A stretch of 44,976 nt of DNA from Campylobacterota bacterium (GTDB taxonomy: Bacteria; Campylobacterota; Campylobacteria; Campylobacterales; Nitratiruptoraceae). Shown here one piece after another: positions 1-44,976 of this stretch. Numbering within the stretch: the stretch's first letter is position 1; each line of letters begins with the position of its first letter. The notes under the pieces are model-generated. The model ran no database searches, had not been told where the DNA came from, and saw nothing but the letters and a program-made list of their open reading frames with translations. The position numbers were made by a program, and so were the translations under genes. The DNA lies in assembly GCA_013153715.1 (NCBI GenBank), contig JAADDW010000038.1, positions 1 to 44,976 of the forward strand. Reading direction: 5' to 3'.

Positions 1-949
1 ATGGGGGTTTTCCTACAACGGTGGCTGTGAAGATGGGATCCCTCTTGGCGGTGATCTTGGTCACCTCCATGACGGGAAAGGGTTCTGGAAGGGTGTAGTA
101 GCCTGTATGGTCCCCAAAGGGACCCTCAATCTCTGTAACTTCTGGATCGATATACCCCTCAATGACAAAGTCCACATCTTCCGGAATGTAGATCTCATTG
201 GTGAGGGATTTGACAAGTTGGGGGTTCCGCTTTCTGATGAAACCGTAGAGGAGGAGCTCAAAGAGCTTGGGAGGGAGGGGGGCCTGGGCCGCCCAGAGAT
301 AGAGGGGGTCTCCCCCGATGGCCACTGTGACGGCCATCCTCTTTCCAGCCCTCTTGTAGTCGTGGAAGAAGTGGGCCCCATCTTTATGGATCTGCCAGTG
401 CATCCCTAGCCTCTTTCCGTCGTAGAGCTGGAGTCGGTAGAGTCCCATGTTCTGGATGGTGCCATCCAACTCCCTAGTATAGACCTGACCTGTCGTAATA
501 AATTTCCCTCCATCTAGGGGCCAGCTCTTCAGAATGGGGAGGTCGTAGAGGCTCTCCAGCTCCACCTCCTGACAGCTTCCTCTCCCCTCTCTCCTCTTGG
601 GGAAGATCTTCCTCAACTCAAAGGCCCTCTTGAGGAGATCGATCTTCCCCCTCCACCCTTCGGGAGGTCGGGGGTGGAGAAGTTCCTCTATCTCGGCGGC
701 TATCCTATCCGGGTGGCGTCCGAAGATTTTGGTCGTTATCTCGTAGTTGGCGAAGATATTCATGAGGACCGGGTAGCTGTACTCCCTTCCGGCCTCCCTG
801 TCGATGGGTCTCGTGAAGAGGAGGGGTCTCGATCTTTCCCCCTTTTTGGCTTCGATATAGGCGGTGTGGGGTATCTCCAGGTTGACATCGAGGGGTTCGT
901 CGATCACCTTCAGATTCCCCTCTTCCTTGAGAAAAGAGATGAGTTCCAT
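1..949 (-). CDS. ubiD: UbiD-family prenyl-FMN-dependent decarboxylase (3' end missing)
   Basis: The first 316 codons of a gene that runs off the left edge of the window. The translation starts MELISFLKEEGNLKVIDEPL and follows the UbiD family throughout: an N-terminal 'EGNLKVIDEPLDVNLEI' segment, then GLYRLQLYDGKRLGMHWQIH, AVTVAIGGDPLY, and the conserved EGPFGDHTGYY stretch near residue 285. UbiD enzymes decarboxylate aromatic acids using prenylated FMN made by UbiX, which is encoded at 36338. Campylobacterota make menaquinone by the futalosine route, so this is probably the decarboxylase of that late step (inference). The ATG at 949 is chosen because a TATAAT box lies 20 bp upstream. The Shine-Dalgarno is weak (AAAAAAGGG). 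The catalytic C-terminal part cannot be seen. Confidence 0.88.
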   Translation of the reverse strand, partial: MELISFLKEEGNLKVIDEPLDVNLEIPHTAYIEAKKGERSRPLLFTRPIDREAGREYSYPVLMNIFANYEITTKIFGRHPDRIAAEIEELLHPRPPEGWRGKIDLLKRAFELRKIFPKRREGRGSCQEVELESLYDLPILKSWPLDGGKFITTGQVYTRELDGTIQNMGLYRLQLYDGKRLGMHWQIHKDGAHFFHDYKRAGKRMAVTVAIGGDPLYLWAAQAPLPPKLFELLLYGFIRKRNPQLVKSLTNEIYIPEDVDFVIEGYIDPEVTEIEGPFGDHTGYYTLPEPFPVMEVTKITAKRDPIFTATVVGKPP

Positions 950-969
950 GGGGACCCTTTTTTGCTACA

Positions 970-975
970 ATTATA
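970..975 (-). promoter_or_regulatory. -10 box of the ubiD-like gene
   Basis: A perfect TATAAT on the minus strand within TTCGGTATAATTGTAGC, 20 bp upstream of the ATG at 949. No convincing -35 is seen, as is usual for Campylobacterota sigma70 promoters. Transcription would start near 963. The divergent sufB promoter must lie in the same 146-bp gap, but I cannot place it with confidence. Confidence 0.65.
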
Positions 976-1095
976 CCGAAAGAGCGGGGCTGGAAGAAAT
1001 AGGACCAATTTTCTCCCAATTACCTCCTGGAAATAAGAGTAATTTTATCTTATTTGTGTTAGAGTATCCCAACAGAGAGAGAGAAAGGAGAGCCA

Positions 1096-2529
1096 ATGGG
1101 AATGGAGAGGGTCGATAAGATTATTAACTCTGACTACGAGCTCGGATTTGAGATCGACATAGAGGAGGAGAAGGCCCCCCCAGGGTTGAGCGAGGAGACT
1201 ATCAAGTTCATCTCCAGGAAGAAGGGGGAGCCCCAGTGGATGTTGGATCTCCGTCTCAAAGCCTTCCACGCCTGGCAGAAGATGGAGGAGCCCCACTGGG
1301 CCAAGGTCACCTATCCCCCCATCGACTACCAGTCCATCAGCTACTGGGCCGCTCCCAAAAAGGCCTTGGAGAGCCTCGATGAGGTGGATCCCGAAATATT
1401 GAGGGCCTATGAGAAGCTGGGTATCCCTCTGGAGGAGCAGAAGGCTCTGGCCGGTGTCGCCGTCGATGCGGTCCTCGATTCGGTCTCGGTCAAGACCACC
1501 TTTGTCGAGGAGCTGAGAAAGTTGGGGATCATCTTCTGTTCCATCTCCGAGGCCATCAGGGACTACCCCGATCTCATCAAGAAATATATGTTCAGCGTCG
1601 TCCCCATGACCGACAACTTCTTTGCCGCCCTCAATGCCGCTGTCTTCAGCGACGGCACCTTTGTCTATATCCCCAAGGGGGTCCGCTGTCCCATGGAGCT
1701 CTCCACCTATTTCCGCATCAACGCCCAGAATACGGGGCAGTTTGAGAGGACCCTCATTATTGCAGATGAGGGGAGCTATGTGAGCTATAACGAGGGGTGT
1801 TCGGCACCCAGCCGAGATGAGAACCAGCTCCACGCCGCCGTTGTGGAGCTCATCGCCCACAGAGACGCCCATATTAACTACTCGACAATTCAGAACTGGT
1901 ACCCTGGAGACAGTGAGGGGCGGGGAGGGATCTACAACTTCGTCACCAAGCGGGGGCTCTGTGAGGGGGAGAATTCCAAAATCACCTGGACCCAGGTGGA
2001 GACAGGCTCCCTCATCACATGGAAATACCCTAGCTGTATTCTCAAGGGGGACAACTCTGTTGGAGAGTTCTACTCTGTCGCCATCACCCGTCTCGCCCAG
2101 CAGGCGGATACGGGGACCAAGATGATCCATATCGGCAAGAATACCCGTAGCCTCATTGTCTCCAAGGGGATCAGCGCCCAGAAGGGTCAGAACACCTACA
2201 GGGGTCTGGTCAAGATCCATGAGAGCGCCGAAGGGGCCAAGAATTTCAGTGAGTGTGACAGCCTCCTGATCGGGGATCGATGTGGCGCCCATACCTTCCC
2301 CTATCTGGAGAGCCGATCTGCCTCGGCGGAGATAGAGCATGAGGCGACAACCAGCAAGATCAGCGAGGAACAGCTCTTCTATCTCCGCCAGAGGGGGATT
2401 GGAGAGGAGGATGCCGTCAGTATGATTGTCCATGGGTTCTGTAAAGATGTTCTGAGTAAGCTCCCTATGGAGTTTGCTGTGGAAGCCAAAGCGCTACTCG
2501 ATCTCACACTGGAAGGGGCAGTAGGATGA
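1096..2529 (+). CDS. sufB: Fe-S cluster assembly scaffold SufB
   Basis: A 477-residue SufB, normal length for the family. SufB is the scaffold subunit of the cytoplasmic SufBC2D complex that builds Fe-S clusters. The C-terminal beta-helix core carries typical SufB segments: [36 protein letters not shown], and the ending [19 protein letters not shown], which recurs in SufD. The start ATG at 1096 has AAAGGAG five bases upstream. It is the first gene of a four-gene operon and its stop overlaps the sufC start as ATGA. No cysteine desulfurase (SufS, NifS or IscS) or sulfur carrier (SufE or SufU) gene is nearby, so sulfur must come from enzymes encoded elsewhere. Confidence 0.97.
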
Positions 2530-3281
2530 AGAAGAGTATGGAGATAAGGGATCTCCACGGGGAGATCAACGGGAAGGAGATTCTGAAGGGTATCGATCTC
2601 GACCTCTTGGAGGGGAAAGTCCACGCCGTTATGGGGCCCAACGGAGCTGGAAAGTCAACGCTCTCCAAGGCCATTGTGGGCCATCCAGATGTTGAGGTGA
2701 CCAAGGGGGAGATCATCTACAAGGGGGAGAATATTGTCGGGTTGGAGCCTGAAGAGCGGGCCCTCAGGGGGATCTTCATGGCCTTCCAGCACCCTGTCGA
2801 AATTCCGGGGGTCAATAACGCCTACTTTCTCCGGACCGCCCTCAACGCCAAGAGGAAATTTCTGGGACTCCCCCCCCTCAACGCCGCAGAGTTTCTGAGG
2901 CTCTTGAGGGAGAAGATTCGGGAGCTCGGCATGAAGGAGGAGATGATCCAGAGGAGCCTCAACGAAGGTTTCAGCGGCGGAGAGAAGAAGCTCAACGAAA
3001 TTCTCCAGATGGAGATTCTCCAGCCAGACTTCGTCATTCTGGACGAGATCGATTCGGGCCTCGACATCGACGCCCTCAAAAGGGTGAGCGATGCGGTCAA
3101 CAAGATGAGGGATGGGAAGCGGACCTTCATGATCATCACCCACTACAGGAAGATTTTGGATTATATCGAGCCCGACTATGTCCATATTCTCAAGGGGGGA
3201 CAGGTCCTGGAGACAGGGGGAATAGAGATCGTAGACGCCCTGGAGCGGGAGGGGTATAAGATCTTTGGAGAGGAGCAATGA
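2526..3281 (+). CDS. sufC: Fe-S cluster assembly ATPase SufC
   Basis: A 251-residue ABC-type ATPase that powers the SufBCD scaffold. Visible motifs are Walker A GPNGAGKS (residues 37-44), the signature [13 protein letters not shown], in which SGGEKK is typical of SufC, and Walker [17 protein letters not shown]. The switch histidine lies in [12 protein letters not shown]. There is no membrane segment. The start overlaps the sufB stop by 4 nt and the stop overlaps sufD by 4 nt, so translation is probably coupled and the subunits co-expressed. A second in-frame ATG at 2538 is possible, but the overlapping start fits the operon pattern better. Confidence 0.97.
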
Positions 3282-4417
3282 GACCGATCGATTTGGACCT
3301 CAACACCTTCCCTGAGAAGAAGGCCATCGTCCAGAAGCTCCGTTCTATGGGGATGCCGACTCCCAAAACAGAGCACTACCGCTACTTCGGCATCAGACCC
3401 ATTCTGGAGAGGGAGTACACCCTCCGCCTCCCCGAGAGGGTCCCAGTAGAGGCGAGCGACTCCATAGAGATTGTAGATGGAGTGGTGACCAAGGCTCCCG
3501 AGGGGCTCTTCATCGAATACCTCCCCCAGGTCAGAGTTGATGATAGCCACTACGACCAGGTCTATTACATCAACCACCTCTTGACCCCTATGGTGGTGAG
3601 TATTGAGCTGGAAGAGAGTGGGGAGCTCCGAATTGTCCATAAGTTCACCCAGAATAACACATTCACCCCTTACCGCCTCAAAATCTCTGTATCTCCGAAG
3701 CAGAAGGTGAAGATTTTGGAGGAGACGGTGGTGGTGAGTGAATCCTCCCTCTACTTCTACGGCTACGATATGGAGATTGGGGAGGAGAGTCGAGTAACCT
3801 TTATCAGCAGTAGGATTACCCATATCCACCAGTTCGCCCTCTTCGGTTCCCACTCCATCTCCGTCGGAAAGGGGGGGGAGTTCCACCTCTACACCTTCGA
3901 TCTCGGGAGTGGGCGGACAATTCACAACTACCACACTATCCTCCATGAGAAGGCCCTCAACGACAATAACCATATTCTCTTCTCCAAGGGGGAGGGGCGG
4001 CTCGGAAATACTTTCCATATCGAACATCGGGGGAAGGAATCCAAGAGTCTCCAGCTCTCCCGTAATATTCTGAAGGATCGGGGAAGGGGGATTTTCGACG
4101 GACTCCTCATTGTCAAGAATCCGGCCAAATACTCCTCCATCTTCCAAGATTCGAGGACGATCCTCCTTAACAGCGGACCCTTTATGGTCTCCAAACCCCA
4201 GATGGAGATCCATACCGAGTTTATCACCGAGGCGACCCACGGATCGACGACGGGACATCTAGACGGAGAGGCCCTCTTCTATCTGCGTCAACGGGGAATC
4301 TCCCTTGAAGAGGCCAAGGAGATGCTGGTCCTCAGTTTCCTCGACGAAATCTTCCAGAAGCTGGGGGATGAGGAGTTTAGAAGGGAGTTTATCACCATCT
4401 ACGAGGAGAACCGATGA
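3278..4417 (+). CDS. sufD: Fe-S cluster assembly protein SufD
   Basis: A 379-residue SufB/SufD-family protein in the SufD position of the operon. It is the partner of SufB in the SufBC2D scaffold. Its C-terminal [17 protein letters not shown] matches the SufB ending ([17 protein letters not shown]), showing the paralogy directly. The N-terminal region is shorter and diverged. The conserved basic core HIEHRGKESKS followed by NAKYSSIFQDSRT-like text is typical of SufD. Overlaps of 4 nt with sufC upstream and 4 nt with the DUF59 gene downstream indicate one transcript. Confidence 0.93.
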   Translation: MRPIDLDLNTFPEKKAIVQKLRSMGMPTPKTEHYRYFGIRPILEREYTLRLPERVPVEASDSIEIVDGVVTKAPEGLFIEYLPQVRVDDSHYDQVYYINHLLTPMVVSIELEESGELRIVHKFTQNNTFTPYRLKISVSPKQKVKILEETVVVSESSLYFYGYDMEIGEESRVTFISSRITHIHQFALFGSHSISVGKGGEFHLYTFDLGSGRTIHNYHTILHEKALNDNNHILFSKGEGRLGNTFHIEHRGKESKSLQLSRNILKDRGRGIFDGLLIVKNPAKYSSIFQDSRTILLNSGPFMVSKPQMEIHTEFITEATHGSTTGHLDGEALFYLRQRGISLEEAKEMLVLSFLDEIFQKLGDEEFRREFITIYEENR

Positions 4418-4830
4418 GCCAGGAGATCCAGCAGATCGAGGTTGAGGGGCGGACCATCTCCGTCGCCAATCCGGAAAACCTCGATCCCGAAGACCACGAT
4501 AGGAAGTATGGGAGTCCCCAGGAGATAGGAAAGGAGGTTATTAAATATCTGAAGGCGATCTACGATCCGGAGATCCCCGTCAATATCTACGATCTGGGTC
4601 TCATCTACGGAATCCAGCTGATCCGCCAGCCCGACGGCTACAGAGTCTCTATCACAATGACCCTCACCTCGGCTGTCTGCCCCGTAGGGGAGAGTATTGT
4701 CGATCTTGTCCGCTCCATAGCCAGCAAGATCGAAGGGGTTACCGATGTAGAGGTGGAGCTGGTCTTCGATCCTCCCTGGGATCGCTCTAAGATGAGTGAC
4801 GAGGCAAAACTGATCCTCGGAATGATGTAA
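4414..4830 (+). CDS. sufT: SufT-like Fe-S assembly factor (MIP18/DUF59 family)
   Basis: A 138-residue protein with a DUF59/MIP18 domain from about residue 40: AIYDPEIPVNIYDLGLIYGI, then TMTLTSAVCPVGESI with the single conserved cysteine, then VELVFDPPWDRSKMSDEAK near the C-terminus. Members of this family (SufT, PaaD-like, eukaryotic CIA2) help mature Fe-S proteins. The first 35 residues form a charged extension. Its start overlaps the sufD stop as ATGA, tying it to the SUF operon. A role in cluster transfer to targets is inferred from family and position. The symbol sufT is by analogy. Confidence 0.88.
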   Translation: MSQEIQQIEVEGRTISVANPENLDPEDHDRKYGSPQEIGKEVIKYLKAIYDPEIPVNIYDLGLIYGIQLIRQPDGYRVSITMTLTSAVCPVGESIVDLVRSIASKIEGVTDVEVELVFDPPWDRSKMSDEAKLILGMM

Positions 4831-4864
4831 CCTTCTCCCGTCCTATTCCTAGACCCTTGGGCTG

Positions 4865-4880
4865 GAGGGAGCCCTCCCTC
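4865..4880. terminator. Short hairpin between convergent sufT and cytochrome genes
   Basis: GAGGGA (4865-4870) and TCCCTC (4875-4880) form a perfect 6-bp stem with a GCCC loop in the 65-bp gap between two convergent genes. No T-run follows on either strand, so intrinsic termination is only a possibility. Confidence 0.3.
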
Positions 4881-4895
4881 TCCGGAGAGATCCGC

Positions 4896-6017
4896 CTACT
4901 TGATGAGGAAGACCCTGGAGAGGAGGGGTTCGGGCTTGTTGACGATCTTGATCTTCTTGATGGAGAGGGAACCGTCGATCCCCTTATCTACCTCATACCC
5001 CAGGAGGACCTTGGAGAGAATGGCTGTCACCCGATCCCCCTTCTGGAGCTTGAACTTATAGGCGAAGGTCCTCTTCTCGCCGGGTTCCAACATGGTATCT
5101 ATGAGAACCTCCCTTGCGAACCAGGGAATAGCTATCTGCCCCTTCTCGTCACTCAGGGCCCGGACAAAGAATTCGGGGCGGTGGAAGACAATCTGGTTCT
5201 TGCGGACAACATCGACAGAGAGGTAGAGGGATTTGAGGGGGGTGGTCAAGACGATATGGGGGACTCGGGAGACCACATCTATCTCAAATCCCTCTTGGGT
5301 TGTCCTGATCTGGAGGTTGAGGTATTTGGAGATATTCTGCTTCACAATCTTTCCAAACCCCCCATGGTAGGCGTGGGTCTTGGTATCTATGAGGGTGTTG
5401 GAACTCCCCTCCATCTGGGGCATGTGGCACTCGACACAGTTGATCTTGGAGAGGTTGGGGGTCGATGTGAAGATCTGAATTCCGTGGTCGTTGGAGTAGT
5501 GGCCGTGGCAACCGGTGCAGTTGTTCCCCTTCTGGTAGAGGGGGTTGGTAATATCCACTTTGTGGAAGGGAGATTCGACGAGGGGCTTCTTCCGGGCAAA
5601 ATAGACCCTCTGCTTCTTGGAGATCACATTGAAGTTGTGGATTTTCCCCTCCTTCACATCGGAGATCCTGTGGCAGAGGGCGCACCCGATGGCGTCGTTC
5701 TGGGTCGGGTTATAGGGATCGGGACCGATACCGTTGGCCTTGACCAACTCCTCTAAATTGTTGGCGGCAGGGGTGTGGCAGTAGCCACAGCTATACTCCC
5801 CCCTCTGGGAGAAGGGGAGGAGCTCCCACACCTTTTTGTGGATCTCATCGGCAAAGATGGTAGCCTTGGCGTGCATCGACTCCCGATACTCCTGGTAGAT
5901 TGTGGGGTGGCACTCTTTGCAGGTGATATTGAGCGAGAAGAGCTCGTTTGCCCACCCAGGAAGGGTGAGGAGGAGCAGAAAGGCTATCCTATGAAAAATA
6001 TCTCTACTTTTAAACAT
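4896..6017 (-). CDS. Pentaheme c-type cytochrome, periplasmic
   Basis: A 373-residue exported protein with five CXXCH heme-binding motifs at residues 33-37 (CKECH), 77-81 (CGYCH), 112-116 (CALCH), 167-171 (CTGCH) and 194-198 (CVECH). The first is followed by YQEYRESMHA, a pattern shared with cytochrome c554-like multiheme proteins. Residues 1-23 form a Sec signal peptide (basic start, IAFLLLLTLPGWA). The C-terminal ~150 residues contain no heme motif and look beta-rich. ATG 6017 is chosen because the signal peptide begins there, AAAGGTAG precedes it and TATAAT lies 31 bp upstream. An in-frame extension to 6362 lies inside the neighbouring gene and is not real. The electron partner is unknown, and no membrane anchor or quinol oxidase is adjacent. 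Confidence 0.88.
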   Translation of the reverse strand: MFKSRDIFHRIAFLLLLTLPGWANELFSLNITCKECHPTIYQEYRESMHAKATIFADEIHKKVWELLPFSQRGEYSCGYCHTPAANNLEELVKANGIGPDPYNPTQNDAIGCALCHRISDVKEGKIHNFNVISKKQRVYFARKKPLVESPFHKVDITNPLYQKGNNCTGCHGHYSNDHGIQIFTSTPNLSKINCVECHMPQMEGSSNTLIDTKTHAYHGGFGKIVKQNISKYLNLQIRTTQEGFEIDVVSRVPHIVLTTPLKSLYLSVDVVRKNQIVFHRPEFFVRALSDEKGQIAIPWFAREVLIDTMLEPGEKRTFAYKFKLQKGDRVTAILSKVLLGYEVDKGIDGSLSIKKIKIVNKPEPLLSRVFLIK

Positions 6018-6047
6018 ATCTCTACCTTTAGGCACAATTTTAGTAGC

Positions 6048-6053
6048 ATTATA
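6048..6053 (-). promoter_or_regulatory. -10 box of the pentaheme cytochrome gene
   Basis: TATAAT on the minus strand in AATTTGGTATAATGCTAC, preceded by T-rich sequence and lacking a clear -35. Transcription would start near 6041, about 24 nt before the ATG at 6017. It sits just after the addB stop codon (6073), so the cytochrome gene can be expressed independently of addAB. Confidence 0.68.
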
Positions 6054-6072
6054 CCAAATTTGGTTAAAAATT

Positions 6073-8277
6073 CTACCCTTCCCGTCTGCAGATGAAACGG
6101 TAGGGGCACCAGGTACAGACCTGGGGATCGTCGGGATCCTTGGTGACAAAGATGAGGGAGTCAATGAGTTTCCCGATCTCCTTGCCAGGGTCTTCCTCTC
6201 CCTCCTCCTGATCTCCTCCTTCGGTCTTCTGACTCCCCAAATAGTAGAAGAGGACCTCTTTTTCGTAGATGTAACGGTAAAAAAGGGATTGGATCCGATC
6301 TCTCTCCGTCTGCCGGGAGGAGCTCTTGTAATCGATGACCAGTTCCCGATCCATTCTGTCAAATTGGGCCCAGAGCTTGTACCTCCCTAGAGGTCTGCTC
6401 TTCTGGAAGGATTCGACAGTATACTCCTTGGCCAGAAGGGGAAAATCTTCATAGGCAAACCATCTCACCTTCTCCTCCCACCTCCTCCGGAGTTCAAAGC
6501 GCTCCGCCTCTTCCCTCCCCTGGAGGATTCCCTCCATGATCCCGTTGAAGTAGGCCTCTGGAGAGGGGGGGCGCCCCCTCTTCAATATTTGGGCTACCTG
6601 GTTGTGGAAGAGGAGGCCGAAATTGACTTGCTCCTCCGGAAGCTCATTTTTGAGGTTGAGGACCGATTGGAAATAGTACCTCTTGGTACACTCCAGAAGG
6701 GTAGCGAGGGTTGTGGGGGTGAGATTGGTGGGGGGGGAGAAGGGGATACCTGTATAGTTGGTGGGTTCTGGGTCTCGGCTAAAGTGGAAGAGGAGGTCTC
6801 TGTAGTCCCGTTCCCTCTTCTCCCCTCCTAGTCCCAGTTCATAGAGGAAACGGCTGGGACCCTCCTCCTCATTCTCCACATAGGAGATCCGTACCCTCTT
6901 GGCCCTCCTCAAAATCTGGTCGTAGTAGTGCTTCTGGAGGGCCTCCCGCTCCTTCCTCGTCGGCATACCGGCCCGCTCCCGAACGGTGGAGTTGAGGAAG
7001 AGGTCGCTACTGCTCACCTTGGGCACCTTCTCCTCGTTGAAATCGACGATGATCACCCCGTCGAACTCCATACCCCGACTCTCCAGGACCCCCATGACCG
7101 TCACCTTCCCCCCCTCGGTGTCGTCGAAGGAGAGCTGGGAGAGTCGCTGGAGAATGAAGTGGAGCTCCTCCAGCCTCCTCTCTCTCCCCTCCCCCTTTCT
7201 CTCCATCTTGGAGAGGAGGTGCTCCATTTTGTAGAGCTCTTCGTCCAGGACGATCCTCTCCCGCTCTGTGGCGATCTCCTGAATGAAGCTCAAGGGGTCC
7301 TCGCTCTGGAGGAACCTCTGGAGGAGTTCCTCTCCGATCTTCTCCAGGGCCACCGGATCCCCCTGGATCAGGTAGTCATAGATCGCTTTGAGGGTGATGT
7401 AGAGGTGGCTCGATGTGAAGGGTTCTCCCATGGCGAAATTGAGGTTTCCGTTGTTGAAGAGTCTGAGATGGTCGGCAAACCCCTCATCGGGGAGAATAAC
7501 GGCGATCCTCTCGGGGTCGAGCCCCTCCTCTACAAACTCCTCGATAGAGGCCAGAACGTGGTGGACCTGCCAGATCCGCTGGGAGAAGCGGTGGACCTCG
7601 GTCTCTCCCACAGGGGGGAGGGGGCGGCGGTCGAGAATTTCCCCCGTAGAGAAGTTGTAGGAGTAGATCCCATCCTCCAGCTCTCCGAACATCTTGGTGA
7701 TGAGGGGTCTGTTGAAGGGGGTGACGGTAAACTCTATTGTGACCTCAACGGGAAGGGCGGCCAGAATCTTCCGCTCCAGACGGCTCAAATAGCCGACCAG
7801 CTCCATTCGGACCCCCTCTACTCCCCTGAAGAGGGGGCTATTGATCTGGAGTTCATCGAAATCTATAACAGCCATATCGGCCAACCCTTCCCTCTCCAAC
7901 AGCTCCCTATATCGAATGAGGAGGAGCTCCAGGGTTCGGAGGTGCTCCTCATACTCTCCGTAGAGGTCCTGGAAGATGAGCTCCTCAATCTTCACCTGCT
8001 CCTTGGTCATCTCACTCCAGAGATCCATGATCATATCGGCATCTCTGAAGAAGCGGAAGAAGTCCCCCTCAATTCCCAACTTCTGGAGGTCCACCTCCTG
8101 CTGGGCCCGGTAGAGGAGGAGCTTCCGCATATCCCTATCGACCAGGGGTCTCCCGGGGACAACGACAGCCCTCTCGAAGAACTCCCCGATAGTCATATAT
8201 TTGTCGATAATCCCGTCGTCCATCTGGGCCAGAAGCTGACGGATTTGGCGGGTCGTCGTCAGAACATGGAGATACAT
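6073..8277 (-). CDS. addB: AddB-like nuclease/inactivated-helicase subunit
   Basis: A 734-residue protein encoded directly after addA. The C-terminal part is a RecB/Cas4-type PD-(D/E)XK nuclease: His in LLFHNQVAQIL (about 558), FDRMD, then VIDYKSS with Asp649 and Lys651. Cys530 (LLECTKRYYF) together with Cys721, Cys724 and Cys730 (CTWCPYRFIC) forms the iron-sulfur 'staple' known from AddB and Cas4. The N-terminal region retains UvrD-like fold segments without a canonical Walker A. AddAB processes double-strand breaks for RecA loading in the cytoplasm. Its ATG at 8277 shares one base with the addA stop (TAATG), so the two subunits are translationally coupled. Confidence 0.9.
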   Translation of the reverse strand: MYLHVLTTTRQIRQLLAQMDDGIIDKYMTIGEFFERAVVVPGRPLVDRDMRKLLLYRAQQEVDLQKLGIEGDFFRFFRDADMIMDLWSEMTKEQVKIEELIFQDLYGEYEEHLRTLELLLIRYRELLEREGLADMAVIDFDELQINSPLFRGVEGVRMELVGYLSRLERKILAALPVEVTIEFTVTPFNRPLITKMFGELEDGIYSYNFSTGEILDRRPLPPVGETEVHRFSQRIWQVHHVLASIEEFVEEGLDPERIAVILPDEGFADHLRLFNNGNLNFAMGEPFTSSHLYITLKAIYDYLIQGDPVALEKIGEELLQRFLQSEDPLSFIQEIATERERIVLDEELYKMEHLLSKMERKGEGRERRLEELHFILQRLSQLSFDDTEGGKVTVMGVLESRGMEFDGVIIVDFNEEKVPKVSSSDLFLNSTVRERAGMPTRKEREALQKHYYDQILRRAKRVRISYVENEEEGPSRFLYELGLGGEKRERDYRDLLFHFSRDPEPTNYTGIPFSPPTNLTPTTLATLLECTKRYYFQSVLNLKNELPEEQVNFGLLFHNQVAQILKRGRPPSPEAYFNGIMEGILQGREEAERFELRRRWEEKVRWFAYEDFPLLAKEYTVESFQKSRPLGRYKLWAQFDRMDRELVIDYKSSSRQTERDRIQSLFYRYIYEKEVLFYYLGSQKTEGGDQEEGEEDPGKEIGKLIDSLIFVTKDPDDPQVCTWCPYRFICRREG

Positions 8278-10940
8278 TAGACCTCCCTCAATTCACACCG
8301 ATCCAGATAGAAGAGAAACCCCCTCACAGGTTTCCCATAGATTGCCTCAACCGCCTCTTTGTAGAACCCCACCTGTTTCAGATATTTCTCCTCATCGTGG
8401 GGCTTCACCGATTTATAATCGATGACGATGAGCTCCTCCTCCCCTTCGATGAGGAGGTCGATGACCCCGTGCTGTCCCCTGAAGATGAAGGGGAGCTCCC
8501 TGTGGAGCCTCCCCCTCTCCAGGAGCTCCCGATAGGCTTCGCTCTCCATCCCCCTCCCGTAGAGTCTCCTGGCCTTCTCCATATCGGTATAGATGCCGTA
8601 CCGGTTGAGGGCGTGGTCGTTCCCCTCCATCTCGAAGAGGAGATGGAGGGCCGATCCGAGGTAGATGGCCTCGTAGTCGTCTGGTTCATACTCCCTCTCT
8701 CCCCGATAGTCCTGGGGATCAAAGTATCTCAGATGTTTAGTGAACCGTTCCACCTCTCCCCTGGGGGAGGGGTTCCCCCCCTCCTGGGGCTCCAGCCGAC
8801 CCCAGACCCCCTCTCCGACCCCACTGGCTTCCAGGGCGACGAGGGAGCTCTTCTCCCTATTCTTCAGAATGAAGAGGGACTCTTTGGCTCGGGTATAGGC
8901 CACATACTCCCTATGTTCCAGGTCCTCCTTCATGAGCTTCTTCTCCCTCTCCAACAGGGCGGCGAAGGAGGGGTCGGCCCACTCAAGGGATTTCATCTTC
9001 ACCCGAATATCTCTGAGCCTTACCCCGTCATAGTCGAAGAGGACCTTATCCCCCCTCTCCCTTCGGGGGGTATCGACCACCACCAGATGGTCAAACTCCA
9101 ACCCCTTGGCCTTGTGGATCGTCATCACATTGATCCCCCTGAAATCTTCTATGGGGAGCTCCTCTCCATACTCATCTATTCTGTGGACAAATTCGACGAG
9201 GTCCCGATAGGTGAGGGAGTGTTCCAGGAGCCTCAAGGTCCCTTCGTCCCAGAGATTGAAGCGGTCTAGGATGGCCTTGACCATTTTGGCGGGGGGACCC
9301 TTGGGGATCTCAATCTCCTCATGGAAGGGGAGGCCGAGGAAGGATTGGAAGTTGGCCAGATAGAGCCGCCCCTTCTCCCGATAGTAGAACCATTTCATTA
9401 GGTCTATGACGGCTCGGGCCTTGGGTTGGTGGATCACCCTCTTCCGACTGGTTGTCACGGCCTCAAGGCCGAACCGCTCCTCAATGAACTCCCCTATCTC
9501 CCGAACCATCTCATTGGTGGAGGTGAGGACCGCTATCTTTATGGGATCGACTCCGACCTCCAGGAGCCTCTTCAGGGCCCTCTCCAGATTCTCCTTGTAG
9601 TGAAACCTCCTTCCCCCCTTTTCAGGGGGGTTGACCATCACCTCCACATACCCTCCCTTTTCCAGGTGGGACCTCTCCTGGAGCTGGAAGACCCGATTGA
9701 CGAACTCTACGATGACCGGTCTGGAGCGGTAATTGGTGCGGAGGCTCTTCTGGACCATGCCGAAGGAGAGGAATTGGTGGTAGACCTCGTCGAAGAGCTG
9801 GCTCTCCCCTCCCCGGAACCGGTAGATGGCCTGTTTTGTATCTCCCACATAGAAGAAGCTCCGGAACCCAGGGCCAGAGGCTATCTCCTCCACGAGGGGG
9901 GCGAAGATCTCCCACTGGGTGATGGAGGTATCCTGGAACTCATCTATCAAGATGTGGCCAATTCTGCTGTCGAGGCGGAAGTAGAGGAAATCCCTGTGGA
10001 TAGAGGTGGAGAGGAGGTCGTAGACCAGATGTTCGATCCCCTTGAAATCCAGGGTATTCTCGCTCCTCTCCAGGAGGGAGAGGGTGGGGCGGTAATACTC
10101 TCTGTAGAGCCGGGTGAGGAGGGCCACTAGGGAGCGTTCCCTGTAGATGAGGACCTTCTGGGCCGTCTCAATCAGCTGGAGGAGGGTTCTCTCCAGCTCC
10201 GGCGAGGCGCACTTCTTGAAGGGGGATCTCTCAAAGATGAGTCCGCCCTCTTTCTGGACATTCCGAATAGGGTCCAAGGCAAGGAGCTTTTCGGGAGGTC
10301 TGTCTACAAATCCCAAGGTTCTCTGGCTACACCCGTTCAGGAGCTCCTTCACCTCCCTCTGGAGCTCCCGGTAACGGGGGAGGGGGTCCTCCTCCACCAG
10401 CTCCTGGAGGGGGGGGAGCTCCTTCTCCCGCTGGTAGAGGAGTTCCAGCTCCTCCCGGGGGGATTTGCGGAGATAGTTACTGAACTGGAGGAGCTTCCCG
10501 AAGAGGGAGGGGGGGAGTCTCTTCAGAAATCTCCTCCAGATCAGCTCTCCGTCCCACCTCTCTATGACCCCGAAATCGAGATCTACCCCCTGGTAGTATC
10601 CAAACTTCCTGGCTATCCGCTGGAGGAAGGAGTCGATGGTCGTTATGTAGATGTCGGAGGTGAGGAAGAGGGAGAGAAGGTGGGGGGCCCTCTCCAGAAG
10701 TTCCCCCTCTTCGAGGGCTGTCTCCCTCTTCAGACTCTCCAGAAATTCCGGATCCTCTCCCAGGGAACCCAATTTGTCCAGAATCCTCCGCCTCATCTCA
10801 TTGGCGGCCTTGTTGGTGAAGGTGACCGCCAGTATCTCGCTGGGGTGGGCCCCCAGATAGAGGAGAGCGATATATCGGGAGGCTAGGGAGAATGTCTTAC
10901 CGCTCCCGGCGCTGGCTTTGAGGCAGAGGAGTCGATCCAT
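8277..10940 (-). CDS. addA: AddA-like helicase-nuclease (UvrD/RecB family)
   Basis: An 887-residue superfamily 1A helicase with a C-terminal nuclease. Motifs in order: Walker A ASAGSGKT (9-16), AVTFTNKAANEMRRR (Ia), ILIDEFQDTS (II), VGDTKQAIYRFRGGES (III), LRTNYRS (IV), VMTIHKAKGLEFDHL (V), EYVAYTRAKESL (VI). The nuclease has GVIDLL (Asp828) and VIDYKS (Asp841, Lys843). AddA drives 3'-5' unwinding and cuts one strand during break repair. The ATG at 10940 has AAAAGGA six bases upstream. The gene begins 60 bp past the rnpB 3' end without an obvious terminator between them, so read-through from rnpB may contribute to expression. Confidence 0.93.
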   Translation of the reverse strand: MDRLLCLKASAGSGKTFSLASRYIALLYLGAHPSEILAVTFTNKAANEMRRRILDKLGSLGEDPEFLESLKRETALEEGELLERAPHLLSLFLTSDIYITTIDSFLQRIARKFGYYQGVDLDFGVIERWDGELIWRRFLKRLPPSLFGKLLQFSNYLRKSPREELELLYQREKELPPLQELVEEDPLPRYRELQREVKELLNGCSQRTLGFVDRPPEKLLALDPIRNVQKEGGLIFERSPFKKCASPELERTLLQLIETAQKVLIYRERSLVALLTRLYREYYRPTLSLLERSENTLDFKGIEHLVYDLLSTSIHRDFLYFRLDSRIGHILIDEFQDTSITQWEIFAPLVEEIASGPGFRSFFYVGDTKQAIYRFRGGESQLFDEVYHQFLSFGMVQKSLRTNYRSRPVIVEFVNRVFQLQERSHLEKGGYVEVMVNPPEKGGRRFHYKENLERALKRLLEVGVDPIKIAVLTSTNEMVREIGEFIEERFGLEAVTTSRKRVIHQPKARAVIDLMKWFYYREKGRLYLANFQSFLGLPFHEEIEIPKGPPAKMVKAILDRFNLWDEGTLRLLEHSLTYRDLVEFVHRIDEYGEELPIEDFRGINVMTIHKAKGLEFDHLVVVDTPRRERGDKVLFDYDGVRLRDIRVKMKSLEWADPSFAALLEREKKLMKEDLEHREYVAYTRAKESLFILKNREKSSLVALEASGVGEGVWGRLEPQEGGNPSPRGEVERFTKHLRYFDPQDYRGEREYEPDDYEAIYLGSALHLLFEMEGNDHALNRYGIYTDMEKARRLYGRGMESEAYRELLERGRLHRELPFIFRGQHGVIDLLIEGEEELIVIDYKSVKPHDEEKYLKQVGFYKEAVEAIYGKPVRGFLFYLDRCELREV

Positions 10941-11000
10941 CTCCGATCCTTTTCGAGGATTGTCTCTCAGATGAGAAGATTGGATAGAAGGGTTAGGGGT

Positions 11001-11342
11001 GGTGCGACTCTAAGCCGAGTTCTGTCGAGGATAGCTATTTATCTAGGCACCTATGTCACCATAGGGCTCCAGCGCTAGACTCAGAGTGTGGGGCTCTAAC
11101 CAGGTCTAGCTTGCTGCGGGTTGGGTTTACACTGCCCTCCCTATTGCTAGGGAGGCGGTGGGCTCTTACCCCACCCTTTCACCCTTGCCTGTGCCCGAAG
11201 GCCATCGGCGGTCTCCTCTCTGTTGCACTCTCCCTCGGCTTATCCCAGAGGGCTTCGCCGGCCACCTGTTAGGTGGAACCCTGCCCCACTGCAGCTCGGA
11301 CTTTCCTCTTGGCCCGGAGGCCAAGCAGCTATCAGTCGCACC
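11001..11342 (-). ncRNA. rnpB: RNase P RNA (M1 RNA)
   Basis: A bacterial type-A RNase P RNA on the minus strand. The 5' end GGTGCGACT (11342-11334) pairs perfectly with the 3' end AGTCGCACC (11009-11001) as helix P1. The universally conserved GAGGAAAGTCC follows near the 5' end, and ACAGAACTCGGCTTA, the conserved 3' element that forms P4, lies near the 3' end. The total of 342 nt is normal for the family. The RNA removes 5' leaders from tRNA precursors. Ends are set by P1 and could differ by a few bases. Confidence 0.97.
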
Positions 11343-11349
11343 GGAGAAT

Positions 11350-11355
11350 ATTATA
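11350..11355 (-). promoter_or_regulatory. -10 box of rnpB
   Basis: TATAAT in TATGGTATAATATTCTCC on the minus strand. There are seven bases between it and the P1 5' end at 11342, which is the expected spacing to a start site. No clear -35 is seen. The patatin-like gene ends only 15 bp upstream (11370). Confidence 0.8.
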
Positions 11356-11369
11356 CCATAAAGCTCGGA

Positions 11370-12353
11370 CTACCTCTCCAGCAGTTCCATAACCCGCTCT
11401 ATTGTCTCCTTCTTATCTCCGATGAAGGCCAGATTTTTGAGAATTCCCAACTTCCCCGTATCATCGAGGCGGATCGAGGTGGGGAGAGAGGGGTTGATTC
11501 GGAAGAACCTCTTCCCCAGGAGGATATTGATTTGGTAGCTGATCAGGCTCGATTGGGCGTTGAAGAGAATTTCAATGAGGGGGACGATGAGGTCCCTCTT
11601 GAGCAGGGGCTCCACAATATTCTGGCTGTCCAGAGCCCAGCTGAATATTCCACCCCCCTTCTTCAGCTTGTTGACATCGTAGGGGGTGTAGACCATTTTG
11701 CCCGTTCCAATGGAGAGGAGGCGGATTCTATCGAGGTCGTGGACCTTGTTGAACCCTTCGATGAGGCCGACCATGGCCGGATTGTTGGCAACCAGCCCAC
11801 CATCGGCAAGGAAGTTACTATACTTTGTATCGACAGGGGGGAAATAGATGGGGGCGGCGCAGGTGGCCAGGACCGCATCGATGAGTTTCTCATCGGCCCG
11901 CTGGTTGTAGATCGGCTCATAGGGGCTCTTGAAGAAGAGAGGTTTCGCCGTCGCAATATCGACACTGGTCAGGCAGAGGTGGGTCTGCAGGTCGAAGAAG
12001 GTCTTCTCCCCTACAATCTCCAGGAGGTACTTTCTCAAAAGATTTTGATTGTATTTGGGTTTGATGATCCCCTTGTAGTGGGGACGGAATATCTTTTGGA
12101 CCAGATTTTCGTAGAGCTCCCTGGTCTCCCGGGCACTCTTCCCTAGAGCGAGGGCTGTGGCGATAATCCCCCCTGTCGATGTCCCTACGATGAGATCGAA
12201 CCGCTGTCCGATGGGGAGATCGTCACCGTAGAACCTATTGAGGCCCTTCTCAATCCGCTCCAGAATGGAGATTGTCAGGTAGCCCCGTATCCCTCCCCCA
12301 TCTAGGGAGAGGATACGGAAGATGGACTTCTCCCCTTTGGGTTCCCTTTCCAT
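11370..12353 (-). CDS. Patatin-like phospholipase
   Basis: A 327-residue patatin-domain protein with all catalytic signatures: the oxyanion-hole loop DGGGIRG (about 18-24), the nucleophile elbow GTSTGG with Ser59, and the catalytic Asp184 in DGG. Such enzymes hydrolyse acyl chains from phospho- or other lipids. There is no signal peptide or membrane segment, so it is probably cytoplasmic or peripheral. It starts 10 nt after oorC and probably lies on that transcript. No Shine-Dalgarno is visible before the ATG, suggesting low or coupled translation. The N-terminal pattern resembles CapV-type phospholipases of CBASS defence, but no cyclase gene is adjacent, so a housekeeping lipid role is at least as likely. 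Confidence 0.87.
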   Translation of the reverse strand: MEREPKGEKSIFRILSLDGGGIRGYLTISILERIEKGLNRFYGDDLPIGQRFDLIVGTSTGGIIATALALGKSARETRELYENLVQKIFRPHYKGIIKPKYNQNLLRKYLLEIVGEKTFFDLQTHLCLTSVDIATAKPLFFKSPYEPIYNQRADEKLIDAVLATCAAPIYFPPVDTKYSNFLADGGLVANNPAMVGLIEGFNKVHDLDRIRLLSIGTGKMVYTPYDVNKLKKGGGIFSWALDSQNIVEPLLKRDLIVPLIEILFNAQSSLISYQINILLGKRFFRINPSLPTSIRLDDTGKLGILKNLAFIGDKKETIERVMELLER

Positions 12354-12363
12354 AGGAGAGAGG

Positions 12364-12984
12364 CTACTTTATTGTTTCACAGACATCTTTAGCTTTCATC
12401 TCCTCGACCTGGGCCACACTTTGGAGGGCCCCCTTCTCCTTAGCCTCTTTGGCATATTTGACCCCCAGCTCGTAGGCCTTCTTGTTGAGGTCTATAAATT
12501 TGGGGGGTACCTTGCTGATCATTGTTTCGAAGACTAGATCGTTGGGGAGGACTCCTGTCATCTCCACAGTGACTCCGAGGGCGACGACGGACTGGGTCAC
12601 CACATTTCCTACCTCCTCTTTGGCGATGGAGATAATGGGGATGGCATACATCTCCCACCGATCTATATCCTCCTGGGTCGGGGTGACCAGGTTGGGCTCC
12701 ACTACGATAACCCCTCCATCTTTGACCCCTGTCTTGAACTGGTTGTAGCTGACCTGGGCGGTGGAGAGCATAAACTCAATCTCCCCCTCATTGGCGTAGG
12801 GGTAGAGAATCTCGTCGTCATCGAGGATAATATCGACCTTTGTCGGTCCCCCCCGAACCTGGGAGGTGTAGGTAGCCGCCTTGACTCCGTAACCTCCCTC
12901 TTTGATCTTGGCCGCCGCAAGGATCTCCCCTGCCAGCAGAACCCCCTGTCCACCAACACCTGTAAAGCGTAGTTGATGTCTCAT
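12364..12984 (-). CDS. oorC: 2-oxoglutarate:acceptor oxidoreductase, gamma subunit
   Basis: A 206-residue gamma subunit of the OOR complex. The start RFTGVGGQGVLLAGEILA and YTSQVRGGPTKVDI are diagnostic of the gamma domain of 2-oxoacid:ferredoxin oxidoreductases. The complex interconverts 2-oxoglutarate plus CoA with succinyl-CoA and CO2 using ferredoxin or flavodoxin-type carriers. It can run reductively in the rTCA cycle. It is the last OOR gene, 28 nt downstream of oorB. The C-terminal charged tail ends in VCETIK. Confidence 0.95.
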   Translation of the reverse strand: MRHQLRFTGVGGQGVLLAGEILAAAKIKEGGYGVKAATYTSQVRGGPTKVDIILDDDEILYPYANEGEIEFMLSTAQVSYNQFKTGVKDGGVIVVEPNLVTPTQEDIDRWEMYAIPIISIAKEEVGNVVTQSVVALGVTVEMTGVLPNDLVFETMISKVPPKFIDLNKKAYELGVKYAKEAKEKGALQSVAQVEEMKAKDVCETIK

Positions 12985-13012
12985 CTTCCCAATCCTTTGA
13001 CTCTCTTTTTAA

Positions 13013-13864
13013 TTAGGGTTTCACCTGGATAGGAATATCCACCTTCTTCTTGTTCTGGGCCGCTTCGATGACGAGGTCGTAGGCGTCGCAATACTCCATC
13101 TGATCCTCCACATGGTGGAGAATACCTGTCGGGAAGTAGTTGCGCTTCTCCTCATCGGAGAGCTTCTCATACTTGTTCTTGGGCATCGTGATACTGTCGA
13201 TCCACTGCTGGTTCTCGATGGCCTCTCCCATCTTGTTCTTTCGACCCAGGTTGACATGGCAGTTACTGAAGACATCGAAGAAGCTGAAGCCTCTGTGTTC
13301 AAAGCCCTTGATAAACATCTTCTCCAACTTCTTGGGATCGGTTACAGTCTCCCGGGCAATGAAGGTAGCCCCTGCCCCTTTGGCCAGTTCGCAGGCGTCG
13401 AAGGTCGGGTCGATATTGCCGTACTGGGTTGTTACCGCCCACATCCCTTTGGGAGTTGTCGGGCTCACTTGGGAGTTGGTCAGACCGTAGATGAAGTTGT
13501 TGATGAGGATGAAGTTGAGGTCGATATTCCTCCGACACCCGTGGATTGTATGGTTCCCTCCGATGGCGAGTCCATCACCATCTCCGGCGACGACGATCAC
13601 ATGTTTATCCGGGTTGGCCAGTTTGATACCTGTTGCATAGGCCACAGTCCGCCCGTGGGTTGTGTGGACGGTGTTGCAGTTGAGATAGGAGCTGAACCGC
13701 CCGGAACAGCCAATCCCGGAGACGACACAGACATCGTCCATACTCCAACCCAGCTTATCGATGGCCCGGATGACCGATTTCAAGATGATACCATCACCGC
13801 ATCCCCAACACCAGAGTGTTGGCATCTTGTCCGTTCTGAGATATTCATTATAGTTGAATGCCAT
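13013..13864 (-). CDS. oorB: 2-oxoglutarate:acceptor oxidoreductase, beta subunit
   Basis: A 283-residue TPP-binding beta subunit. WCWGCGDGIILKS near residue 18 and SGIGCSGRF carry the cluster-associated cysteines of the family. The TPP/Mg site is VVAGDGDGLAIGGNH with downstream NNFIYGLTNSQ. It works with OorA, OorC and OorD in one cytoplasmic complex. The ATG at 13864 follows a GGGGGAG Shine-Dalgarno and lies 12 nt after the oorA stop. Confidence 0.97.
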   Translation of the reverse strand: MAFNYNEYLRTDKMPTLWCWGCGDGIILKSVIRAIDKLGWSMDDVCVVSGIGCSGRFSSYLNCNTVHTTHGRTVAYATGIKLANPDKHVIVVAGDGDGLAIGGNHTIHGCRRNIDLNFILINNFIYGLTNSQVSPTTPKGMWAVTTQYGNIDPTFDACELAKGAGATFIARETVTDPKKLEKMFIKGFEHRGFSFFDVFSNCHVNLGRKNKMGEAIENQQWIDSITMPKNKYEKLSDEEKRNYFPTGILHHVEDQMEYCDAYDLVIEAAQNKKKVDIPIQVKP

Positions 13865-13876
13865 CTGCTCCCCCTT

Positions 13877-15028
13877 CTACTTGATACCCATCTCTTTCAA
13901 TTTCTCGATGATCTCTGCTGGAGAGATCGGCCTTCCGTTCGCCTTGTTGAGACCTACAGGCCGTTTCTTCATGACCCGCTCGACCTCATCGATATACTGT
14001 CCCATATTGAGCTCTGGCATGAGGATTCTCTCTGCGGGGAACCGTTCAGCCAGCTCTCTCATCTTCTCTTCAGGGCTGGGCCAGAGTGTGATGGGTCGGA
14101 ACATTCCGATCTTTACCCCCTGCTCCCTCAATCTGTTAATGGCTTCTCGGGCCGCCCTACTCACACTTCCGTAGGCCACAATGAGCCACTCGGCGTCGTC
14201 GAGGAGATACTCCTCATAGCTGTCTAGGAGATCTTTTCTCCTCACATCGATCTTTCTGTGGAGTCTCTCGATGAGGTTCTGGCAGATTTCGGCATCTTCT
14301 GTCGGGAACCCTGTCGGTCCGTGGTGGAGACCTGTCAGGTGGAACCTGTACCCCTGGAACATGGGGGGGATGACGGCCGGCTTGTCATTGGGAACATCGA
14401 AGGGCTTGAACTCCTCCTTGGGAATGGAGGGATCCGGCTTGGCCCGATTTACAATGGATTTCTGGACCTCCTCCAGATCGGGGAGAATGGCCTTTCCGTG
14501 CATATGGCCCAGAGTCTCGTCGAGGAGGACGAAGACAATGGTCATCAGCTCTTCGGCCACATTGAAGGCCCGGACAACTTCGGTATAGCACTCCTCCAGA
14601 CTTCCTGGACAGAAGGCGATAGCCTTGTAATCCCCGTGGGTCGGGGCTTTGGCCTGGTTAATATCCCCCTGTTGGACCCGTGTCGGGAGACCTGTGGAGG
14701 GCCCTCCCCTCATGACGTTGGTAATGACCAAGGGGGTCTCTGTCATGAAGCCGAGACCGATCTGCTCCGCTTTGAGGCTGATTCCGGGACCCGATGTGTT
14801 GGTCATCGATTTGACCCCGCTCATGCTGGCACCGAGGGCGACAGCTATTCCGCCGATCTCATCTTCCATCTGGATAAACTTCCCTCCGACCCGGGGGAGG
14901 AGGACACTCATCTCATGGGCCACCTCACTGGACGGGGTGATGGGATACCCTCCAAAGAACCGACATCCGGCATCGACAGCCGCCAATGCGGCCAGCTCGT
15001 TCCCACTGGAAATAACTTCTCTTGCCAT
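13877..15028 (-). CDS. oorA: 2-oxoglutarate:acceptor oxidoreductase, alpha subunit
   Basis: A 383-residue alpha subunit. The pyrimidine-binding domain begins SSGNELAALAAVDAGCRFFG and GYPITPSSE, followed by TNTSGPGISLKAEQIG and the substrate-side segment MRGGPSTGLPTRVQQGD, all typical of KorA/OorA. The C-terminal domain (WLIVAYGSVSRAAREAI) corresponds to domain II of the family. AAGGAG is placed six bases before the ATG at 15028. It lies 12 nt after oorD. Confidence 0.97.
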   Translation of the reverse strand: MAREVISSGNELAALAAVDAGCRFFGGYPITPSSEVAHEMSVLLPRVGGKFIQMEDEIGGIAVALGASMSGVKSMTNTSGPGISLKAEQIGLGFMTETPLVITNVMRGGPSTGLPTRVQQGDINQAKAPTHGDYKAIAFCPGSLEECYTEVVRAFNVAEELMTIVFVLLDETLGHMHGKAILPDLEEVQKSIVNRAKPDPSIPKEEFKPFDVPNDKPAVIPPMFQGYRFHLTGLHHGPTGFPTEDAEICQNLIERLHRKIDVRRKDLLDSYEEYLLDDAEWLIVAYGSVSRAAREAINRLREQGVKIGMFRPITLWPSPEEKMRELAERFPAERILMPELNMGQYIDEVERVMKKRPVGLNKANGRPISPAEIIEKLKEMGIK

Positions 15029-15040
15029 GGACTCTCCTTC

Positions 15041-15379
15041 CTACGCACAGAGTGCTTTGAGATCTTCTTCCCGTGCCATAAACTTATTCTTCTTGATCGC
15101 CTCGGCACGCTCCTTAGCCTCTTGGGTCAGCTTGGCAAACTTATACTCCTTCCTATCGGCTACCATAATTGCGAAATCGGGACACTCCAGCTCGCAGTCG
15201 TTACATCCGATACAAGCCTCCGGGTAGGCCACCTTCACCATGGCTCCCAAAATCGTTTTGGGCTCCGGAACCATGACCAGAACGCCGGCGGGGCAGTAGG
15301 CGACACAGAGATCGCAGGCCTTGCAGTTGCTCTCCTCCACCCAGACAGGTGTGTTCTCAGGGGCTTTTATGAGACCCAT
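15041..15379 (-). CDS. oorD: 2-oxoglutarate:acceptor oxidoreductase, delta (ferredoxin) subunit
   Basis: A 112-residue ferredoxin-like subunit with two [4Fe-4S] motifs: CKACDLCVAYCP and CIGCNDCELECP. It passes electrons between the OorB catalytic site and the external carrier. The C-terminal 35 residues are a basic and acidic extension after the ferredoxin fold. It is first in the oorDABC order characteristic of Campylobacterota. AAAAAGGAG precedes the ATG at 15379. Confidence 0.95.
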   Translation of the reverse strand: MGLIKAPENTPVWVEESNCKACDLCVAYCPAGVLVMVPEPKTILGAMVKVAYPEACIGCNDCELECPDFAIMVADRKEYKFAKLTQEAKERAEAIKKNKFMAREEDLKALCA

Positions 15380-15429
15380 TGCACTCTCCTTTTTCTAAAA
15401 TATTCGGACTCCAGCTTCACAGGCTCTCC

Positions 15430-15456
15430 CGATAAGCCGCTATCGACAAAATGATA
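15430..15456 (-). promoter_or_regulatory. Candidate oorDABC promoter with overlapping inverted repeat
   Basis: On the minus strand TATCAT (15451-15456) matches TATAAT in five of six positions. The predicted start near 15444 falls inside an inverted repeat CGATA-agccgc-TATCG (15430-15445). A repeat at the start site is a plausible operator. This gap of 178 bp after sucD is the largest in the TCA block. No binding protein is known. Confidence 0.4.
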
Positions 15457-15557
15457 ACCTAAACTTATTGATATTCTCCTCAATTCTCCCCCTCTCCCTC
15501 CCCTTTCGGGGCCTCTGTTACCATTGGAGGCAGGGGAGGGATCTCCAGGGGATATTC

Positions 15558-16430
15558 CTACTTACCTAGGGCTGTGGCTACCGTCTTTCCAATGTCGGCC
15601 GGTGACTTGACCACATGGACTCCGGCGGCTTCCAGAGCCTCCATCTTCTCCTGGGCTGTCCCACTGCTTCCGCTGATAATGGCTCCGGCATGGCCCATCC
15701 TCTTCCCTTTGGGGGCTGTCTGGCCTGCAATGAAGGCGATGACAGGTTTGGAGATGTTCTCCTTGATGAATTCGGCCGCTTCGATCTCCAGAGTCCCTCC
15801 GATCTCTCCGATCATGACGATGGCTTCGGTCTCGGGATCGGCTTCAAACATGGGGAGGAGTTGTTTGTAGCTCAATCCGATGATGGGGTCCCCTCCAATT
15901 CCGACGGCCGTCGTAATTCCGAGGCCCTCCTTGACCACCTGGTTACTGGCTTCGTAGGTGAGGGTTCCAGATTTGCTGATGAGACCGACAGGTCCCTTCT
16001 TGAAGATGAAGCCGGGCATAATACCGATCTTGCACTCCTCGGCTGTGATGATCCCGGGGCAGTTGGGGCCGATGGTCTTCATTCCATGTTTTGTGGCGTA
16101 CATCTTGGCGTACATCATATCTTTGACTGGAGCCCCCTCGGTGATGATGACCGCCAGCTCTATCCCCGCTTCTGCCGCTTCCATGACGGCGTCTGCCGTG
16201 AAGGCGGGGGGGACGAAGATCATACTGACTGTGGCCCCTGTGGCATCGACAGCCTCTTTGACCGTATTGAAGACGGGGCGGTCCAGATGGGTCTGCCCCC
16301 CCTTCCCAGGGGTGACCCCTCCGACAATCTGGGTACCGTACTCAATACATTGCTGGGAGTGGAAGGTCCCCTCCTTTCCTGTGAATCCCTGAACGATGAC
16401 CTTTGTATCCTTATTGACCAAGATGCTCAT
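15558..16430 (-). CDS. sucD: Succinyl-CoA synthetase, alpha subunit
   Basis: A 290-residue alpha subunit of ADP-forming succinyl-CoA ligase. The N-terminal CoA-binding fold shows [15 protein letters not shown], then GVTPGKGG. The phosphohistidine site is [17 protein letters not shown] with the active His. It converts succinate and CoA to succinyl-CoA, or the reverse, next to the OOR enzyme that uses the product. Its ATG shares one base with the sucC stop (TAATG), so expression with sucC is coupled. Confidence 0.97.
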
Positions 16431-17602
16431 TATAGCTCTCCTTTCGCGGCGGCGACGGCTTTTCTGGCTCCGTCGGCCAGATCGGTGGCGGGAATGATAT
16501 TCTTGATATTGGCCTTCTGGAGGATCTCAGCCGCCTCCTCGGCATTGGTTCCATCAAGTCTCACAATGACGGGGACATTGACCTCTACCTGTTTGGTGGC
16601 TTGGAGAATTCCGTTGGCTATCCGATCACACCGGACAATACCGCCGAAGATATTGACGAAGATCGACTTCACATTCTCATCTTGGAGGATCAGTTCAAAA
16701 CCTTTGGCCACTGTATCGGGATTGGCGCCGCCCCCCACATCGAGGAAGTTGGCAGGCTCTCCCCCCTCATGTTTGATAATATCCATGGTGGCCATGGCGA
16801 GCCCTGCGCCGTTGACCATACATCCCACATTCCCATCGAGATTGACATAGCTGAGCCCATACTTCTTGGCTTCCAGCTCGACAGGATCCTCTTCGCTCAG
16901 ATCCCTCATCTCCATAATGTCGGGATGGCGGTAGAGGGCGTTATCGTCGAAGCCCATCTTGGCGTCGAGGGCCAGGAACTCCCCGCTTCCGGTCTTGATG
17001 AGGGGGTTGATCTCGATCATCTCCGCATCTTTGTCCATATAGACTTTGTAGAGGGCTTCGGCAAATTTGATAAAGGGGCGGATCTCCTCTTTACTCAATC
17101 CCAACCCGAAGGCCAATTTTCTCCCGTGGAACCCTTGGAAGCCGATGGTGGGATCGATGGCCACCTTGATAATCTTCTCGGGATGTTGGGCCGCCACCTC
17201 CTCAATCTCCATCCCCCCTTCAGTTGAGGCCATCATGACCGGCATTTCGAGGCTCCGATCCAGAACCATACCGAGATAGTACTCCTTCTGGATGTCGGCT
17301 CCCTCCTCTACATAGACCTTCTCTACCCTCTTCCCTTCGGGACCTGTCTGGTGGGTGACCAGCACCATACCGATCATCTCTTCGGCGATCTTCTCCACCT
17401 CATCGAGACTCCTCGCCAGCTTGACACCGCCGGCCTTTCCCCGACCTCCCGCATGGATTTGGGCCTTGACGACCCAGAGATTTCCGCCCAGTTGGGCCGC
17501 TACCTCTCGTGCCTCCGGTCCCGTAAAGGCGACTCCCCCCCTGGGAACGGGGACCCCGTACTCTCTGAAAATCTCCTTGGCCTGATACTCATGGATATTC
17601 AT
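16430..17602 (-). CDS. sucC: Succinyl-CoA synthetase, beta subunit
   Basis: A 390-residue beta subunit with the ATP-grasp domain first ([38 protein letters not shown]) and the ligase-CoA domain last ([16 protein letters not shown]). [15 protein letters not shown] is the family signature. The length is typical. AGAAAGGAGAGAGA directly precedes the ATG at 17602, a strong ribosome site. A leader with perfect hairpins lies upstream, separating it from fumB. Confidence 0.97.
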
Positions 17603-17758
17603 TCTCTCTCCTTTCTGGTGAACTGCTCCCCATTGGGAGGGGAGCTTCCCATCTCGACCCCTCAGCTCTATATCTGGATCGGTCCTCCCCTCATCAGAGA
17701 GGACCTCTCCACCCCCTTCGGAGATCGGCCTACTCCCTCTCCCTTCGACAAGGGGCTC
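17603..17758 (-). promoter_or_regulatory. fumB-sucC intercistronic leader with stacked hairpins
   Basis: A 156-bp gap holding three perfect inverted repeats: GCTCCCC/GGGGAGC (17625-17645, 7-bp stem, 7-nt loop), GGTCCTC/GAGGACC (17681-17705, 7-bp stem, 11-nt loop) and TCTCC/GGAGA (17706-17724). The first ends about 13 nt before the sucC ribosome site. There is no T-run. It may act in processing or segmental stability of a long TCA transcript, or hide a promoter. No clear TATAAT box is present. Confidence 0.4.
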
Positions 17759-18313
17759 CTAGACTCTGGCCCACCGCTTCCGCCCCTCTTCGTAGAGATC
17801 ATTTCCGTAGATGTCATTGACGACCACCACAGGGAAATCCTCTACTACCAGCTCCCGGATCGCTTCGGGTCCCAGCTCTTCGTAGGCGATCACCTTGGCG
17901 GCCTTAATTCTCTGGGCCAGGAGGGCTCCCGCCCCTCCAACGGCTCCAAAATAGACGGCCTTATACCTCTTGCAGGCCTCCCGAACAGCCTCGTTTCGCT
18001 TCCCCTTCCCGATCATACCCTTCAATCCGTGCTCAATCAGAATGGGGGAGTAGCTGTCCATCCGGTAGCTGGTTGTCGGTCCGGCACTCCCGATAACCTC
18101 TCCCGGTTTGGGAGGGGTCGGTCCCACAAAGTAGATGACTGCACCCTGGAGATCGAAGGGGAGGGGTTCCCCCTTCTCAATGAGATCGACCAACCTCTTG
18201 TGGGCCGCATCCCGTGCGGTGTAGATGGTTCCGTTGAGGTAGACAATATCTCCGGCTTTGAGCTGACTCACATCATCGTCGCTCAGGGGCGTTTCAAGCC
18301 TATACTCCGCCAT
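17759..18313 (-). CDS. fumB: Fumarate hydratase class I, beta (C-terminal) subunit
   Basis: A 184-residue C-terminal domain of the two-subunit [4Fe-4S] fumarase/tartrate dehydratase family. GDIVYLNGTIYTARDAAHKR is the conserved opening, IYFVGPTPPKPGEVIGSAGP and TTSYRMDSY form the active-site loop, and GKGKRN follows. It interconverts fumarate and malate with FumA. I use ATG at 18313, which has AAGGT six bases upstream. A TTG two codons earlier lies too close to that site. It starts 9 nt after fumA. The name describes the beta subunit, not the E. coli FumB isozyme. Confidence 0.93.
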   Translation of the reverse strand: MAEYRLETPLSDDDVSQLKAGDIVYLNGTIYTARDAAHKRLVDLIEKGEPLPFDLQGAVIYFVGPTPPKPGEVIGSAGPTTSYRMDSYSPILIEHGLKGMIGKGKRNEAVREACKRYKAVYFGAVGGAGALLAQRIKAAKVIAYEELGPEAIRELVVEDFPVVVVNDIYGNDLYEEGRKRWARV

Positions 18314-18322
18314 GGTCAAACC

Positions 18323-19186
18323 TTATAGTGTGATGTGGGCGTGCCGCGCACTGTGGCACTGGATATTGACGGCTACCGGCAGGGAGGCGATGTGGCACAT
18401 CCGTCCCGGCTCGAAGACCTCAATATGGACGGCGAGGACCGTCTGGGTCCCTCCCATACCCATGGCGCCGATGCCGAGCTTGTTGAGCTCCTCCTTCCAC
18501 TCCTCCTCCAGGGCGGCCAGCTCTGGATCGGGGTTGACGGAGCCGACCTCCCGGTAGAGGGCGTGTTTGCTCATGACGGCGGCGTAGTCAAATGTTCCCC
18601 CTATTCCGACTCCGACGGTGTAGGGAGGGCAGGCGTTGGGTCCGGCATCGCTGACAACCTCTTTCACAAACTCCTTGATCCCCTCAATTCCTTGGGCAGG
18701 TGCCAGGACCCGGGCCCTGCTGGCATTCTCACTCCCTCCCCCTTTGGCGGCATACTCAATTTCGAGTCGATCTCCCGGGACGAGGTCGAAGTAGATGACG
18801 GGGGGGAGGTTGTAACCGATCCGCTCCTTCAGATTTTCCCGGGTGAAGCAGTCACAGGTAGAGGCACGGAGATACCCCTCCCTGTACCCCCGTTCGGTCC
18901 CTTCGTAGATGGCCTCCTTGAGACTCCCCCCTTCAATTCTCAACTCCTCTCCAACTTTGACGAAATAGACGGCCAGCCCCGTATCCTGGCAGAGGGGTTT
19001 GGTTTCGGAGGCGGCCAGTCGGGCATTCTCCAAGAGTTGGGAGAGGACCGCCCGACTCACCTCACTCTCCTCCTCCTGGTAGGCCTTCTCCAGGGCCCGA
19101 ACCATATCCTCTCCAAGGTGGGTGGTGGAGTAGATGATCATATCCCGGATCGCTCTGACAATCTCATCGTACTGGATAACCCGCAT
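18323..19186 (-). CDS. fumA: Fumarate hydratase class I, alpha (N-terminal) subunit
   Basis: A 287-residue alpha subunit binding the catalytic [4Fe-4S] cluster. Candidate ligands are the cysteines in LCQDTG, STCDCFTREN and NACPPYTVG, and KGGGSENASR is a family signature. The true start is taken as ATG 19186 (MRVIQYDEIV), one base after the mdh stop with AAGAGAG upstream. A longer in-frame reading to 19276 would run back into mdh and yields Arg/Ser-rich, non-homologous sequence. Oxygen-sensitive class I fumarases of this split type are common in anaerobic and microaerophilic bacteria. Confidence 0.94.
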   Translation of the reverse strand: MRVIQYDEIVRAIRDMIIYSTTHLGEDMVRALEKAYQEEESEVSRAVLSQLLENARLAASETKPLCQDTGLAVYFVKVGEELRIEGGSLKEAIYEGTERGYREGYLRASTCDCFTRENLKERIGYNLPPVIYFDLVPGDRLEIEYAAKGGGSENASRARVLAPAQGIEGIKEFVKEVVSDAGPNACPPYTVGVGIGGTFDYAAVMSKHALYREVGSVNPDPELAALEEEWKEELNKLGIGAMGMGGTQTVLAVHIEVFEPGRMCHIASLPVAVNIQCHSARHAHITL

Positions 19187-19187
19187 C

Positions 19188-20159
19188 TCAGCTCTCTTTA
19201 CTCTTCTTCTCGCCGAAGTAGTCCTGTTTCTCCAGAATGTCGATGAGCTCCTTGACGGACTGGACGCTCCTCTCAAACTCTTGGCGCTCCTTGGGGGTGA
19301 GCTGGAGCTCTATAATATCTTCAACCCCTTCCGATCCTAGGGTGACCGGGACGCCGTTGGGTATTCCGTGGACCCCGTACTCCCCTTCCAAGAGGGTGGA
19401 ACAGGGGTAGATCTTCTTGGAGTCCTTGAGGATCGCCTCTACCATGATGGCTGTCGCCTTACCGGGAGCGAAGTAGGCGCTGGTCCCCATGAGCTTGACG
19501 ATCTGGGCTCCCCCATTTTTGGTGAGATCGATCACCTCCTGGAGTTCCTGGGGCGTGAGAAGGTCGGTTATTGGAATACCTGCGACCGTAGAGTATCGGG
19601 GTAGGGGAACCATGTAATCTCCGTGTCCCCCGATGACGGTAGCCCTGATCTGACCTGCTCCAAACTTTAACTTCTCATAGATGAAGTGGGTCATGCGAGC
19701 ACCATCGAGGATCCCAGCCATTCCAATAACTCTGTTCTTCGGAAACCCACTTCTCTTGAGAGCCACATAGGTCATGGTATCGAGGGGATTGGTGACAACG
19801 ATGATGATGGAATCGGGAGCGTGTTGGACAATATTCTCGGTTACCTCGCTCACAATGTCGGCATTGGCGAAGAGGAGGTCGTCCCGGCTCATTCCGGGTT
19901 TGCGGGGAAAGCCTGCTGTGATGACGACAACCTTGGAGTCGGCAATGTCCTCATAGGTTTCAGCCGCTCGGACAACTGAGTGGGTTCTCAGGGCGGCGGC
20001 GGCCTGGTTCATATCGAGGGCCTTCCCTTTGGCCCGATCCTTGTCCCGATCCACGAGAATCACCTCATGGGCCAGCCCCTGCATCGCTATGGAGTAGGCG
20101 ACGATACTCCCCACATTTCCTCCGGCCCCGACAATGGAGACCTTTGATCCCTTTGGCAT
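19188..20159 (-). CDS. mdh: Malate dehydrogenase (LDH-like type)
   Basis: A 323-residue NAD-dependent malate dehydrogenase. The Rossmann motif is VGAGGNVGS (about 10-18), the coenzyme-specifying Asp lies in ILVDRD, and the mobile loop is AGFPRKPGMSRDDLL with substrate arginines. TNPLDTMTYVA and the catalytic His in GGHGDYMVPLPR are present. It interconverts malate and oxaloacetate, one step from FumAB encoded immediately downstream. AAAGGAAG precedes the ATG at 20159, and the gene begins 41 nt after icd. Confidence 0.96.
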   Translation of the reverse strand: MPKGSKVSIVGAGGNVGSIVAYSIAMQGLAHEVILVDRDKDRAKGKALDMNQAAAALRTHSVVRAAETYEDIADSKVVVITAGFPRKPGMSRDDLLFANADIVSEVTENIVQHAPDSIIIVVTNPLDTMTYVALKRSGFPKNRVIGMAGILDGARMTHFIYEKLKFGAGQIRATVIGGHGDYMVPLPRYSTVAGIPITDLLTPQELQEVIDLTKNGGAQIVKLMGTSAYFAPGKATAIMVEAILKDSKKIYPCSTLLEGEYGVHGIPNGVPVTLGSEGVEDIIELQLTPKERQEFERSVQSVKELIDILEKQDYFGEKKSKES

Positions 20160-20200
20160 CGATCTTCCTTTCTCTCCTTGGGGCGGAGAGCCCCAAGTTG

Positions 20201-22417
20201 TTAGATTGATTGGATAATCTCGTTGAAGGTCTTGCTCGGTCGCATGGCGGCTTCAGCCTTCTCATCGTCTGGATGGTAGTACCCCCCAATATCTGTCGGC
20301 TTCCCTTCGACAGCTCTGATCTCCTGGAGGATCTTCTCCTCGTTGGCCTGGAGCTTCTCGGCGACCTCTTTGAATTTGGCTTCAAGGTCGGGATCGCCAC
20401 ACTGGGCTAGCTCCTCTGCCCAGTAGCGGGCGAGATAGTAGTGGCTTCCCCTGTTGTCCAGCTCTCCCACCTTCCTTTTTGGGGTCTTATCGTTGTTCAG
20501 ATACTTTCCGACAGCTCTGTCCAGGGCGTCGGCAATGGTAACGGCCTTCTCGCTGGCTCCCTGTTTGGCGGCCAGTTTGAAGCTCTCCACGAGGGCCATG
20601 AACTCTCCGAGGCTATCCCATCTCAAGTGGCCCTCTTTCAGGAACTGCTCCACATGTTTAGGCGCAGAACCACCGGCCCCTGTTTCAAAGACCCCTCCAC
20701 CGGCCAGGAGCGGAACAATAGAGAGGGTTCGGGCGCTGGTACCGACTTCGATGATGGGGAAGAGGTCTGTCAGATAGTCCCTCAAGACATTTCCTGTGAC
20801 GGCGATAGTCCCCTCTCCTGCCCGGAACCGCTTGAGGGTATACTTCATAGCCTGTTCGGGAGCCATAACATGGTACTCGACCCCGGTCAGATCTTCATTG
20901 CGGAGTGTGTCGAGGACCTTCTTGATGAGGTTGGCGTCGTGGGCCCTGTTGCTGTCGAGCCAGAAGACAATGGGGTATCCGCTCTCTTTGGCCCGTCTCA
21001 CAGCCAGTTTGGCCCAATCGACAATGGCCTCATCTTTGGCGCTGTAGGCCCTCCAGATGTCGCCCTCGTCGACCTCATGGCACATGAGAACATTCCCCTC
21101 TTCGTCGATGGTCTTGATATAGCCGTCTGCAGGGGGGAAGAAGGTCTTGTCGTGGCTTCCGTACTCCTCGGCCTTCTTGGCCATGAGACCGATATTCTGG
21201 ACTGTTCCGACCTTGGTCGGGTCGAACTGCCCATTTTTGACGATGTCGGAGACGATCTGCTTGTACATGCGGGCGTAGGTTCTGTCGGGAACGGTGATGA
21301 CCGTATCCTCTACCTCCCCGTCGGGTCCCCACCCTTTGAGACCATTTTTGATGACGGCGGGGATGGAGGCGTCGATAATTACATCGTTGGGGGCGTGGAG
21401 GTTGGTGATCCCGGCGTCGCTATCGACCATGTACATTCGGGCGTTCTTCTTCAGAATTTCCTGGACCTTTCCGAGAATATCTTTCTGGACTCCGTCCGGA
21501 AGCTTCTTCACCTTGTTCTCCAGATCGACGAGACCGTTGTTGGGGTTGAAACCGATCTCCTCAAGCTCTTTGCCGTACTCGTCGAAGAGCTCCTTGAAAT
21601 AGACCCGAATGGCGTCGCCAAAGATGACAGGGTCGGAGACCTTCATCATGGTCGCCTTCACATGGAGGGAGAAGAGGATATCCTTCTCTTTGGCGTCCTT
21701 GATGACCGCATCAAAGAACTCCCTCAGGGTCTTCCTGTTGAGGAAGGATGCGCTGAAGACCTCTCCCTTCTTGACATCGACCTCCTTGAGGACTTCGGTC
21801 TTCCCATCTCTCCCTTCATAGATGATCTTCACAGTCTGGTCTCTGTCGCTGATGAAGGACTGCTCATTCTGATAGAAGTCATTCTTCTCCATGTGGGCCA
21901 CATAGGATTTACTCTCTGGGGAGACCTCCCTCATTTTGTGGGGGAATTTGCGGGCATACTCTTTGACAGCGGAGCTCAGCCGTCTATCGGAGTTCCCCTG
22001 GCGGAGGACAGGGTTGACGGCACTTCCCAAGAGCTTGGCAAACCGCTCCCTCAACTCGATCTCCTCCTTGGTCTTGGGCTCCTCGGGGAAATCGGGAATA
22101 TCGTAACCCTGGGCCTGGAGCTCTTTGATGGCCGCTACCAGCTGGGGAATGGAGGCCGAGATGTTGGGGAGTTTGACAATGTTGGCCTCGGGCTTTAGGA
22201 CAAGCTCTCCCAGATAGGCCAGCTCATCGGGTTGCTTCTTCTCTTCGGGGAGTCGGTCGCTGAATTCGGCGATGATCCGACCTGCCAGGGAGATGTCCCG
22301 GAGCTCAATATCGATCCCGGCCTCTTTGGTGAAGGCCTTTACAATTGGTAACAGTGAGTAGGTTGCCAGAGCCGGCGCCTCGTCGATTTTGGTCCAGACC
22401 ACTTTTGCCTGTGCCAT
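20201..22417 (-). CDS. icd: Isocitrate dehydrogenase, monomeric NADP type
   Basis: A 738-residue monomeric isocitrate dehydrogenase, the large single-chain form unrelated in length to the common 420-residue enzyme. Diagnostic stretches are [14 protein letters not shown] near the start, [58 protein letters not shown] and [16 protein letters not shown]. It links isocitrate and 2-oxoglutarate with CO2. I use ATG 22417, since AGAGGAG lies five bases before it. The GTG two codons upstream would overlap that ribosome site. It begins 72 nt after the mltG stop. Confidence 0.97.
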
Positions 22418-22450
22418 CTTCACTCCTCTCTATAAAGTTTTCACACCCTA

Positions 22451-22456
22451 ATAGTA
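22451..22456 (-). promoter_or_regulatory. Candidate extended -10 for icd
   Basis: TACTAT preceded by TGC on the minus strand (GTTGCTACTATTAGGG), about 33 bp before the icd ATG. Four of six bases match plus the TGn extension. It would allow the TCA block to be expressed apart from mltG. The call is weak. Confidence 0.35.
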
Positions 22457-22489
22457 GCAACATCTTCTTTGATCTTTGCTCAAAGAGTT

Positions 22490-23470
22490 CTATTTCTCTT
22501 GACTCTTTATCTTTCTGTTTCTATTCTGCACATCTCTAATGTGGCTCAGATGGGAGCGGTAGCTCTTGCTGAAAATATGTTTCCCGTTGACTCCCCGAAC
22601 AAAGTAGAGGTAGTCCACCTTGGCCGGTGCCACAGCGGCCCGGATGGCGTCGATGCCGACGATACAGACCGGGTAGGGGGGGAGCCCCTTGTGGAGGTAG
22701 GTGTTGAAGGGGCTCCTATCTTCCCGGAGCCGCTTTGCTGTCACTTTCTGGTGAGAGTACTTTCCGTAGTTGAGGGCTCCATCCATCTGGAGGGGCATCC
22801 CCCGCTTGAGGCGGTTGTAGATGACTGCACTGATGAGGGGCATCTCCTCCTTGGAGGCCGCCTCCTTCTGGATGATGGAGGCGATGGTGACTATCTTGGT
22901 GAACCAGATGGTCGGGTTAAAGGAGTTGTGGAGCTTGTGGGCCAGGTGGCTATGTCTCTGGAGGCTCTTCTTCATGAGAATATCGATGAACTGCTTGGCC
23001 CCTATCCCTTTGGGGAGGTAGTAGGTCTCGGCGAAGAGGACCCCTTCAGGGTAGGGGGCAAACCGATCATACTCTTTTTGTAACACCTCCAACGGGTATC
23101 CGTACTCCTCGCTGAAGTGGCGGAGAATATCGTAGGTTGTTTCCCCTGGTATCAACTTCACGGCGAAGAGGGCGGCCTTGGCCGTTGTCAATCTGTAGAG
23201 AAAATCGCCTCTAGTCATCTCCTGTCCTCCCAGATCGATCCACCCCGACTGGGGCATTCCGATAAATTTGATAGAGTAAACATCGATCTTCGAGAGGGGA
23301 ATACCGTATCGGCTGGAGAGCTTTGTTATAATCTTTCCAATATTCCCACGCTCCACATAGAGCTGTTTAGGAGTCCTGATTGGCATGGTGTAGTAGTAGG
23401 CCAGGGCCACAATGATTATCAGAGCCATATCGGAGATTAGGAAGAGTATCTTCGAGATAATCCTCATCAT
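22490..23470 (-). CDS. mltG: Endolytic murein transglycosylase MltG
   Basis: A 326-residue MltG/YceG-family protein. An N-terminal membrane anchor (residues about 5-28) is followed by a LysM-like region and the catalytic domain: EGVLFAETYYLP, SIIQKEAASKEEM with the catalytic Glu203, SAVIYNRLKRGMPLQMD, FNTYLHKGLPPYP and YLYFVRGVNGKHIFSK. The enzyme cleaves nascent glycan strands in the periplasm and sets their length. ATG 23470 has AAAAGGA five bases upstream; a second ATG follows directly. The first 59 bp are shared, on the opposite strand, with the start of the AsmA-like gene. Confidence 0.94.
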   Translation of the reverse strand: MMRIISKILFLISDMALIIIVALAYYYTMPIRTPKQLYVERGNIGKIITKLSSRYGIPLSKIDVYSIKFIGMPQSGWIDLGGQEMTRGDFLYRLTTAKAALFAVKLIPGETTYDILRHFSEEYGYPLEVLQKEYDRFAPYPEGVLFAETYYLPKGIGAKQFIDILMKKSLQRHSHLAHKLHNSFNPTIWFTKIVTIASIIQKEAASKEEMPLISAVIYNRLKRGMPLQMDGALNYGKYSHQKVTAKRLREDRSPFNTYLHKGLPPYPVCIVGIDAIRAAVAPAKVDYLYFVRGVNGKHIFSKSYRSHLSHIRDVQNRNRKIKSQEK

Positions 23471-25916
23471 AGCGGTCCTTTTCTCCCTCCTCTATCTCCT
23501 CCTCCTGGAAGGAATTTTCATAGAGAGAGTCGGTTTTGGTGGTCTGGAGATAGAGACATTGTATCTCAAACTGGATAAAAAATTGATTGTAGAGGTGGGG
23601 AGACTCACCCTCCCCCCTCCCCAGGAGGGGGAGGGGGGGCTCCCGGAGTGGATAGGGGAGGGGATCAACCTCCTCCCCAGACTCTTCCAGAGGGTCGAAA
23701 TTGACCAGGTGAAGATAGGAGATGCTCCCCCTTTGGGGCTCCACTACAAGGAGGGCCATTTCAGACTCCATTCCGATGAACTGGAGGCCGACCTCTCCCT
23801 CTTCTCCCTCCGGAACACTATCTACCTCCAGCTCCACACCCTCTCCCTCCCCCCCTACAGCCTCACCCTCCAAGGGAGCGGGAGGCTCTCGGGAGGGGAG
23901 CTCTCCTTTGCCGGAGACTACAGGTTCCATGGGATTGGGGGGAGCCTCTCCCTCAGAAAGGGGGAGAGGGTAGAGTTTCTCCTCTCCTCCCACCCCTTCA
24001 GGCTTTCAGAGCTCCGGAAGGTTCTCCAGAGCCTCCCCCTGGATCGGGAAATTGTAGAGTGGAGTTCCGAGAGGGTCCAGGCGGAGCGGTACCAGATCTC
24101 CCAACTCTGGGGGAGTTTTGATCTCGAAGATCCCCTGGGGAGCCTCCAGATGGAGGGGAAGGGAGAGGGGAGGGGAGTGACCATCACCTTCCACCACGAC
24201 CTCCCTCCGGTCCGAGCCCGGAAGGTTCTCGTCACCTACCGTAACGATACTCTCTCCTTCGCTCTGGAGAGACCGACCTACCTGGATAAAGATTTGGAGG
24301 GGTCGATGGTCCATATCTCCCGGGTCGGGAGGGAGGGGAGCTCCCTCACCCTCCACCTCCGTTTCTCCACCCCCTTCGACGATGGGGTAGGGACCCTCCT
24401 GGAGAGTTACGGAGTCGCCATTCCCCTCCGCCAACTAGAAGGGGTGGTGGAGGGAAACCTCTCCATAGAGATCCCCTTTGATACTCTCCGTCCCGATCTG
24501 GAGGGCTATTTTCATACCGGGGAGAGCCTCCTCTCTCTAGATGGGACACTTCTTGAGGCTGAGGAGCTCACCCTCCATCTCCTCAACGGGCGGCTCACTC
24601 TCCACCCCTCTCCTCTCCACCTCCCCCCCTGGGCTTCGGCAAGGGCCAAGGGGTATCTCGATTTTGAGAGAGGTGTGGGGAAGGTGGAGTTAGAGGGGCT
24701 TCGAATCTCCCTGGAGCGGGGGGGACGGCAGATTGTCGAGCTGGAAGAGGGGAGGGGGAGACTCACCATCGATCTGGAGAGGGGGGAGCTCCGCCTCCCC
24801 CTCCTCAATCTCACCTACAGGGCTCCAGAGAAGAGTATCGTTGTGGACCATATTGAGGAGCTCATCTTCTACTCCCCCCTCCTCCAGAGGATCCTCCCAG
24901 ACTACGGGAGGGTGGTCTGCAATCTGGAGAGGGGGGAGACTCTCCTGGAGATAGAGAAGGAGAATAGAGTTCTCTGGAGGGGGGGGAGACCCATTACCCA
25001 CTTTGCTGTGAAGGTCGATCTGGAGAGGGAGCGGGCCTGGGTCAACGACTTTGCCACCATCTCCTTCGGGAAGAGACCGAGAATTACCATCAAGGGGGTC
25101 ACTATCGATCTCACTCCCCTTTTGGAGGGGGAGAGGGGGGTGAGATGTGGCGGGGAGGAGTATCTGGTAGCTCTGGATCGGGTCCTCCTCAAATATGGGA
25201 ACCACTCTCTCCCCGTCCCTTCGGGCTACCTCAACGCCCAGGGTGGGAAGATGACCTTTGTGGATCGGCTCCATCGGGGCTCCCTCTCCCTCACCCTCCA
25301 GGAGGGGCTCTTCCACCTCACCGCCTCCTCCATCTCCGCTACTACACTCAACGCCCTCCTGGGGGTCTCCCTCTTCAGAGGGGGGAGCTACACCCTCAAC
25401 GGAGATGGGGAAAAGGGGAGATTTATGGGGAGGCTCACCATCGACCACGGCTACCTCTCCGATCTCAAGGTGGTCAACAACCTCTTTGCCTTCCTCAATA
25501 CCCTCCCTGCCCTGGTCACCCTCTCCAATCCCGGGTTTGACAGGGAGGGGTTTCTGGTGAAGAGGGGGGAGATCGACTACTCTCTCCAGGGGGACTACCT
25601 CTTTCTCCCCAGGATAGATCTCTCCTCCGACGCCATGAGCCTCCATGGAAATGGGTTCATCGATCTAGAGAGGGGAGAGCTCCATCTGAAGATCAAGGTG
25701 GAGACATTTACCAAGCTGACCTCCCTCCTCAAGAAGATCCCTGTGGCGGGCTATATCCTCCTGGGGGACGACGGACAGGTCACCACCACAGTCGAGATTC
25801 GGGGGCCCCTAGAGGACCCCAAAATCCGCTCCCTCCTCCCCAAGGAGACAGTCGAGTTCCCCTTCCACCTTATTGAGAGGACCTTGAAACTCCCCTTCAA
25901 ACTCCTTGGCCGCTGA
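23412..25916 (+). CDS. AsmA/YhdP-like envelope protein
   Basis: An 834-residue protein with one N-terminal membrane segment (about residues 14-36, IFEIILIIAVLFSLLYLLLL) and a long beta-rich periplasmic part, the plan of AsmA-like/TamB-family proteins implicated in lipid traffic between membranes. The C-terminal 170 residues match the AsmA-like C-terminal (DUF3971/YhdP) region: LSDLKVVNNLFAFLNTLP, GEIDYSLQGDYLFLPRIDL, AGYILLGDDGQVTTTVEIRG. ATG 23412 is the only reasonable start before the membrane segment, though its ribosome site is poor. It diverges from mltG with 59 bp of shared coding sequence. Its TGA abuts the stop codon of the convergent permease gene. Confidence 0.82.
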   Translation: MIIRAISEIRKSIFEIILIIAVLFSLLYLLLLEGIFIERVGFGGLEIETLYLKLDKKLIVEVGRLTLPPPQEGEGGLPEWIGEGINLLPRLFQRVEIDQVKIGDAPPLGLHYKEGHFRLHSDELEADLSLFSLRNTIYLQLHTLSLPPYSLTLQGSGRLSGGELSFAGDYRFHGIGGSLSLRKGERVEFLLSSHPFRLSELRKVLQSLPLDREIVEWSSERVQAERYQISQLWGSFDLEDPLGSLQMEGKGEGRGVTITFHHDLPPVRARKVLVTYRNDTLSFALERPTYLDKDLEGSMVHISRVGREGSSLTLHLRFSTPFDDGVGTLLESYGVAIPLRQLEGVVEGNLSIEIPFDTLRPDLEGYFHTGESLLSLDGTLLEAEELTLHLLNGRLTLHPSPLHLPPWASARAKGYLDFERGVGKVELEGLRISLERGGRQIVELEEGRGRLTIDLERGELRLPLLNLTYRAPEKSIVVDHIEELIFYSPLLQRILPDYGRVVCNLERGETLLEIEKENRVLWRGGRPITHFAVKVDLERERAWVNDFATISFGKRPRITIKGVTIDLTPLLEGERGVRCGGEEYLVALDRVLLKYGNHSLPVPSGYLNAQGGKMTFVDRLHRGSLSLTLQEGLFHLTASSISATTLNALLGVSLFRGGSYTLNGDGEKGRFMGRLTIDHGYLSDLKVVNNLFAFLNTLPALVTLSNPGFDREGFLVKRGEIDYSLQGDYLFLPRIDLSSDAMSLHGNGFIDLERGELHLKIKVETFTKLTSLLKKIPVAGYILLGDDGQVTTTVEIRGPLEDPKIRSLLPKETVEFPFHLIERTLKLPFKLLGR

Positions 25917-27113
25917 CTACTCATTTCGGAGGACCGAGATAACATGGAGTTGGGTCGCCTTCTTGGCCGGATAGATGGCGGAGAGGGTGATGATGATGAC
26001 CGCCCCCCCAATGATGGAGAGGAGGTCTATGGGGCTCAGATCGAGGGGGAGGTGGGAAGTTCCATAGACATCGGCTGGGAGATCGACAATGTCGAAATTT
26101 TCCAGAATGAGAATCCCCAGGAGCCCCAAGGCCGTTCCACAGAGGATCCCCAGCCCCCCAATAATCGACCCCAGTCTGAAGAAGATCCCCTCTATCTCCT
26201 TGGGAGTCGCTCCGAGGCTGAGGAGGAGGGCGATCTCCTTCCGTCTGTTCATGACCGTCATGAGGAGGGAGCTCACGATGTTGAGGGAGGCGATGAGGAT
26301 GATGAGCATGAGGACGATGAAGAGGGCCCTCTTCTCCATCTTCAGGGCGGCAAAGAAGTTTCCATTCTGTTGCCACCATCCGACGACCCCCACCCCCTCG
26401 GGGAGGACCCTCTCGATCCGTTCCCTATCCCGCTGGGGATCTTCGGAATAGACATGGATTCCGCTGAACCCCTTCTCCATTCCGACTATCTTCCGCATGG
26501 CGGAGAGGGTGGTGTAGGAGTAGGCCCGATCGTAGGCTATGAGGCCGGAGCGGAAGTAGCCGACTACCCGAAACCTCTTGAAGATCGGTGTAATGGAGAA
26601 CCCTGTAGGCTGGGCCCTGGTGAAGATGAAGAAGAGCCTATCCCCCTCCTTGAGGAGGAAGTTGTCCCAGAGCTCCTTTCCGACGACGGCTTCAAACCCC
26701 TTGGGGATAACCTCCACCCATTTACGGAGTACCCCATTTATTCGGAGCTCCCTCTCAAAATCGACTCCGAAGAGGACCCCCCCCTCCAACTTCTCCCCCT
26801 TCCTGTAGATCACCTGGGAGGAGATGTAGGGGCTGAAGAGGAGGTCGGGGAAGCGGCTCTCCAGCTTCTGGAGGAGCTCCTGGTCCAGGGTCTGGAAGAA
26901 TTTGGGGTAGATGGTGAGGGGGTAGTTCATGGTGAAGAGTTTCTTCTCAAACTCCTTGTCGAAGCCGTTCATAATGGCCATGGCGACAATGAGGACCATG
27001 ACCCCGACAGTGATGCCGAGGAAGGCCAGGAGGGCCGAGAGGAAGATAAAAGGTTGCTCCCTGTCGAAACGGAGGTAGCGTCTGACGATGAAGGAGATGA
27101 GCCGTTTATCCAT
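25917..27113 (-). CDS. lolC: LolC/LolE-family lipoprotein-release permease
   Basis: A 398-residue inner-membrane permease with the MacB/FtsX-like plan: one membrane segment at about 24-48 ([29 protein letters not shown] is its core region), a ~220-residue periplasmic domain, then three C-terminal segments. RRYLRF near the start, [19 protein letters not shown] and [19 protein letters not shown] at the end are typical of LolC/LolE. With an ATPase (LolD, not in this window) it would release lipoproteins to LolA, encoded 2.8 kb away. The start overlaps the secA stop by 8 nt. The symbol could equally be lolE; many Campylobacterota have a single permease type. Confidence 0.85.
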
Positions 27114-29703
27114 TGGCCGTCGCTAGTACCCCCTTTTTGGGACCGCTCTTTCCACAGCACTGTTTATATTTCTTCCCACTGCCGCAGGGGCAGGGATCAT
27201 TTCGGGCCGGTCTCTTCTTCTTGGGGAGCTCTCCCGGTTTCTGGGGCTCCTCCTCCCCATGTTTGAGAATGGCCTGCTCCTTGATCTCCTGCTCCATCTT
27301 GGCCAGCTCCTCCTCAAGTTTCCTGATCTGCTCCTCTTCCTCCTCACTGCGGATCTGGATGAGGTGGAGGGTCTTGATGGCCTCATGTTTGATTCTGTTA
27401 ACCAACTCTACGAAGAGGTTGTAGGACTCCTTCTTGTACTCGACCAGAGGATCCTTCTGATTGTACCCCCTCAAACCTATTCCGGTCTTGAGAATATCCA
27501 TCTGGTAGAGGTGCTCCCGCCACGCATTGTCCAGGACCTGGAGATAGAGGATCCGCTCTATCTCATTCCGCTGTTCCGGAGCGAGAGGGGCCATCTTGGC
27601 TTCATACTCCCCTTCCAATCTCTGGAGAATATACCCCTTCAGATCCTCGTAATCCCGATCCTTCAGCTCCTCTACTGTGAAGTGGGAACCAAGCTCCTCC
27701 TGGACCATTTTGACCAGCCGATCCAGGTTGTAGTCCTCCTTGGGCATCTCTGGAAAGATCTCTGCCTGGGCGAGGAGGAAATCGACAAATTCCTCCCTAT
27801 TCTGTCTGATTCTCTTCCCAATATCGAACTCTGGATTGAGGAGCTCCTGGCGGAATTTGTAGATGGTCTTCCGCTGTTCGTTGGCCACGTCGTCATATTC
27901 GAGAATATGTTTCCGGGCCTCGAAGTGGAGGTTCTCCACCTTCTTCTGGGCCTTCTCCACGGCTCGGGTTACCATCTTAGACTCAATATGTTCCCCCTCC
28001 TCGATACCGAGGCGCTCCATGATACTCTTGATCCGATCTCCTCCGAAGATTCTCAGGAGGTTATCTTCCAGGCTCAGGAAGAACTGGCTCTCCCCTGGAT
28101 CTCCCTGCCGCCCCGCCCTTCCCCGGAGCTGGTTGTCGATCCGGCGGCTCTCGTGGCGTTCCGTTCCGAGGATGAAGAGCCCTCCCAGCTCCCGAACCTC
28201 ATCGTCGATTTTGATGTCGACCCCCCGTCCCGCCATGTTGGTAGCCACGGTGACGGCCCCCTTCTTTCCGGCCTGGGCGATAATCTGGGCCTCTTTTTCG
28301 TGGTGTTTGGCATTGAGGACGGTATGGGGTATCTTCTCCTTCTTCAGGAGCTGGTGGAGGAGTTCGTTCTTCTCGATGGAGGTGGTCCCCACAAGGACAG
28401 GCTGTCCCTTCTTGTGGAGCTCCTTGATCTTGCGGACGACCGCCTCAAACTTCTCCCTTTCACTCTTGAAGATGAGGTCGTCGTGGTCCTTCCTGATGAC
28501 AGGTTTGTTGGTCGGAATGGAGATCACCTCCAGGCCGTAGATCTCCGCAAATTCGGCGGCTTCGGTCTGGGCCGTTCCGGTCATACCGGCCAACTTTTTG
28601 TACATACGGAAGTAGTTCTGGAATGTGATGTCGGCCAGGGTTTGGCTCTCCTCCTGGATCTCAACCCCCTCCTTGGCCTCCAGGGCCTGGTGGAGCCCCT
28701 CACTGAACCGACGCCCCTCACTGAGCCGTCCTGTGAATTCGTCAACTATGACCACCTCCCCATTCTTCACAACATAGTCCACATCCCTCTGGAAGAGGTA
28801 GTTTGCCTTGAGGGCCTGGTCCAGGTGGTGGGCCAGAATGGCATTTTCCAGGCTGTAGAGGTTGTCAACGCCAAAGAGCTCCTCGGCCTTGGCGATCCCC
28901 TCCTGGGTCAGGAGGACGACCCGATCCTTCTCGTCAACTGTAAAATCTCTGTCCCGCTCCAACATTTTGGCGATCTGGTCGGCCTTTACATAGTTGTCCA
29001 GCTTCCTATTTGTGGGACCCGAGATGATGAGGGGGGTCCGGGCCTCATCGATGAGGATGGAGTCAACCTCATCCACAATGGCGTAGTTGTGCCCCCGCTG
29101 GACCATCTCCTCCAGGGAGTATTTCATATTATCCCGCAGATAGTCGAAGCCAAACTCATTGTTGGTCCCGTAGGTGATGTCACACCAGTACTGCTCCTTC
29201 CTCTTCTTGTCATCTTGGAGGTCGCTGGTGAGACACCCTGTCGTGTAGCCGAGGAAGGAGTAGAGTTTTCCCATTTCGGTGGCGTCCCGTTTGGCAAGGT
29301 AGTCGTTGACGGTGACCACATGGACCCCCTCCCCCGTCATGGCGTTGAGGGCTACGGCCAGGGTGGCCACCAGGGTCTTCCCCTCCCCGGTCTTCATCTC
29401 GGCGATCTTTCCTTCGTGGAGGACCATACCTCCGATGAGCTGGACATCGAAGTGGCGCATTCCGAGGACCCGCTTGCTGGCCTCCCGTGTAATGGCAAAG
29501 GAGTCCTCCAGAACCTCATCCATACTCTTCTCACCACTCTTGACCTGCTCCCTCAACTCGTTGAAAGCCTTCTGGAGCTCCTCGTCGCTATACTTCTCAT
29601 ATTTGGGTTCTAGGGCGTTGATCCGCTTCACCCGTTTCTGGTATCGTCTGAGTTCCCGATCATTCTTTGTGCCGAAGACCTTCCGCACCACACTTTTAAG
29701 CAT
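27106..29703 (-). CDS. secA: Preprotein translocase ATPase SecA
   Basis: An 865-residue SecA motor for the SecYEG channel. Walker A MKTGEGKT (103-110), VNDYLAKRD, Walker B-region [21 protein letters not shown] (its first 20 residues are the conserved core), [10 protein letters not shown] and [12 protein letters not shown] are all present. A C-terminal SEC-C zinc motif binds SecB or phospholipid (Cys838, Cys840, Cys849, Cys850 in [13 protein letters not shown]). The ATG at 29703 has AAGGA nine bases upstream, a rather long spacing. The 198-bp gap to divergent lolA contains a probable transposon remnant, which leaves little conventional promoter sequence. Confidence 0.97.
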
Positions 29704-29721
29704 GGGAGAAATCCTTACTTG

Positions 29722-29832
29722 TTAATTTTGACATCCCCCCGTCTGGGAGTGGGGGATTCTGGCTTGAAAGCGGTAGGTGTCGATTCGAGCCACTCCTCTA
29801 CCCTCTCTGCCAAGGGTCGATGCCCCAACCCT
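29722..29832 (-). pseudogene. Remnant of IS200/IS605-family tnpB 3' end with terminal hairpin
   Basis: On the minus strand 36 codons read RVGASTLGREG, then VARIDTYRFQARIPHSQTGG, then a TAA at 29724. This resembles the variable C-terminal tail of many TnpB proteins (family pattern VGAST.GGE...ARIP, recalled, not searched). It runs into CCAGAATCCCCC and a hairpin ATCCCCC/GGGGGAT (29733-29757) ending in GGATGTCA, the usual look of an IS605-type right end. No transposase body, RuvC motif or left end is visible, so this is a fossil of about 110 bp. An unrelated GC-rich secA leader hairpin is the alternative. Confidence 0.5.
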
Positions 29833-29861
29833 CTCCACTCTGTCGATGTAGCGAAGTTTGG

Positions 29862-29867
29862 TAAAAT
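29862..29867 (+). promoter_or_regulatory. -10 box of lolA
   Basis: TAAAAT in AGTTTGGTAAAATTGTAAC, five of six matches to TATAAT, with T-rich sequence upstream and no clear -35. A start near 29874 would give a leader of about 28 nt before the lolA ATG. Confidence 0.55.
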
Positions 29868-29901
29868 TGTAACACATCATGGATAACAGAGAAGGAGTCC
29901 C

Positions 29902-30429
29902 ATGGGAAGAGCTCTCATTGCCCTCCTCGCCCTCTCCCTTCTCCTCTGGGGAGGTCGGGGGTTGGATGTGAGGACATTCAGCAGTGATTTTGTCCAGAAG
30001 GTGAGGAACGATCAGAATAGGACCATCGAGTATCGGGGAACCGTCTATTTTCAGGCCCCCAATCTGACCCACTGGATCTACAGGGAGCCCATTGAAAAGG
30101 AGATCCTCTTCGATGGGAGACGGCTCATCATGGTAGAACCCCAGCTGGAACAGGTGACCATTACCTCCCTCAAGAGGGAGGAGAATATTCTCGCCCTGCT
30201 CCAGAGGGCTCGGGAGGTGGAGCCGGGAATCTACCATCTTGAGCTCAACGGTAAGGAGTTTCAGATCGAAACGGGAAAGGGGGGGAAGATAGAGAGAATT
30301 CTCTACAGAGACGATCTGGGAAACGATGTGGAGATCACCTTCCTCAATCCCAAACAGAATGGAGAGCTCTCTCCCTCCCTCTTCCAGATAGAGATCCCCC
30401 CCTCCTACGACAGAATTTATGAGGAGTAG
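29902..30429 (+). CDS. lolA: Outer-membrane lipoprotein carrier protein LolA
   Basis: A 175-residue periplasmic chaperone that ferries lipoproteins from the inner membrane permease to the outer membrane. Residues 1-20 form a signal peptide (MGRALIALLALSLLLWGG). The mature part has the LolA pattern: SSDFVQKV, IEYRGTVYFQAPNLTHWIY, KEILFDGRRLIMVEPQLEQ, and a conserved C-terminal DVEITFLN. The length fits the family. GAAGGAG sits five bases before the ATG. It diverges from secA-lolC, placing secretion and lipoprotein sorting at one locus. Its stop is 18 bp from the convergent acnB stop. Confidence 0.88.
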   Translation: MGRALIALLALSLLLWGGRGLDVRTFSSDFVQKVRNDQNRTIEYRGTVYFQAPNLTHWIYREPIEKEILFDGRRLIMVEPQLEQVTITSLKREENILALLQRAREVEPGIYHLELNGKEFQIETGKGGKIERILYRDDLGNDVEITFLNPKQNGELSPSLFQIEIPPSYDRIYEE

Positions 30430-30447
30430 AGGCCGAGCCTCTCCCCT

Positions 30448-33027
30448 CTAGACATATTTGTGGACCATCTCGTCGAGGAGCCGTTCGTCAAGTTGGTCGA
30501 AGTTGAGGTAGCTATAGACCCGATCCTCTTTGCCGGCTAGCTTCTTGGGAACGATCTCCATATACTCTTCTACAGTCGGAATTCGTCCCAGGAGGGCTGT
30601 CACCGCCGCCAGCTCGGCACTTCCCAGATAGACCTTGGCATCTTTCCCCATTCGGTTGTCGAAGTTTCTCGTAGAGGTGGAGAAGACGACGGCTCCATCT
30701 CGAACTCGGGCCTGGTTCCCCATACAGAGGCTACAGCCTGGGAGCTCTGTTCTGGCTCCGGCCGCTCCGTAGATGGCGTAGTACCCCTCTTCGATAAGCT
30801 TCTCCTCATCCATTTTGGTTGGGGGGACGACCCAGAGTCGGACCGGAACTTGGCCCTCATCTCTCAAGATCTCTCCGAGGGCCCGGTAGTGGCCGATGTT
30901 GGTCATACAACTTCCGACAAAGACCTCATCGATATTGTGGGGTCTGTTGGGGTCTGCCAGAACCTCGCTCAGGGTCGCCACATCGTCTGGATCGTTGGGG
31001 CAGGCTACGATAGGCTCCTTGATCTCGTTGAGGTCGATCTCGATGACCGCCGCATATTCGGCGTCCTTGTCGGCCTTCATGAGGGTCGGATTTTTGAGCC
31101 ACTCCTCCATCTTCTTCTTCCGTCGCTCCAGGGTCCGGGCATCTTGGTATCCGGCGTCGATCATCTTCTCGATCAATTTGATGTTGGACTTGATGTACTC
31201 CACCACCGGTTCCTCGTCCAGCTGGACCGTACAGGCGGCGGCACTCCGTTCGGCTGAGGCGTCGCTCAGCTCGAAGGCCTGCTCCACCTTGAGGAAGGGG
31301 AGACCTTCAATTTCGAGGATCCGTCCGGCGAAGATATTCTTCTTCCCTTTCTTCTCGACGGTGAGGAGCCCCTGTTTAATGGCGAAGTAGGGAATGGCAT
31401 TGACCAGGTCTCGGAGTGTGATACCGGGCTGGAGCTCTCCGCTGAAGCGGACGAGGACAGACTCCGGCATGTTGAGGGGCATACTTCCCGTCACTGCGGC
31501 GAAGGCGACCAGTCCGGAGCCTGCAGGGAAGCTGATACCGATGGGGAAACGGGTATGGGAGTCTCCCCCTGTCCCGACTGTGTCTGGGAGGACCATTCTG
31601 TTGAGCCAGGAGTGGATAACTCCGTCACCTGGGCGCAAGCTGACCCCTCCCCGGCTGGTGATGAACTCCGGAAGGGTGTGTTGGAGCTCAATATCGGCCG
31701 GCTTCGGATAGGCGGCTGTGTGACAGAAGCTCTGGAGGACAAAATCGGCTCCGAAGCTGAGGGCCGCTAGCTCCTTGATCTCGTCTCGGGTCATGGCCCC
31801 CGTTGTATCCTGGCTTCCAACTGTGAGGGTCTCCGGTTCGATATACATACCCGGTCGGACCCCCTCCATACCACAGGCCTTTCCAACCATCTTCTGGGCT
31901 AGGGTGTAACCGACCCCCTCCTTCCCTTCCGGCTGTTCCGGACGGGTGAAGATATTCTCCTCCGGCATACCGAGGGCGGCCCGAGCCTTCCGTGTCAATC
32001 CCCGACCGATAATGAGGGGGATCCGACCGCCGGCCCGATACTCGTCGGGGAGGGTGTTGGGTTTCAACTTGAACTCGCTGACCACCTCTCCATTCTTCAG
32101 AATCTTCCCTTCGTAGGGGCGGATCTCAATCTCATCACCTGTCTCCAGCTTATCGACGGGGGCCTCGATGGGGAGGGCTCCAGAGTCTTCAGCTGTGTTG
32201 AAGAAGATGGGGGCGATGATACCTCCAATGATGATCCCCCCTGTCCTCTTGTTGGGAACATGGGGTATATCCTCTCCGATCCACCACTGGACCGAGTTGA
32301 TACCAGACTTTCGGCTCGATCCGGTCCCCACAACATCACCGACGAAGGCTACGGGGAGTCCCCGCTCCTTGAGCTTCTTAATGGTCTCCTGGGCATCGGG
32401 CATCTTCGCCTTGAGCATGGAGAGGGCGTGGAGGGGGATGTCACTCCGGCTCCAGGCTTCGCTGGCGGGAGAGAGGTCGTCTGTATTGGTCTCTCCGGGA
32501 ACCTTGAAGACCACCGCCTTAATGGATTCGGGTAGGGGTTTGCGGGAGAGGAACCACTCGGCGTTGGCCCACGATTCGAGGACCTCCTTGGCATACTTGT
32601 TGCTCTTGGCCTTCTCGACCACATCGTTGAAGGCGTCATAGACAAGGAGCGTCTTCTTGAGGGCGTCTGCCGCCGCCTGGGCCACCTCAGGATCCTCATG
32701 GTCGAGGGCCTCCACAAGGGGTCCCACATTGTACCCTCCCAACATTGTCCCCAGAATCTCAACGGCCCTCTTGGGGCTGATGGCCGCCGTCTGGGCGTGG
32801 CCCTGGACAATGTCTCTGAGGAAAGCGGCTTTCACATAGGCCGCATCATCGACACCGGGGGGGACCCGATTGAGGAGGAGATCCATGAGGAACTCCTCTT
32901 CCACAATGGGAACCTGTTTCAAGAGCTTGATGACCTCGTTGACCTGTTCCGCTGTCAGGGGTTTAGGGGGAATTCCCATGGCCTCCCGCTCGGCCGCCGC
33001 CTTTTTGTACTCCTCAATGAAACTCAT
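30448..33027 (-). CDS. acnB: Bifunctional aconitate hydratase 2 / 2-methylisocitrate dehydratase AcnB
   Basis: An 859-residue AcnB, full length. The HEAT-like N-terminal domain (about 1-160) is followed by the swivel domain ([32 protein letters not shown]) and then the catalytic domains. [4Fe-4S] ligands are seen in [13 protein letters not shown] and [27 protein letters not shown] and [13 protein letters not shown] are family signatures. It interconverts citrate and isocitrate, feeding the icd product line. AAAAGGAGGG precedes the ATG. It starts 13 nt after the coiled-coil gene, so they are probably co-transcribed. Confidence 0.97.
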
Positions 33028-33040
33028 ATACCCTCCTTTT

Positions 33041-33535
33041 CTAGTTGTGTCTGAACTGGTCTATCCGTTTCTGGAGCATCTGGAGGAAGTGTTCCAACCT
33101 CTTGAGGGCGGTCTCCTTCTCGTGGAGAAGTTTGGCCTTCTCCTCCTCCAACTCCATCTCCCTATCCAGAAGCTTCATCTCCTCGTTGGTCAGCTTCTCA
33201 TACCGATCCTTCAATTTGGAGAGCTCCCGATCGTGCTGGTGGAGCTCCTCCATCAACCTCACCCTATCTCGCTCCAGCATCTCAATCTCCCGCTGGGTCT
33301 GGGCTTGGAGGGTCGCCTTCTGGATCCGCTTCAGCTTCCCTAAAATTTCATGGATCCTGTGCTCATGCTCCTTCTTCAGTCGGGCGACCTCGATAATATC
33401 CTCCTCCAATTTGGAGAGCTTCTTCCGCACCTTCTGGAGCTCTTGATCGACCTGGGCGATCTTCCCCTTCATCTCGTCGACAAGTCTCCTGAAGTGGTCT
33501 ACTTTCTCCTCCATATCCTGTAAAAACTTTTCCAA
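33041..33535 (-). CDS. Unknown coiled-coil protein upstream of acnB
   Basis: A 164-residue protein that is almost wholly heptad-rich, charged coiled coil (Glu, Lys, Leu, Arg, Gln), with no cysteine, signal peptide or membrane segment. It resembles the N-terminal coiled coil of zinc-ribbon proteins of the CT398/DUF164 type in this phylum but lacks the zinc ribbon, so the family is not assigned. The start is TTG at 33535, chosen because AAGGAGG lies five bases upstream; the first in-frame ATG (33514) has no such site. A -10-like box sits 27 bp upstream. It is 13 nt ahead of acnB, suggesting co-expression, but a functional link is not shown. Confidence 0.75.
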
Positions 33536-33561
33536 TAGCTCCTCCTTATCCTGTTGTGATG

Positions 33562-33567
33562 ATGATA
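33562..33567 (-). promoter_or_regulatory. Candidate -10 of the coiled-coil gene-acnB operon
   Basis: TATCAT on the minus strand in GATGTTGTATCATCATC, five of six bases of TATAAT. Transcription would start near 33555, about 20 nt before the TTG start. There is no -35. Confidence 0.42.
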
Positions 33568-33593
33568 CAACATCTTATCAAAGATCGGTAGCT

Positions 33594-33623
33594 CTCCTTT
33601 CCCACCCTGGAGGGAAAAGGGAG
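33594..33623. terminator. Imperfect hairpin between ftsK and the coiled-coil gene
   Basis: CTCC-TTT-CCC (33594-33603) pairs with GGG-AAAA-GGGAG (33612-33623), ten pairs with two single-base bulges and an 8-nt loop. It lies 21 bp downstream of the ftsK stop. No U-tract follows on the ftsK strand, so termination is uncertain. Confidence 0.33.
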
Positions 33624-33643
33624 CCCTGTAAATTTTTGTAACA

Positions 33644-35653
33644 TCACCCCCTCCCCTTGGAGCTCCCCCTCTCTCTGGGAAGGGGGAGGACCCCCCTCTG
33701 GCGGAGTTGCTCCACAATTTTGGCGGCCCGAGCTTGGCCTATTTCCAGTCTCTTCTGAATATGGGCAGAGCTCCCCTTCCCCTCTTTGAGAACGATCTCC
33801 TTGGCCGCTTCGTAGAGGGGATCGACCTCCATCTTCGGAGGCTCTATAGGGGGGGTGAAGTGGGGGTCGTAGTCGGGACTCCCCTGCTCCTTAAGGAAGT
33901 CGGTGACCTTTTCGATCTCCTGTTCGCTGACCCACGGGGCGTGGAGCCGTATGGGGGTGGCGGCAGACTGGACGAAGAGCATATCCCCCCGCCCGATGAG
34001 GCTCTCCGCCCCTCCACTATCCAGAATGACCCTGCTGTCCACCTTCTGCCCGACTCGGAAACTGATTCGGGCGGGGAGGTTGGCCTTGATCAATCCGGTC
34101 ACCACATCGACACTGGGCCTCTGGGTGGCGACAATGAGGTGGATCCCTGCGGCCCGAGCCATCTGGGCCAGTCGGGCGATGGAGTACTCCAGATCCTTTC
34201 CCCCCGTAATCATCAGATCGGCCAGCTCGTCGATAATGACGACAATATAGGGGAGCTTCTCAAACCCTCCCTTCTCCGCCTTCTTGTTGAAGCTCTCAAT
34301 ATTCTTGCTCCTCTTCTCACTCATCAGCTTGTACCGCCGTTCCATCTCCTCCACCATCTTCCCCAGGGCCTCCACTGCCCTCTGGGGGTCGGTGATGACG
34401 GGGGTGAGGAGGTGGGGAATTCCGTCGTAGGGGGCAAATTCCAACATCTTCGGATCGACCATCATCAACCTCAGCTCCTTGGGAGTGTTCCGGTAGAGGA
34501 GGCTCAAGACCATACCGTTGATCCCGACACTCTTTCCACTCCCCGTCGTTCCGGCTATCAGAAGGTGGGGGAGTTTGGCCAGATCGGTGACAAAGGGCCT
34601 CCCTTGAGTATCTTTTCCCAAGGCTATGGTGAGGGGAGCGCTACTCTTCTGGAAGGGCTCACTCTCAATGATCTCCCGGAGATAGATGGTCTCCGGCTCC
34701 CCGTTGGGGATCTCTATGCCAACCACATCCTTTCCGGGAACGGGGGCCTGGATACGGATGGAAGGGGCTTTGAGGGCCATGGCCAGGTCGTCGGCCAGGT
34801 TGAGGATTTTGGAGACCTTCACCTTGGGAGCCGGTTTGAACTCAAAGGTTGTCACCAGGGGCCCTGTGGAGCTCTTGATGATCTCGCCGTCAATCTTAAA
34901 CTGCCCCAATTTCTCCAAGAGCCCCTTGCTCTTCTCCTCTATCTCCCCCTTTCGGGCTGGGGAGGGAGGAGGGGGCTCTTGGAGCAGATCTCCAGGGGGG
35001 AGCTGGAAGGGTCCCCCTTTCCTCCTCTTCCCCCTCCTCTTAGGGGCCGTCTGCTCCTTTTTCCCCTCCCTTTCCCCTTTTCCCTCTCTTCTCTTCTCTT
35101 CTCCACTCCCTCCCTTGGTCGGTGCCGCTTTGAGGGGAGGGAGCTCCCCCTTCCCCTTGCTCTTCTTGAGGGGGGCGAGGGGAGCTCCTACGGCCCCCTT
35201 CACCTTCCCCACCTGTTCTACCACCCTCTTGAGAGGTCTGTTGAGGTCCAGGAGGATATAGACCAGGGTGGCCAGGAGGAGGAGAAGGAGCCAGAGTCCC
35301 GCAATACCGATATAGGGGGCTAGGAGATGGAGGAGCTCCTTTCCGATCCTCCCCTGGAGGGGGTCGGGAAGGAGGAGGGCCTGGAGGAGGATCAGGGCGA
35401 CAATGAGGAGCCCTATGGCTACGATGAGGGTAGGGATATTCTCCCTCTTTTGGGAGGATTTCCGAAAATTTGAGGAGATGAGGACGATAATGAGGAGGAA
35501 GGGGTAGATGTAGCTCAAAAAGCCGAAGAGCTCCCTATTTTTGGATCCCATAAGCTCTCCAAACTTCCCGACAAACTGGAAGTCAACGAAGAGTGTGGAG
35601 AGACCGAGAAAGAGAATGGTAAAGATGGCGACCAGTAGAAGAAAGAAACGCAC
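33644..35653 (-). CDS. ftsK: DNA translocase FtsK
   Basis: A 669-residue FtsK/SpoIIIE translocase. Four N-terminal membrane segments are followed by a Lys/Glu/Pro-rich linker (about 145-240), the motor (Walker A AGTTGSGKSVGIN, Walker B YIVVIIDELADLM, ATQRPSVDVVTG) and a C-terminal winged-helix gamma domain (SSAHIQKRLEIGQARAAKIVEQL) that reads polarity sequences. It moves chromosome ends at the septum during division. I choose GTG 35653, six bases after AGGAG and 26 bp downstream of a TATAAT box. The TTG at 35689 lies upstream of that box and would not be on the transcript. The linker is far shorter than in E. coli. Confidence 0.95.
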   Translation of the reverse strand: MRFFLLLVAIFTILFLGLSTLFVDFQFVGKFGELMGSKNRELFGFLSYIYPFLLIIVLISSNFRKSSQKRENIPTLIVAIGLLIVALILLQALLLPDPLQGRIGKELLHLLAPYIGIAGLWLLLLLLATLVYILLDLNRPLKRVVEQVGKVKGAVGAPLAPLKKSKGKGELPPLKAAPTKGGSGEEKRREGKGEREGKKEQTAPKRRGKRRKGGPFQLPPGDLLQEPPPPSPARKGEIEEKSKGLLEKLGQFKIDGEIIKSSTGPLVTTFEFKPAPKVKVSKILNLADDLAMALKAPSIRIQAPVPGKDVVGIEIPNGEPETIYLREIIESEPFQKSSAPLTIALGKDTQGRPFVTDLAKLPHLLIAGTTGSGKSVGINGMVLSLLYRNTPKELRLMMVDPKMLEFAPYDGIPHLLTPVITDPQRAVEALGKMVEEMERRYKLMSEKRSKNIESFNKKAEKGGFEKLPYIVVIIDELADLMITGGKDLEYSIARLAQMARAAGIHLIVATQRPSVDVVTGLIKANLPARISFRVGQKVDSRVILDSGGAESLIGRGDMLFVQSAATPIRLHAPWVSEQEIEKVTDFLKEQGSPDYDPHFTPPIEPPKMEVDPLYEAAKEIVLKEGKGSSAHIQKRLEIGQARAAKIVEQLRQRGVLPLPRERGSSKGRG

Positions 35654-35678
35654 CCTCCGCTCCTCTTTGCTTTGGGGA

Positions 35679-35684
35679 ATTATA
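35679..35684 (-). promoter_or_regulatory. -10 box of ftsK
   Basis: TATAAT in TTGTGTATAATTCCCC on the minus strand. The predicted start near 35672 gives a 19-nt leader to the GTG at 35653 and decides that start over the TTG at 35689. Confidence 0.62.
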
Positions 35685-35777
35685 CACAAATGTCTTTAAA
35701 AGGGGTGAGTCAAAATGAAACTTAAACGGAAATTTCTTCTCAACTAAACAAAATTTTATTGAAATTTTTAAAAAATG

Positions 35778-35811
35778 TTTGTAAAATTGCTATGTAAACC
35801 AAATTTACAAA
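35778..35811 (+). promoter_or_regulatory. HU promoter region with overlapping inverted repeat
   Basis: An AT-rich block before the HU gene. TTTGTAAA (35778-35785) is repeated inverted as TTTACAAA (35804-35811) around an 18-nt centre. A -10-like TAAAAT (35782-35787) overlaps the left arm; TATGTA (35791-35796) is an alternative. The repeat could be an operator or a leader stem. Upstream A/T tracts (35740-35777) could act as an UP element. Confidence 0.45.
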
Positions 35812-35830
35812 ATTATCCAAAGGACGGAGA

Positions 35831-36115
35831 ATGAAAAAGGCTGAATTCATTCAAGCTGTAGCGGAAAAAGCGGGACTTTCAAAGAAGGATACACAGAGAG
35901 TTATCGATGCCGCTCTGGAGGTCATAACTGAAGCGTTGCAGAGTGGGAAGGAGGTCTCCTTCATCGGCTTCGGAACATTCACAACTGTCCAGAGGGCCGC
36001 TAGAGAGGCGAAAATACCGGGAACAGAGCAGACAATTAAGGTTCCAGCTACCCGAGTTGTAAAATTTAAGGTTGGGAAAAAACTTAAAGAGGCGGTGGCA
36101 AGGGGTGAAAGTTAA
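35831..36115 (+). CDS. hup: HU-family DNA-binding protein
   Basis: A 94-residue nucleoid protein of the HU/IHF family. It opens with MKKAEFIQAVAEKAGLSKKD, followed by the conserved core VSFIGFGTFTTVQRAAREA; the arm ends in KIPGTEQTIKVPATRVVKFK with the conserved proline-centred tip and VGKKLKEAV at the C-terminus. It bends and compacts DNA. AAAGGA lies six to seven bases before the ATG. It is the first of a long plus-strand run but has its own terminator-like hairpin at the stop codon. HU versus IHF subunit cannot be decided with certainty; the short C-terminus favours HU. Confidence 0.96.
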   Translation: MKKAEFIQAVAEKAGLSKKDTQRVIDAALEVITEALQSGKEVSFIGFGTFTTVQRAAREAKIPGTEQTIKVPATRVVKFKVGKKLKEAVARGES

Positions 36116-36136
36116 TAAAATATTAAGGGTTTTTTT
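36112..36136 (+). terminator. Terminator of the HU gene
   Basis: TTAATA-aaa-TATTAA hairpin (36112-36126), whose left arm overlaps the HU stop codon, followed by GGG and seven T residues (36130-36136). The stem is AT-only and weak, so read-through into the tRNA genes is likely. Confidence 0.5.
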
Positions 36137-36157
36137 GTCAAAATTGCACTCTCGCAG

Positions 36158-36244
36158 GCCGGGGTGGTGAAACTGGTAGACACGCGAGACTCAAAATCTC
36201 GTGGGCTTCGGCCCGTGTGGGTTCGAGTCCCACCCCCGGTACCA
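36158..36244 (+). tRNA. tRNA-Leu (anticodon CAA)
   Basis: An 87-nt class II tRNA. Acceptor GCCGGGG pairs with CCCCGGT (first pair G-U), the anticodon arm is CGAGA-CTCAAAA-TCTCG with CAA, the long variable arm is TGGGCTTCGGCCCGT, the T-loop is GGTTCGAGTCC, and CCA is encoded. It reads UUG leucine codons. Confidence 0.96.
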
Positions 36245-36247
36245 TCT

Positions 36248-36323
<76 letters not shown>

Positions 36324-36337
36324 TCTGAAGGCTTGTA

Positions 36338-36892
36338 TTGAAGAAGATCCTCGTAGCCATCTCCGGCGCAAGCGGCTTCCAGCTGGGATTAAAGTGCTAC
36401 CGACTCCTTCCAGAGAGATTTGAAAAATACCTCATTGTAACGGACCATGCCCGGACCGTAGCCCAGCGGGAGAGCGGAATAGATCCAACATTCCTCGATA
36501 GTGAGATCTGGGCCCCTCCAGCCAGTGGCAGTTTTGGAGTGGACGCCATGCTCATCGTCCCCTGTTCCATGAACACACTGGCTAAAGTGGCCCACGGGAT
36601 CTCCGATACCCTTGTGACCCGGGCCGCCCAGGTGGTCCTCAAGGAGGGGAAGCGGCTCCTCCTGGCTCCGAGGGAACTCCCCTTCGATAGAATTGCCCTC
36701 GAAAATATGGTGAAGTTGGCGGCCCTGAACAATACTATCATCGCTCCTCCGGTCATAGCCTACTACAGCGGCCAGGAGAGTCTGGAGGAGATGGAGAATT
36801 TCATCATCGGCAGGTGGTTCGACCTCCTCGGCATCGACCACAATCTCTACAGGCGGTGGCGGTCGGCCACTCCGGACCGAAAGGAGATCTGA
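36338..36892 (+). CDS. ubiX: Flavin prenyltransferase UbiX
   Basis: A 184-residue UbiX/Pad1 protein that attaches dimethylallyl to FMN, giving the prenyl-FMN cofactor of UbiD-type decarboxylases such as the one at 1-949. Seen: the flavin loop VAISGASGFQLG near the N-terminus, VPCSMNTLAKVAHGISDTLVTRA, LLLAPRELPFDRIALENM, and APPVIAYYSGQES. The family's typical length is about 185-200. The start is TTG at 36338 with GAAGG seven bases upstream; there is no better in-frame start. It follows tRNA-Gly by 14 nt, so its message may be released by tRNA 3' processing. Confidence 0.94.
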   Translation: MKKILVAISGASGFQLGLKCYRLLPERFEKYLIVTDHARTVAQRESGIDPTFLDSEIWAPPASGSFGVDAMLIVPCSMNTLAKVAHGISDTLVTRAAQVVLKEGKRLLLAPRELPFDRIALENMVKLAALNNTIIAPPVIAYYSGQESLEEMENFIIGRWFDLLGIDHNLYRRWRSATPDRKEI

Positions 36893-37071
36893 GGTGGGGA
36901 TGGAGATCGGTCTCCCTCTGGAGCGGTTGCTCCCCCATCGCCCATCTATCCCATTGAGAAAAGGAGGGAAGTAGGGCACTCTTCCCGACCACCATTGGAG
37001 ATGGCCTTGGTCTCCAGCTCCGGAAGAGGAGCCGATAGGGTTGGTTGGGGTATCTGGGCCTGAAGGATCCG
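36893..37071 (+). other. Hairpin-rich spacer between ubiX and coaD
   Basis: A 179-bp gap with four perfect small inverted repeats: GGAGA/TCTCC at 36902-36915 (loop TCGG), GGAGC/GCTCC at 36920-36933 (loop GGTT), GGAGA/TCTCC at 36997-37015 (9-nt loop) and GCTCC/GGAGC at 37017-37032 (6-nt loop). No tRNA, known riboswitch or convincing gene is seen. It could be a structured leader for coaD or simply reflect GGAG/CTCC-rich composition. Confidence 0.4.
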
Positions 37072-37560
37072 ATGCGACAGGTCATCTATCCGGGGACATT
37101 TGACCCTATTACCAAGGGACACTGGGATATTATCAAGAGGGCGGCCTCCATTTTTGACAGGGTCGTTGTTGCTATCGCCCTGAGTAGGGAGAAGAGACCC
37201 CTGTTTGAACTGGAGACCAGAATAGAGATGGCCAGGAGGGCTACAGAGGGGTTGGAGAATGTGGAGGTCAAAGGGTTCGATACCCTCCTCGTCCATTTCT
37301 GCCAGCAGGAGGGGGCGAAGATCATTATCAGGGGGCTCCGGGCCGTCAGCGACTTTGAATATGAGCTCCAGATGGGCTACGCCAACCAATCCCTCGATCC
37401 GGAGATTGAGACCCTCTATCTGATGCCCAGCCTTGAGAACGCCTTTATCAGCTCCTCCGTGGTCCGGACCATCCTCTCCTTTGGAGGTGATGTCTCCCAT
37501 CTGGTCCCTCCTCCCGTTCTCCCCCTCCTCAGGACTATCCGAGATGTACCTCGCCATTGA
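37072..37560 (+). CDS. coaD: Phosphopantetheine adenylyltransferase
   Basis: A 162-residue PPAT that joins 4'-phosphopantetheine and ATP to dephospho-CoA, the penultimate step of CoA synthesis. The nucleotidyltransferase motif is YPGTFDPITKGHWDII (residues 6-21, His17 in the T/HXGH-type position). IIIRGLRAVSDFEYELQM and the C-terminal SSSVVRTIL complete the family pattern. ATG 37072 is preceded by GAAGGA; a TTG nine codons upstream lacks a ribosome site. The 3' end overlaps tmk by 17 nt. Confidence 0.96.
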   Translation: MRQVIYPGTFDPITKGHWDIIKRAASIFDRVVVAIALSREKRPLFELETRIEMARRATEGLENVEVKGFDTLLVHFCQQEGAKIIIRGLRAVSDFEYELQMGYANQSLDPEIETLYLMPSLENAFISSSVVRTILSFGGDVSHLVPPPVLPLLRTIRDVPRH

Positions 37561-38128
37561 GGGGATCGATCGGGCCGGGAAATCGACCCAGATAGAGCTC
37601 CTCAAAGAGAGGTTTCCCGACGCCCTCTTCACAAAGGAGCCTGGAGGAACCCCTCTAGGCAGGAGGATCCGTACTCTCATTCTCGATGGAGAGGATCCCC
37701 CCTCCCCTCTAGCCGAGCTCTTCCTCTTTCTGGCAGACCGGAACCACCATGTCGAGAGGGTTATCAAACCCAACAGGGGGAGGCTCATTATCTCCGACCG
37801 CTCCTTCATCTCCGGAATAGCCTATGCCCAGATCCGCTCTCCCCTGGAGCTGGAAGATCTCTTTCGGCTCAATGGGATGGCTGTCGAAGGTATCTATCCC
37901 GACCGGGTTGTCCTCCTCCACCTCTCTCCCGAAGAGCTCCGGAGGAGGTTGAAGGAGGGGGAGCGGGATACCATTGAGGAGCGGGGAGCCGACTATCTCC
38001 TCCGGGTCCAGGAGAGCCTCAAGGAGATCCTCTTCAAAAGTGGGATCAAATGTACTATAATTGATGCCACAAAACCGGTGGAAGAGATCCATCGGGAGAT
38101 TATCGCCTTCATCGAAAAGGGAACCTGA
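37544..38128 (+). CDS. tmk: Thymidylate kinase
   Basis: A 194-residue dTMP kinase. The P-loop is GIDRAGKST (7-15), followed by TKEPGGTPLGRRIR, which binds dTMP, and the DR motif in IISDRSFISGIAYAQ. It phosphorylates dTMP to dTDP in the cytoplasm. ATG 37544 (MYLAIEGIDRAG) is chosen because the P-loop sits at the usual distance; an upstream reading to 37433 is only coaD in another frame. It overlaps coaD by 17 nt and shares one base with the hisS start (TGATG). Confidence 0.95.
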   Translation: MYLAIEGIDRAGKSTQIELLKERFPDALFTKEPGGTPLGRRIRTLILDGEDPPSPLAELFLFLADRNHHVERVIKPNRGRLIISDRSFISGIAYAQIRSPLELEDLFRLNGMAVEGIYPDRVVLLHLSPEELRRRLKEGERDTIEERGADYLLRVQESLKEILFKSGIKCTIIDATKPVEEIHREIIAFIEKGT

Positions 38129-39351
38129 TGGCTATCAAAGCGTTGCGGGGTATGAGGGATCTCCTCCCTCCACTCAGCGAGAAGTACAGGACCTTCCTCT
38201 CCCGAGCCTCCCAGCTGGCGGAGAACTACGGCTTCGGCTACATCGAGACCCCCATAGTGGAGGAGAGCCTCCTCTTCACCAGGAGTGTTGGGGAGAGCAG
38301 TGATATTGTGGGGAAGGAGATGTATGAGTTCGTGGACAAAGGGGGGCACAGGGTCGCCCTGAGACCTGAAGGGACCGCCGGGGTGGTCCGGGCATTCATC
38401 GAACAGAAACTGGACCGCCAGGGAGGGGTCCACCGCTTCTTCTACCACGGCCCCATGTTCCGGTATGAGCGGCCCCAGAGAGGGCGGTTCAGGGAGTTCC
38501 ACCAGTTCGGCGTCGAGAGTTTTGGAGAGAAGAGTGTCTATGAGGATGCCTCCATTATCCTCCTCGCCAGGGAGATTGTGGAGAGCTTCGGAATTGGATA
38601 TACCCTGAAGATCAACTCCCTCGGCTGTCCCCGCTGTATGGGGCCCTACCGCCAGAGATTGGTGGAGTTCCTCTCGGTCCAGGAGGGGCTCTGCCCCGAC
38701 TGCCAGCGGCGGCGGCTCACCAACCCCATTAGGGTCTTGGACTGCAAGGAGGAGAGCTGTCAGGAGATCTACAGGGAGGCTCCCAAACTCTTGGAGAACC
38801 TCTGTGATCAGTGTGCAAAGGAGTTTAGGGAGCTCCAGGAAATTCTGGATACCGAAGGTCTCCGTTACGAGGTCGATCCCCATCTGGTGCGGGGGCTGGA
38901 CTACTACACGGGGAGCGCCTTCGAGTTTGTCAGCGGTGATCTCGGAGCCCAGAACGCCATTGTAGGAGGGGGGAGATATGACAATCTGGTGGAGCTCCTG
39001 GGGGGACGGCCAACTCCTGCCGTCGGCTTCGCCATCGGTATAGAGCGGATTCTGGAACTCTTTGAACTCCCTCCCAGGGAGAGGAGAGGGTACTACATCG
39101 GGACCCTTCTCCCTGAAGGGCTCCGTCCGGCCCTCCACCTTGCAACCCAGATCAGGAGGAGGGAGGTGGGCCATCTGGAGGTGAAGGTCAAGAGTTTGAG
39201 GGCCCATCTCAAAGGGGCCGACAAGTTAAATCTCCGATACGCCGTGATCATTGGGGAAGATGAGCTCCGGAAAGGGAGCGTCTGGATCAAAGACCTTGAG
39301 AAGAAGGAGGAGTGGAGAGCTCCCCTGGAGAAGGTTGTCTCGGAACTATGA
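38128..39351 (+). CDS. hisS: Histidyl-tRNA synthetase
   Basis: A 407-residue class II synthetase charging tRNA-His. Motif 2 is FRYERPQRGRFREFHQFGVE, the histidine-binding motifs are LRPEGTAGVVRA and VRGLDYYTGSAFEF, and motif 3 is AVGFAIGIERIL. The C-terminal anticodon-binding domain covers about 310-407. A CPRC...CPDC...C set of cysteines in the insertion (about residues 168-235) may bind metal. Coupled by a one-base overlap to tmk and by ATGA to speA. Confidence 0.97.
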   Translation: MAIKALRGMRDLLPPLSEKYRTFLSRASQLAENYGFGYIETPIVEESLLFTRSVGESSDIVGKEMYEFVDKGGHRVALRPEGTAGVVRAFIEQKLDRQGGVHRFFYHGPMFRYERPQRGRFREFHQFGVESFGEKSVYEDASIILLAREIVESFGIGYTLKINSLGCPRCMGPYRQRLVEFLSVQEGLCPDCQRRRLTNPIRVLDCKEESCQEIYREAPKLLENLCDQCAKEFRELQEILDTEGLRYEVDPHLVRGLDYYTGSAFEFVSGDLGAQNAIVGGGRYDNLVELLGGRPTPAVGFAIGIERILELFELPPRERRGYYIGTLLPEGLRPALHLATQIRRREVGHLEVKVKSLRAHLKGADKLNLRYAVIIGEDELRKGSVWIKDLEKKEEWRAPLEKVVSEL

Positions 39352-41195
39352 GAGATTACGGTATCCATATCTGGTCCAATGGGGACTTTGTCATAGAGGA
39401 TGGGGTGGTGAAGGTGAACTACCGCTCCAAGCCCTCCCTCTACGAGATTGTCAAGAAGGTTCGGGATACGGGGATACGGGGCCCCCTCCTCATCCGTTTC
39501 CCCCACCTCATCGAGAAACAGATAGGGGCCCTCTACAGCCAGTTCAACAGGGCCATTGAGGCCTTCGATTACAAAGGGGAGTTTCACGCCGTCTTCCCCC
39601 TCAAAGTCAACCAGTTTCCCAACTTCATAGAGAGCCTCATCCCGATAGCCGACAAATTCAACTACGGTCTGGAGGCGGGATCCAAGGCGGAGCTCATTAT
39701 AGCCATGGCCTACAACAATCGGGGGGCTCCCATCACCGTCAACGGCTTCAAAGATAGGTCGATGATCACCCTCGGCTTCCTGAGTGCCCAGATGGGCCAC
39801 AATACCACCCTGACCATTGAGGGGCTCAACGAGCTGGAGAATATTGTTGAGGTAGCTCGGGAGTTTGGGGATGTAACTCCCAACATCGGGCTCCGGATCA
39901 GACTCCACAGCTCTGGAATCGGAATATGGGCCAAGAGCGGCGGTATCAACTCTAAATTTGGTCTCACCTCCACGGAGCTCCTGGAGGCTGTCGATATGCT
40001 CCGAAAACACAATCTCCTAGACCGCTTCACAATGATCCACTTCCACATCGGGAGCCAGATTGGGGAGATCAACCCTGTCAAAAAGGCCCTCAGGGAGGCG
40101 GGAAATATCTATGCCGAGCTCAAGAAGATGGGGGCCGACAACCTCAACAATATCAATCTGGGGGGAGGGTTGGCCGTCGAATACTCCCAACATGAACATG
40201 TCCACCACAGAAACTACACCCTAACCGAATTTACCAACGATGTGGTCTTCCTCCTCAAGGAGATCGCCCAGCAGAAGGGGGTCCAGGAGCCCCACATCTA
40301 CACGGAGTCGGGCCGTTTCATAGCGGCCAGCCACGCCGTCCTCGTCACTCCTGTCCTGGAGCTCTTCAGCCAGGAATATACAGAGAAGGGGTTGAGGTTG
40401 AAGGAGGAGAACCCCCCTCTCATTGAGGAGCTCTACGACCTCTACAAGACCATCAACCCAGACAACGCCATCGAGTACTTCCACGATAGCCTCGACCATA
40501 TGGAGAGCCTCCTCACCCTCTTCGATCTCGGCTATATCGATCTCCAGGACCGCTCCAATACCGAAATTCTGGTCCACCTCATCATCAAGAAGGCCATAGA
40601 GCTCACCAAGGAGCGGGGGAGGGCGGAGCTCAAGAGGATCCAGGATAGAGTCCAGGAGCGGTACCTCCTCAACTTCAGCCTCTTCCAGAGCCTCCCCGAC
40701 TTCTGGGGCCTCGGCCAGAGGTTTCCCGTCATGCCCTTGGACCGCCTGGACCAGACCCCGACGAGGAGCGCCTCCCTCTGGGATATTACCTGCGACAGCG
40801 ATGGGGAGATCGACTTCAATGTGGATTACCCCCTCCTCCTCCACGATGTGGATCTGGGGAAGGAGGAGTACTTCCTGGCCTTCTTCCTCGTTGGTGCCTA
40901 CCAGGAGATTCTCGGCATGAAACACAACCTCTTCACCCATCCGACGGAGGTGACCGTCGAGTTTGGAGAGGAGGGGTACTCCCTCAAGAATATGGTGGAG
41001 TCCCAGACGATCCTCGACATTCTCTACGACCTGGACTACGATATTAACGATCTCCAGAGCCGCCTCAAGAGCCTCATTGCCGAGTCTTCCCTCATAGAGC
41101 AGGAGCGGAAAGATCGGGTTATCGACATCCTCAACATCCTCCTCCATGAGAACAACTATCTCAAAATTTCGGCCAAAAGGGAGAGCGATGGGTAG
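39348..41195 (+). CDS. speA: Biosynthetic arginine decarboxylase SpeA
   Basis: A 615-residue PLP-dependent arginine decarboxylase (alanine racemase-like barrel plus C-terminal beta domain), making agmatine for polyamine synthesis. The PLP lysine is Lys86 in [46 protein letters not shown] and the active-site CDSDGEID are conserved. The length is close to the E. coli enzyme. The start ATG 39348 overlaps the hisS stop as ATGA; upstream readings fall inside hisS. No agmatine-processing gene is adjacent. Confidence 0.96.
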
Positions 41196-41895
41196 GCTCT
41201 GGAACCAGATTAAGGAGGATCTCTCCATTGTGTGGGAGAGGGATCCGGCCATCAGGTCGTGGCTGGAACTCTTCACCAACTACCCCGGGGTCTGGAGCCT
41301 CATCTGGTACAGAATCGCCAACAGGTTCTACCGCCGGGGCTTCAGGGTCGTCGCCCGTATGATCATGGGGATCAACCAGATCTTTACGGGGATCGATATT
41401 CACCCGGGGGCTACAATAGGGAGACGGGTCTTCATCGACCACGGGATAGGGGTTGTCATCGGTGAGACCGCCGTCGTTGGAGATGATGTCCTCATCTACC
41501 AGCAGGTGACCCTGGGGGGTGTGAGTCTCGCCCGGGGGAAGAAGAGACACCCGACTGTGGAGAAGGGGGTCGTCATCGGGGCGGGAGCCAAAATTCTCGG
41601 GAATATCACAATTGGAGCCAACTCCAAAATAGGAGCCAACTCCGTCGTCGTCAAAGATGTCCCTCCCAACTCGACAGCTGTGGGGATCCCGGCCAGAGTG
41701 ATTGAGAAGGGGCCCGACCGCTCACCCCTCAGCCACAACAAGCTCCCCGACATAGACAAGGAGCTCTTCGACTATCTGATCAAACGGGTCGCCATTATCG
41801 AACACGCCTTGGTGACGGGAGATAAAGGGGTCCTCAAAGAGGAGGAGGAGCTGGAGCATATCTACGAAGCTTTCATCAAATCTATGAAGAGTTAA
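41188..41895 (+). CDS. cysE: Serine O-acetyltransferase CysE
   Basis: A 235-residue serine acetyltransferase, the first step of cysteine synthesis. After an N-terminal helical region it shows the left-handed hexapeptide-repeat helix: [42 protein letters not shown], and [16 protein letters not shown]. The catalytic Asp-His pair is in FIDHGIG. The C-terminal ~50 residues form a charged tail. The ATG at 41188 overlaps the speA end by 8 nt and has AAGGGAGA upstream. It supplies cysteine, the sulfur source for Fe-S assembly by the SUF system. Confidence 0.94.
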
Positions 41896-41904
41896 GGAGC
41901 CACC

Positions 41905-43074
41905 ATGTTTTCCAAGAGGATAGAGCAACTCTCTGAGTCGATGACCATCGCCATTACCTCCTTGGCCAAGGAGTTGAAGGCCAGCGGACGGGATATACTC
42001 AGTTTCAGTGCAGGGGAGCCCGATTTCGATACACCGAAGGCGATCAAAGAGGCGGCTATAAGGGCGATTGAGGAGGGGTTCACGAAGTATACCCCCGTCG
42101 AGGGGATCAGGGAGCTCCGGGAAGCCATCAGCCAGAAACTCAAGAGGGATAATGGGCTGGACTACGATCCCGACCAGATCATTGTGAGTAACGGAGCCAA
42201 ACAGTCTCTCTTCAACCTCTTCCAGGCCCTCATCGACCAGGGAGACGAGGTGATTATTCCCGCCCCCTACTGGGTCACCTATCCGGAGCTGGTCAAATAT
42301 TCGGGAGGGGTCCCTGTCATCGTTGAGACAGATGAGTTGACAGGGTTCAAGATCACCCCCCAACAGCTGGAGGAGGCCATCACCCCCAGGACCAAGATGG
42401 TCGTTCTGACAACCCCGTCAAACCCTACGGGAGCCCTCTACTCCAGGGAGGAGCTGGAGGCCATCGGGAAGGTTCTGGAGGGGAGCCAGATCTTTCTCTG
42501 TAGCGATGAGATCTATGAGAAGTTGGTCTATGAAGGGGAGTTTGTGAGTAGTGCCTCCATCAGCGAAGATATGTACAATCGGACCATCACCATCAACGGA
42601 CTCAGCAAATCGGCGGCCATGACAGGGTGGCGTTTCGGGTATCTGGCTACAGCCAATCGGGAGCTGGTCAAGGCCATGAAGAAGCTCCAGAGCCAGAGCA
42701 CCTCCAATATCAACTCCATCACCCAGAAGGCGGCCATCGCCGGTCTCGACGGCTCCATAGATGGGGAGATAGAGATGATGCGGCGGGAGTTCAAGGAGAG
42801 GAGAGATGAGGCTGTAGAGCTTTTGGAGGCCATTGATGGTCTCTCCGTTCTCAAGCCTGCAGGTGCCTTCTACCTCTTTGTGAACCATAGCCGAGTGGAG
42901 CGGGAGAGTATCCCCTTCGCCAAGGAGCTCCTGGAGAGGGAGGGGGTGGCCGTCGTCCCCGGAATTGGTTTTGGGAGTGAAGGGTACTTCCGTTTCAGTT
43001 TCGCCACCGATCGGGAGAGTATTCGGGAGGGGATCAGACGGATCGGCCGATTCGTCCGCTCCAAGATGGGTTGA
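41905..43074 (+). CDS. aspC: Aspartate aminotransferase (class I/II)
   Basis: A 389-residue PLP-dependent aminotransferase of the Igamma/AspC-like subgroup. The PLP lysine is Lys235 in NGLSKSAAMTGWRFGY. FSAGEPDFDTP, VSNGAKQSLFN, PYWVTYPELV, TTPSNPTG and the C-terminal substrate-binding FRFSFA are conserved. It interconverts aspartate and oxaloacetate with 2-oxoglutarate/glutamate, drawing on the TCA block. TAAGGAG precedes the ATG by five to six bases. It is the last gene of the plus-strand run. Substrate specificity is inferred from subgroup, and a broader range (for example prephenate) is possible. Confidence 0.92.
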   Translation: MFSKRIEQLSESMTIAITSLAKELKASGRDILSFSAGEPDFDTPKAIKEAAIRAIEEGFTKYTPVEGIRELREAISQKLKRDNGLDYDPDQIIVSNGAKQSLFNLFQALIDQGDEVIIPAPYWVTYPELVKYSGGVPVIVETDELTGFKITPQQLEEAITPRTKMVVLTTPSNPTGALYSREELEAIGKVLEGSQIFLCSDEIYEKLVYEGEFVSSASISEDMYNRTITINGLSKSAAMTGWRFGYLATANRELVKAMKKLQSQSTSNINSITQKAAIAGLDGSIDGEIEMMRREFKERRDEAVELLEAIDGLSVLKPAGAFYLFVNHSRVERESIPFAKELLEREGVAVVPGIGFGSEGYFRFSFATDRESIREGIRRIGRFVRSKMG

Positions 43075-43143
43075 CAAAATTCAGATAAGAGAGAGTGGCG
43101 ATAGCCAGGGTTGGGGGATGGGAGAGTCTGTAGAGCCTGTAGA

Positions 43144-43196
43144 GGTTGCCGGGGGGCAACCGTTGAAGCGGGGAACCCTGACTATTGGGTCAGGGT
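43144..43196. terminator. Two hairpins between convergent aspC and pglB
   Basis: Hairpin 1 is GGTTGCC-gggg-GGCAACC (43144-43161, 7 bp). Hairpin 2 is ACCCTGAC-tattgg-GTCAGGGT (43175-43196, 8 bp), immediately beyond the pglB stop. A TTTTT run follows on the plus strand at 43204-43208, seven bases past the stem. Hairpin 2 probably serves as a shared terminator. The rest of the 125-bp gap shows nothing else. Confidence 0.55.
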
Positions 43197-43199
43197 GGT

Positions 43200-44976
43200 T
43201 CACTTTTTGAGCCTGAAGACCTTGGCATCTTTGGTGTAGGCCACAGTCTCAAAGAGACGGGGATCGAGTCTGTTGAAGAAGAAGGCTCTGAAGAAGAAGC
43301 TCGTGAGGTAACCGCTGGTCCCGATGAGGTAGCGGTTTTTGTAAACAATGAGGGTGTAGGGATCCTTCCTGTACTGGAGGGCCTGGACCACCTTCTCCCC
43401 GTTGTGGAAGATGACCATACCGATGGGAACCTTTCTCCCCTGGGCCTCCAGGATCCCCTCTTTCAGATTGAGAGAGGCCACCTGGGCCTTGAGGAGCCAC
43501 CTCTTCCCATCGATGAGCCGTACATGGTCGATCCAGACAAACCCCCTCTTCGGCTCACCCTTGATGGAGGAGAACTGCTCGATGACCTGGAGCTTTGTGA
43601 TGATCCTGTCATCGAAGTAGTAGTAGATCTCGTTCTCCCTCTTCACTCCGAGGTCGCTGGTCTTCAGCTTCTCCAGGAGCTCTGAAAGGGAGTATCTCTT
43701 CGCCACATAGGGGAGGACGGCCCAGGGGTAGATCCGGTCATACTGCTCAATGAAGAAACGGCTGAAATTGGCTACGAACCGCTGGTCCTTCTCAAAGAGG
43801 GCCCGGGCCACAATGAAGGTATCCCACTGATGTTTTCCATTATCTATGAGGGTCCGCTTGTTGGTGTAGTACCAGAGGGGCCATCCGTAATCCCACCAGG
43901 TGAGGATATACCCCTTTGTGGGGGTGTTGAGGTGCTCTGTAATCACCTCCAGCTCCCCCCGTTTGAAGAAGGGGGAGAGCATCTTGTTATAGAGCTGGAC
44001 TATGTAGATATAGTAGGAGAAGAGGGCTACCGAGGGGACGAGGAAGAGGATCCAGGCAAACCGTCTCTCCTTGAACCGCTGGAAGAGCCAGTAGGAGAGG
44101 TAGATGGTGGCCACAGCCAGAATGGGGGCTCCGAAGGTGGTGAATCGGACCCCTCCCTTGAGGGCGAAGAGGGTGATGAGGTAGGGGAGGAGGAGAATTC
44201 CACCGCCCCGCTCCCTTATGACGATGAGGAGGAGCCCTAAGGAGCCTGTGAGGAAGAGGAACCACCCTCCGGCGCTGTAGAGGAAGAGCTGGGGGAGGGT
44301 GATTCCCCGGGCCTCGGAGACGGTCTTCAGGGTGGCCTCCAGCTCTATCTTCTTGTGGGAGCGGTCCTCAAGGACAAAGTGGCTCGATTTGGCGAGATAG
44401 TCCTCCACCCTCTTGAAATACCCTTTCTGCCACCCGTATCCTCCAAGGGCTAGGGCCGAGATGAGGAAGGTTGCAAAGAGGATGGTAGGGTTGAGATGGA
44501 CCCTTCTAGAGAGGAAGTGGAGGGCGACAGCGGCTCCCAGAGCGGCCACCCCTGCCAGAAGGCTACCGATGGGAAGGGCCGCAATGAAGAGGATTATGGC
44601 TCCCAGATAGGCATCGATATTTTTCCGCTCCACCACAAGGATATAGAGGGAGAAGAAGAGGAGGGTCCCATAGACAATGGGTTTGGCCGAGTGGTAGAGA
44701 GTGAGGAGGAGGAGAATGGCGACGACTCCAAGAAGGGACCAGAGGAGCCCCCTCCTCACAGTGGCTACCAGGGAGAAGAGGAGGAGATAGAAGAGGGGGA
44801 AGATGACCATATCGGTATCGCAGTAGCCCAGGTGGCTCCTGAAATAGTAGTTCATGGCTATCCCCCCCACAATTCCCCCTGCCAGGGCGACCCATCTCTT
44901 TCCGAAGAGCCAGAAGAGGGCGACAATGGGGAGGACGATGAGGGAGGCAAAGAGGGCTGGACTGTAGAAGATAGCC
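43200..44976 (-). CDS. pglB: Bacterial oligosaccharyltransferase PglB (5' end missing)
   Basis: The last 591 codons of an STT3-family membrane protein, open to the right edge without a start. Multiple hydrophobic segments precede a periplasmic domain. The metal-binding GYCDTDM (as GYYDTDM in Campylobacter jejuni PglB), TVSEARG with the conserved Glu of external loop 5, and the acceptor-binding WWDYGWPLWYY are present. The ending FETVAYTKDAKVFRLKK parallels the C. jejuni C-terminus. The enzyme transfers a lipid-linked glycan to Asn in D/E-X-N-X-S/T sequons of periplasmic proteins. The first catalytic Asp motif lies beyond the window. No other pgl gene is visible; neighbours to the right would tell whether it sits in a glycan cluster. 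Confidence 0.93.
   Translation of the reverse strand, partial: AIFYSPALFASLIVLPIVALFWLFGKRWVALAGGIVGGIAMNYYFRSHLGYCDTDMVIFPLFYLLLFSLVATVRRGLLWSLLGVVAILLLLTLYHSAKPIVYGTLLFFSLYILVVERKNIDAYLGAIILFIAALPIGSLLAGVAALGAAVALHFLSRRVHLNPTILFATFLISALALGGYGWQKGYFKRVEDYLAKSSHFVLEDRSHKKIELEATLKTVSEARGITLPQLFLYSAGGWFLFLTGSLGLLLIVIRERGGGILLLPYLITLFALKGGVRFTTFGAPILAVATIYLSYWLFQRFKERRFAWILFLVPSVALFSYYIYIVQLYNKMLSPFFKRGELEVITEHLNTPTKGYILTWWDYGWPLWYYTNKRTLIDNGKHQWDTFIVARALFEKDQRFVANFSRFFIEQYDRIYPWAVLPYVAKRYSLSELLEKLKTSDLGVKRENEIYYYFDDRIITKLQVIEQFSSIKGEPKRGFVWIDHVRLIDGKRWLLKAQVASLNLKEGILEAQGRKVPIGMVIFHNGEKVVQALQYRKDPYTLIVYKNRYLIGTSGYLTSFFFRAFFFNRLDPRLFETVAYTKDAKVFRLKK

Follow-up and report, generated by a model that had tools for sequence, protein, structure and literature searches.

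A pair of face-to-face promoters is known from phage 186, in which two opposed promoters of sigma-70 type give overlapping transcripts. A comparable pair is predicted here for two cellular genes, mltG and asmA, in a stretch of 44,976 bp of Campylobacterota DNA, the whole of which is called the window below; unlike those of the phage, the predicted promoters would be written in synonymous codons of envelope genes. Overlapping transcripts with a regulatory effect have also been described as excludons (PMC7154746). Like the members of an excludon, mltG and asmA are adjacent genes whose mRNAs would be mutually antisense, but their overlap is short, involves both 5′ ends and lies within coding sequence; the likeness is one of geometry. 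With regard to coding sequences, 331 of the 14,958 overlaps tallied in 58 prokaryotes were divergent, and the phase 123:213 was the commonest among these, although in the model of the same authors no other phase withstands mutation so poorly (PMC2174442). The mltG/asmA pair shares with these the overlap of coding 5′ ends on opposite strands and the phase 123:213; it differs from the usual ones in that it is longer, is kept in 17 of 21 families and has detectable -10 elements inside both partners. By its length it resembles a class that has been rejected, since all 75 divergent overlaps of more than 60 bp were judged to be 5′ extensions by Palleja et al. (2008; PMC2478687): the overlap is 59 bp in the window and above 60 bp in 63 relatives. 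What sets it apart from that misannotated class is that its starts appear to be held by synonymous constraint and that most loci offer no alternative start.

In the open-licence literature, no published account of the divergent mltG/asmA pair was found, nor anything on MltG together with AsmA in Campylobacter. Divergent gene pairs in Campylobacterota yielded nothing relevant by title, embedded promoters combined with conserved overlap gave RNA viruses only, and YhdP/AsmA-like proteins of Campylobacterota are not mentioned among the matches listed. MltG of Campylobacter jejuni is named among four predicted lytic transglycosylases (PMC10151779), and the main text of a ribosome profiling study of this species contains neither mltG nor AsmA (PMC11955535). 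Our main reading, to which we give a probability of roughly 0.85 on comparative evidence, is that the overlap is real and ancient and that promoters are embedded in the partner genes.

The two genes and their distribution in the order

In the window, mltG (22490–23470, minus strand) encodes a YceG-like endolytic transglycosylase of 326 amino acids, and the YhdP/AsmA-like gene, here asmA (23412–25916, plus strand), a protein of 834 amino acids. Both products score above the Pfam gathering cut-offs (MltG with YceG, PF02618, 191.9 bits against 32.4; the asmA product with YhdP, PF13116, 148 bits in two stretches against 46). The top named relative of mltG is in a Nitratiruptor genome and is 71% identical, and asmA is the sole YhdP match in the genome of the window. 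The initial annotation had described a head-to-head overlap of 59 bp between the two, and this is exact: both open reading frames begin with ATG and share 23412–23470, so that genes of known families on opposite strands have a common coding 5′ sequence. If mltG starts from its second ATG, at 23467 instead of 23470, the overlap shrinks to 56 bp. In this phase codon positions 1 and 2 are opposed to each other and third positions lie opposite third positions. As judged by eye, the body of asmA (23600–25900) has conspicuous purine and pyrimidine runs (GGGAGGGG, CTCCCTCCC).

A phylum-wide sample of genomes yielded members of one order only, that of the window. mltG is present in 378 of 398 genomes of this order, and relatives of asmA are found in 50 of 60 genomes. 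We examined 210 mltG loci (L002–L211), all from the order; L001, which is the window again, is excluded from all counts. The asmA profile matched 185 of the 210, on the strand opposite to mltG in every one, absence of asmA being defined as no profile match at 1e-5. After removal of 18 duplicate junctions, 167 distinct ones remain, with Nitratiruptor, Hydrogenimonas, Sulfurimonas, Sulfurovum and Helicobacter among the named relatives. The frames overlap in 163 of them, by a length of 2 mod 3 in all 163, and are free of overlap in four (L077, L127, L171 and L180). The pair is present in 17 of the 21 families examined, a count that leaves out f8 and f19, and in the other four (f7, f12, f18 and f21) mltG is found without a detected asmA. 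Thus, conservation of the overlap among related genomes, which had been named as a check on the initial annotation, is evident.

Predicted promoters inside the partner genes

The predicted extended -10 element of asmA, TGTTATAAT, lies at 23324–23332 on the plus strand, opposite mltG codons 47–49 (Ile-Ile-Thr), and ends 79 bases before the asmA ATG. It conforms to TGnTATAAT, which occurs three times in the window, this copy among them, and which is the extended -10 of sigma-70 in C. jejuni, where some 89% of promoters carry it (PMC3656092). How it is written in mltG can be seen in 43 Sulfurimonas-like loci: codons 17 and 18 past a conserved proline are ATT ATA in 43/43, and the codon after them, for Thr, Ala or Ser, has A as its third base, so that the opposite strand reads TGnTATAAT. 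Among distinct loci with asmA, 166 were counted, L077 (a broken mltG frame, unmapped) being excluded. TGnTATAAT is found in 127 of them, while synonymous randomisation gives 7.5. With one mismatch or fewer from TATAAT, 162 loci qualify against 111.9 expected, so that only the exact forms are telling. When mltG codons 4–59 past the proline are scanned, the -10 is the most conserved 6-mer column (128/166 against 16.2 expected), and the next column not touching it reaches 64 against 42.7. Exact TATAAT is missing in 18 of the 166, seven of which belong to family f9, and in most loci of family f16 it is shifted and written through other residues.

Genomes in which mltG stands without asmA serve as natural controls. 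From 25 loci without an asmA match, L058 was excluded because just 4 bases precede mltG there, and L182 because MltG was not matched; 23 were mapped and 20 are distinct, and absence of asmA is less certain at L169, L173 and L183, which are short fragments, and at L181 and L183, which are second mltG copies. TGnTATAAT occurs in 0/20, and one mismatch or fewer from TATAAT in 7/20; L126 and L179 keep TATAAT though asmA was not detected. One of the loci without asmA, L211 (the contig of L039), is labelled with the genus of the window, and it has no embedded -10 either. All large open frames around mltG on L039 share its strand, and two of these precede mltG, by eye dehydrogenase-like and helicase-like. 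Three genomes of family f6 (G045, G060 and G306) have an additional mltG at another place in the genome, which has diverged further; L181 and L183, the copies that allowed mapping, are without the -10. The embedded TATAAT is also gone from L127, L171 and L180, where the two frames are separated. In these three, TATAAT-like words are seen within or close to the new intergenic stretch.

That TATAAT in mltG is mere codon usage or conservation of an Ile-Ile pair, and no promoter, is hardly credible: Ile-Ile is indeed common there (IIT, IIS or IIA in 129 of the 166 loci with asmA), but TATAAT is observed in 148 of the 166, where 23.2 would be expected from synonymous choice. Only 2/20 loci without asmA have it, and the residues at that place vary among these loci (mostly ALE, VLK, VIE and others). 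Thr, Ser and Ala, which occupy the third position, are, Pro apart, the residues matching the NCA codons antisense to TGN.

On the other side, TACAAT at 23558–23563 on the minus strand, within asmA codons 49–51, is the predicted -10 of mltG; a second TACAAT lies at 23591–23586 on the same strand. Counts and column scan were made on the 146 of 167 junctions in which the asmA ATG is 8–59 nt from the anchor codon. At this column, a hexamer with no more than one mismatch from TATAAT is found in 113/146 loci (52.7 expected) and exact TATAAT in 56 (19.6 expected), and the column is the best 6-mer among the asmA codons scanned. This putative -10 is less well supported than that of asmA, its excess being about twofold and without a natural control. 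In 101 of 157 loci each of the two -10 sites keeps to its column, although the asmA start codon shifts from lineage to lineage. Conserved -10 motifs thus oppose each other on the two strands in the geometry of a face-to-face promoter pair, more weakly on the mltG side. The initial annotation had reasoned that each promoter must lie inside the other gene and that transcription would be mutually interfering. The motifs indicate that each promoter does appear to be located within the other gene; mutual interference is what one would expect from the geometry, and the balance of peptidoglycan cutting against lipid transport that the initial annotation also suggested is a conjecture.

The two start codons

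Could the overlap simply come from starts annotated too far upstream, with one or both proteins beginning downstream and the frames not overlapping at all? This is how Palleja et al. explained long divergent overlaps. In the window, the asmA ATG at 23412 is followed by no other ATG, GTG or TTG until a TTG at codon 50, which is past the N-terminal hydrophobic segment, and the asmA frame opens just 12 nt 5′ of the ATG. Five bases ahead of the mltG ATG there is a ribosome-binding site, AAGGA (23476–23480, minus strand), antisense to the hydrophobic segment of asmA; a clear one was not found ahead of the asmA ATG in the window. Across the order, a usable start on each side is available in 161 of the 167 junctions, six being without one on at least one side. 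When for each of the two genes the most downstream start that still keeps the N-terminal hydrophobic segment is taken, the overlap that is left is a minimum; overlap is unavoidable in 152 of the 161, and this minimum has a median of 59 bp and exceeds 60 bp in 63 junctions. Where only one start per side is usable, 31/32 junctions overlap, by 56–116 bp. A reading free of overlap is possible at 9/161 junctions, which counts in favour of misannotation.

If both starts are genuine, each should leave its mark on the codons of the partner. The third base of each codon was therefore compared with the codon usage of the locus itself, the amino acid being given, in 43 Sulfurimonas-like loci, 20 of the family of the window and 16 Helicobacter-like ones. 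These groups were chosen manually by title and family label, at a point when the overlap table had already been seen, and the mltG columns were anchored on MltG and not on the start codon. Here as in the promoter counts, the loci are related and the expectations come from codon usage and not from a tree. In the Sulfurimonas-like loci, where the overlap is mostly 71 bp, the mltG Phe codon facing the asmA start is TTC in 42/43 (8.2 expected, z 14.3), the mltG codons that write the asmA ribosome site TTTAGGTA reach z 9.5 and 10.5, and the asmA Phe codon facing the mltG start is TTC in 39/43 (7.6 expected, z 13.5). In the family of the window, C faces the asmA start in 20/20 loci (7.9 expected, z 6.1) and the mltG start in 15/20 (5.8 expected, z 5.0). 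In the 16 Helicobacter-like loci, all start columns are below |z| 3. Comparative sequence thus speaks for both starts in the Sulfurimonas-like and Nitratiruptor groups, and this is not seen in the Helicobacter-like one. The start codons and a ribosome-binding site are kept through the choice of synonymous codons in the partner, most clearly in Sulfurimonas-like genomes.

Two further positions in the Sulfurimonas-like loci are frozen synonymously, namely asmA codon 2, AAC after the ATG (z 7.0), and the C in the third position of mltG codon P+3 (z 11.4); neither the start codons nor the -10 explain them. Conserved RNA structure was considered as a cause of synonymous constraint and rejected, for RNAalifold on 42 Sulfurimonas-like loci returned an energy of 0.0 for both leaders.

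Five genomes of genus g2, from the same family (L014, L017, L018, L019 and L020), have no ATG, GTG or TTG at the usual mltG start, which can be counted in favour of misannotation; L020 alone has a TTG, at least 95 bp into asmA. Here the 5′ end of mltG shows AGGAG followed 7 nt on by ATA (L014, L019, L020) or ATT (L017, L018), and this suggests that mltG in g2 uses a non-canonical AUA or AUU start. As a general explanation, start misannotation is rejected as very improbable on the forced overlaps, including those with a single start per side, and on the freezing of start codons at synonymous sites of the partner; a downstream start removes the overlap in only the nine junctions. The initial annotation had left room for an AsmA-like start farther downstream that would free the frames from each other, and had called for alignment of both starts: alignment backs them on both sides, with synonymous constraint in relatives in addition.

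Mutual interference or a tolerated accident

If transcription begins about 7 nt past each -10, as we assume, the asmA mRNA would start near 23339 and the mltG mRNA near 23551. The polymerases would then start face to face, each traversing the promoter and the start region of the other gene, and the two mRNAs would be complementary at their 5′ ends over about 210 nt, both start codons included (23339–23551 on both strands, about 213 nt, as placed from the two -10 positions). Since the predicted promoters lie inside the partner genes and face each other, mutual interference is to be expected from the geometry, through collision, promoter occlusion and antisense pairing, and strong simultaneous firing of mltG and asmA would be difficult.

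How could two genes afford such an arrangement? Each N-terminus begins with a few polar residues, the tail, and continues into a hydrophobic anchor. The phase places NTN codons, which are hydrophobic, antisense to ANN codons (Ile, Met, Lys, Arg, Thr, Ser, Asn), and these specify residues of the kind that the tail of the partner contains. The polar tail of each protein thus lies antisense to the anchor of its partner, and the overlap would be cheap because of this common design. After the signals had been embedded, separation would have required new DNA, which few lineages seem to have gained.

On a rival reading, to which we give about even odds, the overlap is genuine and ancient, and so are the promoters embedded in it, yet they have no regulatory value, each element being locked by the coding of the partner and interference being a tolerated cost. 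The overlapped segments, tails and anchors, tolerate change, single codons hold the signals of both genes together, and neither leader contains conserved RNA structure in the 42 loci mentioned, all of which agrees with a frozen accident. Against it, escape is possible, as the separated frames of L127, L171 and L180 and the four families having mltG without detected asmA indicate, and the spacing of the two -10 sites is nevertheless kept in 101 of the 157 loci. That interference between mltG and asmA matters to the cell is a serious possibility, which we rate somewhat short of even, and a regulatory role of the overlap is offered as a hypothesis. More tentative still is the idea of an order-wide regulatory lock on a gene for peptidoglycan cutting and one resembling lipid transport genes, in place since the ancestor of the order, with mutual antisense, face-to-face promoters at constant spacing in each other's codons, Ile-Ile-Thr/Ser/Ala of MltG dictated by the promoter of the neighbour, and expression that alternates or keeps a fixed ratio.

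Whichever of these holds, mltG/asmA is a real, old and unusual variant of the known overlapping and interfering gene arrangements. With 59 bp in the window and more than 60 bp in 63 relatives, it contradicts, with deep conservation behind it, the published rule by which every divergent overlap of more than 60 bp is an artefact, and, the overlaps being real, genuine genes would be harmed here by annotation pipelines that cut such starts back. It also presents a case in which the predicted promoter of a neighbouring gene constrains amino acids of an enzyme, MltG, and it suggests why two membrane-anchored proteins tolerate a head-to-head overlap. In this order, genomes that have no asmA, or in which the two genes stand apart, offer a natural before-and-after series in which transcriptional interference may be studied.

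Follow-up and report, generated by a model that had tools for sequence, protein, structure and literature searches.

Results

The secA leader contains a miniature IS608-type element

The window, by which we mean the whole 44,976-nt stretch of contig JAADDW010000038.1 analysed here (Campylobacterota bacterium, assembly GCA_013153715.1; genome G000), carries secA and the divergent lolA. In the gap between them lies a 133-bp miniature element of the IS200/IS605 family, IS608 type, placed between the secA -10 box and the ribosome site and in the sense orientation relative to secA (Table 1). The initial annotation had noticed a TnpB-like C-terminal peptide and a terminal hairpin on the secA strand, both of which are present, and had proposed that a tnpB 3' end and an IS605-type right end form the secA leader, which is borne out by direct homology to the right ends of tnpB genes in congeners. 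Its interval, 29722–29832, needs correcting: the right end is at 29728, six bases away, and the left 28 bases, up to 29860, were missed.

Table 1. Features of the secA–lolA region (window coordinates).
Feature	Position	Strand	Basis
secA	27106..29703	-	ORF; first 133 residues 93% identical to G003
secA ribosome site GTAAGGA	29712..29718	-	gap comparison; conserved in empty-site relative G003
Guide-equivalent, first 20 nt beyond the right end, AATTAACAAGTAAGGATTTC (secA leader and ribosome site)	29708..29727	-	position
Miniature IS608-type element, 133 bp, 3' of TTAC, ends TCAA	29728..29860	-	G003 empty site; covariance model
TCAA, right cleavage site (C_R)	29728..29731	-	sequence, alignment; IS608 C_R is TCAA
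Right-end subterminal hairpin CCCCC...GGGGG	29735..29755	-	folds
GAAT, IS608 right guide sequence (G_R)	29756..29759	-	sequence; G_R per PMC5934647
Scaffold domain, closing TGGC/GCCA, inner stem GGTAG/CTACC	29760..29811	-	folds; inner stem covaries between copies
Stem A of the omega-RNA-like scaffold, AGGGTTG GGGCAT CGACCCT; encodes VGASTLG in tnpB	29813..29832	-	folds, covariation among copies, tnpB C-termini
Left-end remnant, imperfect hairpin CTTCGCT-(10 nt)-AGTGGAG	29833..29856	-	sequence, centroid fold, C26 copies and G008/G013 elements
TTAC target tetranucleotide (C_L), left flank	29861..29864	-	empty site; IS608 rule, PMC5934647
secA -10 box TACAAT; TAAAAT/TACAAT in relatives	29866..29871	-	comparison of 20 secA–lolA gaps
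lolA, divergent neighbour	29902..30429	+	ORF; homologues beside secA in relatives examined

We read the secA–lolA gap of G000 and of 19 other genomes, 20 in all (that of G002 is cut near a contig end, with the same short gap visible), and the element is absent from the gap of all 19. The closest relative, G003 (SecA N-terminus 93% identical), presents an empty site, in which TTGTAC is followed directly by AACTAAAAAGTAAGG, as compared with TTTTAC, the 133 bp and then AATTAACAAGTAAGG in G000. With longer flanks, the sequences are GTTACAATTGTAC/AACTAAAAAGTAAGGATTTT in G003 and GTTACAATTTTAC/CAAACTTCGC...GGATGTCAA/AATTAACAAGTAAGGATTTC in G000, slashes marking the junctions. Since the G003 gap lacks the element, it gives both boundaries, and the insertion is a precise one 3' of TTAC with no target duplication. 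The comparison of sister genomes suggested with the initial annotation therefore reveals a lineage-specific insertion and not a genus-wide secA leader; the idea of a fossil tnpB element holds in that the sequence is tnpB-derived, but it is a miniature with its own TTAC left boundary rather than the in situ decay product of a full transposon.

The longer ORF that runs through the leader and contains the peptide (29722–30237, minus strand) was rejected as a gene because most of it lies antisense to lolA and nothing in Pfam matches it. This would suit an ordinary secA leader that resembles a TnpB tail by chance, an explanation already refuted by the exact empty site in G003 and by the finding of multiple homologous copies within G000 as well as in congeners and other genera; its probability is negligible.

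IS608 inserts 3' of TTAC, with C preferred as the next base, and uses TCAA as right cleavage site and GAAT as right guide (PMC5934647). The element starts right after TTAC and ends in TCAA, as IS608 does, and GAAT, the subterminal hairpin and TCAA follow one another within 29728–29759. At the left end, a short imperfect hairpin follows CAAA; the IS608 pattern is a hairpin preceded by G_L AAAG, and congeners keep GTAAAGCCCC...GGGG. This hairpin is far shorter than in related elements (the C26 copies and those of G008 and G013), and by alignment the spacer before TCAA is 3 nt shorter than in active-looking relatives. Homology links the right half of the element to the 3' ends of intact tnpB genes of the same genus, which encode the C-terminus RVGASTLGIGEVRPAIAGISA and continue into the GAAT–hairpin–TCAA right end; VGASTLG and the scaffold are shared with the intact tnpB of G008 and G013. 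In these congeners the sequence is the tnpB 3' end itself: the proteins end in HDRDVNAAINICRVGASTLGIGEVRPAIAGISA, followed by GCCAGAAT, the hairpin and GTATGTCAA.

At 133 bp the element is too short for a transposase and encodes neither Y1 TnpA nor TnpB. No Y1 transposase was detected in G000 and no intact tnpB, only short TnpB fragments; as the genome is a 48-contig draft assembly (98% complete), a tnpA or tnpB may have been missed. The initial annotation had suggested looking elsewhere in the genome for full-length tnpB with the same 3' end; such genes are present, intact, in congeners, and this genome holds fragments only. Separately, the sole PF07282 match in G000 is what remains, in decayed form, of the C-terminus of a TnpB from another subfamily (G000:C45:7604-7702; L004, L120).

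Further copies in the genome and a second empty site at trxA

A covariance model trained on eight copies, the window copy among them, matches the window copy in its own genome with E 1.1e-15. Because the model includes this copy, independent support is needed, and it is provided by the congener tnpB ends and by a plain DNA search of the same genome, which recovers a further copy at C26 (44 bases at 91% identity, E 5e-11). Rfam, scanned over 29400–30200, holds no family for the element, the sole match being a weak lncRNA below threshold. There are eight model matches in G000, of which two are weak and some are decayed full-length tnpB ends (C15, C43) and not miniatures. The genome contains about seven further degraded copies besides that at secA, in agreement with a dispersed miniature that has a related autonomous element.

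Two of these degraded copies stand in tandem and make up most of the trxA leader (G000:C26:59070-59370; L002 1342-1642). They occupy a TTAC-derived site just past the -10 box, and G003 is again the empty site: TATAATTTTAC/TCCCAAAAACC in G003, as compared with TATAATTTCAC/A, B/TCCCTAAAAAAATCC in G000, A and B being the two copies. With two independent empty sites, at secA and trxA, the reading as a transposon is secure.

Both insertions lie immediately 3' of a -10 box on the non-template strand, an observation limited to these two loci. Targeting of single-stranded DNA in the open promoter complex was considered and set aside, given that only two loci are concerned and the pattern is not common to the copies of relatives. 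Two other degraded copies, G000:C21:26073-26189 (L074) and G000:C15:36662-36771 (L068), lie in sense orientation, each ending a few dozen bases before an apparent start codon; since intergenic positions are few, this placement may be chance.

Most related miniatures carry a TATAAT box before the omega-RNA scaffold

Within the family, the model finds matches in only 5 of 22 genomes: G000 (8), G007 (4), G008 (26), G009 (1) and G013 (15), copies at contig ends included. G013 holds both a full-length TnpB (C17) matching PF01385 and PF07282 and, at C59, a Y1 tnpA and a tnpB enclosed by these same left and right ends; the C59 tnpB contains an assembly gap and is apparently internally deleted. The miniatures of relatives measure about 205–226 bp, and TTAC directly precedes about 21 of the 25 related solo copies whose left end is readable (counted by hand, allowing a one-base choice of register). 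More broadly, in a sample of 397 genomes of the class the model matches 24, in nine genera, several of the matches being tnpB-linked with the IS608-like right end CCCCTAGCTTTAGCTATGGGGAGTATGTCAA in other genera. One genus with many matches, g16, is presumably Helicobacter. A shorter related element type, with the end GGGGAGTTCGTCAA, occurs in G013 (C94; L100) and G008 (C19:7412-7506; L093) with near-identical flanks in both genomes, and is apparently an older shared insertion, to judge from those flanks.

An exact TATAAT is found 8–12 nt before the omega-RNA scaffold in 26 of the 30 tnpB-unlinked copies with a recognisable left end (L052, L059, L070, L126, L146 and others), copies within one genome not being independent. 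Among tnpB-linked copies, TATAAT lies within 30 nt in just 1 of 17, at a different position and inside coding sequence. At least two families of genomes have different upstream sequences, which means that the arrangement either arose repeatedly or was kept. The box in the family genomes is similar to the promoter of tnpA in the full element and may therefore be a mere by-product of deletion.

A predicted omega-RNA-like fold persists in the window copy

By predicted pairing, the scaffold fold is conserved across copies, as in an omega-RNA, and the window scaffold is predicted to fold into the same three domains as those of its relatives. RNAalifold yields a weak consensus for a 12-copy alignment, owing to misplacement of the inner stem in that alignment, and stem pairing was therefore counted by script. 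Against shuffles that ignore the relatedness of the copies, pairing of the inner stem (placed by best register in real and shuffled data alike) is 0.796 vs 0.705 (0 of 3000), and that of stem A is 0.886 vs 0.832 (35 of 5000). The window copy alone is only modestly above shuffles, with z of -1.58 for the scaffold and -0.90 for the whole leader. The ribosome site is predicted to be little altered in accessibility, at 0.53 with the element, 0.41 without it and 0.51 ± 0.16 with a shuffled one; for the start codon the predicted value is somewhat lower with the element (0.05) than without (0.20).

Such a fold might have been co-opted as a functional 5' UTR, its 5' stem-loops protecting the secA (and trxA) mRNA or tuning translation. 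The sense placement between a conserved -10 box and a ribosome site in two housekeeping leaders is in keeping with this role, as is the persistence of the fold with compensatory differences between copies. However, those differences may be older than the insertion, the window-copy fold surpasses its shuffles only modestly, and absence from all relatives with a readable gap makes the role at most lineage-specific. We consider it unlikely.

The locus also has the anatomy of a guide RNA, with scaffold, right end and flank in order; in IS200/IS605 elements the guide starts at the first base beyond the right end (PMC10711439). The initial annotation had raised, as speculation, an exapted guide-RNA-like role. 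For a live trans-acting guide, the transcript from the secA promoter would be the omega-RNA and the secA leader its guide, loaded by TnpB or a TnpB-derived repressor. The guide-equivalent has no second TTAC-preceded match in the genome at up to three mismatches, and as the occupied site has no TTAC beside the guide, only the empty allele could be a target. Without a second target, and with TnpB found in the draft G000 genome as short fragments only, the guide role is unsupported even though the omega-RNA fold is kept. The element is not conserved either, and we regard a live guide as highly improbable.

Discussion

The segment upstream of secA is very probably an immobile, non-autonomous IS608-type relic that has become the secA 5' UTR, has no guide function and does little harm. 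A Y1 transposase acting in trans would have inserted the element, and the genome would since have lost that enzyme. Lying between the -10 box and the ribosome site, the element is almost certainly co-transcribed with secA, presumably as the first ~130 nt of the mRNA. Its RNA would fold in an omega-RNA-like manner and leave the ribosome site 3' of it intact, and the element would persist because little harm is done. The simplest account is that of a relic that is neutral or close to it; a leader function is possible and a live guide unlikely. The shortening of the left-end hairpin and right-end spacer relative to relatives speaks for the relic; against it, the scaffold has diverged yet retains its complete fold, which drift would erode in time, and the secA and trxA copies share a promoter-proximal position that could reflect retention by selection. 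The secA case provides a clean example of a transposon fragment turned leader of an essential gene, with its exact empty site known.

The wider family of miniatures matters more than this single copy. From their sequences, the solo elements have the look of omega-RNA genes in the form of miniature transposons. We tentatively suggest, as a proposal that has somewhat less than an even chance of being right, that the Campylobacterota miniatures may be mobile omega-RNA genes (left end, own -10 box, scaffold, right end and flank guide) served by TnpA and TnpB in trans, and that the secA copy would descend from these, the host gene having taken over its promoter role. With both proteins acting in trans, TnpB would still cut the vacated site of a protein-less element, and the element would be restored. 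If the promoter-bearing miniatures do function with TnpB supplied in trans, then elements without genes, too, would be retained through RNA-guided cutting. We found no published account of promoter-bearing omega-RNA miniatures in the literature searched, one key study of TnpB and transposon retention lying outside its scope.

Among known systems, the would-be model for an exapted guide is provided by TldR-type repressors, exapted TnpB proteins with guide RNAs; unlike in those systems, no TnpB-like protein adjoins the element or is found intact in the genome. As with TnpB omega-RNA (reRNA), the element derives from the tnpB 3' end and right end and has a predicted multi-stem fold common to its copies, but in this genome it has no nuclease partner. 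It resembles IS608 (ISHp608 of Helicobacter pylori, IS200/IS605) in its position 3' of TTAC and in GAAT, subterminal hairpin and TCAA, and tnpB-linked elements of the class share the closely similar right end CCCCTAGCTTTAGCTATGGGGAGTATGTCAA; it differs from IS608 in having neither tnpA nor tnpB, a shortened left-end hairpin and a right-end spacer shorter by 3 nt. Finally, the palindrome-associated transposable elements (PATEs) of Haloquadratum are transposase-free core-deletion derivatives of IS605-type elements that have subterminal palindromes and do not duplicate their target (PMC3119063). The elements described here share these traits with PATEs and with miniature IS605-type elements generally; a possible difference from PATEs is that they keep the whole omega-RNA scaffold, preceded in the related solo copies by a TATAAT.
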